DNA of 64,000 bases from Rhodococcus erythropolis NBRC 15567 (lineage in GTDB: Bacteria; Actinomycetota; Actinomycetes; Mycobacteriales; Mycobacteriaceae). The DNA lies in assembly GCF_001552595.1 (NCBI RefSeq), contig NZ_BCRM01000001.1, positions 620,001 through 684,000 on the forward strand, read 5' to 3'. The notes beneath the pieces are model-generated. The model saw only the letters and a program-made list of their open reading frames with translations. It was not told where the DNA came from and ran no database searches. The translations under genes were made by a program, and so were the position numbers. Positions 1 to 64,000 of this stretch are shown piece after piece; position 1 is the stretch's first letter; each line of letters opens with the position of its first letter.

Positions 1-20
1 ATGAGGAAGGTGCTGTAGTC

Positions 21-785
21 GTGAGTAGGAAGGTAGCGATCGTCACTGGTGGCGCATCGGGGATCGGCCTGGCAACGTGCAAACGATTCGCCGACTTGGG
101 TTGGAATGTCATCTCTGCCGACCTGTCGCATACATCCGGAGACACTGCGCCAGAACCAGATACACGGACAGTCGGCGTTCGAGTGGATGTCACCGATGAG
201 GGGGATATCCGACGGCTTCGCGACGTCGCCGAAAAGCTGTTCGGTCGTGTCGACACGGTTGTGACCTCGGCGGGAACCGCGGACAACGCGCCGATCCGGC
301 ACACCACACCCGATCGATTCAGGCGAACCCTCGAGCTGAACCTCGTTTCCACGTTTGCGGTGGTCAGGGAGTTCGTGGATCTGCTCGCCGGAGATGGCGG
401 CGGATCGGTGGTGACAATTGCCTCGGTTTCCGGCCTACGCGGCAGCGTAGACCGTGCCGCGTATTCCGCCTCGAAAGGTGGCGTGGTCGCGTTGACCACA
501 CAACTCGCGATCGAGCTCGCCGGCGAGGGGATCCGAGTCAATTGTGTTGCACCGGGTTCGACGCGGACACCGCTTGCAAGTCGGGCCCAGAGCCCTGAAA
601 TGCAGAGCGCCATCTTGCAGTCGATCCCGTTGAGCCGTTACGCGGAGCCGGCTGAGATTGCCGAAGTCGTGACCTTTGTCGCTGGTCCCGGCGCCGGTTT
701 CGTGACGGGTCAGACGTGGACGGTCGACGGAGGTCAGTCGATGACAGCCGGTTGGAATCTTGCGAAGGAGCGACATGACTCTTGA
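21..785 (+). CDS. SDR-family oxidoreductase, first gene of BKACE/DhaKL operon
   Basis: NAD(P)-dependent short-chain dehydrogenase of classical length (254 aa). The cofactor motif TGGASGIG lies at about residues 9-16 and the catalytic YSASK at about 151-155, followed by the usual VAPGSTRTP loop and a C-terminal VTGQTWTVDGG. It starts with GTG at 21, preceded by AGGAAGG at 4-10; an upstream gene may end just before it (stop codons at 2-4 or 16-18), so the operon probably begins outside the window. Its end overlaps the next gene by 11 bp. In this context it probably oxidises a hydroxyl of a polyhydroxy acid to give the keto acid used by the BKACE enzymes; the substrate cannot be read from sequence. 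Confidence 0.9.
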   Translation: MSRKVAIVTGGASGIGLATCKRFADLGWNVISADLSHTSGDTAPEPDTRTVGVRVDVTDEGDIRRLRDVAEKLFGRVDTVVTSAGTADNAPIRHTTPDRFRRTLELNLVSTFAVVREFVDLLAGDGGGSVVTIASVSGLRGSVDRAAYSASKGGVVALTTQLAIELAGEGIRVNCVAPGSTRTPLASRAQSPEMQSAILQSIPLSRYAEPAEIAEVVTFVAGPGAGFVTGQTWTVDGGQSMTAGWNLAKERHDS

Positions 786-1695
786 CGCAACGTCCAATAC
801 AACGGAGAAACCGGTAATCATCGGAGTGCACGTCAACGAGAACACCATGCGCGCACCCAATCCCCACATTCCGTGGACGCCCAGCGAAATAGCCGACACT
901 GCTCGCGCTTGTGAGGATGCGGGGGCGTCGTTGATGCATTTTCACGGTCGAGCCGTGGACGGCGGCGTGGATCACTCGGCGGCGACCTACGGAGAGATCG
1001 TCGAGCGGGTTCGGGCGGTATCGAATCTGCTGCTTGCGCCGTCGATGGCCAATGTTCCCGGCTACACGATAGATGAGCGGCTGTCGAATCTTGCCCCGAA
1101 CCAAAGTGATCCGAAACGACGTTCCGACTTCTTGGTCGTCGATATGGGCTGTGCGGCGATGGACTTGATCGATGCGACGACAGGCTTGTTCGCAACCGAT
1201 TCCAGGGTCTTCGTCAACGACACTCGAACACAGATCGAGTTACTTTCGCGCGCTGGTGAATTGGGTCTGGTGCCGTATCAGACGTCATTCAACGTGAGTT
1301 GGACGCGCGCGATCTTCGCCCACGCAAGGGTGCGGAATCCGTCGTCACCATTGGTGATCGCTTTCATTCTCGGTGGTGACGAGTTTCCGGCTGCACATCC
1401 GGCGACAGCAGCAGGGCTACGTGCGCAACTGGACCTCCTGCCGACTGATCTTCCAGTGGAGTGGATCGTCTCGGCCTACCGAGGCAATGTTCTTGCAGCA
1501 GCGGAGGAGTCGATCAAGCGCGGGGGCCATGTAGCAATCGGTGCCGGTGACTACCACTACGAAGAACTGGGATACCCCTCCACACCTGATCTGGTCGCCG
1601 AAGTTGTTTCGATCGCTCGGCGGTACGGGCGTGAACCCGCAAGTCCTGATCAGGCACGTCGAATTCTAGGGGTGGATGTCCATGCGAGTAGTTGA
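775..1695 (+). CDS. Divergent beta-keto acid cleavage enzyme (BKACE/DUF849) paralog 1
   Basis: A 306-aa member of the BKACE family, which condenses a beta-keto acid with acetyl-CoA to give acetoacetate and a new CoA ester, or acts in reverse. ATG at 775 overlaps the SDR end. The zinc-binding HxH is present as HFH (residues 55-57, in GASLMHFHGR). The conserved C-terminal VRVGxED segment reads VAIGAGD here, so the Arg and the zinc-ligand Glu of the family (Arg226 and Glu230 in Kce) are replaced by Ala and Gly at about 254 and 258; Glu263/Glu264 follow shortly after. Together with BKACE-2 (4195-5088), which has the opposite loss, this suggests altered chemistry or a hetero-oligomer. Family call is firm; activity is open. 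Confidence 0.8.
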   Translation: MTLDATSNTTEKPVIIGVHVNENTMRAPNPHIPWTPSEIADTARACEDAGASLMHFHGRAVDGGVDHSAATYGEIVERVRAVSNLLLAPSMANVPGYTIDERLSNLAPNQSDPKRRSDFLVVDMGCAAMDLIDATTGLFATDSRVFVNDTRTQIELLSRAGELGLVPYQTSFNVSWTRAIFAHARVRNPSSPLVIAFILGGDEFPAAHPATAAGLRAQLDLLPTDLPVEWIVSAYRGNVLAAAEESIKRGGHVAIGAGDYHYEELGYPSTPDLVAEVVSIARRYGREPASPDQARRILGVDVHASS

Positions 1696-2110
1696 AACCG
1701 AAGGTGCCGAACCTACTTTGGTTCATTCCTCTAACGGAAAGAGAGTGTGGATCATGGATTCGATTGCGTTTGCTTCCTCGGCTCAGGCCGGTGATGTGAT
1801 CGTGACCGGATCACACGGAGGGACGAGTGCTGGAGAGTACGCCGTCGGGTTCGGGGTTCGTGTTGTGGTGTGCAATGACGCCGGCATAGGGAAGAACAAG
1901 GCAGGAATCGCAGGTTTGGCTGCGATCGACGCCCAGAAGATCGTCGGCATTGCAGTCGGACACGAGAGTTCGCGTATCGGAGATGGCAAGGACGTGTGGG
2001 AGTGCGGCATCGTGACGTATGCCAATCCGACTGCAGTCGCAGCGGGTGTGCGTGTGGGCAGCCGCGTTTCCGAAGAAGTGCTGGCACTGATAGAGAGGAG
2101 CGTCGACTGA
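1682..2110 (+). CDS. Uncharacterised small protein, NDAGIGK pair member A
   Basis: A 142-aa protein I do not recognise. ATG 1682 is favoured because AGGGGTGG ends 6 bp before it; ATG 1676 is in frame but too close to that site. It is clearly homologous over its length to the next gene: shared IMDS/VMDS, IVxxSxGGxxSG, NDAGIGK at about residues 60-66, AGIxG, GxAVxHxSxxI, GxDxW and a C-terminal AAGxRVGxxV. No signal peptide or membrane segment is seen, so it is probably cytosolic. The glycine-rich NDAGIGK block and the conserved His/Asp look like an active or ligand site. Tight coupling (overlaps the BKACE end, and shares one base with gene B) points to a heteromeric complex acting in the same pathway. 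Confidence 0.75.
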   Translation: MRVVETEGAEPTLVHSSNGKRVWIMDSIAFASSAQAGDVIVTGSHGGTSAGEYAVGFGVRVVVCNDAGIGKNKAGIAGLAAIDAQKIVGIAVGHESSRIGDGKDVWECGIVTYANPTAVAAGVRVGSRVSEEVLALIERSVD

Positions 2111-2544
2111 TGTTTCGGAACATTGTCGGTGTGGAGAACGGTAGACAGATTGTCGTCATGGACAGTATGTCGCAGATCGAACGGTCGGACCGCGACCGCA
2201 TCGTCGTTGCGGCATCCAACGGAGGTCAAGAGTCAGGGCGGATGGCGATTGCGACGGGCTGTGCGTTGGCTGTGCTGAACGATGCCGGAATCGGCAAGGA
2301 CAACGCGGGGATCATCGGAATCGTCCGCATGGGAGATTCGGGACTTGCCGGCGTAGCGGTCAGTCACGACTCTGCCGAGATCAGCAATGGAATGGATATG
2401 TGGCACAACGGAACTGTTTCGTATGTCAACGAGCCCGCAGCGGCGGCTGGGATACGGGTCGGTGACAACGTTCGCACGTGTGTGAGTGCGTTTGCGGTTC
2501 GCTTCCCTGTCGGCCCAATGTCGGCGTCCGAGAGTTCGTCATGA
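2110..2544 (+). CDS. Uncharacterised small protein, NDAGIGK pair member B
   Basis: A 144-aa paralog of the preceding gene, coupled to it by TGATG at 2108-2112. It carries the same core NDAGIGKDNAGIIG, then VAVSHDS, NGMDMW and AAAAGIRVGDNV. It differs from A in a longer C-terminus rich in Ser and Pro. The end overlaps dhaK by ATGA. Two adjacent, diverged copies kept in one operon usually mean two subunits of one enzyme. I cannot assign a fold or reaction; an isomerase, epimerase or hydrolase step in the pathway would be possible. Confidence is for it being a real gene, not for function. Confidence 0.75.
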   Translation: MFRNIVGVENGRQIVVMDSMSQIERSDRDRIVVAASNGGQESGRMAIATGCALAVLNDAGIGKDNAGIIGIVRMGDSGLAGVAVSHDSAEISNGMDMWHNGTVSYVNEPAAAAGIRVGDNVRTCVSAFAVRFPVGPMSASESSS

Positions 2545-3536
2545 TCGGCCATGTGGTCAACCGGCCCGAGGATGTAGTCCGCGAAGCGCTCGAAGGACTT
2601 CAGATCCTGCACCCGGAAATGCTCTCCTACCACCGAGATCCGTTGTTTGTGACTCGCGCGGTTGTCGCCCGAGACAAAGTTGTGTTGGTCTCAGGTGGCG
2701 GGGCCGGGCATGAGCCGTTACACGCGGAGTTCGTCGGATCCGGCATGTTGGACGCCGCAGTTCCTGGGTCGGTCTTCGCCAGTCCCACAGCCTTTCAGAT
2801 CCGTGCTGCGGTCAATGCTGTCGAGACCGGACGGGGTGCACTTCTCATCGTGAAGAACTACACCGGAGACAAACTGAATTTCTCGATCGCGGCCGAGTTA
2901 CTCGGAACTGAGCGGCAAGTGGAGATCGTGATGGTCGACGACGACCTCGCGACGACGACTGCAGACGAGGGTGGACCTGGACGTCGTGGTACCGCTGCGG
3001 TAATCGCCGTGGAGAAGATTTGTGGGGCGGCCGCGGAACGGCACTGGGCGCTTTCCGAGATCGCTGACCTGGGGCGCCGGGTGGTGGCGGCGTCGGCGAC
3101 GTTGGGTGCAGCTTTCCGCTCGTGCACGGCTCCCGGACAGGATCGTCCGTCCTTCGAACTGGCGCCGGGGGAGATGGAGTTCGGCATCGGAATCCATGGC
3201 GAGCGTGGACGTGAGACGCGTCCGACGGTTCCTGCCGCCGAACTCGTGGCGCAGTTGTCGGAGCCGATCCTCGATGCTGTCGGGGTGGAGCGCGGGGATG
3301 GTGTGATAGCGATAGTGAATGGGCTAGGGGCAACACATGGACTCGAATTATCGATTGCCACTGCAGAATTGAAGTCTTTCCTCGGGGATGCCGGTATCGG
3401 TTTGGATCGGGTGATTGCAGGTTCTTTCGTCACTGCATTGGATATGCACGGGCTCTCTATCACCCTTCTCCGTTCGACCGAGGAGTTTGTGGATCTCTGG
3501 GATGCAACGGTACGCACTCCCGCTCTCGCTTGGTAA
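2541..3536 (+). CDS. dhaK: Dihydroxyacetone/ketose kinase subunit DhaK
   Basis: DhaK binds the ketose covalently through a histidine while DhaL supplies the phosphoryl group. ATG 2541 overlaps the previous stop (ATGA). Visible family marks: SGGGAGHEP near residues 50-58 (SGHEP more usual), NYTGDKLNF with the conserved Asp, VVDDD-like MVDDD, and GIGIHGE carrying the substrate-binding His. Length is 331 aa, normal for DhaK. The loop that is often TAGRRG reads GGPGRRG. No DhaM/PTS component is nearby, so the pair is probably ATP-dependent, as in known erythrulose or dihydroxyacetone kinases of actinobacteria. The natural ketose here is unknown. Confidence 0.9.
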   Translation: MIGHVVNRPEDVVREALEGLQILHPEMLSYHRDPLFVTRAVVARDKVVLVSGGGAGHEPLHAEFVGSGMLDAAVPGSVFASPTAFQIRAAVNAVETGRGALLIVKNYTGDKLNFSIAAELLGTERQVEIVMVDDDLATTTADEGGPGRRGTAAVIAVEKICGAAAERHWALSEIADLGRRVVAASATLGAAFRSCTAPGQDRPSFELAPGEMEFGIGIHGERGRETRPTVPAAELVAQLSEPILDAVGVERGDGVIAIVNGLGATHGLELSIATAELKSFLGDAGIGLDRVIAGSFVTALDMHGLSITLLRSTEEFVDLWDATVRTPALAW

Positions 3537-3565
3537 CTCGAATATGCACTACTGAAAAGAGTTTC

Positions 3566-4198
3566 ATGATGACAACGTTGAGCGTTGGGGACACTCGGGC
3601 GTGGATCGATCGATTTGCCGACGCCGCCGAAGATCAATTCGATTCCCTCACAGATTTGGACCGGCTTGTCGGAGACGGCGATTTCGGAATGAATCTGCGG
3701 ACGGGCCTGCGAAGTGCGGTGCAACGACTTCGTTCCGACCCGCCGACCAGTCCTGGTGAAGTGTTCGCCCGTACGTCGGATGCGTTTCTCGGCATCGGTG
3801 GGACAAGCGGACCACTTCTCGGTCTGTGGTTCGGCCGGATCGGAGCAGTCTCTGGAGTTGAAGTGACCGCAACAGACTTGGCTTCTGCCCTAGGTACGGC
3901 GACAGCTGCGGTGCAGCGTCTCGGCAATGCCCAGGTGGGTCACAAGACCATGGTCGACGCCATGGTCCCCGCAACCAGCGCATTGACCGAGGCGGCAGTC
4001 AGCGGGGCAACCTTGTCTGCTGCCTTGAGCTCTGCGGCCACGGCTGCGAGGCTCGGCGCCGAATCGACTCGCGCGATGCTCGCCCGCCGCGGACGCGCGA
4101 CCTACGTGGGAGAACACGCCAGGGGCGTCGAGGACCCTGGGGCATCGGCGATTGCCATGTTCTTCGCCGCATCCAGCTACAAGAGCGTTCCGGCATGA
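3566..4198 (+). CDS. dhaL: Dihydroxyacetone/ketose kinase subunit DhaL
   Basis: Nucleotide-binding partner of DhaK, 210 aa. Start at ATG 3566 (ATG 3569 is equally possible) with GAAAAGAG just upstream; the in-frame TTG at 3530 lies inside dhaK and has no ribosome site. The magnesium/ADP motif is LDRLVGDGDFGMN (about residues 31-43): all three Asp are kept, but the histidine that normally follows the last Asp (GDGDHG) is Phe here. The rest is typical: GGTSGPLLG and a helical GNAQVGHKTMVDAMVP. Its stop overlaps BKACE-2 by 4 bp. The His to Phe change may reflect a different substrate or slower turnover. Confidence 0.88.
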   Translation: MMTTLSVGDTRAWIDRFADAAEDQFDSLTDLDRLVGDGDFGMNLRTGLRSAVQRLRSDPPTSPGEVFARTSDAFLGIGGTSGPLLGLWFGRIGAVSGVEVTATDLASALGTATAAVQRLGNAQVGHKTMVDAMVPATSALTEAAVSGATLSAALSSAATAARLGAESTRAMLARRGRATYVGEHARGVEDPGASAIAMFFAASSYKSVPA

Positions 4199-5088
4199 GC
4201 GATCTGCGAGACAAGGTCATCGTCACAGTTGCCCCGACGGGTGGCTTCCTCACTGTTGCCGACAATCCGTTCATTCCGACTCAGCCTGAGCAGATTGCGG
4301 CGGATGTGGCACGCTGCCACAGCGCTGGAGCCAGCGTGGCAGCACTTCATGCTCGACGACCGGACGATCAAGCGACCTGTGATGCCGCAATCTATCGGCG
4401 GATGAATACGCTTGTCCGCCAAAGCTGCGACATCGTGATCAACAACTCGACCGGCGGCGGAGTCAACGGTGACATGGTGAGTGTTCGCAGTGACGGAACG
4501 CGCGTCGTGGACTGGGACGCGAGGCTGCAGGGCCTGCATGGCGGAGCAGACACATGCACGCTCGATGCCATCACGGCCTATGTGACATCACCGGTCGGTG
4601 AGGTACTGATGGACACGCCGCCCAGTCGTGCCGCCGAACTGGCAGCGTCAATGCGCGAACTAGGAATCAAACCTGAATGGGAGGCCTTCAGCCCGTCACA
4701 TCTGCTCCAGGAGATACGTACGTTGACCGAAGAGCAGCCTGGCCCGCACCTCGTCAATCTTGTACTGGGACTTGATCGAACTTTTCAGAATGCGATGCCG
4801 TACTCCCCGCAGATCTTGCAGCAGATGGTGGAACACCTACCGGAGAAATCGGTCTTCTCCGTGAGCATCAGCGGGCCAGATCAACTGCGTGGTCTGACTC
4901 ATGCACTCGTGCTCGGTGGGCACGTGCGTGTGGGAATCGAAGACTATCCGTTTCTCGCGAATGGGGAGCCGGCCGAGAACGTTCGTTTGGTGGAGAACAT
5001 CGTCGACATCGTCCAGCGACTCGGAATGCAGCCTGCAACACCTGGGGAGGCAAGGGCAATCCTTGGTTTGGAGGGTTCGGATGAGTAG
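4195..5088 (+). CDS. Beta-keto acid cleavage enzyme (BKACE/DUF849) paralog 2
   Basis: A 297-aa BKACE-family protein with the family's start (VIVTVAPTGG, then NPFIPTQPEQIA), STGGG near residue 83, and the C-terminal GGHVRVGIEDYPF in which Arg245 and Glu249 match the catalytic Arg and zinc-ligand Glu. Where the family has HxH, this protein has AALHAR: Ala50 replaces the first His, His52 remains. It overlaps dhaL by 4 bp and the dehydratase by 8 bp. Expected reaction is retro-Claisen transfer of a beta-keto acid onto acetyl-CoA, but with one zinc ligand missing it may need the paralog at 775-1695, which keeps HxH and lacks the Glu. Confidence 0.85.
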   Translation: MSDLRDKVIVTVAPTGGFLTVADNPFIPTQPEQIAADVARCHSAGASVAALHARRPDDQATCDAAIYRRMNTLVRQSCDIVINNSTGGGVNGDMVSVRSDGTRVVDWDARLQGLHGGADTCTLDAITAYVTSPVGEVLMDTPPSRAAELAASMRELGIKPEWEAFSPSHLLQEIRTLTEEQPGPHLVNLVLGLDRTFQNAMPYSPQILQQMVEHLPEKSVFSVSISGPDQLRGLTHALVLGGHVRVGIEDYPFLANGEPAENVRLVENIVDIVQRLGMQPATPGEARAILGLEGSDE

Positions 5089-6811
5089 AACACCGACGAG
5101 TAGAACACTTCGCTCGCAGGATTGGTTCGGAGGCAATGATCTCAATGCATTCATCCACCGCTCGTGGATGAAGAACCAGGGTATCCCTGATCGGATGTTC
5201 GACGGCCGACCGGTTATCGGTATCTGCAACACGTATTCCGAGCTCACGCCGTGCAACGCTCACTTCAGAGATCTGGCCGAGCAGGTGCGACTGGGTGTCA
5301 TCGAAGCGGGCGGATTTCCAGTTGAGTTTCCGGTGATGTCATTGGGTGAGACGATCATCCGCCCCACCACGATGCTCTATCGGAACCTCGTCAGCATGGA
5401 CGTGGAGGAGTCGATTCGAGCCAATCCGATCGACGGCGTCGTACTGCTCTGCGGCTGCGACAAAACCACCCCGGCGCTGGTAATGGGCGCAGCCAGTTGT
5501 GACCTTCCCACCATTGTCGTATCCGGTGGGCCCATGTTGAACGGCCGCCATCAAGGTAAAACTGTCGGATCTGGAACCTCGGTGTTCGAGATGAGTGAAG
5601 CAGTGCGAGCGGGGTGCATGAGCGAATGTGAGTTCAGAGCAGCGGAATCGGCGATGTCTCGATCGCCTGGTCACTGCAACACTATGGGCACCGCGTCGAC
5701 GATGGCTTCGATTGTCGAGACTTTGGGCCTCACGCTGCCCGGTAATGCTGCGATCCCGGCAGTGGATTCACGGCGACGTGTACTTGCACGCGACAGCGGC
5801 GTGAGAATCGTGGAGATGGTCGTCGAGAACCTGACGATGTCTTCGGTCGTCGACCGAAATTCATTCGAGAATGCGATCAAGGTGAACACGGCTATCGGTG
5901 GGTCCACCAACGCTGTGGTGCACTTGCTTGCCATCGCCGGGAGGCTGGAAATTCCCCTCGAACTCAGCGATTTCGGGGAGCAGAGTCGTGACGTTCCCCT
6001 GCTGGTCAACCTCATGCCTTCGGGTACCTATTTGATGGAAGATTTCTTCTACGCAGGCGGACTGCCCGCGGTGATCGCCGAGCTCGGAGACATCCTCCAT
6101 CTGGATGCCGCCACGGTTACCGGAATGACTCTCGGTGAGAACAACTCCGGCGAAACGATTTGGGATGACGACGTAATTCGTAGCACGGCGGCACCGTTGC
6201 TGGAGCAAGCCGGCATAGCGGTATTGACCGGCAATCTCGCGCCGAACGGTGCAGTGATCAAGCCGTCTGCGGCGTCGCCCGAGTTGCTCAGCCACGTGGG
6301 TCGTGCGGTCGTGTTTCACGGAATGGACGACTTCTCGGCGCGCGTCGACTCGCCGGATCTCGACATCGAAGCCGACGACGTCATCGTCCTCACCGGTGCT
6401 GGACCGAAGGGGTTTCCGGGTATGCCAGAGGTAGGTAATCTGCCACTCCCTCGAAGGCTGCTCGAGCAGGGTGTGCGAGACATGGTCAGGATCTCGGATG
6501 CGCGAATGAGCGGAACAGCCTTCGGCACAGTCGTTTTGCACGTTGCGCCTGAAGCGGGAGCCGGTGGGCCTCTCGGCGCGGTCAGGGATGGTGATTTGAT
6601 CGAGTTGGATGTTGCTCGTGGAGTCTTGCGTGTACTCGTCGACGACGACGAGCTGGCCAGGCGTCTCGAGGCGTTGCCGCCACGCGTACAAAAGAGTACG
6701 AGTGGGTATCAACGACTGTTCGTGGATCATGTGATGCAGGCCGACCGCGGAGTCGATTTCGATTTCCTGGTGGGCAGGCGTGGAACGGAGGTACACGGTG
6801 ACAATCACTGA
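5081..6811 (+). CDS. IlvD/Edd-family sugar-acid dehydratase
   Basis: Iron-sulfur dehydratase, 576 aa. ATG 5081 sits inside the end of BKACE-2. Cluster cysteines are visible as TPCN (Cys58), CGCDKTTPA (Cys126) and GHCNTMGT (Cys199), almost the same spacing as in the structurally known L-arabinonate dehydratase (59/127/200); the catalytic Ser lies in RMSGTAFGT near the C-terminus, followed by APEAGAGGPL. These features point to the [2Fe-2S] sugar-acid branch rather than branched-chain amino acid IlvD, and the catabolic operon agrees. It should convert an aldonate-like acid to its 2-keto-3-deoxy product. Exact sugar acid unknown. Confidence 0.87.
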   Translation: MSRTPTSRTLRSQDWFGGNDLNAFIHRSWMKNQGIPDRMFDGRPVIGICNTYSELTPCNAHFRDLAEQVRLGVIEAGGFPVEFPVMSLGETIIRPTTMLYRNLVSMDVEESIRANPIDGVVLLCGCDKTTPALVMGAASCDLPTIVVSGGPMLNGRHQGKTVGSGTSVFEMSEAVRAGCMSECEFRAAESAMSRSPGHCNTMGTASTMASIVETLGLTLPGNAAIPAVDSRRRVLARDSGVRIVEMVVENLTMSSVVDRNSFENAIKVNTAIGGSTNAVVHLLAIAGRLEIPLELSDFGEQSRDVPLLVNLMPSGTYLMEDFFYAGGLPAVIAELGDILHLDAATVTGMTLGENNSGETIWDDDVIRSTAAPLLEQAGIAVLTGNLAPNGAVIKPSAASPELLSHVGRAVVFHGMDDFSARVDSPDLDIEADDVIVLTGAGPKGFPGMPEVGNLPLPRRLLEQGVRDMVRISDARMSGTAFGTVVLHVAPEAGAGGPLGAVRDGDLIELDVARGVLRVLVDDDELARRLEALPPRVQKSTSGYQRLFVDHVMQADRGVDFDFLVGRRGTEVHGDNH

Positions 6812-7553
6812 GCGTGTCGGCCGAGTCGTGGTCGTGACCGGTGCAGGGTCGGGACTCGGCCGCGCAATGGCCAGAGGTCTACTCGATGCAGGACACCACG
6901 TTGTATTGGCTGGTCGAAACAGCGTGAGCTTGGAAGCGACAGGTGGGGGTCACGAGCGTGCAGTGGTAATTCCCGCTGATGTGTCCTCGCCCGAATCGGT
7001 TCACCGGTTGTTCACATCCGTGACTGAGCGTGTCGGCAGACTCGATGTGCTTGTCAACAACGCAGGGACATTCGGTCCGTCGGGGAGTGTGGACGAGATC
7101 GATCCTGAAGCGTGGAACGCGACAGTCGCAGCCAATCTCACCGGCGTATTCCTTTGTGCGCGTGAAGCGATTCGTATCATGAAAACACAGGATCCGAGAG
7201 GAGGCCGGATCATCAACAACGGGTCGCTCTCCGCTCACACGCCCCGGCCTGACAGTGCCGCCTACACCGCGACCAAACACGGTGTGTCAGGTTTGACGAA
7301 GTCGATCTCTCTCGACGGCCGAGAATTCGACATCTGTTGCAGTCAAATCGACATCGGCAATGCGGCAACTGACATGACAGCCGGAATCGGCCACTCGGCA
7401 CGACAAGCTGACGGCACCACCAGGCCCGAGCCGACATTCGATCCTCGTCATGTCGCGAACACCGTTGTGCAACTGATAGATCTACCACTCGACGTGAATG
7501 TCCCGACTCTGACGATCATGGCAAACCGGATGCCGTACGTCGGGCGCGGTTGA
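6798..7553 (+). CDS. SDR-family oxidoreductase, last gene of the operon
   Basis: Short-chain dehydrogenase, 251 aa, starting with GTG 6798 placed 6 bp after GGAGG (6787-6791); it overlaps the dehydratase end by 14 bp. TGAGSGLG at about 13-20, NNAG at about 88-91 and YTATK near 155-159 are the SDR cofactor and catalytic motifs. The usual P-G segment after the active site is replaced by SQIDIGNAATDM, and the end MANRMPYVGRG is unlike the common VDGG tail, so it belongs to a different SDR subgroup from the first gene. It probably handles a second oxidation in the pathway. It ends 5 bp from the convergent IclR gene. Confidence 0.88.
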   Translation: MTITERVGRVVVVTGAGSGLGRAMARGLLDAGHHVVLAGRNSVSLEATGGGHERAVVIPADVSSPESVHRLFTSVTERVGRLDVLVNNAGTFGPSGSVDEIDPEAWNATVAANLTGVFLCAREAIRIMKTQDPRGGRIINNGSLSAHTPRPDSAAYTATKHGVSGLTKSISLDGREFDICCSQIDIGNAATDMTAGIGHSARQADGTTRPEPTFDPRHVANTVVQLIDLPLDVNVPTLTIMANRMPYVGRG

Positions 7554-7558
7554 CGGCG

Positions 7559-8344
7559 TCAGCGTCGTTGTAGGACAGGGCGGACGACGGACTGGGCACT
7601 CGAGAGATCACGTGAGATGGCGATTGCCGTCGTCCGCACCGCCGCGTCGATACGGGTCAGATTTATTCGGCCTGCCATACCGGAAATGGAGATGGCGCCG
7701 AGGACGTCTTCGTCCGGGCCGAATATTGGTGCTGCGGCGCCGACGATCCGGGGAAATGCTTCCTGGCGGTCGAAGGCGACACCACGCTTGCGAACACGAT
7801 CCAGTTCTCGGTGGAAGAGTTCGGGGTCGGTGATGGTGTTCTCGGTGTGTGCTTCGAGGACAGTGGGCATCGTGAAATCCCGAGAGTTGGTGAACGCCAA
7901 TACTGCTTTGCCGGAACAACTTGCGTGTGCAGGCCACCGACCACCGATTTGCTGCGGAAGGCGTGGTCCGTCGTCGCCACGGAAGACATCAAGGTAAACC
8001 ACGTCGAAACCGTCCAATACAGCGAGTCCCACGTTGTGCCCCGTTGCTTCACGCAAGGCCGAAAGGTGGCGCCGCGCTGCTTCGCGGAGGTTTCGCTGCC
8101 GTGGAACAGATTCGCCGATCTCGAACAGGAGGAGACCCAAGCGGTAGTTGGTTCCTTGCCGTTCGAGCAACCCGACTCGGACGAGATCGTCGACCATTCG
8201 ATACACCGTTGTTTTGGCCATGCCTGTCCGTCGAACAAGCGCTGCTGCGCTGAGAACGCCTGAGCTGTCACGAAAAGTCTTCAGGATCTCGGTGGAACGA
8301 CCAATTGCGGAAACCTCGCCATCGGCCCGATGAATGGGACTCAC
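7559..8344 (-). CDS. IclR-family regulator of the BKACE/DhaKL operon
   Basis: N-terminal winged helix (about residues 15-75, with AALVRRTGMAKTTVYRMVDDL) and C-terminal IclR effector domain (GHNVGLAVLDG, SCSGKAVLAF, GVAFDRQEAFPRIVGAAAPIF). I prefer GTG 8344: the frame stays open to TTG 8386, but that start would lie inside a perfect inverted repeat. No good ribosome site precedes 8344, and a promoter-like pair ends 6 bp before it, so the transcript may be leaderless. It faces the catabolic operon and is its likely regulator, sensing a pathway acid. Whether it activates or represses is not visible. Confidence 0.85.
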   Translation of the reverse strand: MSPIHRADGEVSAIGRSTEILKTFRDSSGVLSAAALVRRTGMAKTTVYRMVDDLVRVGLLERQGTNYRLGLLLFEIGESVPRQRNLREAARRHLSALREATGHNVGLAVLDGFDVVYLDVFRGDDGPRLPQQIGGRWPAHASCSGKAVLAFTNSRDFTMPTVLEAHTENTITDPELFHRELDRVRKRGVAFDRQEAFPRIVGAAAPIFGPDEDVLGAISISGMAGRINLTRIDAAVRTTAIAISRDLSSAQSVVRPVLQRR

Positions 8345-8350
8345 CGAACT

Positions 8351-8397
8351 ATTCTGTCTGCCTGATGCGCGATTGTCGAGGGGCAATCGCGCATCAG
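8351..8397 (-). promoter_or_regulatory. Promoter and 14-bp dyad in front of IclR gene
   Basis: CTGATGCGCGATTG (8362-8375) and its exact reverse complement (8384-8397) are separated by 8 bp. On the minus strand TCGACA (8374-8379) and CAGAAT (8351-8356) are 17 bp apart, reading into GTG 8344. The dyad covers the -35 region, as expected for an autoregulated IclR gene. It also lies 40 bp past the end of the lipoprotein gene and could serve as its terminator, but no T-run follows. Confidence 0.5.
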
Positions 8398-8436
8398 ATC
8401 ACGCAGGTCTTCCGGTGATGGGATCGCCGGATATCG

Positions 8437-9993
8437 TCACGACTCGCACACCACGTCTTCGGCGGGCAGTGAGCCGTCGAGCAGGTACGAGTTGACGGCG
8501 GCGTTTGCGCAAGTATTCGCGTAGCCCGGGAACACCGCATGAGTGCGGCCTGGAACTGTCACGAGCCGTGAGCCTTTCATCGCTTCGTGCATGCCGAGGC
8601 CTTCGTCGTACGTCGTGCGGGTGTCACCGGTTGCCTGGATCTGCAATGCCGGAACGTTGTTGTCGATGTCGATCCGCTTCGGGGCCTCACTGCGCCAGAA
8701 CGCGCAGGGCATGATCGTGTTGTGCGTGCCGGCGAAGATCGGCTGATCACCACGGTGCTCCTCCAACTTGTTGCGATACCACGCGGGATCGCTCGGCATC
8801 GACACGTCTCCGCAGACAATGGCGATTGTTCCGGCATAGTCAGGGCCGGTCCCCAATTCGGTCTGGAACCACGCCTGCATCAGTCCCGTCAGCTGGGGAT
8901 GGATGTCCTCGACGGTCTTGCCTGCGGCGAGTTCGCGCAACTGAACCAATACCTGAGCGAATGCCTCGCTTTCCTTTTCGGTGTCCCCGGTTCCGTTGAC
9001 GTACATCAGGAATGGAAGGACGTGATCGTCGACGGCGTAGTCACCGATCTGAATCGGAGTGGTGGCAGCGTCCGAGATCAGCTTCTCGATGAGGGCGCGA
9101 ACTTCGGCGGGCGTCGATCCGAGTGCATAGGTGGAATTGCGTTCTGCTGCCCACTGTGAGAATCCGTCGATCGCTTTCTCATTGGCCGGGCCCATGTCCT
9201 GGAACATCTCGTATCCGTATTTCTTCGGGTCCGGTGCGCTGTCGAGAACCACACGGTCGATCCTGTCTGGGAACATTTGCGCATAGGTCGCACCAAGATA
9301 TGTGCCGTACGACCACCCGAAGTACGACGCCTTCTCCTGGTCGAGGGCGCCACGAATCACGTCGAGGTCGCGGGCGATGTTCTGAGTATTGATGTGCGGC
9401 AGATAGTCCGGGTACTTGTCCCAGCATGTGTCAGCGGCCTCGCGTGCGAGCGCAACACTTTCGTTCCACCCTTCCTCTGTGGTACCCGGTGAACGCATCC
9501 ATGTCATCTGCTCGACGCCGCAGTCGATCGGCGTGCTCTTGCCGAGCCCTCGGGTGTCCATGCCGATGACGTCGTATGCCGCTGCGACTTCCGGTGTCAT
9601 CCCGGCATTCAGAATCTCGGGCAATCCCAGTCCTCGGCCGCCCGGGCCACCAGGGTTGGTGAGCAAGATCCCGCGTCGCTGTGCAGGGTCGGTGGACGCG
9701 ACCCGCGAGATCGCCACTTCGATTGTCTTGCCGTCAGGGGCGGAATAGTCCAAAGGTACTGTGACCATGGCGCAGTCACTTGCCGTCGATGTTCCGGTGT
9801 CTGTGGCGCATGGCCCCCATTCGACATCCTGGTCGTAGAACGCGCTGAGATTCGATTGTGGATCTTCCTGCGGAGCAGCAGGATCCGAGCACGCCGCCAG
9901 TGCAGGTACTGCGAGTGCGGCGGCGGCGATTGTGGTAGCCAGCCACTTTCGTGGTCGAGGCGTGCGTGATCTGGGCATGATGGATCCAGTCAT
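8437..9993 (-). CDS. Secreted lipoprotein alpha/beta hydrolase (tripeptidyl aminopeptidase-like)
   Basis: A 518-aa exported hydrolase. ATG 9993 is chosen for AAGGA 11 bp upstream; ATG 10023 in frame has no ribosome site and ATG 9978 is also possible. The N-terminus has an Arg/Lys stretch, a hydrophobic helix and a lipobox LAAC, so the mature protein should be anchored by its cysteine. The hydrolase fold shows NPGGPGGRGL (oxyanion region), GWSYGTYLG with the nucleophile Ser, and a C-terminal TAP-like domain containing the His in PGRTHAVFPG. Relatives release tripeptides or other acyl/peptide groups outside the cell. The MerR gene upstream on the same strand may control it. Confidence 0.85.
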   Translation of the reverse strand: MTGSIMPRSRTPRPRKWLATTIAAAALAVPALAACSDPAAPQEDPQSNLSAFYDQDVEWGPCATDTGTSTASDCAMVTVPLDYSAPDGKTIEVAISRVASTDPAQRRGILLTNPGGPGGRGLGLPEILNAGMTPEVAAAYDVIGMDTRGLGKSTPIDCGVEQMTWMRSPGTTEEGWNESVALAREAADTCWDKYPDYLPHINTQNIARDLDVIRGALDQEKASYFGWSYGTYLGATYAQMFPDRIDRVVLDSAPDPKKYGYEMFQDMGPANEKAIDGFSQWAAERNSTYALGSTPAEVRALIEKLISDAATTPIQIGDYAVDDHVLPFLMYVNGTGDTEKESEAFAQVLVQLRELAAGKTVEDIHPQLTGLMQAWFQTELGTGPDYAGTIAIVCGDVSMPSDPAWYRNKLEEHRGDQPIFAGTHNTIMPCAFWRSEAPKRIDIDNNVPALQIQATGDTRTTYDEGLGMHEAMKGSRLVTVPGRTHAVFPGYANTCANAAVNSYLLDGSLPAEDVVCES

Positions 9994-10042
9994 TGTCGTG
10001 TCGTGTCCTTGTTTCGAGCCCATTTTCGGGCAGCGTTGATCA

Positions 10043-10061
10043 CCCCACTTCCGATGTGGGG
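10043..10061. other. Small hairpin between MerR gene and lipoprotein gene
   Basis: CCCCAC (10043-10048), 7-bp loop, GTGGGG (10056-10061). It lies in the 84-bp gap between the MerR stop and the lipoprotein start. There is no T-run, so it is at most a weak terminator or processing site. Confidence 0.3.
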
Positions 10062-10077
10062 ATTCAGTGGCGGAGTT

Positions 10078-10845
10078 TCAGGGTCGAGACTGGCGGGCAG
10101 CGAACTCGGCCGCTACAGCCTTCGCGAATCTTTCCTGGGTCGGGGTTCTTCGATCTGCTTGGTGCTCGCGCAGCACCGCTACCAACCGGGTGGGTGAAGG
10201 GCGTTCCGGTGCGGCCTGTTCAGGAAGCACTCTCTCGGTGAAATCGCAGAACTGAATGGCAAGGGCCGCAATCGTGTCGGCGTCCGCCGGAGCGTCGGTG
10301 AGGGCGTACATGCGAGTAATCAATTCGATTGCCTGCTTGCGGTTCGGCTTCGCCAACGCCCGGCGGTGTGCGCTCAGGAGTGAATCGCAGACTTCAGGAT
10401 CACCCCCGGAGACGGTGAGCGCGAGGATCAGGAGTTCGCGCTCGTTGTCGATCCACGCTGTCGGTGCACCGGCAACGACATACTGTGCGAGCACTTCCGA
10501 AAACGCGTCGGGTAGTTCGGGATCGGCGTTGCGGCGTAGCGACTCGATGTGAGCACGTTGAACCGCGATCTGTTCGGCCTTGGCTGCCAGTTCCTTGTCG
10601 AGTGCGTCGAGTGCGGACCGGGTGTCGTGAGCGTCGCCGTCGAGCAGTTCGGCGATCTTGGCAACAGGAATCCCCAGATCGCGCAGGCGGCGGATGCGGC
10701 TCAGTCGTGCCAGGTCCACCGCCCGGTACATGCGGTAGCCGTTGGGTTGGCGTTGTGGTTCTTCGAGAAGCCCGTTCGAGTGGTAGTAGCGCACGGATCT
10801 GACGGTGGTGCCGGCCAGATTCGCCAGCTCGCCGATGGTCATCAT
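10078..10845 (-). CDS. MerR-family transcriptional regulator
   Basis: MerR-type winged helix at the N-terminus (TIGELANLAGTTVRSVRYYH, then GYRMYRAVDLARLSRIRRLRDLG), a dimerisation helix (about residues 75-110) and a C-terminal helical domain of about 140 aa without the cysteine pattern of metal sensors, so a small organic ligand is more likely. Start at ATG 10845 (or 10842) is supported by GGGAGGGCGAGG right before it; the open frame continues upstream through the promoter and is not used. The gene is preceded by a textbook MerR-type promoter and probably regulates itself and possibly the lipoprotein hydrolase downstream or the dioxygenase across the gap. Confidence 0.87.
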   Translation of the reverse strand: MMTIGELANLAGTTVRSVRYYHSNGLLEEPQRQPNGYRMYRAVDLARLSRIRRLRDLGIPVAKIAELLDGDAHDTRSALDALDKELAAKAEQIAVQRAHIESLRRNADPELPDAFSEVLAQYVVAGAPTAWIDNERELLILALTVSGGDPEVCDSLLSAHRRALAKPNRKQAIELITRMYALTDAPADADTIAALAIQFCDFTERVLPEQAAPERPSPTRLVAVLREHQADRRTPTQERFAKAVAAEFAARQSRP

Positions 10846-10891
10846 CGCCTCGCCCTCCCGTTTGTCGATTCGGATTTCGTCTGTGGAAACC

Positions 10892-10923
10892 ATTCTCCAA
10901 CCCTGACGCGGCGTCAGGGTCAA
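10892..10923 (-). promoter_or_regulatory. MerR-type promoter with 19-bp dyad in a 20-bp spacer
   Basis: On the minus strand TTGACC (10918-10923) and GAGAAT (10892-10897) are 20 bp apart. CCCTGACG and CGTCAGGG flank a 3-bp centre (10901-10919), which places the dyad in the overlong spacer. This is the arrangement used by MerR proteins, which untwist the spacer to activate. It reads into the MerR gene. Confidence 0.7.
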
Positions 10924-10947
10924 GGTGCGCGCCGGAGAACGTGACCG

Positions 10948-10976
10948 TTGACACGTTAAGGACATAGCCTTAATCT
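10948..10976 (+). promoter_or_regulatory. Promoter with internal palindrome before dioxygenase gene
   Basis: Consensus TTGACA (10948-10953) is followed after 17 bp by TAATCT (10971-10976). TTAAGG, 6 bp, CCTTAA (10956-10973) fills the spacer and touches the -10 box. A protein bound there should block this promoter. The dioxygenase starts at 11022. Confidence 0.6.
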
Positions 10977-11021
10977 GGATTTTGTCCGTTACGACATCGT
11001 CGATTCCGAGGAAGTGCCTTG

Positions 11022-11972
11022 ATGGCTACCCTTTTGCCTGCGGCAACGATCTTTCCGATCCCCACCGATCCGCTTGCTGCCTATGGTCCACTTGTCGCTC
11101 GCCGGAATCCCGAGTCCGTAGTTCCGGCGCTGTACGAACACTGTGCGGTCAAGGCGGTCACGCCGACGATCGGAGCGGAAATCTCCGGCATTCGACTCGG
11201 TGGGGACCTGTCTGATGCCGTGATTGCGGAACTTCGCCGCGCTCTCCTCGAATGGAAAGTCCTCTTCTTTCGGGATCAGGACCTCGGCCGAGCAGAACAT
11301 CGAGCTTTTGCCGAGCGTTGGGGCGATCTCGAACAGCATCCGTTCTTCAAGTACACGCAGCCAGGGCAGGCGGACGTCGATGTCACGACGCTGGCCAAGG
11401 ATGCGATGGTCGGCGGCGTCGAGAACAACTGGCACAACGACGTGACGTGGCACGAGTTTCCTTCATTTGCCGCCGTACTTCGTGCAGTCGAGGTGCCAGA
11501 GGTGGGTGGTGACACGTTGTGGGCTGACACCGCTGCTGCCTACGATCTGCTTCCGGAAGACGTCAAGAAGCGTATCGACCCGCTTGTTGCAGAACATGAT
11601 TGGATCAACTCGTTCGGCAGGTCGATGCCGGCGGATGCGGTCGAGATGTTGCGTCCGAAGTTCCCCGCGGTGCAGCATCCGGTGGTTCGGGTCATTCCGG
11701 AAAGCGGCAGGCGGGTGTTGTTCGTCAACATGACCTTCACGCAACGGATCTTGGGCGTATCCGAAGAGGAATCGAACGAACTTCTCGCGATGCTGTATCG
11801 CCACGTCAATCGTCCGGAATTCCAGGTCCGACTGAAGTGGGAGCCGAATACTGTTGCCTTCTGGGACAATCGGACCTGCCAGCATTACGCGGCCAGTGAC
11901 TACTTCCCGGCTCGTCGTGTGATGGATCGAATCTCGATTGTCGGCGATCGGCCAGTGGGCGTCGGGGACTGA
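11022..11972 (+). CDS. TauD/TfdA-family Fe(II)/2-oxoglutarate dioxygenase
   Basis: A 316-aa dioxygenase that couples 2-oxoglutarate decarboxylation to hydroxylation of a small acidic substrate such as taurine, alkyl sulfate or aryloxyacetate. The iron triad is seen as WHND (His138, Asp140) and the distal QHYA (His288); the 2-oxoglutarate Arg follows in ARRVMDR (about 299-303). ATG 11022 is preceded by GAGGAAG; the codon before it is TTG in frame. It stands alone downstream of its own promoter and divergent from the MerR gene. Substrate cannot be decided; sulfur scavenging would be the usual role. Confidence 0.88.
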   Translation: MATLLPAATIFPIPTDPLAAYGPLVARRNPESVVPALYEHCAVKAVTPTIGAEISGIRLGGDLSDAVIAELRRALLEWKVLFFRDQDLGRAEHRAFAERWGDLEQHPFFKYTQPGQADVDVTTLAKDAMVGGVENNWHNDVTWHEFPSFAAVLRAVEVPEVGGDTLWADTAAAYDLLPEDVKKRIDPLVAEHDWINSFGRSMPADAVEMLRPKFPAVQHPVVRVIPESGRRVLFVNMTFTQRILGVSEEESNELLAMLYRHVNRPEFQVRLKWEPNTVAFWDNRTCQHYAASDYFPARRVMDRISIVGDRPVGVGD

Positions 11973-12034
11973 TACGACGCTCAGCGCCTCACGATGTCTA
12001 CTACGAATAGTAGTAACGCACCTCACATAGTTTT

Positions 12035-12071
12035 TCGACGCCTTGTCGATATGATTTCGACAAGGCGTCGA
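12035..12071 (+). promoter_or_regulatory. 15-bp inverted repeat around -10 box of ABC exporter operon
   Basis: TCGACGCCTTGTCGA (12035-12049) and its exact reverse complement (12057-12071) flank TATGATT, which contains the -10-like TATGAT (12050-12055). A regulator bound here would cover the promoter. The TetR gene that closes the operon (13957-14508) is the natural candidate. The exporter gene starts at 12116. Confidence 0.6.
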
Positions 12072-12115
12072 TAAAAGTCGGCGTAACTCGCACCGACGAC
12101 TTTGGAGCTTCCCGA

Positions 12116-13246
12116 ATGTTCCTCGCCCTGCGTGAACTGTGGTTTGCGCGAAATCGTTTCCTCTTGATGGGTGCCGTGGTTGCCCTCATCTCGATCCTGA
12201 TGGTGATCCTGTCCGGCCTCTCGTCCGGCCTGGTCAACGATGGTGTGTCCGCTTTGCAGCGGACGCCGATTCAGGCGTTTGCCTTCGCGCCGGACACCAA
12301 AGCCGACTCGGCGTTTTCGCGCTCGGTCGTCACCGAGGAGCAGGCGCAGGCATGGCGCATGCAACCCGATGTCCAAGACGCCGAGCTCTTCGGCAACATG
12401 ATCGTCAATGCAAAAACTCGCAGTGGCACACCTGTCGATCTCACGCTCTTCGGTATCGAACCTGGCTCCTTCCTCGAGCCCGTCACCGCCGACGGGAGGG
12501 GACTGCAAGCCGACACGGACATCATCGTCAGCTCTACCTTCCGTGATGATGGTGTTGCGATCGGTGACACGGTGATACTCGATCGACTCGGTACGGAGCT
12601 GACAGTTGTCGGATTCACCGAAGACAAGCGCACTTTCGGGCACGTCGACGTCGCCTACCTGCCCCTGCGTACCTGGCAGGAGGTTCACGCCGGTGCCAAG
12701 ATCGGCGAAACCGCCAACGCCAGTGCGTATTCCGAAGCGAGTGTTGTCGCGATTCGCGGGCTGGACGATACACTGCCGAACCTCGTATCGGGCGATGCGG
12801 CGGCGGGAACGTCCGCAAAGACGCTCGAGGAATCTTTCGACTCCTCACCGGGCTTCTCCGCGGAAATGATGACAATGTCGATGATCAAGGCGTTTCTGTA
12901 CGCGATCTCCGCACTGGTCGTCGGCGCATTCTTCAGTATCTGGACAGTTCAGCGTGGTCGCGAACTCGCAGTGTTGCGTGCGATGGGAGCCTCCACCGGC
13001 TTTCTGCTTCGCGACGGCATGGCACAGGCACTGGTAGTGCTGCTTGGTTCCATCGGCATCGGTGTGTTGCTGGGCTTGGGGCTCGGCTCGGGACTCGAAG
13101 GCGGTGGGATGCCGTTTGCTCTGGAGTCCGGCCCTGTCGTCAACGGCGCAGTGCTCTTGGCGGTACTCGGGCTGATCGGCGCAGCCGTTTCCATCGTCCG
13201 CGTTACGCGTGTCAACCCGCTCACTGCATTGGGGGAAAACCGATGA
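12116..13246 (+). CDS. FtsX-like ABC transporter permease
   Basis: Membrane subunit of an ABC system, 376 aa. One membrane helix near the N-terminus (about residues 17-38), an outside domain of about 210 aa, then three helices in the FtsX domain (about 260-285, 300-325, 340-365) with the typical RGRELAVLRAMGAS between helices. This is the DevC/MacB-like topology used in efflux or envelope lipid handling. The stop overlaps the ATPase start by 4 bp. Substrate unknown; the neighbouring TetR suggests a drug or toxic metabolite. Confidence 0.87.
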   Translation: MFLALRELWFARNRFLLMGAVVALISILMVILSGLSSGLVNDGVSALQRTPIQAFAFAPDTKADSAFSRSVVTEEQAQAWRMQPDVQDAELFGNMIVNAKTRSGTPVDLTLFGIEPGSFLEPVTADGRGLQADTDIIVSSTFRDDGVAIGDTVILDRLGTELTVVGFTEDKRTFGHVDVAYLPLRTWQEVHAGAKIGETANASAYSEASVVAIRGLDDTLPNLVSGDAAAGTSAKTLEESFDSSPGFSAEMMTMSMIKAFLYAISALVVGAFFSIWTVQRGRELAVLRAMGASTGFLLRDGMAQALVVLLGSIGIGVLLGLGLGSGLEGGGMPFALESGPVVNGAVLLAVLGLIGAAVSIVRVTRVNPLTALGENR

Positions 13247-13929
13247 CCACAGTCGAAAAAACCACTACCGGACTGGTATTGACCGCTGTCAGTCTTCGAT
13301 TCGGTGACGGTGACTCCACAGTGCTCGCCCTCGACAACGTGGACCTCGAGGTCACGGGCGGCGAACTCGTGGCGATCGTCGGGCCGTCAGGGGCTGGAAA
13401 GTCGAGCTTGCTCGCTGTGGCAGGCGGACTCGGTCGGCCGTCGAGTGGAACGATTGTCATCGACGGCGTCGACGTGTCGGCGATGCCGGCCCGTGCATTG
13501 GCCAAACTTCGACGAGACAAGGTCGGCTTCGTCTTTCAATCCGGCAATCTGATTCCAGCGCTGACGGCGCGCGATCAGCTTCGGCTGATTCCCAAGCTCA
13601 CGGGGCGGCCGGGGCGCGATCCCGAGGAATTGCTCGACTCGGTCGGTATGAGCCACCGTGCGGATCGTCGACCTGGTCAACTCTCCGGCGGCGAACGACA
13701 GCGCGTCGGTATCGCTCGGGCATTGATGAGCAATCCCTCGCTACTGCTCGTCGACGAGCCGACGGCTGCTCTCGACCGAAAACGTAGCCATGAGGTGGTT
13801 GAACTGCTCTCGCGCGAAACTCACGAGGCCGGCGTCGCTACGATCATGGTGACCCACGATCACGACGTGCTCGGGCACTGCGACCGCATCCTCGAAATGG
13901 TTGACGGTCGATTGCGTCAGAGCGAGTAA
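13243..13929 (+). CDS. ABC transporter ATP-binding protein
   Basis: A 228-aa ATPase of the LolD/MacB type, partner of the permease. Walker A GPSGAGKS (about residues 46-53), Q-loop FVFQSGNL, signature LSGGERQR, Walker B LLLVDEP and H-loop VTHDHD are all present, so it should be active. The ATG overlaps the permease stop. It would sit on the inner face of the membrane and drive efflux. Confidence 0.93.
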   Translation: MTTVEKTTTGLVLTAVSLRFGDGDSTVLALDNVDLEVTGGELVAIVGPSGAGKSSLLAVAGGLGRPSSGTIVIDGVDVSAMPARALAKLRRDKVGFVFQSGNLIPALTARDQLRLIPKLTGRPGRDPEELLDSVGMSHRADRRPGQLSGGERQRVGIARALMSNPSLLLVDEPTAALDRKRSHEVVELLSRETHEAGVATIMVTHDHDVLGHCDRILEMVDGRLRQSE

Positions 13930-13956
13930 GCCCGCAAGGGGACTGGAGGAGATTCG

Positions 13957-14508
13957 GTGCCGAGGATCGATGCCCCCACTGTGGTCGAGCATCGTGCTGC
14001 TCAGCGGCGTGCCCTCCTCGACGCTGCACACGCTCTTCTGTCCGAGACCCCGGACCGGCCGCCGGGGCTCGGTGAGGTGGCAGCGAAGGCCGGGCTCGCC
14101 AGGTCGAGTGCCTACCACTACTTCCGGTCCCGAGAAGATCTCCTCAGTGCCGTCGTCGAAGACATGTTCCCGCGCTGGAACGACAAGATCGTCGAGGCGA
14201 TGGCAGGCGCAGACGATCCGATATGGGCTTACGTCGAAGCAAACCTCCAACTGGTAGCCGACGGGGAGCATGCGATAGTCGGAGCGCTGGCGACGCTGAC
14301 CCCGCAAACGTTTCGAGATTCGCGGATCATGGAAATGCACGACAGTCTTGTACTTCCGCTTGTCGAGGCCCTTCGCCTCCGTGGCGTGTCGGACCCGAAG
14401 CTCACCGCCAAGTTGATCAACTCGCTGGTGCATACGGGTACTGAACTGATCGAATCCGGTTGCAGCATGGACGAAGTCAGGTCCGCCGTGCGTGAGGTCC
14501 TCGCGTGA
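13957..14508 (+). CDS. TetR-family regulator of the ABC exporter
   Basis: 183 aa; GTG 13957 follows GGAGGAG. The helix-turn-helix is in LGEVAAKAGLARSSAYHYFRSREDLL (about residues 38-63; last helix SSAYHYF typical of TetR). The C-terminal ligand domain has no recognisable specificity. Third gene of the exporter operon, 27 bp after the ATPase, so it probably represses the operon through the dyad at 12035-12071 and is relieved by the exported compound. Confidence 0.88.
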   Translation: MPRIDAPTVVEHRAAQRRALLDAAHALLSETPDRPPGLGEVAAKAGLARSSAYHYFRSREDLLSAVVEDMFPRWNDKIVEAMAGADDPIWAYVEANLQLVADGEHAIVGALATLTPQTFRDSRIMEMHDSLVLPLVEALRLRGVSDPKLTAKLINSLVHTGTELIESGCSMDEVRSAVREVLA

Positions 14509-14517
14509 CGGGCAGCC

Positions 14518-14892
14518 TCAGGCCGTAATCAGATCCATCCGAAGGTACTCGGTGATGCGGAGCAGTCTCGGGGGTTGGGACACGTCTGAGGAAAGTGTCT
14601 GAAATGCTTCGTCTTTCGCGACGAGGCGCGGGGCGCCGAGGCTCACCTCCGTCTCGTCGACCGACAGTCGAGCGCTCCCCGCTTTCAAGACGTTCTGCAC
14701 CCAGTCCGAGCCCGATCCGTACACCAGAATGAAGACATAGCCACCCTCGACCGGATAGGCGTCGAGAGGGGTCCGGTAGGTCGTGCCGGATGTGCGTCCG
14801 ACGTGTGTCAGTACCGGCCACTTTCCGCTCGAGATCGCTCGCGGATTGAACACTCGCTTGTTGACGTGTCCCCACCATCTCGGCATCGGCAT
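14518..14892 (-). CDS. DUF385 nitroreductase-family deazaflavin-dependent oxidoreductase
   Basis: A 124-aa protein of the Ddn-like split-barrel family that often uses F420. Motifs: FNPRAI, HVGRTSGTTYRTPL (about residues 33-46) and VYGSGSDWVQNV, as in family members. Start at ATG 14892 fits AAGGGAG 7 bp upstream; the frame stays open further but loses the ribosome site. It is divergent from the TetR gene at 15003 over three dyads, so it is likely the target of that repressor. Reaction is unknown; quinone or nitro-aromatic reduction is usual in the family. Confidence 0.82.
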   Translation of the reverse strand: MPMPRWWGHVNKRVFNPRAISSGKWPVLTHVGRTSGTTYRTPLDAYPVEGGYVFILVYGSGSDWVQNVLKAGSARLSVDETEVSLGAPRLVAKDEAFQTLSSDVSQPPRLLRITEYLRMDLITA

Positions 14893-14912
14893 TGCGGTCT
14901 CCCTTCGCGAGC

Positions 14913-14966
14913 GCCTTACCAACGTAAGGCAGGCTTACACCTGTAAGGGTGACTTACGGATGTAAG
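14913..14966. promoter_or_regulatory. Three CTTAC/GTAAG dyads at 19-bp spacing
   Basis: GCCTTAC-N4-GTAAGGC (14913-14930), CTTACA-N2-TGTAAG (14934-14947) and CTTAC-N4-GTAAG (14953-14966) have centres exactly 19 bp apart. They fill the gap between the DUF385 gene and the TetR gene. Most likely operators of the TetR at 15003, set for cooperative binding. Confidence 0.7.
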
Positions 14967-15002
14967 GTTGTCAACGTATTCGTTCCTCGGAGGGGAGTCT
15001 GT

Positions 15003-15656
15003 GTGTCACGGCAGCCGCGACAGTCGCTGAACAGGACTCGCGTAATCGAGGGTGCGATCCGCGTTGCCGACGCGGGTGGTGTCGAGGCTGTCACGATGCG
15101 ACGGGTGGCCCAGGAGTTGGGCATCGAGGCGATGTCGCTCTACCACCACGTGCCCAACAAAGATGCGATTCTCGACGGCCTCGTCGATGCGGTCTTCGAG
15201 GCGATCGACCTACCCGACGGCGAGTGCGCGGATTGGCGAGATGCAATCCGCGGACGCGCCTTTTCCGCTCGCACAGTCCTGTCGCAGCACCGTTGGGCTC
15301 TCGGTTTGCTGGATTCGCGACGCAACCCTGGCTCGGCGACCCTGCGTCATCTCGACGCTGTGCTCGGAGTGCTCCGGAAGGCCGGGTTCACACTCCCGAT
15401 GGCCGCCCACGGAGTCTCGCTGATCGACAGCTACGTCGGCGGATATGTTCTCCAGGAGGCGAATCTGCCGATCGGCGGGCCCGTCGACGTCGAAGAAGTT
15501 GCGAGTGACATCCTCGAGCACCTTCCGGCTGGAGAGTTGCCCTTCCTTCACGAGATGATCGTCGATCACGGTCTGAGTCCGGCTTACGACCACACGCGTG
15601 AGTTCGCCTACGGTCTCGATCTCATCCTCGATGCGCTGGAGGCGCGCCGATGCTAG
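15003..15656 (+). CDS. TetR-family regulator (TetR_C type) divergent from DUF385 gene
   Basis: 217 aa; GTG 15003 lies behind GGAGGGGAG (14990-14998). The DNA-binding part VTMRRVAQELGIEAMSLYHHVPNKDAIL (about residues 30-57) with MSLYHHV and the following LVDAVF are close to tetracycline-repressor-type proteins, and the C-terminal domain is of the TetR_C kind. It presumably controls itself and the DUF385 enzyme through the three dyads upstream. Its last 4 bases overlap the convergent hutG end. Confidence 0.88.
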   Translation: MSRQPRQSLNRTRVIEGAIRVADAGGVEAVTMRRVAQELGIEAMSLYHHVPNKDAILDGLVDAVFEAIDLPDGECADWRDAIRGRAFSARTVLSQHRWALGLLDSRRNPGSATLRHLDAVLGVLRKAGFTLPMAAHGVSLIDSYVGGYVLQEANLPIGGPVDVEEVASDILEHLPAGELPFLHEMIVDHGLSPAYDHTREFAYGLDLILDALEARRC

Positions 15657-16621
15657 CGCCGAACCGGCACGTGCTTGGTGACTATCCGGTGGATCAGGCG
15701 AGCAGCGGTCCGGGCAGTGCGATTGTCGATGTCGAGGCTCGGGTTCAGTTCGGCGACATCGAGAACCGCGAGCTTTCCGCTGGATGTGACTCGATCACAT
15801 ACGTATTGGATTGTTTCCAGGCTGACGCCGTAGGCCGCGGGTGCGCTGACGCCCGGCGCCACGGCGGCGGGAAGCACGTCGAGGTCGATGGTCAGGTAGA
15901 CAAGATCGACGTCGTCGAGGAAGTCTGCGAGGAACTGATCCACGACGCCTCGAGCGATCACTCCGCATTCTTCGTCGAGCAGATAGCGAACGCCAAGGCG
16001 GTGAGCCGTGTCGAACAGAGCAGTGGTGTTGCTCGGTTGGCTGATTCCGATCACGCTGTACTGATGTGAGGTGCCTGCCGCGGCTTCGTCCTCGGCGATC
16101 TGACGAAAGGGCGTGCCGGAACTGGGGATCGGGTCGCCACGAAGGTCGAAGTGCGCATCCAAGTTGAGGATTCCGAGTTTGGCTCCGGCGGTTCGCAACT
16201 CGGAGCCCGCGACGCCGAGGTATGTACCGTAGGCGATTTCGTGTCCTCCCCCGAGAACCACGGGGAAGTGTCCCGAATCGAGCGCGGCACTGACGGCGTT
16301 CCCGAGTGCGGCCTGACCGGCCTCGAGTTCTTCACCCGACACGGCAACGGTTCCCGCGTCCTGAATCTGCAGTGGTTCGGCCAGCGCCATGGAGGCCAAC
16401 CCCGCTCGCAATGCGTCCGGGCCATCCGCGGCGCCGCGGCGGCCCTTGTTGCGGCGGACTCCTTCGTCGCTGGAGAATCCGATCAGAACACAGTCGCCGG
16501 GAGCTGTTTCGGCTGAATACGGTTGCACGGCATGATGCCACCGCAGATGCTCGGCAGTGGTGCCGTCGGAGCGCCCGGTCCACGGCTTGGGTTCGATGTC
16601 GACTGCGATCTGATGTGCCAC
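15653..16621 (-). CDS. hutG: Formimidoylglutamase HutG (arginase family)
   Basis: Last step of histidine breakdown: N-formimidoyl-glutamate to glutamate plus formamide, with a binuclear manganese centre. The arginase-family metal motifs are GGGHE, NLDAHFD and TIDLDVLP. 322 aa, GTG start at 16621 after GGGAGG. It is the last gene of the permease-hutU-hutI-hutG operon, 23 bp after hutI. Context makes HutG far more likely than agmatinase or arginase. Confidence 0.9.
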   Translation of the reverse strand: MAHQIAVDIEPKPWTGRSDGTTAEHLRWHHAVQPYSAETAPGDCVLIGFSSDEGVRRNKGRRGAADGPDALRAGLASMALAEPLQIQDAGTVAVSGEELEAGQAALGNAVSAALDSGHFPVVLGGGHEIAYGTYLGVAGSELRTAGAKLGILNLDAHFDLRGDPIPSSGTPFRQIAEDEAAAGTSHQYSVIGISQPSNTTALFDTAHRLGVRYLLDEECGVIARGVVDQFLADFLDDVDLVYLTIDLDVLPAAVAPGVSAPAAYGVSLETIQYVCDRVTSSGKLAVLDVAELNPSLDIDNRTARTAARLIHRIVTKHVPVRR

Positions 16622-16644
16622 GACGGCCTCCCGGTGAGTGTATT

Positions 16645-17841
16645 TCAGTAGCTTGTGGCGAGTGCGCCGTTTTTCCAGACCTCGCGCACCAGAGGGACGC
16701 CCGGGCGGTAGGCGAGGTGGAGGTACGACGGTGCATCGAGCGCGATGGCGTCGGCACGTGTTCCGAGAGAAAGGGTTCCGACGTCGGTGCGCTGCAGCGC
16801 CCGAGCGCCACCTGCAGTGGCTGCCCAGACTGCCTCAGCGGGCGTCATGTGCATGTCTCGCACCGCAATTGCGATGCAGAACGGAAGGCTCGTGGTGTAA
16901 CAGGTACCGGGATTGCAGTCGGCGCCCAGAGCTACGGTGACTCCGGCGTCGAGCAGTGCGCGGGCGTCGGGGTACTTGTTGCGGGTGGAGAAGTCGGCGC
17001 CGGGCAACAGCGTTGCGACGGTAGAACTCTGAGCCAGGGCATCGATGTCCTCGGCGGTGACGTACGTGACGTGGTCGACGGACGCTGCTCCCATCTCGAC
17101 GGCGAGCTGGACTCCTGGCCCTTCGCCGAGCTGATTGCCGTGGACGCGGGGGATCAGTCCGGCGGCGACGCCTGCGCTCAGGACTGCATGAGCCTGTTCG
17201 CGGTTGAATGCTCCTCGCTCGCAGAAGACATCGATCCACTTCGCGTGTGGCGCACAGGCAGGGATCATCTCGTCGCACGCCATGGCGACGTAATCATCGG
17301 CGCGGCCGGCATATTCGGGTGGTGGAACATGGGCGGCCAGCAGTGTGACCTCGTCGGTGAACTGTCCGGCGATCAGTGCGCTGCGTAGTTCGCTCTCGGT
17401 GTTCTGCCCGTACCCGGTCTTGCATTCGACGGTTGTGCTGCCCGAGCGCAGGGATTCGTCGAGTAGGCGTCGAACATTGGCCTGCAATTGCTCGTCGGTG
17501 GCCGAGCGCGTCGCTTCGATGGTGTTGCGAATGCCGCCGGCGGCGTACTTCTCGCCCGCCATGCGAGCTGCGAATTCCTCGGCCCGCTCGCCACCGAACA
17601 CCAGGTGCGAGTGACTCTCCACGAAACCGGGGAGCAGGGCCCGACCGCCGATATCCTGACCGATATCGGCAGCCGGGGCGTCGGCGGAATCGCCGACCCA
17701 AGCAACAACGCCGTCGTCGAAAACGATTGCCGCGTCGTGTCGTACGCCGAGCTTGCCCTCACCCAGAGTCGGGTCATTGGTGACGAGGGTTCCGATGTTG
17801 GTCAGAACTGTGGTTCGAGAACCATTCGTGGTCAATGTCAT
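16645..17841 (-). CDS. hutI: Imidazolonepropionase HutI
   Basis: Amidohydrolase of 398 aa opening 4-imidazolone-5-propionate to formimidoylglutamate. It shows the metal motif [16 protein letters not shown] near residue 76, the substrate-loop [12 protein letters not shown], and [14 protein letters not shown] near the C-terminus with the metal Asp. ATG 17841 has AGGA almost adjacent; TTG 17835 would give better spacing, a minor uncertainty. 31 bp after hutU. Confidence 0.95.
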
Positions 17842-17872
17842 TCCTAACTCAGGGTGAGGTGGTGGAGCTGTT

Positions 17873-19546
17873 TCAGTTCTCGGTCATCGGGATACGGACG
17901 CCGCGCGTGGCCGCCGTGTCGATGGCGTGGTCGTATCCTGCATCCGCATGCCGGATGACGCCCATCCCGGGATCGTTGGTGAGAACCGCTTCGAGCTTCT
18001 TGGCTGCGAGTTCGGTGCCGTCGGCGATGCACACCTGTCCCGCGTGGATGGAGCGTCCCATACCGACGCCGCCGCCTTGGTGAAGTGAGACCCACGAAGC
18101 GCCGGACGCGGTGTTGACCAGGGCGTTGAGCAGCGGCCAGTCGGCGATCGCGTCGGACCCGTCGATCATCGATTCGGTTTCGCGGTACGGCGAGGCGACC
18201 GATCCCGAGTCGAGGTGATCGCGGCCGATGGCGATCGGCGCGGACAGTTCGCCCGAGGCGACCATCTCGTTGAACTTGAGGCCCGCGAGGTGGCGCTCAC
18301 CGTATCCGAGCCAGCAGATGCGGGCCGGAAGGCCCTCGAAGGCAACCTTTTCGCCTGCCATGGTGATCCAGCGACGCAGGTGCTCGTTCTCGGGGAAGAG
18401 TTCGAGGATGGCCTTGTCGGTGGCCTCGATGTCCTTGGGATCACCGGAGAGAGCTGCCCAGCGGAAGGGGCCGAGACCTTCTTCGAAGAGCGGGCGGATG
18501 TAGGCCGGAACGAATCCTGGGAAGTCGAAAGCGCGGTCGTAGCCGGCCTTGCGGGCCTCGTCACGGATGGAGTTGCCGTAGTCGAACACCTCGGCGCCGG
18601 CGTCCATGAATCCGACCATGGCTTTGACGTGCGCGGCCATCGCGTTGCGGGAATCTTCGGTGAACTTCTGCGGATCCTTCTCCGACATGATCTTCATGTC
18701 GGGGAAGTCGATCCCGATCGGCAGGTAGGCGAGGGGATCGTGCGCCGAGGTCTGGTCGGTGACGATGTCGATGGGGGCCTTCATCTCCAGCAGAGCCGGG
18801 AAGATCTCTGCCGCATTGCCTTCGAGGCCGATGGAGAGCGGCTTCTTGGCGTCGCGTGCCGCTGTCGCCAGTTCGAGCGCGTGCTCGATGCTGTCGGCCT
18901 TGGTGTCGAGGTACTTGTGGGCGATACGACGGTCGATGCGTGTGATGTCGCAGTCGACGCAGATCGCGACGCCGTCGTTCATGGTGACGGCGAGAGGCTG
19001 GGCGCCGCCCATTCCGCCGAGACCCGCAGTGAGCGTGATCGTTCCGGCGAGCGATCCGTTGTAGCGCTTCTTCGCAATGGCGCCGAAGGTCTCGTAGGTG
19101 CCCTGCAGGATTCCCTGGGTGCCGATGTAAATCCAGGAGCCTGCGGTCATCTGGCCGTACATAGTCAGGCCGAGGTCTTCGAGACGGCGGAACTCTTCCC
19201 AGTTCGCCCAGTCACCGACGAGGTTGGAGTTGGCGATCAGCACTCGCGGTGCCCACTCGTTGGTGCGGAAGACACCGACCGGCTTGCCGGACTGCACGAG
19301 CATGGTCTCGTCGTTCTTCAGCGTCTTCAGTGTGGCGACCATGGCGTCGAATGCCGCCCAACTACGTGCTGCGCGACCGGTTCCGCCGTAGACGACGAGG
19401 CTGTCCGGGTGCTCGGCAACATCGGGGTCGAGGTTGTTCATGAGCATGCGCAGGGCGCCCTCCTGCTGCCAACCGAGCGTCGTGAGCTCGGGGCCGCGGG
19501 GAGCACGGACGGGGCGCGGCTCGTGGCCGGGGGTGCTGATTTCCAT
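17873..19546 (-). CDS. hutU: Urocanate hydratase HutU
   Basis: 557 aa, full length for urocanase, which adds water to urocanate using tightly bound NAD. Visible: [14 protein letters not shown] at the N-terminus, [12 protein letters not shown] (NAD site) near residue 178, and [14 protein letters not shown] holding the catalytic Cys near residue 412. ATG 19546 follows AAGGAG by 7 bp. Second gene of the permease operon. Cytosolic. Confidence 0.97.
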
Positions 19547-19589
19547 GGTGTTCTCCTTGCTTAACTGAAGTTCGAAAGATGTTGGGGGA

Positions 19590-21026
19590 TCAGACGCGAG
19601 AGTCGGTCATCGCGGTGTGATCGGGGTAGATCATCGATGTAGGCGGATTGCTGGTGCGCTTGGCGAGCGGGTAGTAGATCAGGCCGGTGAACACGATGCC
19701 GACGATCCAGGAGATGTCGGCGCCGCCGAGCATGTCCGTGACGGGGCCGGTGTACATCTTCTGGGCGAGGAACGGGATCTGGGCGAGAACGCCGGCGGCG
19801 TAGCAAGCCAATGCGGTGAAGTTCCATGCTCCGTATCGACCGTTGACGTCGTAGAGCGCCGGAATGTCGATGCGCTCCTTGGAGATCAGGTAGTAGTCGA
19901 TCAGATTGATCGCACTCCACGGCGTGAACACCATCAGCAACACCAGGACGAAGTTCTTGAAGTTGTCCAGGAAGTCGGCGCTGGCGGCGATCGCGATCAA
20001 CACCGAGACAGCGGTGAAACCGAGAATGTAGAGGGTACGGGCGGTGCTCGAGATTCGTGACTGGCCGTTGAAGGCTGTGACGGTGGTCAGGATCGACATG
20101 AATCCGCCGTACGCGTTGAGCACGTTCACCGTCAGCTTGCCGACCAGGATGACGAAGTAGATCAGGAAGGCGATGGCAGCGGGTCCGGCCAGATCTCCCA
20201 TGAAGCCGACCTGGTTACCCAGGAAGGCGTCGCCGGCGCAGGCCGCGACGAGGGCGCCGAAGGTCATGGACCACTGTGATCCGATGACGCTACCGAGGAA
20301 CGTCGACCAGAAAGTGGTGCTCTCGGAGGTGCTGCGCGGCAGGTAACGCGAGTAGTCGGCGACGTACGGGCCGAACGTGAGCTGCCAGCCGGCACCCAGC
20401 GAGATCGCGAGCAGGAAGGTGACGATGTCGAAGCCCTTGATGCCGACGTACGAGGCGACGTCGTACTCGAGGAACAGTCGAACGGCCAGGTAGGAGAATC
20501 CGACGATGCCCACGACGGTGGCGATCCTGCCGACGATGTGGATCAGCTTGTAGCCGGTGACCGCGACGAATGCGGTGAGGAGACCGAAGACGACGATGCC
20601 GACGGTGGGGCTGTCGATGTGCAGGATCTTGTTGACGGCTTGGCCGGCCAACACGGTGCCGGTGGCAGCGAAGCCGAGGTACATCAGGATGACGAGAACT
20701 AGCGGTACGACGGCTCCCTTGACGCCGAACTGGGCGCGACTCGAGATCATCTGGGGGAGGCCCATGCGCGGGCCCTGTGCGGAGTGAAGCGCCATGACAG
20801 CGCCACCGAAGATGTTGCCGATCAGAAGTCCGACGATTGCCCAGATGGCGTCCGCGCCGAATACGACGGCGAGAGCACCGTCGACGATTGCCGTGATCTG
20901 CATGTTGGCGCCGAACCAGAGAGTGAACTGGCTGCGCGGGGTGCCGTGTCGTTCTGCATCCGGGACGACGTCGATAGTGCGTCGTTCCGGAGTGAGGATG
21001 ACCTCGGCCGGTCCATCGTGAGTCAT
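19590..21026 (-). CDS. NCS1-type cytosine/purine-like permease, probable histidine or urocanate uptake
   Basis: A nucleobase:cation symporter-1 family protein of 478 aa with about 12 membrane helices. ATG 21026 ([22 protein letters not shown]) is chosen because family members start shortly before ERRTIDxVP; the frame stays open to 21143 through the promoter. Motifs typical of the family are [25 protein letters not shown] and [10 protein letters not shown]. It leads the hutU-hutI-hutG operon with a HutC-type operator in its promoter, so histidine, urocanate or a related imidazole is a better guess for the substrate than cytosine. Confidence 0.85.
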
Positions 21027-21153
21027 AGGCCTGTCTTTCTGCTGCGAGCCCGTCGAGCGACGGAATCGACGTCGGGGTATTGCCCACCTTCTTCGTGCTT
21101 GGTGCTTTTGCGCCTGGTGCTCTGTGCGCTGGGTCACTGTCACTGCGGATAAA

Positions 21154-21181
21154 TGTATATGCCTGTATATACAGGCGTCAA
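21154..21181 (-). promoter_or_regulatory. hut permease promoter with 16-bp perfect palindrome (HutC-type)
   Basis: On the minus strand TTGACG (21176-21181) and TATACA (21154-21159) are 16 bp apart. GCCTGTATATACAGGC (21161-21176) fills the spacer and is perfectly palindromic. Its core CCTGTATATACAGG shares 12 of 14 bases with CCTGTATAGACAAG in front of GDH. HutC proteins of Pseudomonas bind TGTATA-type palindromes, and a close HutC homolog is encoded at 34256-35011. Confidence 0.65.
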
Positions 21182-21229
21182 TACCTGAAACCCGATTTCG
21201 CGTAAATGCTGTGTAACACCGCTCGAGAA

Positions 21230-22594
21230 TCAGAAACCCTTACCAGGGTTGAGGATTCCGAGTGGATCGAACGCGGCCTTGATCGATCGGTGCAGTTGCA
21301 TGCTGTCCTCACCGAGCTCGAGAGAGAGCCAGCGACGCTTCAGAACGCCGACGCCGTGCTCTCCGGTCAGAGTTCCGCCGAGTTCGAGAGCACGCCGGAA
21401 GACCTCGTCCGCGGCGGTCCACACGGCTTCGGGGGCCGAGCCGTCGGCAGTGCGGTCGAAGACGAAGGTCGGATGGACGTTGCCGTCACCCGCGTGCGCG
21501 ACGGTCATGATCTTGACCGAGTGCTCGGCGGCCGCCCGGTCGATACTTTCGAGCATGTCGGGCAGTTTCGACCGCGGGACCCCGACGTCTTCCACCAGAC
21601 ATTGCCCGAGTCGTTCGGATGCCGGATAGGCGAGTCGGCGAATCTCGAGTAGCTGTGCGGCTTCTGCTGCGTCCTGTGAGACGGCGACAAAATCGGCGCC
21701 GGCCTGCTCGAAGTGTTTCTGCATCGCCGCGGCTGCTGCGTCGGCGTCGACCCCATCGGCCTGTGCGATCAGCATCGCGGCGGTGTTGTCTTCCAACCCG
21801 ATTCGTTTCCAGTCGTCGACTGCGCGAAGGGTTGCTCGATCGATCAGCTCCAGCAGGCTCGGCCCGATTCCGTCGCGAACGACCGCGGCAACCGCGTCCG
21901 CTGCGGAGCGGAGAGAATCGAAACTGCCGACGACGGTGACCGGTGCTCTCTTGGGCTTGGGCTGCAACTTGAGCGTGGCACTCGTGACGACTCCGAGTGT
22001 TCCTTCCGAACCGACGAGAAGACTGGTCAAGTCGTATCCCGCAACACCTTTGACGGTCCTTCGGCCTGTCCGCACGATCCGACCGTCGGCGAGCACAACC
22101 TCGAGACCCAGGACTGAATCGCGGGTGACGCCGTACTTCACGCAACGCAGTCCACCGGCGTTGGTGGCGATGTTTCCGCCGATCGTGGAGATCTCGAAGC
22201 TGCTCGGATCGGGGGCGTACATCAGCCCGTGCTCGTCTGCTGCTCGGCTGATGTCAGCGTTGATCACCCCGGCTTCCACGACAGCCAGCTGATCGTCCGG
22301 ATTGACCTCGAGAATCGAGCGCATGCGAGTGGTCGAGATGACCAGGCAGCCCTCGACGGCTGCCCCGCCACCCGCCAAACCGGTTCCCGCACCGCGGGTT
22401 ACCACCGGGACACGGTGAGCAGTAGCCCATTTCAGAGCCTCGGAAATGTCGGCCGCAGTTTCAGCGAGCATGACGGCTGCCGGATGGCCGGGTTCGGCGA
22501 GATGGGCCTCGTCGCGACGGTACGAGTCCATTACCGCCGGGTCGGTGATCAGGCGACTCGAACCGATCGACCGAGCGAGTTCGTGGACGGACAT
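21230..22594 (-). CDS. FAD-linked 2-hydroxyacid oxidase/dehydrogenase (GlcD-like)
   Basis: A 454-aa flavoprotein of the GlcD/D-lactate dehydrogenase family. FAD domain (about residues 35-215) with VVTRGAGTGLAGGG and SSFEISTIGGNIATNAGGLRCVKYG, then the C-terminal cap ending in GGTLTGEHGVGVLKRRWL. ATG 22594 follows GGAGAAAAGA. It is third in the hutH operon, 16 bp after the aminotransferase. Such enzymes oxidise 2-hydroxyacids to 2-ketoacids; next to an aminotransferase and HutH, imidazole-lactate is an attractive substrate, but this is inference. Confidence 0.85.
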   Translation of the reverse strand: MSVHELARSIGSSRLITDPAVMDSYRRDEAHLAEPGHPAAVMLAETAADISEALKWATAHRVPVVTRGAGTGLAGGGAAVEGCLVISTTRMRSILEVNPDDQLAVVEAGVINADISRAADEHGLMYAPDPSSFEISTIGGNIATNAGGLRCVKYGVTRDSVLGLEVVLADGRIVRTGRRTVKGVAGYDLTSLLVGSEGTLGVVTSATLKLQPKPKRAPVTVVGSFDSLRSAADAVAAVVRDGIGPSLLELIDRATLRAVDDWKRIGLEDNTAAMLIAQADGVDADAAAAAMQKHFEQAGADFVAVSQDAAEAAQLLEIRRLAYPASERLGQCLVEDVGVPRSKLPDMLESIDRAAAEHSVKIMTVAHAGDGNVHPTFVFDRTADGSAPEAVWTAADEVFRRALELGGTLTGEHGVGVLKRRWLSLELGEDSMQLHRSIKAAFDPLGILNPGKGF

Positions 22595-22610
22595 TCTTTT
22601 CTCCAGTCGG

Positions 22611-23684
22611 TCAAAGGTTGTGTGCGAGAGCGTCCACAGCCGCGATCACGGCGTCTTCTGCGGCCCGCTCGCCGACGGTGACCCGCACTCCCTCGCCGGG
22701 GAACATCCGGACCGAGACACCCTGGGCGACGCAAGCCGCTTCTAGTGCAGAAGCTCTCTCGCCGAGAGGGATCCAGACGAAGTTCGCTCCGCTGGGGACG
22801 GACTCGACGCCGCGCACAGCGAGTTGCTCACGTAGGTGAGCGCGACCCGCGGTTACCGTTTCGACTATCGAATCGGTGTGCGCCGGATCGGTCAACGCTG
22901 CGCAGGCCGCGGCCTCGGCAACGGCGCTGAGCCCGAAGGGCGGTGCCGCGCTGGAAAGGTCCGCTGCGATCGCCGGATTGGTGATGGCATAGCCGGCCCG
23001 AAGGCCGGCCAATCCGTAAGCCTTGGAGAAGGTTCGGAATACGACTATGTTGGGAAAGGCTCGAAGCAGGTCGACGCCGTCGACATCGCTGGTCGCGAAC
23101 TCCCGGTAAGCCTCGTCCAGAAGGATGAGGACGTCACCCGGGATCGAGCGTGCGAACGAGACGAACTCGGCGGTCGAGAACTCGCTTCCGGTCGGATTGT
23201 TGGGGTTGCAGACGAGTACCGCGCGGGTCTGCGGAGTCACGGCTGCCGCCATTGCACTCAGATCGTGCCGGTGTTCGGAATCGAGTGCGACGGGTACACC
23301 GCTCGCCCCGGCGATTCCGATCAGAATCGGGTACGCCTCGTAGCTGCGCCACGGGTAGACGACTTCGGTGCCCGGGCCCGTGTATGCGGTCAATACCTGC
23401 TGGAGCAGTGCCAATGACCCGGCGCCGACCAATACCTGGTCGTCGCCGACGCCCAGGCGGTCGCTCAACCGGGCGATCAGCGTGTCGCCGAACAGCGACG
23501 GATACAAGTGCGAGTGTGAGGCCGCGAGATTGACGGCCTCGAGAATTGCCGCCGAGGGTGCAACCGTCGACTCGTTGCTCGACGCCCGCCACCGAACCTG
23601 CTCGAGGCCGGCGGCTTTGGAGTATCGAGGGAGTGCTTCGATTTCGGGTCGGGGGCGAGGCCGCAGCGCTCCGGGCGCGCTCAT
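22611..23684 (-). CDS. Class I/II PLP aminotransferase, HisC-like, in hutH operon
   Basis: 357-aa PLP enzyme resembling histidinol-phosphate aminotransferase. LVCNPNNPTGSEF, LLDEAYREF and RTFSKAYGLAGLRAGY with the PLP lysine are present. Its start overlaps the hutH stop by 4 bp, so it is translationally coupled to histidine ammonia-lyase and is unlikely to be the biosynthetic HisC. It may transaminate histidine or imidazolepyruvate; together with the FAD oxidase it would make a route between imidazole-lactate, imidazolepyruvate and histidine. An aromatic amino acid aminotransferase is the alternative. Confidence 0.85.
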   Translation of the reverse strand: MSAPGALRPRPRPEIEALPRYSKAAGLEQVRWRASSNESTVAPSAAILEAVNLAASHSHLYPSLFGDTLIARLSDRLGVGDDQVLVGAGSLALLQQVLTAYTGPGTEVVYPWRSYEAYPILIGIAGASGVPVALDSEHRHDLSAMAAAVTPQTRAVLVCNPNNPTGSEFSTAEFVSFARSIPGDVLILLDEAYREFATSDVDGVDLLRAFPNIVVFRTFSKAYGLAGLRAGYAITNPAIAADLSSAAPPFGLSAVAEAAACAALTDPAHTDSIVETVTAGRAHLREQLAVRGVESVPSGANFVWIPLGERASALEAACVAQGVSVRMFPGEGVRVTVGERAAEDAVIAAVDALAHNL

Positions 23685-25249
23685 GCCAGGGCGCCGATCG
23701 CGTTCTCCGCGGCCGCAACGAGTGCACCGGATGCCGCCAAGTCCACCGCGGCCTCGATCTCGGGGGACAGGAAGCGATCGGTGCCCGGCCCCTGCACCTT
23801 CTCGCGCAGGGTCCGAAGGACGGCTCCGGTGGCTGGTGAGGGCTCGAGTGGGGATCGCAAATCGATTCCTCTTGCTGCAGTGAGTATCTCGATCGCGAGA
23901 ACTCGGGTGAGACCGTCGATGGACTGGCGGAGCTTACGTGCACCCGACCATCCCATGGAGACGTGATCTTCCTGCATGGCCGAGGAGGGAATCGAATCGA
24001 CGCTGGCGGGGCTCGCGAGTCGCTTGAGTTCGGACACGACGGCAGCTTGTGTGTACTGCGCGATCATCAGTCCGCTGTCGACTCCGGGGTCGTCGGCAAG
24101 GAAGGGAGTCAGACCGTGGTTGCGCGCAACATCGAGGAAGCGGTCGGTTCGGCGTTCGCTGATACCCGCGACATCCGCGGTCACGATGGCGAGGAAGTCC
24201 AAGACGTAAGCCACGGGAGCTCCGTGGAAGTTACCGTTGGATCGAACCCGTCCGTCGAGGGTGACAACGGGATTGTCGACAGCACTGGCCAATTCGCGCC
24301 CGGCGACGAGGCGGGCGTGATCGACGGTGTCGCGTGCGCCGCCGGCGACCTGCGGTGCGCACCGCAGTGAGTACGCGTCTTGAACCCTGGTGCAGTCAGG
24401 GCCCGCATGGCTGGCGACGATCGGGGAATCGGCAAGCAGACGCACCATGTTCGACGCGGCCGCGCCCTGGCCGGGGTGGGGGCGAAGCGTTTGGAGGTCC
24501 GCGGCGAACACCTGATCTGTGCCGAGCAAGCCCTCGACGCTCATGGAGGCAGCGATGTCGGCCAACTTGAGCAGATGATCGAGATCGGTGATCGCAAGGG
24601 CCAGTTGGCCGAGCATCCCGTCGGTACCGTTGATCAGTGCGAGGCCTTCTTTCTCGGCCAGAACCACCGGTTCGAGGCCATGGGCAGCCAATGCCGTTGC
24701 CGCATCGGTGAGTTCACCGTCGGCGGTGCGGACGGAACCTTCGCCGATGATTGCCATCGCCACATGAGCCAGTGGTGCCAGATCTCCCGAGCATCCGAGG
24801 CTGCCGTATTCGTGCACCACCGGGGTGATGCCTGCGGTGAGTAGGTCGGCGTACGCCTGTGCGACCACGGGGCGCACTCCGGTCCTTCCGGTGGCGAGCG
24901 TCGACAGGCGCAGAAGCATCAAGGCCCGGATCACTTCGCGTTCGACTTCCGGTCCCGAACCTGCCGCGTGTGAGCGGATCAGGCTGCGCTGCAACTGCGT
25001 CCGCAGATGCGCCGGAATGTGCCGGGTGGCAAGTGCGCCGAATCCGGTGGAAACCCCGTAGACCGGCGTGGGATCTGCGGCCAGGGCCTCGATGCGTGCA
25101 CGACTTTCGGCGATCGCGGTCAGTGATTCCGCGGTCAATGCGACGCCGTAACCGTTGCGCGCGACGTCGACGACGTCGGCGATGGTGACAGCCCCGATTC
25201 CGACCTCAATGGTTCGGGTGGCTGTATGGGTGGCAGGGGTGGCGTTCAT
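23681..25249 (-). CDS. hutH: Histidine ammonia-lyase HutH
   Basis: 522 aa, deaminates L-histidine to urocanate through the MIO group formed in place from three residues. Active-site features: PVYGVSTGFGAL with the conserved Tyr, ALINGTDGM, and QEDHVSMG near the C-terminus. The MIO tripeptide reads Cys153-Ser154-Gly155 (GSLGCSGDLAPL) in place of the textbook Ala-Ser-Gly; Ser and Gly, which are essential, are kept. ATG 25249 follows TTGGAG. First gene of the operon with an aminotransferase and a FAD oxidase; two 16-bp dyads lie upstream. Confidence 0.95.
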   Translation of the reverse strand: MNATPATHTATRTIEVGIGAVTIADVVDVARNGYGVALTAESLTAIAESRARIEALAADPTPVYGVSTGFGALATRHIPAHLRTQLQRSLIRSHAAGSGPEVEREVIRALMLLRLSTLATGRTGVRPVVAQAYADLLTAGITPVVHEYGSLGCSGDLAPLAHVAMAIIGEGSVRTADGELTDAATALAAHGLEPVVLAEKEGLALINGTDGMLGQLALAITDLDHLLKLADIAASMSVEGLLGTDQVFAADLQTLRPHPGQGAAASNMVRLLADSPIVASHAGPDCTRVQDAYSLRCAPQVAGGARDTVDHARLVAGRELASAVDNPVVTLDGRVRSNGNFHGAPVAYVLDFLAIVTADVAGISERRTDRFLDVARNHGLTPFLADDPGVDSGLMIAQYTQAAVVSELKRLASPASVDSIPSSAMQEDHVSMGWSGARKLRQSIDGLTRVLAIEILTAARGIDLRSPLEPSPATGAVLRTLREKVQGPGTDRFLSPEIEAAVDLAASGALVAAAENAIGALA

Positions 25250-25284
25250 GGGACTCCAATGATGATGCGGTGGTGATTCAGCAA

Positions 25285-25320
25285 GTCTTGTATACGAGAC
25301 TCTAGTCTTGAATATGAGAC
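25285..25320. promoter_or_regulatory. Two IclR-type dyads before hutH
   Basis: GTCTTGTATACGAGAC (25285-25300) and GTCTTGAATATGAGAC (25305-25320) are 20 bp apart, i.e. on the same DNA face. A third copy stands before the adjacent IclR gene at 26201-26216. Likely binding sites of that IclR protein controlling the hutH operon. Confidence 0.7.
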
Positions 25321-25358
25321 GAAAACAAGGCCCGAAAAGTACGGAACGGAGAAATTGG

Positions 25359-26150
25359 CTACATGTCTGCGGTCGGGGTCTCCACCATTCGATCTCCGAG
25401 ATCGGCGGAGAACTCGGCGCTGACGGCGCGCACTCGGTCGGCGATCAGGGCACTCTCCTCGGCCGATTTGGAGCCCGAGAGGAAGGTGACGCCGAGAGCT
25501 GCGACCGGACGACCGTCCCGCGTGATCACGGGGCTGGCGATGCAATTGATTCCGGATGTCGTCGCATTCTCTTCGACCGCATATCCGCTCTCACGTGCTG
25601 CGGCGAGCAGTTCTCGCAGTTCGGCGAGCGTCGACGGTCCCGTTCCGGTCCGCGTCGGCCAGGTGTATCCCTCGTAGAGCGCACTGATCTGTTCCACGTC
25701 CAGACGGCTCAGAATCGCGCGCCCGACTGCGGTGAGATGCGCTGGAAGGCGAGTCCCGATTTCGGTCACCAATCGCACGCCCGGCTTCAGTGGTTCACGT
25801 TTGTCGAGGTAGATGACGTCAGACCCCTGTAGTACCGCGAGATGAGACGTCTCATCCGTCGACTGAGTGAGTGCCAGCATGAATCGTTGGCCCTCACGGT
25901 GAAGTGGGCCTGAGCGCATGTACGACGCACCGACTTCGAACGCCGAGACACCCAGGGTCCAGGCGCGTTGATCAGCCCAGTACGAGACGAACCGTCGATC
26001 CCGCATGACATTGAGCAGATGATGCGTCGTGCTCTTGGGCAGGTCGAGGGCGCTGGAGATGTCCGCGGTCGCCAGCGGCACACCCCGGCGAGCCAGCAGA
26101 TCGAGCACGTCGAGCACACGCTCAGCGGATTTCACGCGGCTCGTGCTCAT
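25359..26150 (-). CDS. IclR-family regulator of the hutH operon
   Basis: 263 aa with winged helix (residues about 5-65, TADISSALDLPKSTTHHLLNVM) and IclR effector domain (SHLAVLQGSDVIYLDKRE, LPAHLTAVGRAILS, GYAVEENATTSGINCIASPV). ATG 26150 follows AAGGACA. It lies directly upstream of hutH on the same strand and shares its 16-bp dyad, so it probably controls both genes. Histidine, urocanate or an imidazole acid would be the logical signal; this is inference. Confidence 0.87.
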   Translation of the reverse strand: MSTSRVKSAERVLDVLDLLARRGVPLATADISSALDLPKSTTHHLLNVMRDRRFVSYWADQRAWTLGVSAFEVGASYMRSGPLHREGQRFMLALTQSTDETSHLAVLQGSDVIYLDKREPLKPGVRLVTEIGTRLPAHLTAVGRAILSRLDVEQISALYEGYTWPTRTGTGPSTLAELRELLAAARESGYAVEENATTSGINCIASPVITRDGRPVAALGVTFLSGSKSAEESALIADRVRAVSAEFSADLGDRMVETPTADM

Positions 26151-26200
26151 GGGGTGTGTCCTTACAGGTAGGTCGGAGGAGGGAGTGGGGAACCCACATT

Positions 26201-26216
26201 GTCTCGGATACGAGAC
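26201..26216. promoter_or_regulatory. Third IclR-type dyad, before the IclR gene
   Basis: GTCTCGGATACGAGAC matches the two hutH sites at the consensus GTCTyGnATAyGAGAC. It ends 51 bp upstream of the IclR start (26150) and fits autoregulation. Confidence 0.65.
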
Positions 26217-26240
26217 TGAATCGCCAAGCGCTCGGGGTGG

Positions 26241-26903
26241 TCAGGGAGTCTGGCTACCGAGTTCCGCGGACAACCGGGCGCAATGCTCCACCAAGACGCG
26301 ACCGTGGCTGGCGCAGACCTCGTCCGTCAGACGGAATGTCGGGCCGACGACGCTGAGCGCTCCGGCTATCTGACCGACTGCGTTGTAGATCGGCGCGGCA
26401 ACTCCGGTCGAGTGATCCTCGATGGTGTCGTGCGCAATGGCGTACCCGCTCTCGCCTACCTTGCCGCTCAACGCTGCGCCGACGGCGGTGCCGTCCAGGG
26501 GAACGCTCTGTCCCACCCACCCCATGTGGCGGATCGCGTGCGTGCCCTCGATCTGATCGAGATACAGCGCAGTGTCTTTCGGTCCCATCGTCGACAGGTA
26601 GGTCGATTCCCTCGTGGTTTCGGCGATGGCCTTCATCGCGGGCCGGGCTCTCGGCAACAGTTGATTGTCACCGAGAGCGCGAGCTCCGATCTGCAGTAGC
26701 CGCGGGCCGACGCGATAGACGTTGTCCTCGCCGCGAACGACGAACTCGGTTTGTTCGAGGCTTCTGATCAGGCGAAGGGCGGTACTGGTTGCCAGATCGG
26801 TTGCCTTGGCGGCGTCGCCGAGCGTCAATCCGCCGTGCTCGACGATCGCACCGAGAAGTTCGAACGTGCGATTCGCGCTGCGGGTCACGTCGCCGGGGGC
26901 CAT
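26241..26903 (-). CDS. IclR-family regulator near CoA-transferase/acyl-CoA dehydrogenase
   Basis: 220 aa, shorter than most IclR proteins. HTH in LTLGDAAKATDLATSTALRLIRSLEQ (about 25-50), effector domain STYLSTMGPKDTALYLDQIEG, VPLDGTAVGAALSG and GYAIAHDTIEDHSTGVAAPIYNAVG. ATG 26903 follows GGAGTAGGAC. Same strand and 37 bp from the CaiB gene and the acyl-CoA dehydrogenase, so these three probably form one unit, with this protein as regulator. Confidence 0.85.
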   Translation of the reverse strand: MAPGDVTRSANRTFELLGAIVEHGGLTLGDAAKATDLATSTALRLIRSLEQTEFVVRGEDNVYRVGPRLLQIGARALGDNQLLPRARPAMKAIAETTRESTYLSTMGPKDTALYLDQIEGTHAIRHMGWVGQSVPLDGTAVGAALSGKVGESGYAIAHDTIEDHSTGVAAPIYNAVGQIAGALSVVGPTFRLTDEVCASHGRVLVEHCARLSAELGSQTP

Positions 26904-26940
26904 GTCCTACTCCAAGTGCCGAGGGATGTCTGCGCTGAAT

Positions 26941-28083
26941 CTATCGCGAGCCCGGCAGTACCTCACCGTGGTGCTCGTCCAGCAGGGGACTGCGGCGGAC
27001 ATCGGGGCGTTGGCTCTCACCGAACACGACGGGTTGTCGTACGTAGGAGATCTTTCCTGCTACCGGGTGCTCGAACGATTCGACGACTCCGCGATACTCG
27101 GCCTGTGCGGAGGTGAGTGCCTGCTGGACGTCCCAGATCTCCGAGCCGGCGAGGCCCGCGTCGCCGAGAATGCCGACCACGTCGGCGACGGTCTTTCCGG
27201 CAGCCCAGTTTTCGATCTCCTTGCGCAGTGCCGGCTCGTTCTCGGTCCGGGCGGTGTCGTCGGCAAATCGAGGATCTGCGATCAGGTCGATGCGATTCAT
27301 CGTCTGCGCCAATTTCTCGAAGCCGGATTGGCTCGCAACCGCGAGGACAAAGAGTCCGTCGTCGGCCCGATAGGTGTCGAATGGTGTCGACACCGGATGA
27401 CGGTTACCGACGCGTGGGGGAGTGAGCCCGGTGGATTGCAGTTGGCTGTGTGCTGTCGGCAGCATGGCGAGCATGCTGTCGAACATCGCGACGTCCAGAT
27501 GCTGCCCGAGCCCGGTCGCCCGAGCGCCCAGCAGGGCGGTACTGATTCCCCAGGCAGCGAACAGCCCGGCGACCAGGTCTCCGAACGACTCACCCAGCCG
27601 GGTCGGGCCGGATTCTTCCGAGCCGGTGATGCTCATGATTCCCGAAAGAGCCTGGACTACAAGGTCGTAGGCGGCGGCGCCGGACATGGGTCCGTCCTGG
27701 CCGAAACCGGAGATGGACGCGTACACGATCCGCGGATTGCGAGCCCGCGCAGCTTCGTAGTCGATTCCCAGGCGCTTGGTGACGCCCGGGCGAAAGTTTT
27801 CCACGACGACGTCGGCGGTCTCGATGAGCGTCAGCAGCGCCTCACGGTCCTCGTCGTTCTTGAGGTTGAGTGCCACCGAACGCTTGCCACGATTGAGCAC
27901 GTTGAAGTAGATGCTCTCGCCGTCGCGGAACGGGCCGAGGTGCCTCGAGTCTTCACCGTGTTCGGATTCGATCTTGACGACGTCCGCACCGGCGTCGGAA
28001 AGCAGTGCGGTGCAGTAGGGTCCGGCGAGGACGCGCGAGAGGTCGATGACCCGGATGCCGTCGAGTGGGGGAAGTGCAGACAT
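26941..28083 (-). CDS. CaiB/BaiF-family (class III) CoA-transferase
   Basis: 380 aa, moves CoA from an acyl-CoA to a free acid through an Asp-bound anhydride. The family start DGIRVIDLSRVLAGPYC, ADVVKIE, VENFRPG and the catalytic Asp in HLDVAMFDSMLAML are visible. ATG 28083 has AAAGG upstream; a longer reading is possible but overlaps the acyl-CoA dehydrogenase. 11 bp after the dehydrogenase gene, which suggests that the acid is activated here and then desaturated. Substrate unknown. Confidence 0.9.
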   Translation of the reverse strand: MSALPPLDGIRVIDLSRVLAGPYCTALLSDAGADVVKIESEHGEDSRHLGPFRDGESIYFNVLNRGKRSVALNLKNDEDREALLTLIETADVVVENFRPGVTKRLGIDYEAARARNPRIVYASISGFGQDGPMSGAAAYDLVVQALSGIMSITGSEESGPTRLGESFGDLVAGLFAAWGISTALLGARATGLGQHLDVAMFDSMLAMLPTAHSQLQSTGLTPPRVGNRHPVSTPFDTYRADDGLFVLAVASQSGFEKLAQTMNRIDLIADPRFADDTARTENEPALRKEIENWAAGKTVADVVGILGDAGLAGSEIWDVQQALTSAQAEYRGVVESFEHPVAGKISYVRQPVVFGESQRPDVRRSPLLDEHHGEVLPGSR

Positions 28084-28094
28084 GTCCGTGCCTT

Positions 28095-29264
28095 TCAGAA
28101 ATCGGTGGAACGCGGCGACGGAGCGTTGCCGGCAATGGTGAGCAATTGGATCTGCGAGGTGCCCTCGAAGATGCGGAGAATGCGGCAATCGCGGTACAGG
28201 CGTTCGATTTCCGATTCGCGCATGAATCCCGCGCCGCCGTGGATCTGTACGGTTTGATCGACGATCGAGAAGCAGGCCTCGGTGGCGACGTACTTCGAAA
28301 TCGATGCGGCGCGGCGGATGTCCTGACCGGCGTCCTTGACGTCGGCGGCCCAGTCTGCGGTGACGCGTGATGCGACCAGTTGCGCGTCGCAGCCACCGAG
28401 GAGTAGCTGGATTGCCTGGAAGTCGAAGATCGGCGTGCCGAACTGCTTTCGCTCCGTTGCGTACTCGCGTCCCAGTTCCCAAGCGCGCAAAGCGATGCCG
28501 TTTGCCATTGCCGCTACGTCGATGCGTGCTCGGTTCAGGGCGGTCAAGGCGATGTTGCCGCCGCGACCTTCGGTGCCGATCACCGAGTCGAGCGGCAGCA
28601 CGACGTCGTCGAGGTAGACGGTGTATGTCGGAGCCGAACGAATTCCCATCTTGTCCTGCGGCTCCGAGTAACTGATTCCCGGAGTGCCCTTGGGGACGAC
28701 GAAGGCGGTGATGCCGCGGAATCCTGCGCTCGGGTCCGTCTTGGCGAAGAGCACGACCAGGTCGGCTTCCTTCGCGTTGGAGATGTACGTCTTGGATCCG
28801 GAGAGATGCCAGCCGTCGTCCTCGCGTCGAGCGACGGTACGCATCGAGGCGATGTCGGAGCCGGCGTCGGGTTCGGTGAGTGCAAATCCGGCCAGCAGTT
28901 CGCCCGACGCGAGCTGGGGCAACCAGCGGTGCTTCTGCTCTTCGGAACCGCCGACGAGAATCGGCTCGAGGCCCAGGTAGTGCGCGGTGTAAATCGATGC
29001 CAGTGCGGCGTCGGTGCGTGCAACTTCTTCGATGGCGACCAGTTGGGTTCGTGTCGACAGGCCCAGACCGCCGAATTCCTCCGGCACGGAAATGCCCATG
29101 AGGTCCTGCTGTCCGAGGCGCTTGACCAGCTGCGCCGGGAACTCTTTGGATTCGTCGCGTGCGGCTGCTCCGGGTTGGATCTCGGCGTTGGCGAAGGCTC
29201 GGACGGTGCTGCGGAACTCAGCGAGATCAACGCTGTCGATGTCGTGCGCGGTCTGGGTGGTCAC
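28095..29264 (-). CDS. Acyl-CoA dehydrogenase, glutaryl-CoA dehydrogenase-like
   Basis: 389 aa when started at GTG 29264, which has AAGGAG 6 bp upstream. FAD/acyl motifs: FALTEPDAGSDIASM, WHLSGSKTYISNA, RKQFGTPIFDFQAIQ and IHGGAGFMRESEIERLYRD; the catalytic Glu lies in RIFEGTSQIQ. Closest in style to short- or branched-chain dehydrogenases. First gene of the unit with CaiB transferase and IclR. It would form an enoyl-CoA from the acid activated by the transferase. Confidence 0.9.
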   Translation of the reverse strand: MTTQTAHDIDSVDLAEFRSTVRAFANAEIQPGAAARDESKEFPAQLVKRLGQQDLMGISVPEEFGGLGLSTRTQLVAIEEVARTDAALASIYTAHYLGLEPILVGGSEEQKHRWLPQLASGELLAGFALTEPDAGSDIASMRTVARREDDGWHLSGSKTYISNAKEADLVVLFAKTDPSAGFRGITAFVVPKGTPGISYSEPQDKMGIRSAPTYTVYLDDVVLPLDSVIGTEGRGGNIALTALNRARIDVAAMANGIALRAWELGREYATERKQFGTPIFDFQAIQLLLGGCDAQLVASRVTADWAADVKDAGQDIRRAASISKYVATEACFSIVDQTVQIHGGAGFMRESEIERLYRDCRILRIFEGTSQIQLLTIAGNAPSPRSTDF

Positions 29265-29301
29265 GGGGGGCTCCTTCGAAGCGAGGTAGTTCACGAATTT
29301 C

Positions 29302-29333
29302 ATCTAATGGAATCTAATTGCCACTAGTTGGCA
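29302..29333 (-). promoter_or_regulatory. Repeats in acyl-CoA dehydrogenase upstream region
   Basis: ATCTAAT occurs at 29302-29308 and again at 29312-29318 (10-bp period), directly followed by TGCCA-N5-TGGCA (29319-29333), a 15-bp inverted repeat. This lies 38-69 bp upstream of the GTG start and may be the site of the second IclR regulator. Confidence 0.4.
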
Positions 29334-29406
29334 CGACTGACTATGGCTGAGGGTGGCGAATTTGTCCAGGGGTGGAGCTGTTGTGTCGCGGCTCACGTTC
29401 TGCAAT

Positions 29407-29442
29407 GATCAACTTGTCTAATCCTGTATAGACAAGTTGATC
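29407..29442 (+). promoter_or_regulatory. 14-bp inverted repeat before GDH-hutC (HutC-type site)
   Basis: GATCAACTTGTCTA (29407-29420) and its exact reverse complement (29429-29442) flank an 8-bp spacer. A -10-like TCTAAT (29417-29422) lies inside. The segment CCTGTATAGACAAG (29423-29436) matches the hut permease palindrome at 12 of 14 positions. The site stands 58 bp before the GDH start; since hutC follows GDH, this would allow feedback control. Confidence 0.6.
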
Positions 29443-29499
29443 GCGGATCGAACCCACTACAAGTCGGAAGCAGCGTGGCTTTCGGCGGAAGGTGCTGAC

Positions 29500-32400
29500 A
29501 TGAGCCTCGTTTCAGTCGACACGACACCGGACTCCGAGAATGTGAGGAGGGTGTGCAGTAGGTATTTCGAGGGCTTGTCGGCTGATCGATACGCGGCGCT
29601 CGCCGAAGACCGCAAGCTTGCGATGGTCGCCGCGCACATGGATCTTTCGCGCCGACGGGGACACAACTCGTCGATCTCGAGACTCGCGCCGGCCGGGGAG
29701 CTGGGGGACGGGCCGGCAATTCAATACGTCGGCGACGACATGCCGCAGCTCGTCGAAGCGGTACTGGCGACACTTGCCCGCGCGCGCATGGAGCCGGAAT
29801 TCGTGGTGCACCCAGTGCTTCGCACAGTCGTGCAACCGGCGCACAGCACCGAAGACGCCCGGGTCGGGGAGCGTGCCGAATCATGGATCCACATAGGACT
29901 ACCCGCACATTGTTCGGACGCGCAGGCGCAGGTGATCGCTGATGACGTCGCCGGAATCCTCGACCGTATCGCGCGTGCCTTCCGCGATACCTCGCCCCTG
30001 CGGGATCTCGTCGACGAGGCGCGCGGGCAACTGACCTCGGGCGGTCACGCCGAAGAAGCTGACTTCCTCCAGTGGTGCAGTGCCGGAAACTTCAGTGTCG
30101 TCGGCGGTGCGCGAACAATCGACAGGCACGAGCCGTACACCCTCGGCGTGCTCCCCGATCCAACCGGCTCTTCGGATTCGAAGGCGGTGCCCCTCTCGAT
30201 CGGAGTGGTGTACCTCGGGCAAGGGTTCGGTGGATCCGCATACGCCACCGAGATCGACGTGTCCGTCGGTGACCGTGAATACCGATTCATCGGGTCCTTC
30301 ACCTCGACCGGACTTGTCGCAGACGTCAGGCGGACCCCGCTCGTGCGAGGACGCGTCGCAGACATCTTCGACGCCTCCGGATCCACCGTGGATTCGTTTG
30401 TCGGACAATCGATGCTGGCGGTGATTCAGTCGATTCCGATCACAGTCCTCTTTGCCGCCGACCCGGCCCGAATTGCGGACGCACTGGACGAACTCACTTC
30501 TGTGGACGGCCGCACGTCGTTCCATCTGTTCCTGCAACCCGTGGGATGCTCTCCGACGACGGGGCAAGACCAGGAGCTGTCGGCTTTGCTGTTCGTTCCG
30601 CGCGAGAAATTCAGTACGACGATCAGAACAACGGCCGAGTCGGTACTCGCCGAGGCGCTCGGTGCCCGCACCATCGAGTTCTCCAGTCGAGTATCGGAAT
30701 CTCCCTTGGCTGTCGTGCATTTCACGGCCACAGTCGGCGGTGGAGCAAACTTCGCATCGGCGCGACAAGCGCGGGAGATTCGGGATCTCGTCGTCGACGC
30801 GTGCCTGACGTGGGACGAGCGATTCGTTCTGGATGCTTCGCACTACGACGAGCAGCGCAGGCGTGCTCAGTTCGCCGAGCAAGTTCCGGTGGCATACAAG
30901 CAGGATTTCGACGCCGTCCGCGCCGCCGAGGACATGGCGGTATTCGACGGCCTCGAACTCGGAGAGGTGAGCCCACGGTTGGCCCGATCTGTCGACGGAC
31001 CCGGTACTCACCGACTCGGGCTGTACGTATCAGGTGACCCGCTCTCGCTGGGCGAGGTTCTGCCCGTATTGCAGAGCCTGGGCGTCGACGTGGTCGACGA
31101 GCGTCCGTACGAGCTCGTCTCGGCAGGTTCGGAACAGTCCTGGATCTACGAGTTCACGCTCGACTATCCGAGTGCGCCGGTCGAAGGCTTCGACAACTTT
31201 GCCGCGCGGTTCGCGGCGACGTTTGCCGCGGTTCGAAACGGCTCCGCCGAGCCGGACTCGTTCAACGAACTTGTCGCGATCGCCGGACTCGGTTGGAAAC
31301 AAGTAGTGGTGCTGCGGGCATACGCGGAGTTCTTGCAGCAAGCAGGATTTCCGTACAGCACCAGTCGCGTCGCCGAGGTACTTGCCGATCATCCCGAGAT
31401 CGCCGCCGGTCTGTGCGAATTGTTCGAGAGCCGTTTCGATCCCGACGTCGTAGACGGAGATCGAGGTGCGTGTGCAGCAGCGGAGGTGGAAACAGCCGTG
31501 GCACAAGTGCAAGGACTCGACGCCGATCGGATCCTGCGCGCGTTGTCCGAGCTGGTCCGTAACACGTTGCGTACCAACTACTTCGTCTATGGCACCGAAT
31601 CGCTCGGCGCACTCTCGTTGAAGTTCGATTCGGAGAAGGTGTCCGTACTGCCCTTCCCTCGACCGAAGTTCGAGATATTCGTGTACTCACCCGATGTAGC
31701 AGGTGTGCACCTTCGCTTCGGTACGGTTGCCCGCGGCGGCTTGCGCTGGTCGGATCGGAAAGAGGACTTCCGCACCGAGGTCCTGGGATTGGTGAAGGCG
31801 CAGGCAGTCAAGAACGCGGTCATCGTGCCTGTCGGTGCGAAGGGCGGATTTGTCGTCAAACGCCCGCCGGTTCCAGGACAGGGTGTAGACGCGGACCGAG
31901 AAGCCACGTTGGCGGCCGGGATCGAGTGCTACCGATCCTTCATTCGCGGACTACTCGATCTGACCGACAACGTCGACAAACAGAGCGGCGCCGTTGTCGC
32001 GGCGCGAAGGGTCGTTCGCCACGACGGGGACGACACTTATCTTGTTGTCGCCGCGGACAAGGGCACTGCAAAGTTTTCCGACATCGCGAACGACGTTGCC
32101 GCGCAGTACGGATTCTGGCTCGGCGACGCCTTCGCATCCGGCGGATCGGTCGGCTACGACCACAAAGCCATGGGTATCACGGCGAAGGGCGCCTGGGAGA
32201 GTGTCAAGCGGCACTTCCGGGAATTCGGCGTCGATACCCAGCACGACGACTTCACCGCGGTGGGGATCGGAGACATGAGTGGTGACGTCTTCGGCAACGG
32301 TATGTTGTGCAGCAAGCACATTCGTCTCCTCGCGGCGTTCGATCATCGGCACGTGTTCGTCGACCCGAACCCGTCACCTGAGCGCTCGTACGACGAGCGA

Positions 32401-34146
32401 TCACGTCTCTTCTCGCTCCCACGATCGTCGTGGGCCGACTACGACCCGACCTTGATCAGTGCGGGTGGCGGAGTGTGGGAACGCTCGGCGAAGCGCGTTC
32501 CGATCAGTGACGAGATGCGACAGGCACTGGGTCTCGACGCCGACGTCACCGAACTGACTCCACCGCAACTGGTTCGGGCGATTCTGCGGTCCCCGACAGA
32601 TCTCTTGTGGAACGGCGGCATTGGAACGTACGTCAAGGCCTCCGGTGAGTCCGACCTCGAAGTCGGCGACAAGAGTAATGACGCGGTTCGGGTGAACGGC
32701 AACGAAGTGCGTGCACGTGTGATCGGGGAAGGAGGCAACCTCGGCCTCACCCAAGCAGGACGAATCGAATACGCGCGTATCGGCGGACGGATCAATACAG
32801 ACGCCCTCGACAATTCCGCGGGAGTCGATTGCTCCGATCACGAGGTGAACATCAAGATCCTTCTCGACTCCCTGATCAGCTCAGGCGTCGTCGCGGACTC
32901 ACATCGCGACGCACTGCTCGAATCGTTGACCGACCAGGTCGCCGAACTCGTTCTTGCAGACAACCGTTCACAGAACGAACTGATGGGCACCACGCGTGCG
33001 GATGCGGGGGCAATGATCGGCGTGCACGGAAGAGTGATTTCGAACCTCGAATCTCGCGGAATCGTCGACCGCGTCATCGAAGGGTTTCCGACCAAGAAGC
33101 AGTTCGCCGCGGCCGAGAAGACGGGAACGGGGCTGACGTCGCCGGAACTCGCCACACTGATGGCCCACGTCAAACTCGATCTGAAATCCACGCTGTTGGC
33201 TGGAAGCTCGATCGACAACCAGATCTACCGCAAGGCGCTGGTGAACTACTTTCCGGAGGGTGTTCGAGATGCAGGGGGCGACGCCCTCGACCGGCACCCA
33301 TTGCGGCGCGAGATCGTCGCGACCGTGCTGACGAACAACGTCATCGATCGGGGCGGCATCACCTATGCGTATCGGCTCGGTGAAGAGGTCGGCGCTGATC
33401 CGGAAGACGCGGTACGTGCCTTCACCGTGGTTTCCGAGGTGTTCGGACTGTGGAAGTTGTGGCACGACATCAGCAAAGCCTCGATCTCGACTGCCGTATC
33501 CGACGAGTTGATCCTGCTCACCAGGCGACTGCTCGACCGGGCGTCACGGTGGATGCTGACGCGTCGGCCGCAACCGCTGGCCGTCGGGGCCGAGATCAGC
33601 AGATTCGGTGATCGCATCGCGGAGGCGTCGACCGAGCTCGATGACTGGCTGGTAGGCGCAGATCAGCGGAACCTGGCTGCGCGAACGGTCCTCATCACGG
33701 ACAAGGGCGCGCCGGAGAACCTGGTCAGGCGAGTGGAGATCTTGCTCGATCAGTTCGGACTGCTCGATGTGGTGGAGATCGCTGACCTCGCCGATCGCAC
33801 AATCTCGGAGACCGGTGAACTCTACTTCCGGCTCGGCGAGCTTGTTGGGCTCGTCCCGATGCTCAATCGAGTGTCGGCATTGAGCAAGGACGGAAAATGG
33901 AACGCATTGGCGAGGTTGTCGCTGCGGGACGAGTTGTACTCGACGGTGCGGGCCTTGACCCTCGACGTCTTGGCCGACGCGGAAGCGGGTGACTCGACAG
34001 CGGAAAAACTCTCCAGGTGGGAAGAAAGGAATGCGTCGAGAATCGAGAGGTCGACTCTCGCGCTCGCCGAGATCGAGGCATCGGGGCAACACGATCTTGC
34101 TGCGCTTTCGGTTGCGACGAGCCAATTGCGGCGCATGGTGGGCTAG
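29500..34146 (+). CDS. gdh: NAD-specific glutamate dehydrogenase, large (GDH2/L-180 type)
   Basis: A 1548-aa enzyme, the size of the 180-kDa NAD-GDH family, which deaminates glutamate to 2-oxoglutarate. The N-terminal part (about 1-680) holds ACT-like regulatory regions; the catalytic domain (about 700-1200) shows RFGTVARGGLRWSDRKEDF, QAVKNAVIVPVGAKGGFVVK with catalytic lysines, and the Rossmann part GIGDMSGDVFGNGMLCS; a long helical tail follows. ATG 29500 follows GGAAGG; TTG 29437 in frame lies inside the operator. It is followed by hutC, which places glutamate disposal in the histidine pathway. Confidence 0.95.
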   Translation: MSLVSVDTTPDSENVRRVCSRYFEGLSADRYAALAEDRKLAMVAAHMDLSRRRGHNSSISRLAPAGELGDGPAIQYVGDDMPQLVEAVLATLARARMEPEFVVHPVLRTVVQPAHSTEDARVGERAESWIHIGLPAHCSDAQAQVIADDVAGILDRIARAFRDTSPLRDLVDEARGQLTSGGHAEEADFLQWCSAGNFSVVGGARTIDRHEPYTLGVLPDPTGSSDSKAVPLSIGVVYLGQGFGGSAYATEIDVSVGDREYRFIGSFTSTGLVADVRRTPLVRGRVADIFDASGSTVDSFVGQSMLAVIQSIPITVLFAADPARIADALDELTSVDGRTSFHLFLQPVGCSPTTGQDQELSALLFVPREKFSTTIRTTAESVLAEALGARTIEFSSRVSESPLAVVHFTATVGGGANFASARQAREIRDLVVDACLTWDERFVLDASHYDEQRRRAQFAEQVPVAYKQDFDAVRAAEDMAVFDGLELGEVSPRLARSVDGPGTHRLGLYVSGDPLSLGEVLPVLQSLGVDVVDERPYELVSAGSEQSWIYEFTLDYPSAPVEGFDNFAARFAATFAAVRNGSAEPDSFNELVAIAGLGWKQVVVLRAYAEFLQQAGFPYSTSRVAEVLADHPEIAAGLCELFESRFDPDVVDGDRGACAAAEVETAVAQVQGLDADRILRALSELVRNTLRTNYFVYGTESLGALSLKFDSEKVSVLPFPRPKFEIFVYSPDVAGVHLRFGTVARGGLRWSDRKEDFRTEVLGLVKAQAVKNAVIVPVGAKGGFVVKRPPVPGQGVDADREATLAAGIECYRSFIRGLLDLTDNVDKQSGAVVAARRVVRHDGDDTYLVVAADKGTAKFSDIANDVAAQYGFWLGDAFASGGSVGYDHKAMGITAKGAWESVKRHFREFGVDTQHDDFTAVGIGDMSGDVFGNGMLCSKHIRLLAAFDHRHVFVDPNPSPERSYDERSRLFSLPRSSWADYDPTLISAGGGVWERSAKRVPISDEMRQALGLDADVTELTPPQLVRAILRSPTDLLWNGGIGTYVKASGESDLEVGDKSNDAVRVNGNEVRARVIGEGGNLGLTQAGRIEYARIGGRINTDALDNSAGVDCSDHEVNIKILLDSLISSGVVADSHRDALLESLTDQVAELVLADNRSQNELMGTTRADAGAMIGVHGRVISNLESRGIVDRVIEGFPTKKQFAAAEKTGTGLTSPELATLMAHVKLDLKSTLLAGSSIDNQIYRKALVNYFPEGVRDAGGDALDRHPLRREIVATVLTNNVIDRGGITYAYRLGEEVGADPEDAVRAFTVVSEVFGLWKLWHDISKASISTAVSDELILLTRRLLDRASRWMLTRRPQPLAVGAEISRFGDRIAEASTELDDWLVGADQRNLAARTVLITDKGAPENLVRRVEILLDQFGLLDVVEIADLADRTISETGELYFRLGELVGLVPMLNRVSALSKDGKWNALARLSLRDELYSTVRALTLDVLADAEAGDSTAEKLSRWEERNASRIERSTLALAEIEASGQHDLAALSVATSQLRRMVG

Positions 34147-34255
34147 GCCCGGCGCGGACGCCCGCGGATTGATCGGAAAGGTGCGCGAGACGGATAGACT
34201 TCGAAGGCCGAACGGGAGAACCGACTCGGTGGTTTTCGACGAACGGGTGGTGGCG

Positions 34256-35011
34256 ATGGCGATTGCTGAAGTGGACGCAGAACTCGCCGTGCTGTTCAAC
34301 GAGGCAGGCGGCGAGTCCGCCCCTGCCTACGAACGGGTGAAGAACCTCGTGGTCTCGCAGATCAATTCGGGTCGGTGGACCGAAGGCGATCAGCTGCCTT
34401 CGGAAAATCAACTGGTCAGTGCGCTTGGGTTGTCACGTATGACGATCAACCGAGCGCTTCGTGAACTCACCAGCGACGGTCTGATCGTGCGGATGATGGG
34501 GGTCGGTACTTTTGTCGCCGCCACGAAGACCGCGTCCCCGCTGTTCGAAGTAAAGAACATCGCCGACGAGATTCAGCGCCGCGGCCACCGTCATCGAACC
34601 GCGGTCGTGTTCGTTCGTGAGGAAGAAACCGACCACGGGCAGACGTTCCTTCGTGAATCGGTGGGCAAACGGGTGTTCCATTCGCTGATGGTGCACTTCG
34701 AGGACGAAACCCCGATTCAGGTGGAAGACCGGTTCGTGAATCCGAACGAGGCGCCCGACTATCTGCGCCAGGACTTCACCGCGATCACCCCCAACAACTA
34801 CTTGAGTGACGTTGCGCCTCTGGTTCGCGGCGAGCATGTCGTGGAAGCAGTGTTAGGGAGCCCGGACGAATGCGAGCTGCTCCGCATCGATCGAGGGGAA
34901 CCGTGTCTGTTGATTCGCCGCCGCACCTGGTCGGCCAACGGGTTGGTCAGTGCGGCGCGCTTGATCCACCCCGGTTCACGCAATCGCTTGGAAGGAACCT
35001 TCGAGCGCTGA
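34256..35011 (+). CDS. hutC: Histidine utilization repressor HutC (GntR family)
   Basis: 251-aa GntR regulator with UTRA effector domain. HTH SENQLVSALGLSRMTINRALRELTSDGLIVR and GVGTFVA, then the HutC-specific run FEVKNIADEIQRRGHRH, HFEDETPIQVEDRFVN, LRQDFT and CLLIRRRTWS to HPGSRNRLEG, which I recognise from Pseudomonas HutC. ATG 34256 gives the usual N-terminal length; GTG 34229 with GGGAG upstream is the alternative. Urocanate is the known inducer of HutC. It follows GDH after about 110 bp and likely acts on the TGTATA-type sites at 21161 and 29423. Confidence 0.92.
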   Translation: MAIAEVDAELAVLFNEAGGESAPAYERVKNLVVSQINSGRWTEGDQLPSENQLVSALGLSRMTINRALRELTSDGLIVRMMGVGTFVAATKTASPLFEVKNIADEIQRRGHRHRTAVVFVREEETDHGQTFLRESVGKRVFHSLMVHFEDETPIQVEDRFVNPNEAPDYLRQDFTAITPNNYLSDVAPLVRGEHVVEAVLGSPDECELLRIDRGEPCLLIRRRTWSANGLVSAARLIHPGSRNRLEGTFER

Positions 35012-35228
35012 TCGTTTCGAGTGGGGAGTCCTGAACGCAGGCTCGTCCGATCGCACCATTTTCGGGGTCGAGTTCGGTGCAATCGACCAGGACGTGACTG
35101 CGAGCACACTGAGATCATGGGTGGACGGTTATTGCTTCCGCAACCTCACTTCCCGACGAGTGAGACCTGAGCGGATCGCAGCAACGCTGTCTACGCCACT
35201 GGCTTCCATGATCGAAGGAGTTCGACCT

Positions 35229-36623
35229 GTGACCGACTTGCCCAAGGACCTACTTGTCGCCCCGAAGTGGCAGGAACGCCTCGACGAACTGGCAGCCAAG
35301 CATTCGGTACCTGGCGCGCAGGTCGGTGTGATCGCGCTGGGCGAAGACGGTGCAGCGGATATCCGTGTCATCACCACCGGAGTGACGAGCCTGAACACGC
35401 GTGTCGACGTCGACGCAGACACCCTGTTCCAGTACGGATCCGCGAGCAAGATCTGGACGACGACTCTGATCATGCAGCTCGTCGACGAGGGCAAGCTGAC
35501 GCTGGACACCCTGGTGGTGGAGGTGCTTCCGGAGTTCACGATCGCGGATCCTTCCAACACGAAGGAAATCACGATCCGCCAGTTGCTCACGCACACAAGC
35601 GGTATCGACGGAGACCTGTTCAACGACACCGGCGACGGCGACGACTGCGTCGAGAAGTACGTCGACGAACTCGCGACCGCGATCAGCGTCACCGAGCCCG
35701 GCGCGCATCTGAGTTACAGCAATGCAGGTTTCGCCGTTGCCGGCCGTATCGTCGAGGTTCTTCGTGAGATGACGTGGGACGAGGCGTTGGTCGAATACCT
35801 CTGGAAGCCACTCGGATTGACGCACATCATCACCAAGGCCAAGGATGCCCCGCTGTTCCGCACCGCCGTCGGTCATGTGGCGAACCCGGATCGGACGTCG
35901 CCGGACAAGGTGGTTCCGACCAAGCAGTGGCTGCTTCCGCGCGGTATCGGTCCGGCCGGGATCATCACCGGATCCGTCAGCTCGCTTCTGACCTTCGGTG
36001 CTGCACACATGCGTGACGGCCTCGCGTTGACGGGTGAACGTATCCTGTCCGAAGAATCCGCGCGTCTGATGCGCACCCCACAGTTCGACCTGACCGCGGT
36101 TTCGAGCGTCGATCAGGCCTGGGGGCTCGGCTGGATCCTGTCCGACTGGGGCGGTGTGACGTCCGCGCAGCACGGTGGTGCGACGATCGGCCAGATCACT
36201 CGTTTTCACACCTTCCCCGAACTCGGCCTGGCCATGGCAGTTGTCACCAACTCGCGTGGTGGCGGTGCCCTGGCTCACGACATCGAGAAGGAGATCGCTC
36301 AGGAGCTCGATCTCGTTCTGCCGGAGCCGAAGTCCGAACCGGATGCAGCAGACATCGATCTGTCTCACATTCTCGGGACCTATGAATCGACAACCGTTCG
36401 AATCGAACTCACGCGTGGCGACGACGGCGGATTCCAGGTTCAGAACTTCGCCAAGGTCGAGATCGACGGCGAGCCGCCGGCCCCGCCCACCAAGGTCGTG
36501 CCTCTGTCTGCTTCCCGGTTCTCGATCAGTAACGAGAGCGCTTCTGGCGAGATGGCTCACCTCACGATCGATGGCGAGGAATATCTGTACATGACACGGC
36601 TTTTCAAGAAGATTTCCGACTAG
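35229..36623 (+). CDS. Serine beta-lactamase-family hydrolase (class C/esterase type)
   Basis: 464 aa, GTG 35229 placed 8 bp after AAGGAG. The beta-lactamase/DD-peptidase fold is seen in SASKIWTT (SxxK, about residues 78-81), YSNAG (YxN) and QHGGATIG (HGG), with a C-terminal extension of about 120 aa of beta type. No signal peptide, so it probably acts in the cytosol on an ester, amide or D-amino acid peptide. It heads a cluster with an M19 dipeptidase and another hydrolase. A true antibiotic resistance role is unlikely without export. Confidence 0.87.
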   Translation: MTDLPKDLLVAPKWQERLDELAAKHSVPGAQVGVIALGEDGAADIRVITTGVTSLNTRVDVDADTLFQYGSASKIWTTTLIMQLVDEGKLTLDTLVVEVLPEFTIADPSNTKEITIRQLLTHTSGIDGDLFNDTGDGDDCVEKYVDELATAISVTEPGAHLSYSNAGFAVAGRIVEVLREMTWDEALVEYLWKPLGLTHIITKAKDAPLFRTAVGHVANPDRTSPDKVVPTKQWLLPRGIGPAGIITGSVSSLLTFGAAHMRDGLALTGERILSEESARLMRTPQFDLTAVSSVDQAWGLGWILSDWGGVTSAQHGGATIGQITRFHTFPELGLAMAVVTNSRGGGALAHDIEKEIAQELDLVLPEPKSEPDAADIDLSHILGTYESTTVRIELTRGDDGGFQVQNFAKVEIDGEPPAPPTKVVPLSASRFSISNESASGEMAHLTIDGEEYLYMTRLFKKISD

Positions 36624-36659
36624 CCGCGGCGAGATGATTCTCTCCGCTGAATGAAATCT

Positions 36660-36698
36660 CGGGCAGGTCGAGGGCGATGAGGGCCCTCGACCTGCCCG
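36660..36698 (+). terminator. Strong 16-bp stem between serine hydrolase and dipeptidase
   Basis: CGGGCAGGTCGAGGGC (36660-36675), 7-bp loop, and the exact reverse complement (36683-36698), followed by CACTACTTTCTC. It starts 36 bp after the hydrolase stop. Probably a terminator or an attenuating stem, given that the dipeptidase ribosome site lies only about 12 bp further. Confidence 0.65.
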
Positions 36699-36721
36699 CA
36701 CTACTTTCTCGAGGAAAACTC

Positions 36722-37801
36722 ATGTTGAAACCTCTCGCTCCTTTTCCGGACGTGAATCACCCAGCGGCACTGGATGCTTACGGCCTTGCGCCGGTCATCG
36801 ACGGTCACAACGATCTGGCATGGACGGCTCGCGAAACTGCCGCATACTCGGTGGAAAATCTGGAGAAGGATTCCATATTCCAAACCGACATCGACAAACT
36901 CGGTCGCGGTGGCGTCGGTGCGCAGTTCTGGTCGGTTTACACCCCGTGTGACAGGACGGAGGCCGAGGCTGTTCAGTACACACTCGAGCAGATCGACTAT
37001 GTATACCGGATGATCGAGCGGTACCCGGATACTTTCGAATTCGCGCGCACCGGTGACGATGTGCGTCGCATCTGGAGCGAGGGCAAGGTCGCGTCATTGT
37101 TGGGTGCGGAGGGCGGTCACAGCATCGGCAGTTCGCTCGGCGTTCTGAGAATGATGGCGCGCCTTGGTCTTCGGTACATGACTCTGACGCACAACGACAA
37201 CACCGGGTGGGCGGACTCCGCGACGGACACTCGAGTACACGGCGGGCTGACCGACTTCGGTCGCGAGATCGTGCGCGAAATGAACCGGCTCGGCGTGCTC
37301 GTCGATCTGTCGCACGTCTCGGTGGAAACGATGAGAGATGCCATCGAGACGTCGTCGGCGCCGGTGATCTTCAGCCATTCGTCCTGCACTCAGCTATGCG
37401 GTCACCCCCGTAATGTTCCCGACGACGTCATGAGGCTGCTCGCGGACAACGGCGGGGTCATCATGATCGCCTTTGTGCCCATGTTCCTTTCTTCCGAGTA
37501 CAACGAGTGGTTCAAAGGCGGGCGGGTCGGCCCACGGCCGGCGATGACGGTGGACCATCTGGCCGATCACGTCGAGCATGCCCGAGACGTCGCGGGCATC
37601 GACCACATCGGTTTGGGAAGTGACTACGATGGGTTCGACGACTTTCCGGACGGTATGCAGGACGTATCCGGTTTCGCGGTGTTGATAGACCGTCTGGCGG
37701 AACGCGGTTGGTCCGCGGAGGACTTGGCAAAGCTGATGGGCAACAACGTGTTGCGTGTGCTCGACGAGACCAGTGCGGCCTCGATATCGAGCCTTTCCTA
37801 G
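36722..37801 (+). CDS. Membrane dipeptidase family M19
   Basis: 359-aa zinc dipeptidase of the renal dipeptidase family, which cuts dipeptides, often with a D-residue at the C-terminal side. ATG 36722 lies 6 bp after GAGGAAA. Zinc ligands are visible: DGHNDL (His, Asp), LGAEGGHS (bridging Glu), LVDLSHVS and IFSHSS (His), and GLGSDYDG (Asp). No signal peptide, so intracellular as in other actinobacteria. Between two hydrolases and downstream of hutC; peptide or amide scavenging is plausible. Confidence 0.9.
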   Translation: MLKPLAPFPDVNHPAALDAYGLAPVIDGHNDLAWTARETAAYSVENLEKDSIFQTDIDKLGRGGVGAQFWSVYTPCDRTEAEAVQYTLEQIDYVYRMIERYPDTFEFARTGDDVRRIWSEGKVASLLGAEGGHSIGSSLGVLRMMARLGLRYMTLTHNDNTGWADSATDTRVHGGLTDFGREIVREMNRLGVLVDLSHVSVETMRDAIETSSAPVIFSHSSCTQLCGHPRNVPDDVMRLLADNGGVIMIAFVPMFLSSEYNEWFKGGRVGPRPAMTVDHLADHVEHARDVAGIDHIGLGSDYDGFDDFPDGMQDVSGFAVLIDRLAERGWSAEDLAKLMGNNVLRVLDETSAASISSLS

Positions 37802-37832
37802 CCGTATCGACGCCGTATCGACGCCCGAGAAG

Positions 37833-38780
37833 ATGAGGATGAGAATGAAGAAGATTCGTACCGTTGCACTGAAGGTGGTTGCTTCGGTGTCCGTAGTTCT
37901 GGTTGTGCTGGTATCGATAGCGCTCGTATTCAACGTCGGCTCCAGCAAGGCGAACGTTCCGACCGCGGAAACGGGCAACCAGTTCGTGTCCGTCGACGGC
38001 AAGAACATGAGCTACTCGATTCGCGGCAGCGGTGATCGGACCATCGTGCTGCTGCCCGGGTTCGGAACGTCCGCACCGATCCTCGACTTCAAATCACTCA
38101 TCGACGAGCTTGCACCTGACTACCGCGTTGTCACGATCGAGCCCTTCGGCTACGGATACAGCGACGCAACCGACAAGGACCGCACGGCTGAGAACATCGT
38201 CGAAGAGATACACGAGGCTGTGCAGGCCTTGGGGATTGACGAATACATCCTCATGGGTCACTCCATCACAGGTGTTTATGCCTTGGACTACACCGCGAAG
38301 TACGGCGACGAGGTCACCGCTTTCGTGGGCATCGACAGCAGCGTCCCGGGGCAGCCGAACATGGACACCAAGTTCCCGATCGAAGTCTTCCGCGTTGCAA
38401 AGAAATTGGGCTTCTCCGACGTTCTGGCGAAACTCGGTGGCAGTGAGGAAACCGATGCCTACCTCGATGAAGCCGAGAAGGCAGAGATGAGCCGACTGGT
38501 CGCGAAGAACAACTTCAGCGACACGTATCTCAACGAAATGGATCACCTTTCCAGCAACTTCGCCGCGGCGATCGGCAAGACGTTCCCTGCCGATCTCCCG
38601 ATTCTGTTGTTCGCTGTACAGAATTCCAAGGTCCAGGGCTGGACAGAGCTGCACGAAGGACAGGCAGCATCGGTCGATCATGGTGAATTGGTCTTGCTGG
38701 ACGGAGACCACTACCTACACCACACCAAGTCGAAGGAGATCGCCGAGAACCTCGAAAGGTTCCTGGGCGAGCTGAACTGA
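37833..38780 (+). CDS. Membrane-anchored alpha/beta hydrolase
   Basis: 315 aa. ATG 37833 is followed by further in-frame ATGs at 37839 and 37845; MKKIRT at 37845 would be an equally good start. The N-terminus has Arg/Lys and then one strongly hydrophobic helix (about residues 10-32), so the enzyme is exported or anchored with its catalytic part outside. Fold marks: LLPGFGTSAP (oxyanion), GHSITG with the nucleophile Ser, and LLDGDHYLHH with the His. An 11-bp tandem repeat GCCGTATCGAC (37801-37822) lies before the start. Substrate unknown. Confidence 0.85.
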   Translation: MRMRMKKIRTVALKVVASVSVVLVVLVSIALVFNVGSSKANVPTAETGNQFVSVDGKNMSYSIRGSGDRTIVLLPGFGTSAPILDFKSLIDELAPDYRVVTIEPFGYGYSDATDKDRTAENIVEEIHEAVQALGIDEYILMGHSITGVYALDYTAKYGDEVTAFVGIDSSVPGQPNMDTKFPIEVFRVAKKLGFSDVLAKLGGSEETDAYLDEAEKAEMSRLVAKNNFSDTYLNEMDHLSSNFAAAIGKTFPADLPILLFAVQNSKVQGWTELHEGQAASVDHGELVLLDGDHYLHHTKSKEIAENLERFLGELN

Positions 38781-38805
38781 AACTCGTAGGACGTTAATGT
38801 TGAAT

Positions 38806-38847
38806 GCGGGGCCATCGAGTCGAGATGGTCCCGCTTCTTCTTTCTCT
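38806..38847 (+). terminator. Rho-independent terminator after alpha/beta hydrolase
   Basis: GCGGGGCCATC (38806-38816), 7-bp loop, GATGGTCCCGC (38824-38834), one G.U pair, then the pyrimidine run TTCTTCTTTCTCT. It starts 25 bp after the stop codon. Confidence 0.75.
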
Positions 38848-38867
38848 ACTGATCGTTCGGAGGCATT

Positions 38868-39374
38868 GTGGCGCAGACCTTGTCACGTGAGGAACTGGCG
38901 AGTGCGCTGGACTCGGCGTATTCGAAACTCGACGCGTTACTCGACGGCGTCGCCGAGGCCGATGCGTTCGACGCCGTTGCCGTCGATGCGTGGACGGTGC
39001 ACGACGTACTCGCTGTGCGTGTCTGGTGGGCAGAGGCCGTCGTAGAGTGGATAGGTGCCGGACTGCAAGACGAGACACCGCAGACGCCGGCTGCGGGTTA
39101 CAAGTGGACGCAAACACCCGCGCTGAACCAGTCGGTGGTCGAGGCGAGTGCAGGTACCTCGGTTCGAGAGCTTCGGGATCGTTTGCGCGCGGCTGTCGCA
39201 GCGCTGCGTCGATACGTGGGAACTCTCGAAGACGATCAACTGCTGTCGGTCGGGGTTTTCTCGTGGACCCGGACGTGGCCGGTCTCGAGGTGGATCGCCG
39301 TCAACACGATCACCCAATACACGTCGTTGTCGAAAATGATTCGGCGAGTGCTGAAGTCGAACAATCAGCCCTGA
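38868..39374 (+). CDS. ClbS/DfsB-family four-helix protein
   Basis: 168 aa; GTG 38868 after GGAGG. Matches the ClbS/DfsB (DUF1706) pattern: LSREELASALDSAYSKLDALL, WTVHDVLAVRVWW, GYKWTQTPALNQ, LRDRLRAAVAALRRYVGTL and the final WPVSRWIAVNTITQYTS. ClbS itself protects colibactin producers by opening a reactive ring, but most relatives have no known role. The usual His of DVLAHLxxW is Arg/Val here (DVLAVRVWW). Ends in a 10-bp overlap with the convergent GNAT gene. Confidence 0.75.
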   Translation: MAQTLSREELASALDSAYSKLDALLDGVAEADAFDAVAVDAWTVHDVLAVRVWWAEAVVEWIGAGLQDETPQTPAAGYKWTQTPALNQSVVEASAGTSVRELRDRLRAAVAALRRYVGTLEDDQLLSVGVFSWTRTWPVSRWIAVNTITQYTSLSKMIRRVLKSNNQP

Positions 39375-39943
39375 AGTCGATGCATCCGCCATACGTCCAG
39401 TCCGTCGGGGAGCGAGGTCTGGCCGACGATCGTGAAACCGAACCGTTGGTACAGCGGGAGATTTCGTTCGGTCGACGTGTCGAGCCAGCAAGCCTGTTCG
39501 GTTCGATCCAGTTCCGCCAAAGCATGTTTCAGTAGTGCAGAGCCCAATCCACTGCCCTGCGAACGCGGTGTCGTACCGATCGTTGCCAACGACCACGCGT
39601 GCTCGAGGGCGGGAAGCGCAGACAGTTGTTCGTCAGCCTGGAGAACGCGCTCGAACCGATCTCCGTGCAGTTCCACGATCTTCTCGACAGTCGCTTCATC
39701 AGGCTCCGGGGCGTCGGGCGGCAGGACTGCGATGACGCCGTTGCCTGAATCATCGATGTATGAACGTCCGAACGGTAGTGCCAGGTGTTCGAGGTAGATC
39801 CGTTGCAGAGCGGCGACCCGTTCCGCGTGAGAGTCTTCGGCGACGCACCAGTTCGTCCAGGGATAGTCGGCAAAAGCCTCGCCGAGAACCTCGGCGGCAC
39901 GGTCGAGGTCGTCGATGGACAGCGGTCGAACAGAATTCTGCAT
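39365..39943 (-). CDS. GNAT-family N-acetyltransferase
   Basis: 192 aa; acetyl-CoA loop RSQGSGLGSALLKHAL (about residues 127-142; Q/RxxGxG/A), then ACWLDTSTERNLPLYQRFGFTIVG as in GNAT enzymes of the Rv-type with unknown acceptors. ATG 39943. No operon partner: it ends against the ClbS-like gene and starts into a 208-bp gap before a divergent SDR in which I see no clear operator. Confidence 0.85.
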   Translation of the reverse strand: MQNSVRPLSIDDLDRAAEVLGEAFADYPWTNWCVAEDSHAERVAALQRIYLEHLALPFGRSYIDDSGNGVIAVLPPDAPEPDEATVEKIVELHGDRFERVLQADEQLSALPALEHAWSLATIGTTPRSQGSGLGSALLKHALAELDRTEQACWLDTSTERNLPLYQRFGFTIVGQTSLPDGLDVWRMHRLQG

Positions 39944-40151
39944 AGTGCCACTTCAGCACAGTGGAGTCTTCTGTCGCCACTCGATTTCGGCGGTGTAGCA
40001 GGTGCGCGGGCCGTGGTCACGTACTTGTGAGTTCATTCAAGAAAGTTGGACGCGGCTGTCGATCCTGCGTTCACTGGTAGTGATCGGGTAATCGCCGAGC
40101 TGTCAATTTCGGGCACATGAGATCCGGGTACGGCGATTCCCCGCGAAGGGA

Positions 40152-40952
40152 ATGAATATGAACAGGCTCGAAGGCAAAAATGTAGTGATCACCGGCGCCG
40201 CCAGCGGAATCGGGCGTGCAGCAGCACAACTCATGGCGGCAGAAGGCGCCAAGGTGCTGGTCGCCGACCTCGATCCAGCTCGAGCGGAGGAAGCAGCGGC
40301 GGCGATACGCGAGACCGGCGGCACTGCGCTGGGTTTCGGCGTCGATGTCATGAACGAGGAGTCTCTGGCAGCGATGATCGAAAGGGCGGTCGCCGAATTC
40401 GGTGGCATCAACGTCTTGTGCAATCACGTGGGCGGTAGTAATCCGCGCAAGGATCTCGACCTGCTCCGGATGGACCTGGACGAGTGGGATCGCGTGATGT
40501 CGCTCAACGCTCGCAGCACCGTTGTCGCGTCGCGGCTGGCGATTCCGCACATGATCAAGGCCGGCGGTGGGTCGATCGTGAACACCGCGTCGGTTGGCGG
40601 ATTGATCGGTGACTCTTTGCAGTCGGCCTACGGCGCGGCCAAGGCTGCGGTGATCCGGCTGACTCAGTACATCGCTGTTCAGTACGGGCCGGAGAACATT
40701 CGGTGCAACGCCGTGGCACCGGGTGCGATTATGACACCCGCACTCGTGGACAACATCCCGGCTGACGTCATCGAAGGAATGAAGCAGGCAAACGCGCTTC
40801 CCTACCTCGGCGAACCTGAAGACATCGCACACGCCATGGTCTACCTGGCCTCGGACGAGTCTCGCTACATGACGGGGCAGACCTTGGTGGTCGACGGGGG
40901 ACTCACCAGCAAGAGCCCGCTCGCGACCGGCCGTTCGTCGATGTTGAGCTGA
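40152..40952 (+). CDS. SDR-family oxidoreductase
   Basis: 266 aa; TGAASGIGRAAA at about residues 12-23, NHVGG replacing the usual NNAGG, SVGG with the catalytic Ser, YGAAK (about 157-161), and MTGQTLVVDGG at the end. ATG 40152 follows GAAGGGA. It faces the kshA operon and ends 2 bp from the SnoaL-like gene. A role in hydroxysteroid oxidation is suggested only by neighbourhood. Confidence 0.88.
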   Translation: MNMNRLEGKNVVITGAASGIGRAAAQLMAAEGAKVLVADLDPARAEEAAAAIRETGGTALGFGVDVMNEESLAAMIERAVAEFGGINVLCNHVGGSNPRKDLDLLRMDLDEWDRVMSLNARSTVVASRLAIPHMIKAGGGSIVNTASVGGLIGDSLQSAYGAAKAAVIRLTQYIAVQYGPENIRCNAVAPGAIMTPALVDNIPADVIEGMKQANALPYLGEPEDIAHAMVYLASDESRYMTGQTLVVDGGLTSKSPLATGRSSMLS

Positions 40953-40953
40953 G

Positions 40954-41412
40954 TCAGCTCCGCCAACCGCTGGGGCCGGCACCCAGAACCTCGATGGATC
41001 CCTGACTGGCGTGTGAATGCTTGGTGCGGTGCGTCATTCGCCACCTTCCGTCGATTCGGGTCCACGAATCGTGGTAGTCGCCGAGGGTGAAGAAGTTCAG
41101 GTGAGCTTTGCTCCCGGTGCCCACATGCATGTCGCTGACATAGGAGCGGCTGGTGGCAATATCACCGACCACCTCGACCAGCACGTTGCCGATCAGATGT
41201 TGGGTGGGACCGCACTCGTCGAGGAACGAGCGGATGGAAGCCACTACCTCGGCAGGTCCACGAAGAGTTCCGGTTCCCAGTTCTGCCGTAGCGTCCGGAG
41301 TCATGATCCGGTGGAGTTCATCCCAGTCCCGCGCGTCCATGGCTCGGGCGAACTCGAAAATGGAGCGGGTGATCTCGCGTTCGTCGAGAAGAGTGGTGAT
41401 GTCGACGCCCAT
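40954..41412 (-). CDS. SnoaL-like/NTF2-fold protein in kshA operon
   Basis: 152 aa. NTF2-like fold: helical start EREITRSIFEFARAMDARDWDEL, then LFxDDA-like MTPDATAEL, and beta strands ending WTRIDGRWRMTHRTKH. Relatives are isomerases such as ketosteroid isomerase, dehydratases or binding proteins. Asp and His in the cavity could serve as base, but no class is certain. Last gene of kshA-Cys protein-SDR-SnoaL; its ribosome site lies in a long stem (41413-41458). Confidence 0.8.
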   Translation of the reverse strand: MGVDITTLLDEREITRSIFEFARAMDARDWDELHRIMTPDATAELGTGTLRGPAEVVASIRSFLDECGPTQHLIGNVLVEVVGDIATSRSYVSDMHVGTGSKAHLNFFTLGDYHDSWTRIDGRWRMTHRTKHSHASQGSIEVLGAGPSGWRS

Positions 41413-41458
41413 GCTGTGCGCCTTTCTTAACGTCGGGGGGTTAATAAAGGCGCACAGC
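41413..41458 (-). promoter_or_regulatory. 19-bp stem covering the SnoaL-like gene's ribosome site
   Basis: GCTGTGCGCCTTTCTTAAC (41413-41431) and GTTAATAAAGGCGCACAGC (41440-41458) pair at 18 of 19 positions around an 8-bp loop. On the minus strand the AAGAAAGG ribosome site and the bases up to the ATG are inside the stem. It lies 5 bp after the SDR stop. Either a terminator without T-run or a translational control element. Confidence 0.55.
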
Positions 41459-41463
41459 AGAAG

Positions 41464-42252
41464 TCAGCGGTTCAGCAGCTTGCGCATCGCTTCGGCAGCG
41501 CCCTTGACCATCTTGTCTCGGGGGAAGCCGCTGCGCTTCTTGGCGCCTTCGTAGTTTCCTGCAGCAACCCAGATCGGGCCGTCGGCAAGGTGTTCGAGAC
41601 CTTCGCGTGCAACATCCTCGGGCTCTGCGACGTTCATGCCCGGGATGTCGAAGTTCAATCCCGCGCGAATCATGGCCGGCGTGCGAGTGACACCGAGAAT
41701 GAACTCGACGACGTGAACGCCGTACGGCTGAAGTTCGAGCCACAGGCTTTCGGCGAAGATGCGACCGAAAGCTTTCGAGGCCGCGTAGATGCTCTGGTGC
41801 TCGGAGCCCATGAATCCGGCCAGCGAACCGAGCAGCATGATGCCGCCTCGTCCGCGATCCTTCATCAAACCGCCGAAGTGGTGAGAGAGTTCGAGTTGCT
41901 TGTTGATGTTCAGCTCGATGACTCCGGCGAATCCCGTCAGATCACCGGTCACGAACTCGTGGCCGTAGCTGTTGGCGCCGGCGTTGAAGATGAGCAGGCC
42001 GACCTCGACGTCGTCGGTGACAGCCTTGATCTGGTCGAGCGCGTCGGGAACCAATAGATCCAGTGCGAGAGTGCGTACTTCGACGCCGTTGGCGCGTGCC
42101 TTGGCCGCAGTCTCCTCGAGCGGCCCCGGCTTGCGGGCGATGAGAACGAGGTTGATGCCGATCTTGCTGAGCTCGTCGGCGAACCCTGCGCCGACACCTT
42201 CGGAACCGCCGGCGATGACTGCCCACGGGCCGTAGTACTGGGGATCGATCAT
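41464..42252 (-). CDS. SDR-family oxidoreductase in kshA operon
   Basis: 262 aa; the nucleotide motif is IAGGSEGVGAGFA (about residues 13-25), then NAGAN, LLGSLAG (Ser) and YAASK (about 155-159). The GGSEGVG form marks a 17-beta-HSD12/ketoreductase-like SDR branch. The frame starts at ATG 42252, 30 bp after the small Cys gene. A steroid or acyl-type hydroxyl substrate is plausible from context. Confidence 0.88.
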   Translation of the reverse strand: MIDPQYYGPWAVIAGGSEGVGAGFADELSKIGINLVLIARKPGPLEETAAKARANGVEVRTLALDLLVPDALDQIKAVTDDVEVGLLIFNAGANSYGHEFVTGDLTGFAGVIELNINKQLELSHHFGGLMKDRGRGGIMLLGSLAGFMGSEHQSIYAASKAFGRIFAESLWLELQPYGVHVVEFILGVTRTPAMIRAGLNFDIPGMNVAEPEDVAREGLEHLADGPIWVAAGNYEGAKKRSGFPRDKMVKGAAEAMRKLLNR

Positions 42253-42282
42253 TACTACCTTCTTCGAAAGATGTTGGCTCGG

Positions 42283-42579
42283 CTAGTGAAACGGAGCGGG
42301 TACTGGTTCGCTGTCGTCGACGATCGGCTGAGGCACCGGCTCGTCGTTGAGAATCTCGAGCTTGCCGGCCGTTGCAGCGTTCACGATGGACGCGATCAAG
42401 GCGCCGCACTCCTTGCGGGGAGCACCGGGTCGTCCTTCTCGCTGCCCGAATTCACGGTCGTCGGCGATTTCGAGGCACTGGGCGCGGGCCTGGTCACTCC
42501 ACTGAACGGTGGTGTGTTCCCAACTGTTCTTCTGGACCAGGACCTGCGCCTTGCACTCAGCGCACTGAAGAGGCTGCAT
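42283..42579 (-). CDS. Small Cys-containing protein overlapping kshA
   Basis: 98 aa, not recognised. Four cysteines: Cys6 and Cys9 (CAEC), Cys35 (AQC) and Cys58 (KECG), with W20/W27 in KNSWEHTTVQWS; the C-terminus is acidic and Pro-rich. It overlaps the kshA end by 23 bp, so the two are translated together. A small zinc ribbon or iron-sulfur carrier for the oxygenase is conceivable, but spacing does not fit classical ferredoxins. The KshB reductase is not in this window. Confidence 0.7.
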   Translation of the reverse strand: MQPLQCAECKAQVLVQKNSWEHTTVQWSDQARAQCLEIADDREFGQREGRPGAPRKECGALIASIVNAATAGKLEILNDEPVPQPIVDDSEPVPAPFH

Positions 42580-43720
42580 CTTCGTCTGCCTTCTTCGCAG
42601 CGAGGTTGTCTTCGACTTCCTTCTGCCAGGCGGCGACGGGTCGCGCGGTGTCGAGTTCGAATTCGAAGCGTTCGGTCATCTCGGGAGCAATGTCCGCGAC
42701 GTCGACGTAGAACTGTTCGTACCAGCGGCGGAGCTGGTAGACCGGGCCATCCTCTTCGCACAGGAGCGGGTTCTCGATGCGAGTCTTGTTCTTCCAGATC
42801 TCGACGTCCTGCTCGAAGCCCTTGGCGATGAACGTGCCGAAGTTCGCGGCCATCGCGTCGGCGGCTTCACCCTGGAAGCGATCGGACTTCTTGACGATGA
42901 TGCCGTACTGGAGCACGAACTTGTCAGCGCTGACCGGGTAGTGGCAGTTGATGAGCACAGAGTCGACGTTGTAGTCCTCGTACTCGTAGGTCAGGTCGTC
43001 GACCATGAAGGAGGGGCCGAAGTACGTGGCAACCGAGTTGCTGCCGACCATCTTCGGGGTGCCTGCTGCGTGGGGACGCATATCGGAGCGAGCGACGCCG
43101 CGCATGTACTGCGTTGCGGCGTGGCCTTCGAAGACGTTCTTGAAGTACGTCGGGAAGGAGTAGTGCACGTAGAAGAAGTGCGCCATGTCGACGATGTTGT
43201 CGACGATTTCACGACAGTTGGTGTCGACGGTCGTGGTGTACCAGACCCAGTCGCTCCACTCGTCGCTGAGCGCGCCTTCGATACGGGGGATGGCTACGTC
43301 GTCGGTCGGCGGGTTGCCCTCGGGGTCGTGCCAGACGAAGAGCATGCCGTCCTGGTCGAGGGTCTGCCATGCGCGCGTCTTGGCCAGCGGGGGAACGCGG
43401 CGTGCATAGGGAATCTTCTGGCACTTGCCGTTGCCGCCCCAGCGCCAATCGTGGAACGGACAGGCAATGGCGTCGCCCTTGATGGTGCCCTGGCTCAGGT
43501 CGCCACCCATGTGACGGCAGTACGCGTCGAGGATCTTGACGTTGCCTTCACTGTCGGCGAAGACGACGAGCTTGGTGCCGAACGCCTCGATGGAGTGCGG
43601 CTGGCCGTCCTTGAAGGACTCCGTGAGCCCAATGCAGTGCCATCCACGTGCAAAGCGAGTAGGCGCGGTTCCAGCTTGGATCTCGCGAACTTCGTCGTTG
43701 TCGGACTGATTGATCGTCAC
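42557..43720 (-). CDS. kshA: 3-Ketosteroid 9-alpha-hydroxylase oxygenase KshA
   Basis: 387-aa Rieske oxygenase; with the reductase KshB it hydroxylates C9 of 3-ketosteroids. Rieske ligands Cys68, His70, Cys87, His90 are seen in YCRHMGGDL and CPFHDWRW; the iron site is DMAHFFYVHY (Asp178, His181, His186). These positions agree with known KshA numbering. First gene of a four-gene unit; divergent from an HsaA-like gene over a 237-bp gap. Several KshA isoforms exist in rhodococci; which one this is cannot be said. Confidence 0.92.
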   Translation of the reverse strand: MTINQSDNDEVREIQAGTAPTRFARGWHCIGLTESFKDGQPHSIEAFGTKLVVFADSEGNVKILDAYCRHMGGDLSQGTIKGDAIACPFHDWRWGGNGKCQKIPYARRVPPLAKTRAWQTLDQDGMLFVWHDPEGNPPTDDVAIPRIEGALSDEWSDWVWYTTTVDTNCREIVDNIVDMAHFFYVHYSFPTYFKNVFEGHAATQYMRGVARSDMRPHAAGTPKMVGSNSVATYFGPSFMVDDLTYEYEDYNVDSVLINCHYPVSADKFVLQYGIIVKKSDRFQGEAADAMAANFGTFIAKGFEQDVEIWKNKTRIENPLLCEEDGPVYQLRRWYEQFYVDVADIAPEMTERFEFELDTARPVAAWQKEVEDNLAAKKADEDAASSVR

Positions 43721-43856
43721 GATGAGTCCCGTCCTTTCCAGGGTCAGTGTCGACGCCCGACGCTAGGGGAGCGTGAATTACCGCTGGGGCCTCGTCTCAC
43801 TGGCCGGGACCAGCGGCGAGCGAGTGGATCCGGCGGCTGATCCCGGCCTCCGGGAC

Positions 43857-43871
43857 TTCCGATCATCGGAA
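43857..43871. promoter_or_regulatory. Perfect 7-1-7 palindrome between kshA and HsaA-like gene
   Basis: TTCCGATCATCGGAA is perfectly symmetric and lies in the divergent promoter region. Nearby GGCCGGGACCAGC (43802-43814) and GCTGATCCCGGCC (43836-43848) form a second, imperfect dyad (12 of 13). Candidate operators; neither resembles the KstR consensus with AACnnGTT that I know. Confidence 0.45.
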
Positions 43872-43957
43872 CGCGTGACCGACATATCGTGACGGGGCAG
43901 CCGTTATGTCTATCTGCCGATCCGCTCCCTCACGGTTCGGTGCGAGGAGTGTCTTCC

Positions 43958-45124
43958 ATGGTCAACAAGGTTCTGAGCTCAGTCCGTGATCTGCTTCCGA
44001 AGATCGCGGCCCGCGCTCAGAAGGTCGACGATTCGCGCAAGATCTCCGAACGGACCATCCGGGAGCTTTCCGAAGCCGGCGTCTTCTCCATGCTGGCGCC
44101 CAAGAGATATGGGGGCGCCGAGAGCGACCCGGTCCACTTCTACGAAGTGGTCAGGGCAATCTCCGCTGCCTGTGGTTCGACCGGTTGGGTCGCGTCGGTG
44201 GTGGGAGTGCACCCGTGGCATCTGGCGCTTTTCGACGACCAGGCACAGGCCGACGTGTGGGGAGAGGATCAGACGACGCTCATCTCGTCCGCGTACGCGC
44301 CGGTCGGTCGACTGACGGCGGTGGACGGTGGTTACGAACTGTCGGGCCAGTGGGGCTTCTCTTCCGGCTGTGATCACGCGAGTTGGGCATTGCTGGGCGC
44401 GATGGTGGTCGGGATGGACGGCCGGCCGGTCGATTTCATGACGGTGTTGGTGCCGCGTACGGATTACGAGATCCGAGATGTCTGGGATGTCGTGGGGATG
44501 CGCGGCACCGCGAGCAACGAGATCGTGGTCGACAAGGCCTTTGTGCCCGAGCACCGATTGAAGCGCAACTACGAGACCGCACAACTTCGCGGCCCAGGCC
44601 AAGCAGTCAATCCTGGTCCGCTGTACAAGCTTCCGTTCGGGAGTATCTTCACCTCGACGGTCGCGGCTCCGTGTGTGGGCATCGTCGCCGGTTGTTACGA
44701 GGGGTACCTGGACGTGATGCGTGAGCGGGTCCGTCTGAGCTTGGGTGGTGGACGGTTCAGTGAGGACCAGTTCGCTCAGGTTGCCGTCGCGCGTGCGTCG
44801 TCGGAGATCGATGCCGCGATTCTGCAGATGGATCGCAATATCCGGGAGATGTACGAACTTGCTGTCGCCGGCAAGGAGCTTCCGCTCTCGATGAGGCTGC
44901 GCGCGCGTCGTGATCAGGTTCGCGCGACGGAACGTTCGGTGGAGGCGATCGACATGCTGTTCAAGACGGCAGGCGGGAACTCCCTCTCTCGCGGAAACCC
45001 GATCGAGCGTGCGTGGCGAGACGTTCATGCGGGCAGCGTTCACGTTGCCAACGAACCCGAGCGCGCGTTGGCGCTGTACGGCCGGGCGGCGTTCGGACTG
45101 CCGGTGGAGGACAACCTGATCTGA
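43958..45124 (+). CDS. HsaA-like flavin-dependent monooxygenase (acyl-CoA dehydrogenase fold)
   Basis: 388 aa; ATG 43958 after GAGGAG. Acyl-CoA dehydrogenase fold of the group D monooxygenase type: PKRYGGAESDP, CGSTGWVASVVGVHPW, GQWGFSSGCDHASW, VWDVVGMRGTASNEIVV and a C-terminal RAWRDVHAGSVHVANEP without the dehydrogenase Glu motif. These marks match HsaA, which hydroxylates the opened steroid A-ring phenol with flavin from HsaB. No HsaB-type reductase is seen here, so it may be a paralog acting on another phenol. Confidence 0.8.
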   Translation: MVNKVLSSVRDLLPKIAARAQKVDDSRKISERTIRELSEAGVFSMLAPKRYGGAESDPVHFYEVVRAISAACGSTGWVASVVGVHPWHLALFDDQAQADVWGEDQTTLISSAYAPVGRLTAVDGGYELSGQWGFSSGCDHASWALLGAMVVGMDGRPVDFMTVLVPRTDYEIRDVWDVVGMRGTASNEIVVDKAFVPEHRLKRNYETAQLRGPGQAVNPGPLYKLPFGSIFTSTVAAPCVGIVAGCYEGYLDVMRERVRLSLGGGRFSEDQFAQVAVARASSEIDAAILQMDRNIREMYELAVAGKELPLSMRLRARRDQVRATERSVEAIDMLFKTAGGNSLSRGNPIERAWRDVHAGSVHVANEPERALALYGRAAFGLPVEDNLI

Positions 45125-45162
45125 CGGGTTGGCGCATCGCCGAGTGGGGTATTTGCCTCTGG

Positions 45163-46455
45163 ATGAGGGAAGTTCCGGCTTTGACCATCGGCTCGATCGT
45201 CGACATGGCGGGTGTCGCGCGGGCGAAAGTGATGCCGGCAGGCCGAAGCGGTGTCTTCGAGGAAGTCGGTGCGGGGGTCTCGCCGAGTTGGAATGTTTTC
45301 TGCAGCGACGATCGGATTGCCTTCACCGATTCCTTTTCCGTCGTGGGTGATCTCCGGTTGCGTATCGACCGTTCCGACCTCCGCGATCTCGGCGAGGGTG
45401 TGTCGTGGGCGCCGGCCACTCTGTACGCGCAAGACGGTTCGACGGCTGCCGTGTGCACTCGGTCCGCACTCACTGCCGTCGTGGCGCGGCTTGCTGCCGA
45501 CGGACTGGAAGCTCGCGTGGGTCACGAGATCGAATTCACTCTTTTCGGTGATGCGTGCGACGGAGCGTGGTCGGCGTACGGGTTAGGTGCAGTCCTTCGC
45601 CGCGAGGACTTCCTCAAGGACCTTCTGCGCAATGCCGAACGCGCACAACTTCATATCGAGCAAGTTCATGCGGAGTACGGACCGGATCAATTCGAGATCT
45701 CCATCGCTCCGGCAACTCCCGTTCAGGCCGCCGATCTTGTGGTGCTTGCCCGGATCTTGATCAGCCGCACTGCCAGAGCCCATGGATTGGCGGCATCGTT
45801 TTCACCGATACCTACGATCGGAGGTGCCGGGAACGGTGCACACCAGCACTTTTCGTTGATCTCAGGTGGGCGGCCCGTCTTCTCCGGTGGTGGTCAGGAC
45901 TACGGGATGACCGACGAAGGATCATCAGCTTTGGGTGGAATCCTTTCTCACCTCACGGAATTCACGGCCGTCTTTGCTTCCTCGCCGCTCTCCGGCCTCA
46001 GGCTGCGTCCGGACAATTGGTCGGGGGCCTACGTCTGTTGGGGGCTCGAGAACCGGGAAGCGGCACTGAGGTTCTGCACGGAGTCACCGTCGAATCCACA
46101 CGGCGCCAACGCCGAAGTCAAGATTATCGATCCATCGGCCAATCCGTATCTGGCCACCGCTGCGGTACTCGGTCTTTCGCAGATCGGTATCGACAATGCC
46201 GCGCCATTGCCGCCTGAAATCGTGGTGAACCCGTCGACTCTCACAGAGGCGGAACGTGATGAGCGCGGGGTGACCCGAGTCCCCACCGATCTCGGCGAGA
46301 TCGTGCAGAAGTTCAACTCCTCCTCGGTGGCGAGGGAAATCTTCGGGGAGTCGATCATCGAAGCGATGGTGTCCGTGAAGGGAGCTGAGCAGGAGACGTT
46401 CTCCCAGATGGACGAGGCGACAACCGTCGAGCGGCTTCGATACACCTGGAGTTGA
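45163..46455 (+). CDS. Glutamine synthetase-like ligase (GlnA/PuuA family)
   Basis: 430 aa with GS catalytic domain: GHEIEFTLF, QVHAEYGPDQFEIS, GNGAHQHFSL (GxGxHxH-like ATP/metal loop), NWSGAYVCWGLENREAALR and DPSANPYLATAAVLG. The glutamate-binding RxExR is AEVK here (A-E-V-K), so it is not an ordinary glutamine synthetase; gamma-glutamylation of an amine or another ligation is likelier. ATG 45163 has a weak ribosome site. It follows the HsaA-like gene by 38 bp. Confidence 0.8.
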   Translation: MREVPALTIGSIVDMAGVARAKVMPAGRSGVFEEVGAGVSPSWNVFCSDDRIAFTDSFSVVGDLRLRIDRSDLRDLGEGVSWAPATLYAQDGSTAAVCTRSALTAVVARLAADGLEARVGHEIEFTLFGDACDGAWSAYGLGAVLRREDFLKDLLRNAERAQLHIEQVHAEYGPDQFEISIAPATPVQAADLVVLARILISRTARAHGLAASFSPIPTIGGAGNGAHQHFSLISGGRPVFSGGGQDYGMTDEGSSALGGILSHLTEFTAVFASSPLSGLRLRPDNWSGAYVCWGLENREAALRFCTESPSNPHGANAEVKIIDPSANPYLATAAVLGLSQIGIDNAAPLPPEIVVNPSTLTEAERDERGVTRVPTDLGEIVQKFNSSSVAREIFGESIIEAMVSVKGAEQETFSQMDEATTVERLRYTWS

Positions 46456-46460
46456 AGGGG

Positions 46461-46510
46461 TTGACGCTTAGGATCGTGAGTTCTATGTTTAAGTTATTCC
46501 TTAATTAAGG
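46461..46510 (+). promoter_or_regulatory. Promoter and palindrome before ArsR gene
   Basis: TTGACG (46461-46466), 17 bp, TATGTT (46484-46489); CCTTAATTAAGG (46499-46510), a perfect palindrome, covers the expected start site and runs into the AAGGAG ribosome site. Fits repression by the ArsR protein itself. Confidence 0.6.
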
Positions 46511-46520
46511 AGTTGCTTAC

Positions 46521-46880
46521 ATGGACGAGCGAAGTGGTCGACTCGATGCAGTGTTCAGCGCACTGGCCGACCCGACGAGGCGTGAAATGCTCTCTCGCCT
46601 GACGGATGGTTCGATGACCGTCGGTGAGCTGGCCGAGCCGTTCGAGATGAGTCGGCCCGCCATCTCGCAGCATCTGAAGGTGCTCGAGCGAGCCGGTCTC
46701 ATCGAACGAACCGCCACCGCGCAATGGCGCACCTGCACCCTTCGCGCGGAGGGTCTCGACGACGCCAGCGCATGGGTCGACGAACACCGGCGCGGTTGGA
46801 ACGAACGCTTCGACCTCCTCGACGAGCGCCTACGTGAGCTGAAGCAACGTCGACCGAAGAAGGAGAAGGACAATGAGTGA
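46521..46880 (+). CDS. ArsR-family regulator
   Basis: 119 aa; winged helix AVFSALADPTRREMLSRLTDGSMTVGELAEPFEMSRPAISQHLKVLERAGLI, with no metal-binding Cys in the recognition helix. ATG 46521 lies 8 bp after AAGGAG. It overlaps the AHSA1 gene by 8 bp, a frequent pairing in which the ArsR protein controls the SRPBCC gene. Confidence 0.9.
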   Translation: MDERSGRLDAVFSALADPTRREMLSRLTDGSMTVGELAEPFEMSRPAISQHLKVLERAGLIERTATAQWRTCTLRAEGLDDASAWVDEHRRGWNERFDLLDERLRELKQRRPKKEKDNE

Positions 46881-47334
46881 CCAGAATGCCGATGCCACCG
46901 CAGAATTCACCATCACCCGGATCTTCGATGCGCCGCGTGACCTTGTCTGGCAAGCGTGGACCGATCCCGACGAGGCGGCGCGGTGGTGGCACCCCGAGGG
47001 TGTCAGCAGCCCTCGGGAGCACGTCACGATCGACCCCAGAGTTGGCGGAACGTACCGCTACCTGATGATCAACGACGAGAATGGTGCCGAGTTTCCTACC
47101 GGTGGAACCTATCTCGAGGTCGACGAGCCGAAGAAGCTAGTCTTCACCTGGGGGGATCCGGGAGATTCGGTGGACACCGCGCCTCGAATCACGGTCACGC
47201 TCGCAGATCGGGGAGACAAGACCGAGATGACATTCCATCTGGTCGGGATCCCGGGTTTCAAGGGCGACGGCAACGTCTACGACGGGTGGGAATCCGCGTT
47301 CGACGTGCTGGACAAGGTATACCGCGGCGAGTAG
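46873..47334 (+). CDS. SRPBCC/AHSA1-domain protein
   Basis: 153 aa of the START-like ligand-binding fold: FTITRIFDAPRDLVWQAWTDPDEAARWWHPEG, GGTYRYLM, TWGDPGD and a last helix GWESAFDVLDKVYRGE. Partner of the ArsR gene through overlapping coding ends. These proteins bind small hydrophobic ligands; function unknown. Confidence 0.88.
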   Translation: MSDQNADATAEFTITRIFDAPRDLVWQAWTDPDEAARWWHPEGVSSPREHVTIDPRVGGTYRYLMINDENGAEFPTGGTYLEVDEPKKLVFTWGDPGDSVDTAPRITVTLADRGDKTEMTFHLVGIPGFKGDGNVYDGWESAFDVLDKVYRGE

Positions 47335-47363
47335 TCGGGAATCGGACACCGCCACCGGGGCAC

Positions 47364-47401
47364 CGGTGATTGAATGGAGTGAACACACCATTCAATCACC
47401 G
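47364..47401 (+). promoter_or_regulatory. Perfect 14-bp inverted repeat before SMP30-LLM-PNPOx operon
   Basis: CGGTGATTGAATGG (47364-47377) and its exact reverse complement (47388-47401) flank 10 bp. It starts 30 bp after the AHSA1 stop and ends 15 bp before the SMP30 start. No T-run, so an operator or an RNA stem close to the ribosome site GGGAGAG is more likely than a terminator. Confidence 0.55.
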
Positions 47402-47416
47402 ACGTGGGAGAGCCTG

Positions 47417-48298
47417 ATGGCACCAGAGGTTGCGGTAGTTCTCGAGGGATATACCTACTTCGAATGCCCGCGCTGGCACGAGGACCGAATCTGGGTGTCG
47501 GACTTCTATACCTACCAGGTGCTTTCGGCCCGTGAGGACGGGACCGACGTACGCGTCGAGGCGGAGATTCCAGGGCAGCCGTCCGGGTTGGGGTGGCTTC
47601 CGGACGGCAGATTACTGGTCGTCTCCATGCGGGACCAGAAGATTCTGCGGCGAGAATCCGATGGCGATTTGGTGGTGCACGCAGACTTGTCCGAGTACGT
47701 GAGTGCCAACGTCAACGACATGCTGGTCGACGCGCAGGGACGAGCGTACGTGGGCAACTTCGGGTTCGACCTGATGAACCTGGCCCCCGTCGAGACGGCA
47801 GATCTCCTCCGCGTCGACCCGGACGGATCGGTGCACGTCGTGGCGCGAGATCTCCACTTCCCCAACGGGATGGCTCTGGCGTCGACCGGAGATCTGCTCG
47901 TGGACGAAACGCTGGGAAATCGAATCAGTGCGTTTGCCGTCCGGCCCGACGGCTCTCTGGGCGAACGCCGTGATTGGGCGTCGTTCGGGCCGGTACCTGG
48001 TGGACCCGAGATGGAGACCACCCTCGCTGAGATCGTCGTTGCGCCCGACGGATGTTGCATCGACGGAGACGATTCGATGTGGGTGGCCGACGCACTCGGA
48101 AGTCGAATTCTCCACGTCGACCCGTCTGGCAAGATAATCGATGAAATTGCCTTCGACAGCGGCGTCTTCGCTTGCGGGCTCGGCGGTTCCGACGGTCGTA
48201 CGCTGTTCGTCTGTGCCGCCCCGGACTTCAACGAACACGCTCGCAAGGTGGCAACAGAAGGAAAGCTGCTGTCGATTCGTCTGGAGCCTTTGGGCTGA
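47417..48298 (+). CDS. SMP-30/gluconolactonase-family protein
   Basis: 293 aa; six-bladed beta-propeller of the SMP-30 type. Metal-site residues are suggested by YFECPRWHEDRIWVSD (Glu at start), NVNDMLVDAQGRAYVG, HFPNGMALAS and DSMWVADALG. ATG 47417 with GGGAGAG close upstream. Such proteins hydrolyse lactones or act as esterases. 1 bp before the LLM gene, so translationally coupled. Confidence 0.87.
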   Translation: MAPEVAVVLEGYTYFECPRWHEDRIWVSDFYTYQVLSAREDGTDVRVEAEIPGQPSGLGWLPDGRLLVVSMRDQKILRRESDGDLVVHADLSEYVSANVNDMLVDAQGRAYVGNFGFDLMNLAPVETADLLRVDPDGSVHVVARDLHFPNGMALASTGDLLVDETLGNRISAFAVRPDGSLGERRDWASFGPVPGGPEMETTLAEIVVAPDGCCIDGDDSMWVADALGSRILHVDPSGKIIDEIAFDSGVFACGLGGSDGRTLFVCAAPDFNEHARKVATEGKLLSIRLEPLG

Positions 48299-48299
48299 C

Positions 48300-49316
48300 A
48301 TGGAATTGGTGACCTCGCTACCTGCCGACACTCCGCTGCGGCAGGTGGCTCAGCACGTCGAACGCATCGAGAACCTCGGTTTCGACACGGTGCACATCTC
48401 CGAGACCATTCGCGACCCCTTTGCCGTGGCGGCACTGGCCGTCGAGCACAGCAGTACTCTCACTGTCCGGACGTCGATGGTTGTCGCGTTTGCGCGCAGT
48501 CCCATGGTGACGGCTTTGGCTGCCTGGGATCTTGCAGGTTTCTCGGGTGGGCGATTTCAACTGGGGCTCGCAACGCAGGTGCGCGGGAACATCGTCGGGC
48601 GGTACTCGATGCCGTGGACCAATCCTGTTGCACAACTGCGCGATTACGTCAGTGCTGTAAGGGAGATATTTCAAGCGTTCCAGACGGGCGGCGAACTCGA
48701 CTATGCCGGCTCGCACTACACCTTCAACCGACTGCAGCCCTACTTCAATCCGGGGCCGCTCGACGTTCCAGCTCCCGAGATCTGGACCGGGGGAGTGAAC
48801 TCCCGCATGTGCTCACTGGCAGGAGCCGTCGCCGACGGCTTTGTTGCTCACCCCACCAGCTCCCATCCGAAGGTGCTCGCGGAGAGGATCATTCCATCCT
48901 TGACGGCCGGCGGAAGGAAGCCGCGGCTGATTGCCGTTCCGAAGGCGATCACCGGCAAGGATCGTGCCGCGATACTTGCTCGACGAGAAGCGGTGCGCAG
49001 TGAACTTGCCTTTCTCTACTCCACACCGGCATATCGAACCGCGCTCGAGGTTCTCGGCTTGGCGGGGATCGGCGAGAAGCTGACTGCGATGGCACGAACG
49101 GGTGATTGGGCTCGACTACCAGCTGTGCTCACGGACGATGTTCTCGACATCTTGGTCACGCAATGCACCTACGCCGAACTCCCCGGGGTGCTGAGTTCGA
49201 AATACGCGAGTCTCTGCGACGGCATTGCACTGGCAGTGCCGGCGGATCCCGCCGACGACCGCGCCTTCGCAGCGATGTGTGAGGAGATTCGAGCCGCCGC
49301 AGCGTCTGCCCCGTGA
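48300..49316 (+). CDS. LLM-class (F420-dependent) oxidoreductase
   Basis: 338 aa luciferase-like TIM barrel: GFDTVHISETIRDPFAVAALAVEHS, VRTSMVVAFARSPMVTA, LAGFSGGRFQLGLATQVRG and PEIWTGGVNSRMCSLAGAVADGFVAHP. The pattern is that of TIGR-type F420 oxidoreductases of mycobacteria and rhodococci. Starts 1 bp after the SMP30 stop. Substrate unknown; oxidation upstream of a lactone is a reasonable guess with the neighbouring lactonase. Confidence 0.87.
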   Translation: MELVTSLPADTPLRQVAQHVERIENLGFDTVHISETIRDPFAVAALAVEHSSTLTVRTSMVVAFARSPMVTALAAWDLAGFSGGRFQLGLATQVRGNIVGRYSMPWTNPVAQLRDYVSAVREIFQAFQTGGELDYAGSHYTFNRLQPYFNPGPLDVPAPEIWTGGVNSRMCSLAGAVADGFVAHPTSSHPKVLAERIIPSLTAGGRKPRLIAVPKAITGKDRAAILARREAVRSELAFLYSTPAYRTALEVLGLAGIGEKLTAMARTGDWARLPAVLTDDVLDILVTQCTYAELPGVLSSKYASLCDGIALAVPADPADDRAFAAMCEEIRAAAASAP

Positions 49317-49346
49317 CGTCCAGTCGGCGCGAACTACACTCTCGAC

Positions 49347-49898
49347 ATGGGGCGCGTCTACGAAGGCATCGATGAAAAGCTCACCACGTGGTTGCAGGCC
49401 CAACCGCTGTTCGTCGTTGCTACCGCACCTTTGTCTCCTGACGGGTTGATCAATTGCTCACCCAAAGGGGGAGTCGGATCGTTCGTGGTGCTGACATCCA
49501 CCCGCGTGGCGTACCTCGATCTCACTGGCAGCGGTGTGGAAACCATCGCGCACGTGCGCGAGAACTCGCGAATAACCCTGATGTTCATGGCATTTGACGG
49601 ACCACCGAAGATCGTTCGACTGCACGGTCACGGACAAGTTCTGCCCGCAGGGTCGGAACCGTTCAACGAGCTTGTCGGTAGGTTCCCCGAGCACCCGGGA
49701 CTGCGGTCGATCGTCGTGGTCGATCTGACGCGCATTTCGGATTCGTGCGGATACGCAGTACCGCTGATGGACTACCAATCCGATCGTGACGTGCTCGACC
49801 GCGTAGCGGAGAAGAGGGGTCCGGAGCGGCTCATCGCCTATCGCGCCGAGAAGAACGCGAAGAGTGTGGACGGGTTGCCCGGTCTCGACCCGGAGTGA
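49347..49898 (+). CDS. Pyridoxamine 5'-phosphate oxidase-family (split-barrel flavin) protein
   Basis: 183 aa; PLFVVATAPLSPDGLINCSPKGG, TRVAYLDLTGSGVETIAHVREN and LMFMAFDGPPKIVRLHGHG are typical for the flavin/F420 split-barrel family. Third gene of the SMP30-LLM unit, 30 bp after LLM. Not a real PdxH by length and motif. Likely a redox enzyme or flavin carrier for the pair. Confidence 0.87.
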   Translation: MGRVYEGIDEKLTTWLQAQPLFVVATAPLSPDGLINCSPKGGVGSFVVLTSTRVAYLDLTGSGVETIAHVRENSRITLMFMAFDGPPKIVRLHGHGQVLPAGSEPFNELVGRFPEHPGLRSIVVVDLTRISDSCGYAVPLMDYQSDRDVLDRVAEKRGPERLIAYRAEKNAKSVDGLPGLDPE

Positions 49899-50061
49899 GG
49901 CTCTGGTCCTGTCCGTTGTTCAGTCGCCGTCGCACCTGCGATGGGTGATGCGCGAATTCCGCGTGGCCACCAGATTGGTTGCAGAGGGTTCCGCGTGAGG
50001 TCACGTCGATGGCATCGCGTGCTTGCGTGGACGAGGACACAAGGACCGGAGGAGAGTGCTC

Positions 50062-51972
50062 ATGGGTGCTGAGACCAAGCCTGCAACACCGTTCACCGTC
50101 GAGGTCAATCGCGCGGCAGTCGACGACTATCCCATGTCTGACCGGGAGGATTTCGGCGACGCGGACCGCGGATTCATCACCGGGTGGGACAACGATCAAG
50201 TCTTCAACGACAACGGCGATCTGATCCACGACGGTCGACCACTCGAGTACATCGCGGACGACAAACCTGCGCCAGAGTCCGTCAACCCCAGCCTGTGGCG
50301 CCAGTCGCAAGTAGTGAAGCGGTCCGGTCTGTACAAGGTTGTCGACGGTCTGTACCAGGTCAGATTCGCGGTTAACCTGACCATCGTCGACGCACCCGAC
50401 GGGCTCGTCATCATCGACACCACCACCAGCGCCGACCTTGCCAAAGCAGGGCTCGAACTGTTCCGGCGTGAGCTGAACAATGACAAACCTATCGCTGCGA
50501 TCATCTACACCCATACACACTTCGACCATTACGCCGGAGTCAAAGGCCTGGTCGACGAAGCAGACGTGGCATCGGGAAAAGTCCCGATCGTCGCGCCCGG
50601 AACCATCGAGTCTTTCAACAAGTTCGCGATCGGCGAGAACGTCATCACCGGTAATGCGATGTCGCGGCGGATGGGATACACCTTCGGTTTGATTCTGCCG
50701 CAATGTGATTGTGGTCTGGTGACAGTTGGTCTGTCCCCTGGTGCCGACAACATGAACATCCACATGACCTACATTCCGCCCACTGACGGCATCACCAAGA
50801 CCGGTGAGGTACGCAATCTCGGCGGGTGGGACTTCGAGTTCCTCTACGCTCCCGATACCGAAGCGCCGGAGGAGATGCATATCTGGATCCCGGCCATCAA
50901 AGCGCTCACCTGTGCTGAGAACGCCAATCACTCGATGCACAACATCCAGACCATCCGCGGCGCACGCACCCGAGATGCGCGCAACTTCGCCAGGTACCTG
51001 GATGAGACATTGGTGCGGTGGGGCGACGAGGTCGAAGTTCACCACGGTCCGCACACATGGCCGGTATGGGGGAACGCCACGGTGGTGGAATTCCTTGAAT
51101 CGCAACGGGACATGTACAAGTTCATTCACGATCAGGCGCTACGATTCGCGAACCAGGGTTACACGCCGCTCGAAGCTGCGGAGGTCGTCCGGCTACCGGA
51201 AGCCATCGGACAGAAGTGGTACAACCGTTACTACCACGGCGGACTGCACCACAACGTCCGCGCGGTATTCCACAAGGAGTTGGGATTCTGGGACGGTGAC
51301 CCGGCGACGATCTTGCCGTTGCTACCCGAGGATCACGCCAAGCGGCACGTCGACCTGATCGGGCGAGAGAAAATACTTGCCGAGGGGCGCAGTGCTTTTG
51401 AAGCGGGCGACTATCGGTGGGCGGTGCAGCTACTCCATCACCTGGTCTTCGCCGATCCTGACGACGAGGAAGCGAAGAATTTGCAGGCGGACGCCTACGA
51501 ACAACTCGGATACCAGCAGGAAGTCCCGCAGTATCGGTCGATCTTCCTCGCCACGGCGATGGAATTGCGCAACGGAGTGACGAGCGCCGGTCAGATCAAC
51601 ACCGACACCACCGACACGATTCTGGCGATGCCAATCGATCTGCTTTTCGACTACGCGGCAGTACACCTCATCGCGGAGAAGGCCGAGGACGTCGACATTT
51701 CCGTCAACTTCAGTTTTGCTGACACGAAACAGGATTGGAATATGTGGATTCGACGGGCAGTTCTCAACGCGCGTTCGGGCCGCGCCCCTGACGCGCAACT
51801 GACCCTGACCGGTCCGAAGCCGTTGCTTGCCGGCATCCTTCTCCAACCAGGAAAGGCCGCTGCCATCCTCGACACCGGAAAAGTCACGTCCGACGGTGAT
51901 GTTTCAACGCTGACTCGCCTCGCCGACATCATGGACACGTTCGATCCGAATTTCAACATAGCGACGCCGTGA
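50062..51972 (+). CDS. Type III (metallo-beta-lactamase fold) alkylsulfatase
   Basis: 636 aa; ATG 50062 after GGAGGAGAG. The zinc motif THTHFDHYAG (about residues 154-163) and the downstream ENANHSMHNIQTIRGARTRD mark SdsA/YjcS-type linear alkylsulfatases. Three-part layout: catalytic domain, a helical dimerisation part (about 400-510) and a C-terminal SCP2-like domain (about 520-636) binding the alkyl chain. It cleaves sulfate from alkyl sulfates. No signal peptide is clear. Single-gene unit ending at a strong hairpin. Confidence 0.93.
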   Translation: MGAETKPATPFTVEVNRAAVDDYPMSDREDFGDADRGFITGWDNDQVFNDNGDLIHDGRPLEYIADDKPAPESVNPSLWRQSQVVKRSGLYKVVDGLYQVRFAVNLTIVDAPDGLVIIDTTTSADLAKAGLELFRRELNNDKPIAAIIYTHTHFDHYAGVKGLVDEADVASGKVPIVAPGTIESFNKFAIGENVITGNAMSRRMGYTFGLILPQCDCGLVTVGLSPGADNMNIHMTYIPPTDGITKTGEVRNLGGWDFEFLYAPDTEAPEEMHIWIPAIKALTCAENANHSMHNIQTIRGARTRDARNFARYLDETLVRWGDEVEVHHGPHTWPVWGNATVVEFLESQRDMYKFIHDQALRFANQGYTPLEAAEVVRLPEAIGQKWYNRYYHGGLHHNVRAVFHKELGFWDGDPATILPLLPEDHAKRHVDLIGREKILAEGRSAFEAGDYRWAVQLLHHLVFADPDDEEAKNLQADAYEQLGYQQEVPQYRSIFLATAMELRNGVTSAGQINTDTTDTILAMPIDLLFDYAAVHLIAEKAEDVDISVNFSFADTKQDWNMWIRRAVLNARSGRAPDAQLTLTGPKPLLAGILLQPGKAAAILDTGKVTSDGDVSTLTRLADIMDTFDPNFNIATP

Positions 51973-51980
51973 GAAAGATT

Positions 51981-52014
51981 GTGGGGCAGCCGATTGCGAT
52001 ATCGGCTGCCCCAC
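51981..52014. terminator. Bidirectional hairpin between alkylsulfatase and kstD
   Basis: GTGGGGCAGCCGAT (51981-51994), 6-bp loop, exact reverse complement (52001-52014). It lies between two convergent genes, 9 bp after the sulfatase stop and 33 bp from the kstD stop. Short A/T tracts on both sides support termination from both directions. Confidence 0.75.
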
Positions 52015-52046
52015 GATCTGTTTCCACGGAGTGTGATTGAACTGCG

Positions 52047-53579
52047 TTACTTCGCCATGTCCTGAGCTGCTCGGTACGAGAAGACCATAGCCGTGCCGAG
52101 TGGAACTCCGGGGCCGGGGTAGAAGCGGCCGCTCAGTGACGCGCTCGTGTTGCCGGCGGCGTACAGGCCGTCGATGGCGCTGCCGTCAGCACGCAGGACT
52201 CGGCCGTTGACGTCGGTGACCAATCCGCCCTTGGTGCCGAGGTCACTGAGGACGATGCGGGCCGCGTAGAACGGTCCGTTCTCGATGGCCGTCAGTGCCG
52301 CATTCGCACCGCCGTTGGGTGGGCAGAAGAACGCGTCGTACGGGTCTTCGCCGCGATGGAACTCTTCGTCGACGCCCAGTTTTGCGGCATCGTTGAACTT
52401 TTCGACAGTGCTGCGCAATGCGTCGGCCGGTAGTCCGGTCTTGGCAGCGAGTTCTTCGAGAGTGTCGGCACCGACCCACGTTCCGGCTTCGAGGTGCTTG
52501 GCGGGCGCCGTGTTCGGGATGCAGATGGCGGGCAGTCCGCCACCCTCGCGCGAGTCGAAGATCATGAACGACGGCACGGCAGAACCGTTGTCGTCGTGAG
52601 CATCCATGGCTCGTCCGAACTGGTCGTACGGAAGCGACTCGTTGAGGTAGCGCTCACCGGCGCTGTCGACGACGAGCCCACCGCGAACGCCGACCATGAA
52701 GGCGGCGCTGCCGTCGGGCTGCTCGACGCCGGGGCAGAACCACGCCTGATCGAGCAAGGCTGTTGCGCCGCCGACAGCAATACCGGCAGAGATCGCGTCG
52801 CCGGTGTTGGCGCCGAAGGGACCCATACTCCAGATCGCCTTGCCGGGGGTGCCTGCCTGCTCACGCATCTCGGCGTTGCCTTCGATGCCGCCTGCTGCCA
52901 TCAGGACACCGCGGTTCGCCTTGATTCGCTGGGTTTCGCCGCCGGATTCGACCTCGGCGCCGACAACACGGCCGTCTTCCACGATCAGGGAGGTGAGGAC
53001 GGATTCGGTGCGAAGTTCTGCCTTACCGGTGCTCTGAACTGCGGCCAGCAGACGGCCGATCAGTGCGCGCCCACCGATCATCGGGCCGGGAGCATGATCC
53101 TGACCGGTGCGGTCTTGGTCCAGTTCCGGACGCACCTTGCCGGCGAGGTCACCGATGTCGGCGGGATCGAGATCGAGAGGGTTGATGGAGCGTCCCGTGT
53201 CCATCCGGCCTTCGGCTTTGTAGTAGTCGGGGAACGCACGGAACTCGAATTCGATGTTCGGGTTCTGCTCGAGTAGAGCGACGACAGCGGGAGCGGTCTC
53301 GACGTAGGCGTCCTGGCGCTCGGACTCGGCGTCACCGAGCAACGCGCGCAGATAGGTGCGGGCATTCTCGGTCGAGTCGGGAAGTCCGGCGCGTTCCTGC
53401 ACCTGGGTACCTGGGAGCCAGATCGAGGCGCCCGAGTAGGCGGAGGTCCCGCCGAAACGATCGGTTTTCTCGAGGACGATCGTCGTCAATCCCTGAGCAG
53501 CGGCGGTATATGCGCCGGTCAGCGCTCCGCCGCCGGAGCCGACTACCAACACGTCGCACTCGCTGGTCCAGTCCTGCAT
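52047..53579 (-). CDS. kstD: 3-Ketosteroid delta1-dehydrogenase KstD
   Basis: 510-aa FAD enzyme that introduces the C1-C2 double bond into 3-ketosteroids. FAD motif VVGSGGGA (residues 12-19), catalytic Tyr119 in FPDYYKAEG, Tyr487 and Gly491 in GRFYPGPGVPLG; these positions are those of KstD1 of R. erythropolis as I remember it. Start is the second of two adjacent ATGs (53579; 53582 also possible) after AAGGA; a longer frame would run into the divergent TetR gene. Divergent from TetR at 53733. With KshA it opens ring B. Confidence 0.95.
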   Translation of the reverse strand: MQDWTSECDVLVVGSGGGALTGAYTAAAQGLTTIVLEKTDRFGGTSAYSGASIWLPGTQVQERAGLPDSTENARTYLRALLGDAESERQDAYVETAPAVVALLEQNPNIEFEFRAFPDYYKAEGRMDTGRSINPLDLDPADIGDLAGKVRPELDQDRTGQDHAPGPMIGGRALIGRLLAAVQSTGKAELRTESVLTSLIVEDGRVVGAEVESGGETQRIKANRGVLMAAGGIEGNAEMREQAGTPGKAIWSMGPFGANTGDAISAGIAVGGATALLDQAWFCPGVEQPDGSAAFMVGVRGGLVVDSAGERYLNESLPYDQFGRAMDAHDDNGSAVPSFMIFDSREGGGLPAICIPNTAPAKHLEAGTWVGADTLEELAAKTGLPADALRSTVEKFNDAAKLGVDEEFHRGEDPYDAFFCPPNGGANAALTAIENGPFYAARIVLSDLGTKGGLVTDVNGRVLRADGSAIDGLYAAGNTSASLSGRFYPGPGVPLGTAMVFSYRAAQDMAK

Positions 53580-53732
53580 CATTGCGTCCTTACTCCAAGA
53601 GGGTGGGGTGTCCACGGAATACCGCACGGCACTGGAAGGCCATGCCAGGTCCCACTGAGCGGGCAATATGCCGAGATGGGTGGTCCAGGTGAGAGAATTA
53701 GCGCGGTCGTTCGCGGCCGGGACACATAATCG

Positions 53733-54359
53733 ATGATGGGGGCGACGTTGCCGAGAATTGCCGAGGTCAGGGACGCTGCTGAGCCCAGTTCGGACGAGCA
53801 GCGGGCGCGCCATGTGCGGATGCTGGAAGCGGCCGCCGAATTGGGGACCGAGAAAGAACTCTCACGGGTTCAGATGCACGAAGTTGCCAAGCGGGCAGGC
53901 GTGGCCATCGGCACTCTCTACCGCTATTTCCCTTCGAAGACGCACCTCTTCGTCGCTGTGATGGTCGAGCAGATCGATCAGATCGGCGACAGTTTCGCCA
54001 AGCATCAGGTGCAGTCGGCCAATCCGCAGGACGCCGTGTACGAGGTCCTGGTGCGCGCGACTCGCGGGTTACTGCGTCGGCCGGCCCTTTCGACTGCGAT
54101 GCTGCAGTCGTCCAGTACCGCCAACGTCGCGACGGTGCCGGACGTGGGCAAGATCGATCGCGGCTTCCGGCAGATCATCCTCGATGCGGCCGGGATCGAG
54201 AACCCGACCGAGGAAGACAACACCGGGTTGCGTCTGCTGATGCAGCTGTGGTTCGGGGTCATCCAATCGTGCCTCAACGGTCGAATTTCCATCCCGGATG
54301 CGGAGTACGACATCCGCAAGGGGTGCGACCTGCTTCTGGTGAATCTCTCACGACACTGA
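53733..54359 (+). CDS. TetR-family regulator, KstR-like
   Basis: 208 aa; ATG 53733 (or 53736) with weak ribosome site. HTH VQMHEVAKRAGVAIGTLYRYFPSKTHLFVAVM (about residues 46-77) has the same VQM...GVAxGTLYRYFPSKxHL as KstR, the cholesterol regulator, while the C-terminal half differs. Divergent from kstD and ahead of the thiolase/FadE operon, it likely regulates one or both. I see no KstR-type AACnnGTT site in the 153-bp gap, so its operator is probably different. Confidence 0.87.
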   Translation: MMGATLPRIAEVRDAAEPSSDEQRARHVRMLEAAAELGTEKELSRVQMHEVAKRAGVAIGTLYRYFPSKTHLFVAVMVEQIDQIGDSFAKHQVQSANPQDAVYEVLVRATRGLLRRPALSTAMLQSSSTANVATVPDVGKIDRGFRQIILDAAGIENPTEEDNTGLRLLMQLWFGVIQSCLNGRISIPDAEYDIRKGCDLLLVNLSRH

Positions 54360-54402
54360 CGTGACCTCGCCCCTTCTCGGGGTGGGTTCGTCATGTCCTC
54401 AA

Positions 54403-55716
<1,314 letters not shown>

Positions 55717-55750
55717 CCCGTACTCACACTGTCGAATTGACGAGGTAGAC

Positions 55751-57931
55751 ATGACCATTGGATTGAGTGAAGAAGATCGTGACCTCCGCGACTCCGTACG
55801 GGGCTGGGCGGCACGTCACGCAACACCCACCGCTATCCGTGAAGCGGTCGAGGCGAAGGTCGAAACTCGCCCCCAACTCTGGAGCGGGCTTGCCGAGCAG
55901 GGACTTCTCGGACTACACGTGGCCGAGGAATTCGGCGGCGCTGGATACGGATTGGTCGAGCTCGCGATCGTCGTCGAGGAACTCGGGCGCTCCATGGTTC
56001 CCGGCACGTTCCTGCCGACAGTCGTGGTCAGCGCCGTTCTCAGCGACGCCGGAGTCACCGCTCCGCTGGCCGGACTGGTCGACGGCAGCACACTCGGAGC
56101 CGTTGCACTGCAGCCGGGTTCGCTGAAGATCGCCCGCGACGGCGACACCGCCACCCTCAGTGGAACGTCCAGCCAGATTCTCGGTGGCCATGTCGGCGAC
56201 GTGTTCCTCCTCGCGACGGACAGCGGATTCGTTCTGCTCGGACGTGACCGCCTCGAGGTCACGGACTTGGCCAGTTACGACGTCGTACGTCGTAACTCCG
56301 AGGTCACCGTCGACGGACTGGTCCTCGCCGATTCCGAGATCCTCACCATCGATACGCAGCGTGTACTCGACATTGCCGCAACACTGTTCGCGGCCGAGGC
56401 ATCAGGTTTGGCCGACTGGGCCGTCACGACCTCGGCCGACTACGCGAAGGTGCGTCAGCAGTTCGGTCGCCCGATCGGCCAGTTCCAGGGCGTCAAGCAC
56501 AAGGCCGCTCGGATGCTCGCTCTTGCCGAGCAGGCGCGCGTCTGCGCGTGGGACGCTGCGCGCGCACTGACGCCCGCCAACGGCGTCGGTGCCGAAGAGG
56601 CTTCTCTCGCAGCAGCCGTCGCCGGAGCCACGGCCCTCGAAGCAGGCTTCTCCGTCACGCGTGACTGCATCCAGGTGCTCGGCGGAATCGGCTACACGTG
56701 GGAGCACGACGCGCACCTGTACCTGCGCCGCGCGCAGTCCCTGCGAATTCTGCTGGGTTCCACGGCATCCTGGCGTCGTCGCGTTGCCGAGCTGACCATT
56801 GCCGGCACCCGTCGCGTGCTCAGCATCGAGTTGCCGCCCGAGGCCGAGGCGATCCGCGCCGACGTCCGCGCCGAGCTCGCTCCTGCACTCGAACTCGAAG
56901 GTGCCGCGCAGAAGACGTACCTCGCGGAAAAGGGCTACACCGCACCGCACTTCACGGCTCCGTGGGGCAAGTCCGCCGATGCCGTCAGTCAGCTGGTCAT
57001 CGCCGAAGAACTGCGCGCTGCGAAGATCAAGCCGCACGACATGATCATCGGCAACTGGGTCATCCCGACGCTCATCGCGCACGGCAACGAAGAGCAGCTC
57101 GCCAAGTTCGTCCCGCCGTCACTGCGCGGCGACATCGTCTGGTGTCAGCTCTTCTCCGAGCCCGGCGCAGGTTCCGACCTCGCCGCGCTGAGTACAAAGG
57201 CCACCAAGGTCGACGGTGGCTGGAAGTTGCAGGGCCAGAAGGTGTGGACGTCGATGGCACGCGACGCGCACTGGGGAATCTGCCTCGCGCGCACCGACGC
57301 CGACGCCCCCAAGCACAAGGGCCTGTCCTACTTCCTGATCGACATCAAGAACAGCGGCCTCGACATTCGCCCGCTTCGCGAGATCACCGGTGAAGCACTG
57401 TTCAACGAAGTCTTCTTCGACGACGTCTTCGTCCCCGACGAGTGCCTGGTCGGCGAGCCGGGGGACGGCTGGAAGCTCGCTCGCACGACACTGGCCAACG
57501 AGCGTGTCTCGCTGTCCAACGACTCGTCTCTCGGATCGGGCGGTGAGGCTCTTCTGAGCCTGGTCGACGGACTACCCGGTGGCATCGACGACGAGCAGCT
57601 GACGGTGCTCGGAAAGGTGCTGTGCGACGCGCAGTCCGGCGGTCTGCTCGGTCTGCGCACCACGCTGCGCTCGCTCACCGGCGCGCAGCCGGGGGCCGAA
57701 TCCTCGGTGGCGAAGTTGATCGGTGTCGAGCACATCCAGCAGGTCTGGGATGTGGCAATGGAGTGGGCCGGGCCGAGTTCACTTCTGGGCGACCAGCATC
57801 GGATGTCTGCAACCCAGATGTTCTTGAACTCGCAGTGCATGTCCATCGCGGGTGGTACAACCAATGTTCAGCTCAACATCATCGGTGAGCGAATCCTGGG
57901 TCTGCCTCGCGACCCCGAACCGGGAAAGTGA
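55751..57931 (+). CDS. Fused double acyl-CoA dehydrogenase, FadE34-like
   Basis: 726 aa consisting of two acyl-CoA dehydrogenase domains in one chain (about 1-365 and 380-726), whereas most steroid side-chain dehydrogenases are alpha2beta2 of separate genes. First half: GLHVAEEFGGAGYGLVE, RQQFGRPIGQFQGVKHKAA, GGIGYTWEHDAHLYLRRA. Second half: FSEPGAGSDLAALSTKA, WKLQGQKVWTS, FFDDVFVPDECLVG, GGTTNVQLNIIGERILG. FadE34 of Mycobacterium (adjacent to kstR) and CasC of Rhodococcus have this build and act on C24 steroid acyl-CoAs; the TetR neighbour fits. ATG 55751 after GAGG. Confidence 0.88.
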   Translation: MTIGLSEEDRDLRDSVRGWAARHATPTAIREAVEAKVETRPQLWSGLAEQGLLGLHVAEEFGGAGYGLVELAIVVEELGRSMVPGTFLPTVVVSAVLSDAGVTAPLAGLVDGSTLGAVALQPGSLKIARDGDTATLSGTSSQILGGHVGDVFLLATDSGFVLLGRDRLEVTDLASYDVVRRNSEVTVDGLVLADSEILTIDTQRVLDIAATLFAAEASGLADWAVTTSADYAKVRQQFGRPIGQFQGVKHKAARMLALAEQARVCAWDAARALTPANGVGAEEASLAAAVAGATALEAGFSVTRDCIQVLGGIGYTWEHDAHLYLRRAQSLRILLGSTASWRRRVAELTIAGTRRVLSIELPPEAEAIRADVRAELAPALELEGAAQKTYLAEKGYTAPHFTAPWGKSADAVSQLVIAEELRAAKIKPHDMIIGNWVIPTLIAHGNEEQLAKFVPPSLRGDIVWCQLFSEPGAGSDLAALSTKATKVDGGWKLQGQKVWTSMARDAHWGICLARTDADAPKHKGLSYFLIDIKNSGLDIRPLREITGEALFNEVFFDDVFVPDECLVGEPGDGWKLARTTLANERVSLSNDSSLGSGGEALLSLVDGLPGGIDDEQLTVLGKVLCDAQSGGLLGLRTTLRSLTGAQPGAESSVAKLIGVEHIQQVWDVAMEWAGPSSLLGDQHRMSATQMFLNSQCMSIAGGTTNVQLNIIGERILGLPRDPEPGK

Positions 57932-57938
57932 CCTGCAC

Positions 57939-59141
57939 ATGAGCAATCGCACCTTCGTCATCGGCGTGGGCATGACCAAGTTCGAGAAGATCGAGACCCG
58001 CGACTGGGAATACCCGGACATGGTGACCGAAGCCGTCTCGAATGCACTCACCGATGCCGGGATCAGCTACGACCAGATCCAGCGTGCTGCAGTCGGTTAC
58101 GTGTTCAACGCGTCGACAGCAGGCCAGCGTGCCCTGTACGAAACGGGTCTGTCCGGTATCCCGATCTTCAACGTCAACAACAACTGCGCCACCGGCTCGA
58201 CGGCACTGATGACGGCGCGCGAGTGGGTACAGGCCGGACAAGCGGACTGCGCACTGGCCGTCGGCTTCGAAAAGATGACCAAAACGGCGCTGACCGGAAC
58301 CGGTGAGATGCCCAAGGTCACCACTTTGGATTCGCAGCTGAAGATCATGGTCGAGGACTACGGCTTCGCCCGATCGCCCATGACCGCTCAGTTGTTCGGT
58401 AATGCCGCCGTCGAGCACATGAAGAAGTACGGCACCACGGTCGAGCAGATTGCAGCCGTGGCGGTCAAGAACCACAAGCACTCGGTCAACAATCCGTATG
58501 CGCAGTTCCGTGACGAGTACACCCTCGAACAGGTGCTCGGCGACAAGATGATTCACGAGCCGCTGACGCGCTCGCAGTGTTCACCGACTTCGGACGGTGC
58601 CGGTGCTGCCGTCGTCGTGAGTGAGAAGTTCGTCCGTGAGCACGGACTCGAGGACCGTGCGATCGAGATCGTCGCTCAGGCCATGACCACCGACACCTCG
58701 GCAGCGTTTGCCGAGAAGTCGATGATCGACGTAGTAGGCGCGCCGATGACGGCTGCGGCCGCCGAGCAGGTCTTTGCCGAAGCCGGCATCAGCATCGACG
58801 ACGTCGATGTCATCGAACTGCACGACTGCTTCGCGATCAACGAGATCATCACCTACGAAGGTCTCGGAATGTGCGGCGCCGGTGAAGGCGGAAAGCTCGT
58901 CGAATCCGGTGCCACTACGTACGGCGGCCAGTGGGTCGTCAACCCGTCTGGCGGTCTGATCTCGAAGGGCCACCCGCTGGGTGCCACCGGGCTGGCACAG
59001 TGCGCCGAACTGACGTGGCAGCTTCGCGGGACCGCAGACGCTCGCCAGGTCGAAGGCGCACGAATCGGATTGCAGCACAACCTCGGACTGGGCGGCGCGT
59101 GCGTCGTGACCGTCTACCGAGCCGGAACTTTGGAGAACTGA
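57939..59141 (+). CDS. SCPx-type thiolase / lipid-transfer protein
   Basis: 400 aa; ATG 57939. Thiolase fold of the SCP-x branch without the C-terminal SCP2 domain. NNNCATGSTALMTA has the nucleophilic Cys, ELHDCFAINEI and GGLISKGHPLGATG the His, and NLGLGGACVVTVY a second Cys, so it looks like an active thiolase rather than one of the aldolase-type Ltp proteins; no DUF35 partner is nearby either. Overlaps the MaoC gene by 1 bp. Probably acts on the side-chain ketoacyl-CoA along with the first thiolase. Confidence 0.87.
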   Translation: MSNRTFVIGVGMTKFEKIETRDWEYPDMVTEAVSNALTDAGISYDQIQRAAVGYVFNASTAGQRALYETGLSGIPIFNVNNNCATGSTALMTAREWVQAGQADCALAVGFEKMTKTALTGTGEMPKVTTLDSQLKIMVEDYGFARSPMTAQLFGNAAVEHMKKYGTTVEQIAAVAVKNHKHSVNNPYAQFRDEYTLEQVLGDKMIHEPLTRSQCSPTSDGAGAAVVVSEKFVREHGLEDRAIEIVAQAMTTDTSAAFAEKSMIDVVGAPMTAAAAEQVFAEAGISIDDVDVIELHDCFAINEIITYEGLGMCGAGEGGKLVESGATTYGGQWVVNPSGGLISKGHPLGATGLAQCAELTWQLRGTADARQVEGARIGLQHNLGLGGACVVTVYRAGTLEN

Positions 59142-60010
59142 TGGCTATCGATCTCGAGGTGGCATTGTCCGCCGAACCGACTGTGCGCGAAGCGTCGTGG
59201 ACGGACCGCGACGTCATGCTCTACCAGTTGGGGCTCGGCGCCGGCGTGAACGCTCTGGATCCCGCCGAGCTCACCTGGGTGTACGAAAAGGGTCTGAAAG
59301 TGCTCCCGACCTTTGCAATGGTTGCGGGCCAGGGAGTTTCGGCGGGTGTACTGCCCGCAGCGTCGATGAGTATGCAGGGAATCGACATCGACCTGCGCAA
59401 GATTCTGCACGGTGGGCAGTCGCTGGCACTTCACGCGCCGATCCCGTCGACGGGTGCTGCTCGTATTTCCACTCGCATCGCTGACGTGTGGGACAAGGGC
59501 AAGGCTGCCGTCATCGTGCTCGAGACGGCGGCCGAGGACCTTGACGGGAATCCGTTGTGGACCACCGGAATGCAGATCTGGGCCCGCGGCGAAGGTGGAT
59601 TCGGCGGCAGCGCCGGTCCCGAAGTTGTTGCCGGGGTGCCTGACCGGGCGCCCGACAAGGTACTGACGTCGAGCACGAGTACCTCACAAGCTCTGGTGTA
59701 CCGACTCAGTGGAGACATGAACCCGCTGCACGCTGATCCCTCCTTCGCGAAGATGGCGGGATTCGACGCTCCGATTCTGCACGGTCTGGCGTCGTACGGC
59801 ATCGTCTGCAAGGCGGTGGTCGACGGAATTCTCGACGGAGATCCGACGCGGATGAAGAACTACTCGGTGCGGTTCGCCGGTTCGCTGTTCCCCGGCGAAT
59901 CCATCAACACCTCGGTATGGCGGGACGGCAACACACTGACCTTGGCGGCGACGTGCCCCGAGCGCGAGAACTCCCCGGTTCTCACACACGCAACAATGGA
60001 GATCAACTGA
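59141..60010 (+). CDS. MaoC-family 2-enoyl-CoA hydratase (ChsH3-like)
   Basis: 289 aa with two hot-dog domains; the second carries the hydratase-2 motif YRLSGDMNPLHADPSFA (catalytic Asp and His) followed by GFDAPILHGL. N-terminal LYQLGLGAGVNALDPAELTWVYE and ARGEGGFGG are shared with ChsH3 (Rv3538) of M. tuberculosis, the hydratase for C24 side-chain enoyl-CoA. Coupled to Ltp before and thioesterase after by TGATG overlaps. It hydrates the enoyl-CoA made by the fused dehydrogenase. Confidence 0.9.
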   Translation: MAIDLEVALSAEPTVREASWTDRDVMLYQLGLGAGVNALDPAELTWVYEKGLKVLPTFAMVAGQGVSAGVLPAASMSMQGIDIDLRKILHGGQSLALHAPIPSTGAARISTRIADVWDKGKAAVIVLETAAEDLDGNPLWTTGMQIWARGEGGFGGSAGPEVVAGVPDRAPDKVLTSSTSTSQALVYRLSGDMNPLHADPSFAKMAGFDAPILHGLASYGIVCKAVVDGILDGDPTRMKNYSVRFAGSLFPGESINTSVWRDGNTLTLAATCPERENSPVLTHATMEIN

Positions 60011-60660
60011 TGGACCTCGGCACGCACCCCACGGCAGCCACACACCCGGGCGGCACGATTTTGACGTCGCCGCCGCAGGACGCCCCGGTCGACCGGGCCA
60101 CGGCAGCTGCGCGTCGCGTTGTCGACGCGATGCTGCGCACCGACCGCGGAAACGCCAATCTGGATCGGGTTGCGGAGGAGCTCAACAGCATTGCCGAGCA
60201 CCTCGAGCAGCACTCGCCCGAGGTCGCCGAGCGCTTGATCGACATGTGGAACGGCGAGGGCGTGACCCGTCACGATCCGGTGACCGGCCCCGAGAATGCC
60301 ATTGCGCCGCCGCTGGTTCTGGAAGGGCTCGCTGACGGGTCGGTGCAGGGAGTGGTCACGTTGACGCTGCCGTATCAGGGCCCTCCCGGCCATGTACACG
60401 GCGGTGTTTCGGCGCTGCTGCTCGATCACGTTCTTGGCGTCGCGAACGCCTGGGGTGGAACTTCCGGCATGACAGCACAATTGAGCACTCGGTACCATCG
60501 CCCGACTCCACTGTTCGAGCCCCTCACGATCAGCGGCAAATTCCTTTCCAAGGACGGCCGCAAGATTCACACCGTCGGTGAGATCAAGACTGCGGACGGC
60601 GAATTGTGTGTGTCGGTAGAGGGATTGTTCATCGACAAGACCGTGCCGCGCCCCAGATAG
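60010..60660 (+). CDS. PaaI/THEM4-like hot-dog acyl-CoA thioesterase
   Basis: 216 aa; helical N-terminal part (about 1-95), then the single hot-dog domain with GPPGHVHGGVSALLLDHVLG, where the HGG-D motif is the thioesterase site, and TAQLSTRYHRPTPL. Starts in TGATG with the MaoC gene. It could release CoA from stalled steroid intermediates; in the operon it is the only non-cycle enzyme. Confidence 0.87.
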   Translation: MDLGTHPTAATHPGGTILTSPPQDAPVDRATAAARRVVDAMLRTDRGNANLDRVAEELNSIAEHLEQHSPEVAERLIDMWNGEGVTRHDPVTGPENAIAPPLVLEGLADGSVQGVVTLTLPYQGPPGHVHGGVSALLLDHVLGVANAWGGTSGMTAQLSTRYHRPTPLFEPLTISGKFLSKDGRKIHTVGEIKTADGELCVSVEGLFIDKTVPRPR

Positions 60661-60682
60661 GGGTCTGACGAAGGAGGGCCCA

Positions 60683-61471
60683 GTGGGCAAGCTCGACGGA
60701 CGTGTAGCAGTGGTCACCGGTGCCGGTATGGGCATCGGGCGCGGAGTGGCAGGCGCGTTCGCGCGTGAAGGCGCGTCGGTGTTGGTTGCCGAGATCGACG
60801 AGCCAGCGGGCCTTGAAACCGCCCAGTGGTTGCGGGACGAATGGGGCGCGGAGGCGGAATTCGTCCGGACCGACGTCACCGACAAAGCTCAGGTTGTTGC
60901 CATGGTCGACAAGTCCGTCGAGCGGTTCGGACGCCTCGACATCCTGGTCAACAATGCTTGGCGGACTTTCGGTTTCGCTCGGCTCGAGAAGATGACCGAC
61001 GAGCAATTGCGCGGCGGTTTCGACATGGCAGTGATGGCCGCTTTCTGGGCCATGCAGGCTGCGTTGCCGGAACTCGAGCGTCACGGCACCGGCCGCGTGA
61101 TCAACATGTGCAGCCTCAACGGCGTGAATGCTCACATGTACTCGGTGCAGTACAACGCGGCCAAGGAAGCGTTGCGAACGCTGACTCGCACTGCTGCCCG
61201 CGAGTGGGCTCCCAAGCACGTGAACTGCAACGTCATCTGTCCCGGTGCGCAGAGTGCGGCGTACAAGCGTGTCGCCGAAGCCAATCCGGAAAACGCGGCA
61301 GTGATGGCCGCACAGAACCCGATGGGGCGGATCGGCGATCCCCTCGACGACATCGGCCCCGTTGCGGCCTTCCTGGCGAGCGACGACAGCCGTTACGTCA
61401 CCGGCAACACTCTCTTCGTCGACGGTGGTGGGCACATCAACGGTGTGCAGTGGGCGCCGACCGTCGACTGA
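60683..61471 (+). CDS. SDR-family 3-hydroxyacyl-CoA/hydroxysteroid dehydrogenase
   Basis: 262 aa; GTG 60683 after GAAGGAGG. TGAGMGIGRGVA (about residues 12-23), NNAW in place of NNAG, SLNG (Ser) and YNAAK (about 153-157), then the tail VTGNTLFVDGGGH. The position at the end of the operon, after dehydrogenase, hydratase and thiolases, fits the 3-hydroxyacyl-CoA dehydrogenase step, but a ring hydroxyl is also possible. Confidence 0.88.
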   Translation: MGKLDGRVAVVTGAGMGIGRGVAGAFAREGASVLVAEIDEPAGLETAQWLRDEWGAEAEFVRTDVTDKAQVVAMVDKSVERFGRLDILVNNAWRTFGFARLEKMTDEQLRGGFDMAVMAAFWAMQAALPELERHGTGRVINMCSLNGVNAHMYSVQYNAAKEALRTLTRTAAREWAPKHVNCNVICPGAQSAAYKRVAEANPENAAVMAAQNPMGRIGDPLDDIGPVAAFLASDDSRYVTGNTLFVDGGGHINGVQWAPTVD

Positions 61472-61502
61472 TCGGCAGTAATTCGGCTCGAGAATCCGGC
61501 GT

Positions 61503-62327
61503 CTATTTGGCCGTGAATCCCGCATCGACCGGCAACGCGATACCTGTGACGTATCGAGCCTGATCCGAGACCAACCAGGCTATCGCGTTGCTGACGTCGG
61601 AAGCTTCGATCAGCCCGACGTCCAAGAGATTGCCGACGTCGGCTCCGCTCGATGCGGGGGAGTCTGCGAACAGTTTCGCGACGGCATCGTTGACGACCAT
61701 CGGTGTATTCGCTCCCGCCGGATGCACGGAGTTGACACGAATGTTGTGGGGAGCAAGCCAGTGCGCCCACGTGCGCCCCAACCCGACGATGGCGTGTTTA
61801 CTCGCGCAGTAGCCGTCGGATCCGCCGGTTCCATCACCTCCGCGGCCGACAAGTCCCAGTGTTGATCCGGTCAGGACTATTGCGCCGCCTGTCCCTTGCT
61901 CGATCATCGCGGGCGCTGCGGCCTGGACGGTATTCCAGACGCCGAAAAGATTGACCTCCATCTGGTCGCGGAAGGCGCGGGCATCGTCGATGTCCGGGGA
62001 CATCATGCCGATACCGGCGTTGGCCAGGACGATGTCGAGGCTGCCCAACACTGCCATACCTTCGGATACCGCAGCTCCCAGCGCGGGTAAATCGCGAACG
62101 TCGACTTCTCGCGCGACGACATTTCGCCCGAGAGCCTCGATCATTGCCGTTGTCTGCCTCAAATCCTCGGCGGTACCCATCGGGTAGGCCACCGATTCGA
62201 TCTGGCGGCAGATGTCGAGTGCAATGATGTCCGCACCCTCCTGCGCCAATCGCACGGCATGGCTTCGGCCCTGACCTCGGGCGGCTCCGGTGATCAGTGC
62301 GGTTTTGCCTTCCAACTGTCCGGGCAT
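61503..62327 (-). CDS. Mycofactocin-type SDR dehydrogenase
   Basis: 274 aa. The start LEGKTALITGAARGQGRSHAVRLAQEGADIIALDICRQ is the signature of the mycofactocin-coupled SDR group (GQGRSHAxxLA, ADIIAxDIC), with YCASK (about 170-174) as catalytic part and PAGANTPM. These enzymes keep NAD bound and pass electrons to mycofactocin, often for alcohols and terpenoid or steroid hydroxyls. Faces the steroid operon tail to tail, 31 bp apart. Mycofactocin genes are not in this window. Confidence 0.88.
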   Translation of the reverse strand: MPGQLEGKTALITGAARGQGRSHAVRLAQEGADIIALDICRQIESVAYPMGTAEDLRQTTAMIEALGRNVVAREVDVRDLPALGAAVSEGMAVLGSLDIVLANAGIGMMSPDIDDARAFRDQMEVNLFGVWNTVQAAAPAMIEQGTGGAIVLTGSTLGLVGRGGDGTGGSDGYCASKHAIVGLGRTWAHWLAPHNIRVNSVHPAGANTPMVVNDAVAKLFADSPASSGADVGNLLDVGLIEASDVSNAIAWLVSDQARYVTGIALPVDAGFTAK

Positions 62328-62348
62328 GGGTGCTCCGTCTGTCGTGAA

Positions 62349-62374
62349 TCATGAGTACTCGGTCATGAGTACTG
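62349..62374. repeat. Direct repeat TCATGAGTACT before mycofactocin-type SDR
   Basis: TCATGAGTACT at 62349-62359 and 62363-62373, 14 bp apart; each holds the palindromes TCATGA and AGTACT. Lies 22 bp upstream of the SDR start (62327) in the divergent gap. Candidate regulator sites. Confidence 0.45.
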
Positions 62375-62462
62375 ACTCGAGGGGACGGCGAAACTCGTCG
62401 CCGGCGACGTAGTCTGAGTTCATATACAGCGGGAACTCGCTTCGGAAGAGAAGAGGCTCGGT

Positions 62463-62645
62463 ATGTCCGATTGGGAGAAGAAGTTCGAAGCTGAAGCCAA
62501 GGGCCTCCTGGCCGAGGTTGAAGAAGAGCTGACCGTCCTCGAAGGTGTCGACACCATCGATCCGTTTGGTGAAGACGATCCGGACCCGGTTGCTGGAGAC
62601 GATCCGTCAGCGGGAGATGACGACACCAAGCCGGCCTCGGACTGA
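62463..62645 (+). CDS. Small acidic protein of unknown function
   Basis: 60 aa; ATG 62463 is preceded by GGAAGAGAAGAGG. Charged helix WEKKFEAEAKGLLAEVEEEL (about residues 4-23), followed by an Asp/Pro-rich, probably disordered tail. No homolog recognised. Its stop lies at the first base triplets of an exact 21-bp tandem duplication. The good ribosome site and third-position GC support a real gene. Confidence 0.6.
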   Translation: MSDWEKKFEAEAKGLLAEVEEELTVLEGVDTIDPFGEDDPDPVAGDDPSAGDDDTKPASD

Positions 62646-62683
62646 CCCTGCGACACGTCGACCTGACCCTGCGACACGTCGAC
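62642..62683. repeat. Exact 21-bp tandem duplication
   Basis: Two adjacent identical 21-bp units (62642-62662 and 62663-62683) beginning CTGACCCTGCGACACG. The first unit holds the stop of the small acidic gene. Length divisible by three; probably a slippage event. Confidence 0.8.
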
Positions 62684-62706
62684 GCGCCTCGACGCCGCTC
62701 GGTATC

Positions 62707-64000
62707 TCAGAACGGTGGCGGGTCGTCCCCGTAGTCGATGGGTTCTCGGTGGGCTCGCGGTGATTTCCGCCGCTTGCATTGAACGTGCTCCTCAGCTCGT
62801 TTCTGTATCCGTCGGCGTTGACGATTGCGTTCGGACTGGATACGGGCGGCCTTGTTCTCCGCCTGGGTCCGCCGATCTCGACCGCACTGCGGCGGCATCG
62901 GGCCGTGCGGCCCGGCCATCAACCCTGCGGGGCGTGTTCGGTAGCAATGCCCAGTCGGCGATGTCAGCGACATGGTCCGATCCTGGTTCGACGCGAATTG
63001 CCACCGGTCGGAATGCTTGAGGCGATGGTGGTTGCGGCAGAACGCACTCATATTCGATTCGACTGTCTTGCCGCCGCGTTCGGGGTCGCCATGATGGAAC
63101 GGTTCATTGTGGTCCAGATCGGAATTCCAGGCCGGGACATCACAATGCAGCCATTGGCAGCTGCCCGCGATGATCCGCAACCAGGTATCGAGAACTGAAC
63201 CCGGCCGGTAGACGTACGCCGAAGCAAGCACCGGTTCGGTGGCGGCATCTGCGGGTACTCGGACGTTTCGAATTACGGCGTCTTGGGCGATGTCGCGAGC
63301 ATGCTCAGCGCTGATCACCCCGTACCCGTCGAGGTGAGCGGGCTCGCCGCCTCCGCGCAGAGTGGAATCAGTCATCACGACGTGAACCACGGGCCGACGA
63401 ACGACAACACCACCGCTACGATCCTGCGGGCAATCATCTCGGTCACAGTTGCACGGCAAGAACGGTGATCCGTTGGTCAACTCGAAGAGCGCGTCGGCTC
63501 GTCGCTGCTCGTATGTTCGAGAGTCGTTTCGGCATACCGACATTGCCAACTCGCGTAGTCGGCCGTCGAATGCCCGAGCCTGCTCTGCCGGAATGCTGCC
63601 CAAGATCTTTGCCATCCCGTCCTCGGCAGCGCTGACCCCGACGAACCGATCGGTGAGAGCACGGCGTCGACGTTCTCGCATACCTTCCGGGTCCACCATC
63701 GCCACGATCCGATCGATCGCCGCTGTCAGTCGCCTTCCCGTCAAGCCCGTTCCGCCGGCTACTGGTGGGGCGAGAACCTGCTCGAGCAGTAGTCGTTCCA
63801 CTTCGTCGATCAATTCGTCTTTCACGTTCGCGGTCGCGGAATCGATCAAACCAACTCGGTACAGATCCAACTCGCCACGCGCCATCGCCGCTCGAGTGCG
63901 ATGCAAACGAGTCTTCAACGAGAACCCCAACCCGATCAGCTTGCCTGCAGCCGCGCGGCCCATCGTCAGTGACGCACCGACTTCCGATTCAGCCAACTCG
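62707..64000 (-). CDS. DUF222/HNH endonuclease-domain protein, partial at window end
   Basis: C-terminal 429 or more residues of a 13E12-repeat (DUF222) family protein. The helical DUF222 part is cut: the frame is open to the right edge and the family normally has about 50-100 more residues before TMGRAAAGKLIGL, so ATG 63996 is unlikely to be the true start. The HNH nuclease fold shows HCDVPAWNSDLDHNEPF and SAFCRNHHRLKH, with a Cys-His rich part CNCDRDDC in the middle and a basic C-terminus. Such proteins are abundant in Rhodococcus genomes and often mobile-element linked. Confidence 0.8.
   Translation of the reverse strand, partial: ELAESEVGASLTMGRAAAGKLIGLGFSLKTRLHRTRAAMARGELDLYRVGLIDSATANVKDELIDEVERLLLEQVLAPPVAGGTGLTGRRLTAAIDRIVAMVDPEGMRERRRRALTDRFVGVSAAEDGMAKILGSIPAEQARAFDGRLRELAMSVCRNDSRTYEQRRADALFELTNGSPFLPCNCDRDDCPQDRSGGVVVRRPVVHVVMTDSTLRGGGEPAHLDGYGVISAEHARDIAQDAVIRNVRVPADAATEPVLASAYVYRPGSVLDTWLRIIAGSCQWLHCDVPAWNSDLDHNEPFHHGDPERGGKTVESNMSAFCRNHHRLKHSDRWQFASNQDRTMSLTSPTGHCYRTRPAGLMAGPHGPMPPQCGRDRRTQAENKAARIQSERNRQRRRIQKRAEEHVQCKRRKSPRAHREPIDYGDDPPPF

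Follow-up and report, generated by a model that had tools for sequence, protein, structure and literature searches.

The window, a 64,000-nucleotide stretch of Rhodococcus erythropolis NBRC 15567, opens inside an eleven-gene block that probably encodes the breakdown of a small sugar acid in this Rhodococcus. Among the open reading frames of the window, nine forward-strand genes lie tightly packed at 21–7553, and their presence and coordinates are as given in an earlier note on this DNA. That note took the nine to be a catabolic operon of overlapping genes. The operon is coherent and tightly packed; however, it starts some 2 kb before the window, with genes for an MFS transporter and then a VOC (Glyoxalase_4) protein (G000:C1:617960-620018), such that the window edge cuts it, and with the inferred DhaL start the DhaK and DhaL genes do not overlap. 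An Rfam search of L003:11500-17000 gave no match. The features are as follows.

L003:12960-14339, MFS transporter gene, before the VOC gene and upstream of the window
about L003:14464-15018 (start inferred), + strand, VOC (Glyoxalase_4) gene; its last codons are 1..18 of the window
21..785, + strand, SDR1, short-chain dehydrogenase (PF13561) with a YSASK motif
775..1695, + strand, BK1, PF05853-fold protein closest to cis-epoxysuccinate hydrolase
1676..2110, + strand, small protein A of an unnamed family, with motifs GSHGG and NDAGIGK
2110..2544, + strand, small protein B, paralogue of A, with the altered motifs ASNGG and SAEISNG
2541..3536, + strand, DhaK-like subunit (Dak1), GIHGE histidine motif kept
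~3566..4198 (start inferred, open frame from 3530), + strand, DhaL-like subunit (Dak2), GDGDFG motif kept
4195..5088, + strand, BK2, BKACE-like, with A-x-H instead of H-x-H
~5081..6811, + strand, IlvD/Edd sugar-acid dehydratase of the PRK06131 subfamily, aligned cysteines and SDARMSGT motif kept
~6798..7553, + strand, SDR2, second short-chain dehydrogenase with a YTATK motif
7559..8386, - strand, IclR-family regulator, tail-to-tail with the operon and conserved with it

The eleven genes and the tail-to-tail IclR gene stand in the same order in all eight loci fetched with small protein A, an arrangement beyond chance, although in one (L016) the MFS gene is about 2 kb further off and in another (L018) several genes are frame-broken. 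These loci were drawn from 84,980 species genomes by a short-peptide-pattern scan that was not exhaustive, and all hold A by construction. A megablast comparison of the operon with plasmids returned a single 5% partial match. A distant relative (G138) has a shorter core, MFS-VOC-SDR1-BK1-A-B-BK2-SDR2 with IclR, from which DhaK, DhaL and IlvD are absent; elsewhere in that genome, DhaK and DhaL homologues (64% and 58% identical) form a split pair next to an IclR gene, and an IlvD homologue (58% identical) lies at a third locus. Since this core stands without them, the three genes may serve a second branch.

Pfam assigns the IlvD/Edd, SDR, DhaK and DhaL proteins to the classes that the earlier note had named. 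The motifs of the SDRs, DhaK, DhaL and IlvD are intact at the level of sequence letters, which favors the reading that we prefer below; YSASK and YTATK are the SDR motifs. For a ketose kinase we looked for the GIHGE histidine in DhaK and the GDGD motif in DhaL, and both are present. This DhaKL is distinct from a fused DhaK-DhaL encoded elsewhere in the genome, and the view that it is a two-subunit kinase lacking DhaM is borne out by a genome-wide search in which PF03610 (EIIA-man) had no match at E 0.001, while five of 14 control genomes did match. IlvD scores 896.8 bits against NCBIfam PRK06131 (cut-off 539), with 803 bits to 8EJ0 and 740 bits to 5J83 (L-arabinonate dehydratase), and like these dehydratases it keeps the aligned cysteines and the SDARMSGT motif.

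Both BK1 and BK2 exceed the curated PF05853 cut-off of 24.8 bits (152 and 224 bits, respectively), and to that extent the description of them as a BKACE pair stands; they belong to different subfamilies, however, and in each the Kce residue set is incomplete. Of the Kce residues E14, H46, H48, S82, T106, E143, R226, E230 and D231, BK1 lacks five of the nine (E14, T106, E143, R226 and E230 are N, V, T, A and G) while keeping the metal HxH. BK2 resembles Kce (2Y7D) in retaining the other seven, H48, S82, T106, E143, R226, E230 and D231, but differs in having Phe for E14 and Ala for the metal histidine H46, a substitution seen in all five BK2 relatives in one alignment and all seven in another. 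PMC6429283 describes the Kce metal as bound by three ligands; the corresponding H46, H48 and E230 of BK2 read A, H and E, which departs from the Kce site.

The nearest and closest solved relative of BK1 is cis-epoxysuccinate hydrolase (197 versus 67 bits), CESH[D] (5ZMU/5ZMY), to which it aligns over nearly its full length with the metal HxH in common. Among the CESH[D] residues that PMC6429283 names (R11, D115, E190, D251), BK1 keeps D115 and D251 but has His for R11 and Ile for E190, and so lacks the full set. Across all eight operon-type BK1 proteins aligned (the window, L012-L017 and L019, with L011 and L018 left out), R11 is replaced by His, Gln or Asn and E190 by Ile or Val. Epoxide hydrolysis as the activity of BK1 is weakened by this result.

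Small proteins A and B are 39% identical and match no Pfam (E 0.001) or NCBIfam model, in agreement with their earlier description as an unknown paralogous pair. Profiles built from A with B, and from two-domain relatives, found no convincing solved relative, and a scan of viral contigs for the two-domain protein gave no match. A domain tree places A and B nearest to the single-domain genes from G527 and G476 (80/78). A kinship with DUF1805 or IMS was considered. One distant A/B relative (L029) passes the DUF1805 threshold (31.7 versus 29.5 bits), the only one to do so among the members listed singly, and the window's A and B are not among the PF08827 (DUF1805) matches at E values up to 10; matches of A/B relatives are often limited to a short G..S..N..A..G motif, and we do not take them as proof.

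Queries for RuBisCO-like protein (RLP), four-carbon acid sugar kinase and 6PGDH-C were run against 54 inspected sequences. Relatives of A/B lie beside an RLP gene in 7 of the 23 outside loci inspected. Five of these are among the 12 plasmid records inspected (of 13 matched); in these five the four-carbon acid sugar kinase also adjoins, which favors our preferred reading, and all five are haloarchaeal and also carry SDR and VOC genes. The other two are among 11 loci in other genomes, L052 (G527) and L053 (G476, a 4 kb stretch). Against this, the stretch inspected holds no RLP in 7 of the 12 plasmid records, nor in 9 of the 11 genome loci. BK1 relatives adjoin RLP in five of 14 outside loci; in four of the seven plasmid records inspected (of 20 matched) they occur with an SDR, the four-carbon acid sugar kinase and an RLP (OiaX or a different one), and the OiaX annotation in L075 falls at the stretch's edge. 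The remaining three plasmid records and all six class-search loci lack RLP, and BK1 itself, 33–37% identical to its RLP-linked relatives, forms no supported grouping with them; both points count against our preferred reading. L052 brings together an A/B-family gene, RLP, four-carbon acid sugar kinase, a 6PGDH-C protein and a BK1 relative.

The company kept by the A/B and BK1 relatives points to 3-oxo-isoapionate (apiose-type) chemistry, and lends some support to the earlier suggestion of a branched acid. No RLP, four-carbon acid sugar kinase or 6PGDH-C relative was found in the operon loci themselves (the window with its upstream region, L011-L018 and L019), the last by two 6PGDH-C queries, and the link therefore rests on families shared with other clusters. 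In the genome as a whole PF00016, searched for the RLP (OiaX/OiaT) of the 3-oxo-isoapionate pathway, has no match at E 0.001, although five of 14 control genomes do match, and the single PF07005 (four-carbon acid sugar kinase, OiaK) match is on contig C50. Beyond the operon, no locus inspected has A/B or BK1 together with DhaK, DhaL or IlvD, and thus nothing outside the operon shows DhaKL in the kinase role. We had considered that BK1 with an SDR replaces ApnO, which we take to be the 6PGDH-type oxidoisomerase of the 3-oxo-isoapionate pathway, and dropped this as a firm claim because a 6PGDH-C protein is present in L052 alongside a BK1 relative.

D-apiose and D-apionate catabolic pathways, with OiaK and OiaX, were reportedly described by Carter et al. 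in 2018, and one apiose branch includes a DhaK-type erythrulose kinase. The Rhodococcus operon resembles these pathways in that kinase type and in the distant clusters where A/B or BK1 relatives occur with the four-carbon acid sugar kinase and an RLP (OiaX or a different one); it differs in that the genome has no RLP match and the operon no four-carbon acid sugar kinase, DhaKL and BK2 being there instead. As the earlier note had supposed, no description of this gene set was found in the open-licence literature searched, in which a search for apionate found just a passing passage on the D-apiose and D-apionate pathways in PMC6302742, and no described route could be matched to this one.

We tentatively favor an RLP-free, ATP-driven relative of apionate-type routes as the function of the operon. 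This draws on gene content, order and conservation, the genome-wide absence of RLP and DhaM matches, active-site letters, and the neighborhoods of A/B and BK1 relatives; the substrate, the order of the steps and the role of every enzyme are what we infer from them. From the IclR-linked operon, the MFS carrier would import a small, probably branched sugar acid (apionate-type, C4–C6), which SDR1 and/or SDR2 would oxidize to a 3-oxo-isoapionate-like keto acid. The VOC, A/B and BK1 proteins may between them rearrange, open or isomerize this keto acid. DhaKL would then use ATP to phosphorylate its -CO-CH2OH end, or that of a ketose left after loss of CO2, taking the job of the four-carbon acid sugar kinase in related clusters, and BK2 would cleave a C-C bond as RLP does there. 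IlvD/Edd may dehydrate the starting aldonate or a side product. Counting against this scheme, it would be unusual chemistry for a BKACE-type enzyme to cleave a keto acid branched at C2, and the seven BK2 relatives inspected (of 195 matched) have no RLP in their records, several lying amid aromatic or acyl-CoA genes.

A doubtful but conceivable alternative is that the operon houses two routes, the core from MFS to SDR2 and an added aldonate branch in which IlvD and DhaKL feed dihydroxyacetone-type ketoses to glycolysis. G138 has exactly this core, with its DhaK-DhaL pair and IlvD homologue at other loci, and the lack of outside pairings of A/B or BK1 with these genes agrees with it; yet all eight fetched loci have the three genes between B and SDR2, inside the core, a placement that favors a single pathway. 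Slightly less likely is a linear 2-deoxy or 3-hydroxy sugar acid route resembling deoxyribonate catabolism, in which, after MFS import, an SDR would form a 3-keto acid and BK2 with acetyl-CoA would yield acetoacetate and a hydroxyacyl-CoA. PMC6365646 describes such an oxidative cluster with MFS, SDR and BKACE (PF05853) genes, supported by mutant fitness in three bacteria. The seven Kce residues of BK2, and the MFS, two SDRs and BK2 of the short G138 core, would suit it; the missing metal histidine of BK2 would not, the operon proteins include no glycerate kinase or lactonase, and A, B, BK1, VOC, DhaKL and IlvD are left over as extras without explanation.

The kinship of BK1 with cis-epoxysuccinate hydrolase could also suggest a C4 dicarboxylate or tartrate-like route, with BK1 forming a dihydroxy diacid by hydration of an epoxide or a comparable compound, and IlvD dehydrating that diacid to a keto acid. 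IlvD requires a 2,3-dihydroxy acid, and tartrate carriers are known among the MFS anion symporters. Replacement of R11 and E190 in every operon-type BK1 aligned, and the want of any role for DhaKL and BK2, make this improbable. The route of the earlier note, in which cleavage of a dehydrated and oxidized acid with acetyl-CoA by the two BKACEs leaves a ketose for DhaKL to phosphorylate, named the gene classes correctly but is very improbable: the five Kce positions lost from BK1 and the Ala at H46 of BK2 argue against two such cleavages of a beta-keto acid, and the dehydratase product is a 2-keto-3-deoxy acid, not a beta-keto acid.

A broader proposal, which we regard as speculative and unlikely, is that A/B represent a new enzyme family working with an SDR on keto acids, including those of sugar acids in RLP pathways. 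In the Nocardiaceae a single-domain ancestor would have duplicated to a heteromer and been recruited into an RLP-free branched-sugar-acid route, where an ATP-driven DhaKL phosphorylates the keto acid while a one-histidine BKACE variant and a CESH-like metal enzyme carry out reactions so far undescribed for the PF05853 fold. If right, our preferred reading of the operon would give a testable function to an uncharacterized family spanning haloarchaea to rhizobia, add two further BKACE-fold branches with altered metal sites, and provide an additional RuBisCO-free route for dismantling plant sugars that are branched, or a related acid. Its compactness makes the operon amenable to transfer or deletion tests.

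The window (G000:C1:620001-684000) lies in a genome of 6.59 Mb. Pfam and NCBIfam searches bore out the gene classes that the earlier note had named for the nine plus-strand genes at 21–7553, although small proteins A and B belong to no family in either collection. SDR1 begins just after the VOC stop codon, and the operon and its flanks are arranged as follows.

Upstream, outside the window: MFS carrier, at the front of the operon
Upstream of the window, stop at window position 18: VOC protein (Pfam Glyoxalase_4)
21–7553, + strand: SDR1 (start at 21), BK1, small A, small B, DhaK, DhaL, BK2, IlvD/Edd, SDR2
7559–8386, opposite strand to the operon, tail-to-tail: IclR gene, conserved together with the block

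When small A was the query, a pattern-based conservation scan across 84,980 species genomes returned eight relatives (three Rhodococcus, four Nocardia and one Prescottella), and the order MFS-VOC-SDR1-BK1-A-B-DhaK-DhaL-BK2-IlvD-SDR2 with IclR is kept in all eight fetched loci, the MFS gene of one (L016) lying about 2 kb further off than in the others. The nearest named relatives at the locus are Rhodococcus sp. P-2 (protein A 99% identical) and R. qingshengii (96%). The block is sporadic, since A is matched in 3 of 298 genomes of the order, this one included, and the A/B profile in 6 of 28 genomes of the genus; in four of these six, again including this one, the matches are paired and the better one exceeds 215 bits. 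In Prescottella defluvii (L018, 6313–16716) the MFS, BK1, DhaL, SDR2 and IclR genes are broken between frames, through either gene decay or sequencing or assembly error. Rhodococcus yunnanensis (L013, 19570–20322) has an extra SDR2 copy, 78% identical, about 4 kb past the operon.

A distant relative from another family of the order (G138) has a shorter core, with MFS-VOC-SDR1-BK1-A-B-BK2-SDR2 and IclR present, and DhaK, DhaL and IlvD absent from the locus. Its DhaK and DhaL homologues (64% and 58% identical) form a split pair elsewhere, adjoining an IclR gene, and its IlvD relative (58%) is at another place, without DhaKL alongside. The R. erythropolis genome encodes a second, fused DhaK-DhaL kinase at about 141 kb on the same contig (L004:6739–8427), 52% identical to the operon DhaK.

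Outside the operon the A/B family, which gives weak DUF1805 matches, is mostly a single two-domain protein; in all 13 matching plasmid records a two-domain query is covered to 80% or more at a single place. In a midpoint-rooted domain tree, with moderate support at the deeper forks, A forms one clade (100/96) and B another (99/97), the two are sisters (90/92), and together they adjoin single-domain genes of G527 and G476 (80/78). A and B therefore look like products of a duplication separate from that behind the two-domain proteins. Single-domain relatives, one of them shortened, also lie near two SDR genes in L110 (genome G1035; 8907–9299, 14613–14963 and 15300–16337), by eye with a ketol-acid reductoisomerase-like gene in a seemingly aromatic gene neighbourhood. 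On Aminobacter aminovorans plasmid pAA02 (L029, 9785–10738) a two-domain relative, with an N-terminal export signal as judged by eye, has a VOC gene on one side and a dienelactone hydrolase gene on the other.

Neighbourhoods were searched by tblastn with named queries (RuBisCO-like protein, RLP; the four-carbon acid sugar kinase of OiaK type, PF07005; 6PGDH-C; and others), the PLSDB gene tables being incomplete. Five of 12 A/B plasmid records examined (of 13 matching), all haloarchaeal, have an RLP, the kinase, an SDR and a VOC, and four of the five a 6PGDH-C protein within the stretch. No RLP was found in the examined stretch of the other seven, several of which place the gene amid aromatic or CoA-ester genes. 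Two VOCs from these records were compared with Glyoxalase_4: the haloarchaeal one passes the cut-off of the family, and that of Aminobacter gives a hit below it. Among 11 A/B loci from nine other genomes, two have an RLP (L052 of G527, and L053 of G476, a 4 kb stretch) and nine gave none, one of these (L051) being just 4.8 kb long, which brings the total to 7 of 23.

For BK1, seven of 20 matching plasmid records were examined; four have the kinase, an SDR and OiaX (an RLP of apiose catabolism) or another RLP, OiaX being annotated at the extreme edge of the stretch in L075, and three lack this set. Profile matches at E ≤ 1e-30 occur in 7 of 394 genomes of the class, this one included, and neither RLP nor kinase was found at six BK1 loci from five of the six others. 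In L052 a single cluster holds both an A-type gene and a BK1 relative, together with the kinase, a 6PGDH-C protein and an RLP that lies in two frames; by eye, it also has GMC oxidoreductase, zinc alcohol dehydrogenase and aquaporin-like genes. With L052 added to the 4 of 7 plasmid records and 0 of 6 class loci, an RLP accompanies BK1 relatives in 5 of 14 inspected cases. RLP, kinase and A/B were found in none of seven BK2 plasmid records examined (of 195 matching).

BK1 and BK2 share the PF05853 fold and were aligned with the BKACE Kce (2Y7D). Among solved structures, BK1 is closest to cis-epoxysuccinate hydrolases (197 bits, E 4e-57) and scores 67 bits with Kce. BK1 keeps Kce H46, H48, S82 and D231 and has N, V, T, A and G at E14, T106, E143, R226 and E230; the review PMC6429283 names four residues of the cis-epoxysuccinate hydrolase CESH[D], and BK1 keeps D115 and D251 but not R11 and E190. 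BK1 thus carries the full residue set of neither enzyme. BK2 keeps H48, S82, T106, E143, R226, E230 and D231; E14 is Phe, and H46 is Ala, as in all five aligned relatives. Kce has three metal ligands, two of them retained in CESH[D], according to the same review (PMC6429283). Proteobacterial BK2-like proteins at L064, L066, L067 and L069 all have Ala for the first metal histidine, and 3-hydroxyacyl-CoA dehydrogenase, fumarylacetoacetate-hydrolase and crotonase genes lie near those of L064 and L066.

A/B and BK1 belong to families that also occur in RLP clusters, which links the operon loosely to pathways in which 3-oxo sugar acids are phosphorylated and cleaved; apiose-catabolism RLPs act on 3-oxo-isoapionate-4-phosphate, according to a review (PMC6302742). 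The operon lacks the RLP and its kinase and has DhaKL and a BKACE variant; read together most simply, phosphorylation would fall to DhaKL and cleavage to BK2. Against this, both families often occur in contexts without an RLP, BK1 is distant from its RLP-linked relatives, at no inspected locus outside the operon do A/B or BK1 occur together with DhaKL or IlvD, and BK2 would need unusual chemistry. Among documented routes, deoxyribonate oxidation (PMC6365646) comes nearest in combining an MFS carrier, an SDR and a PF05853 enzyme; it accounts for BK2 but leaves the other operon genes unexplained. No description of this gene set was found in searches of a library of open-licence papers.

The R. 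erythropolis genome gave no RuBisCO large-chain match and no EIIA-man match, so that no DhaM is seen in it. Its sole PF07005 match is not near the operon but on contig C50 (L088, 9262–11553), within a 763-residue open frame; nearby, by eye, are dipeptide-type ABC transporter, aldo/keto reductase and aldehyde dehydrogenase genes.
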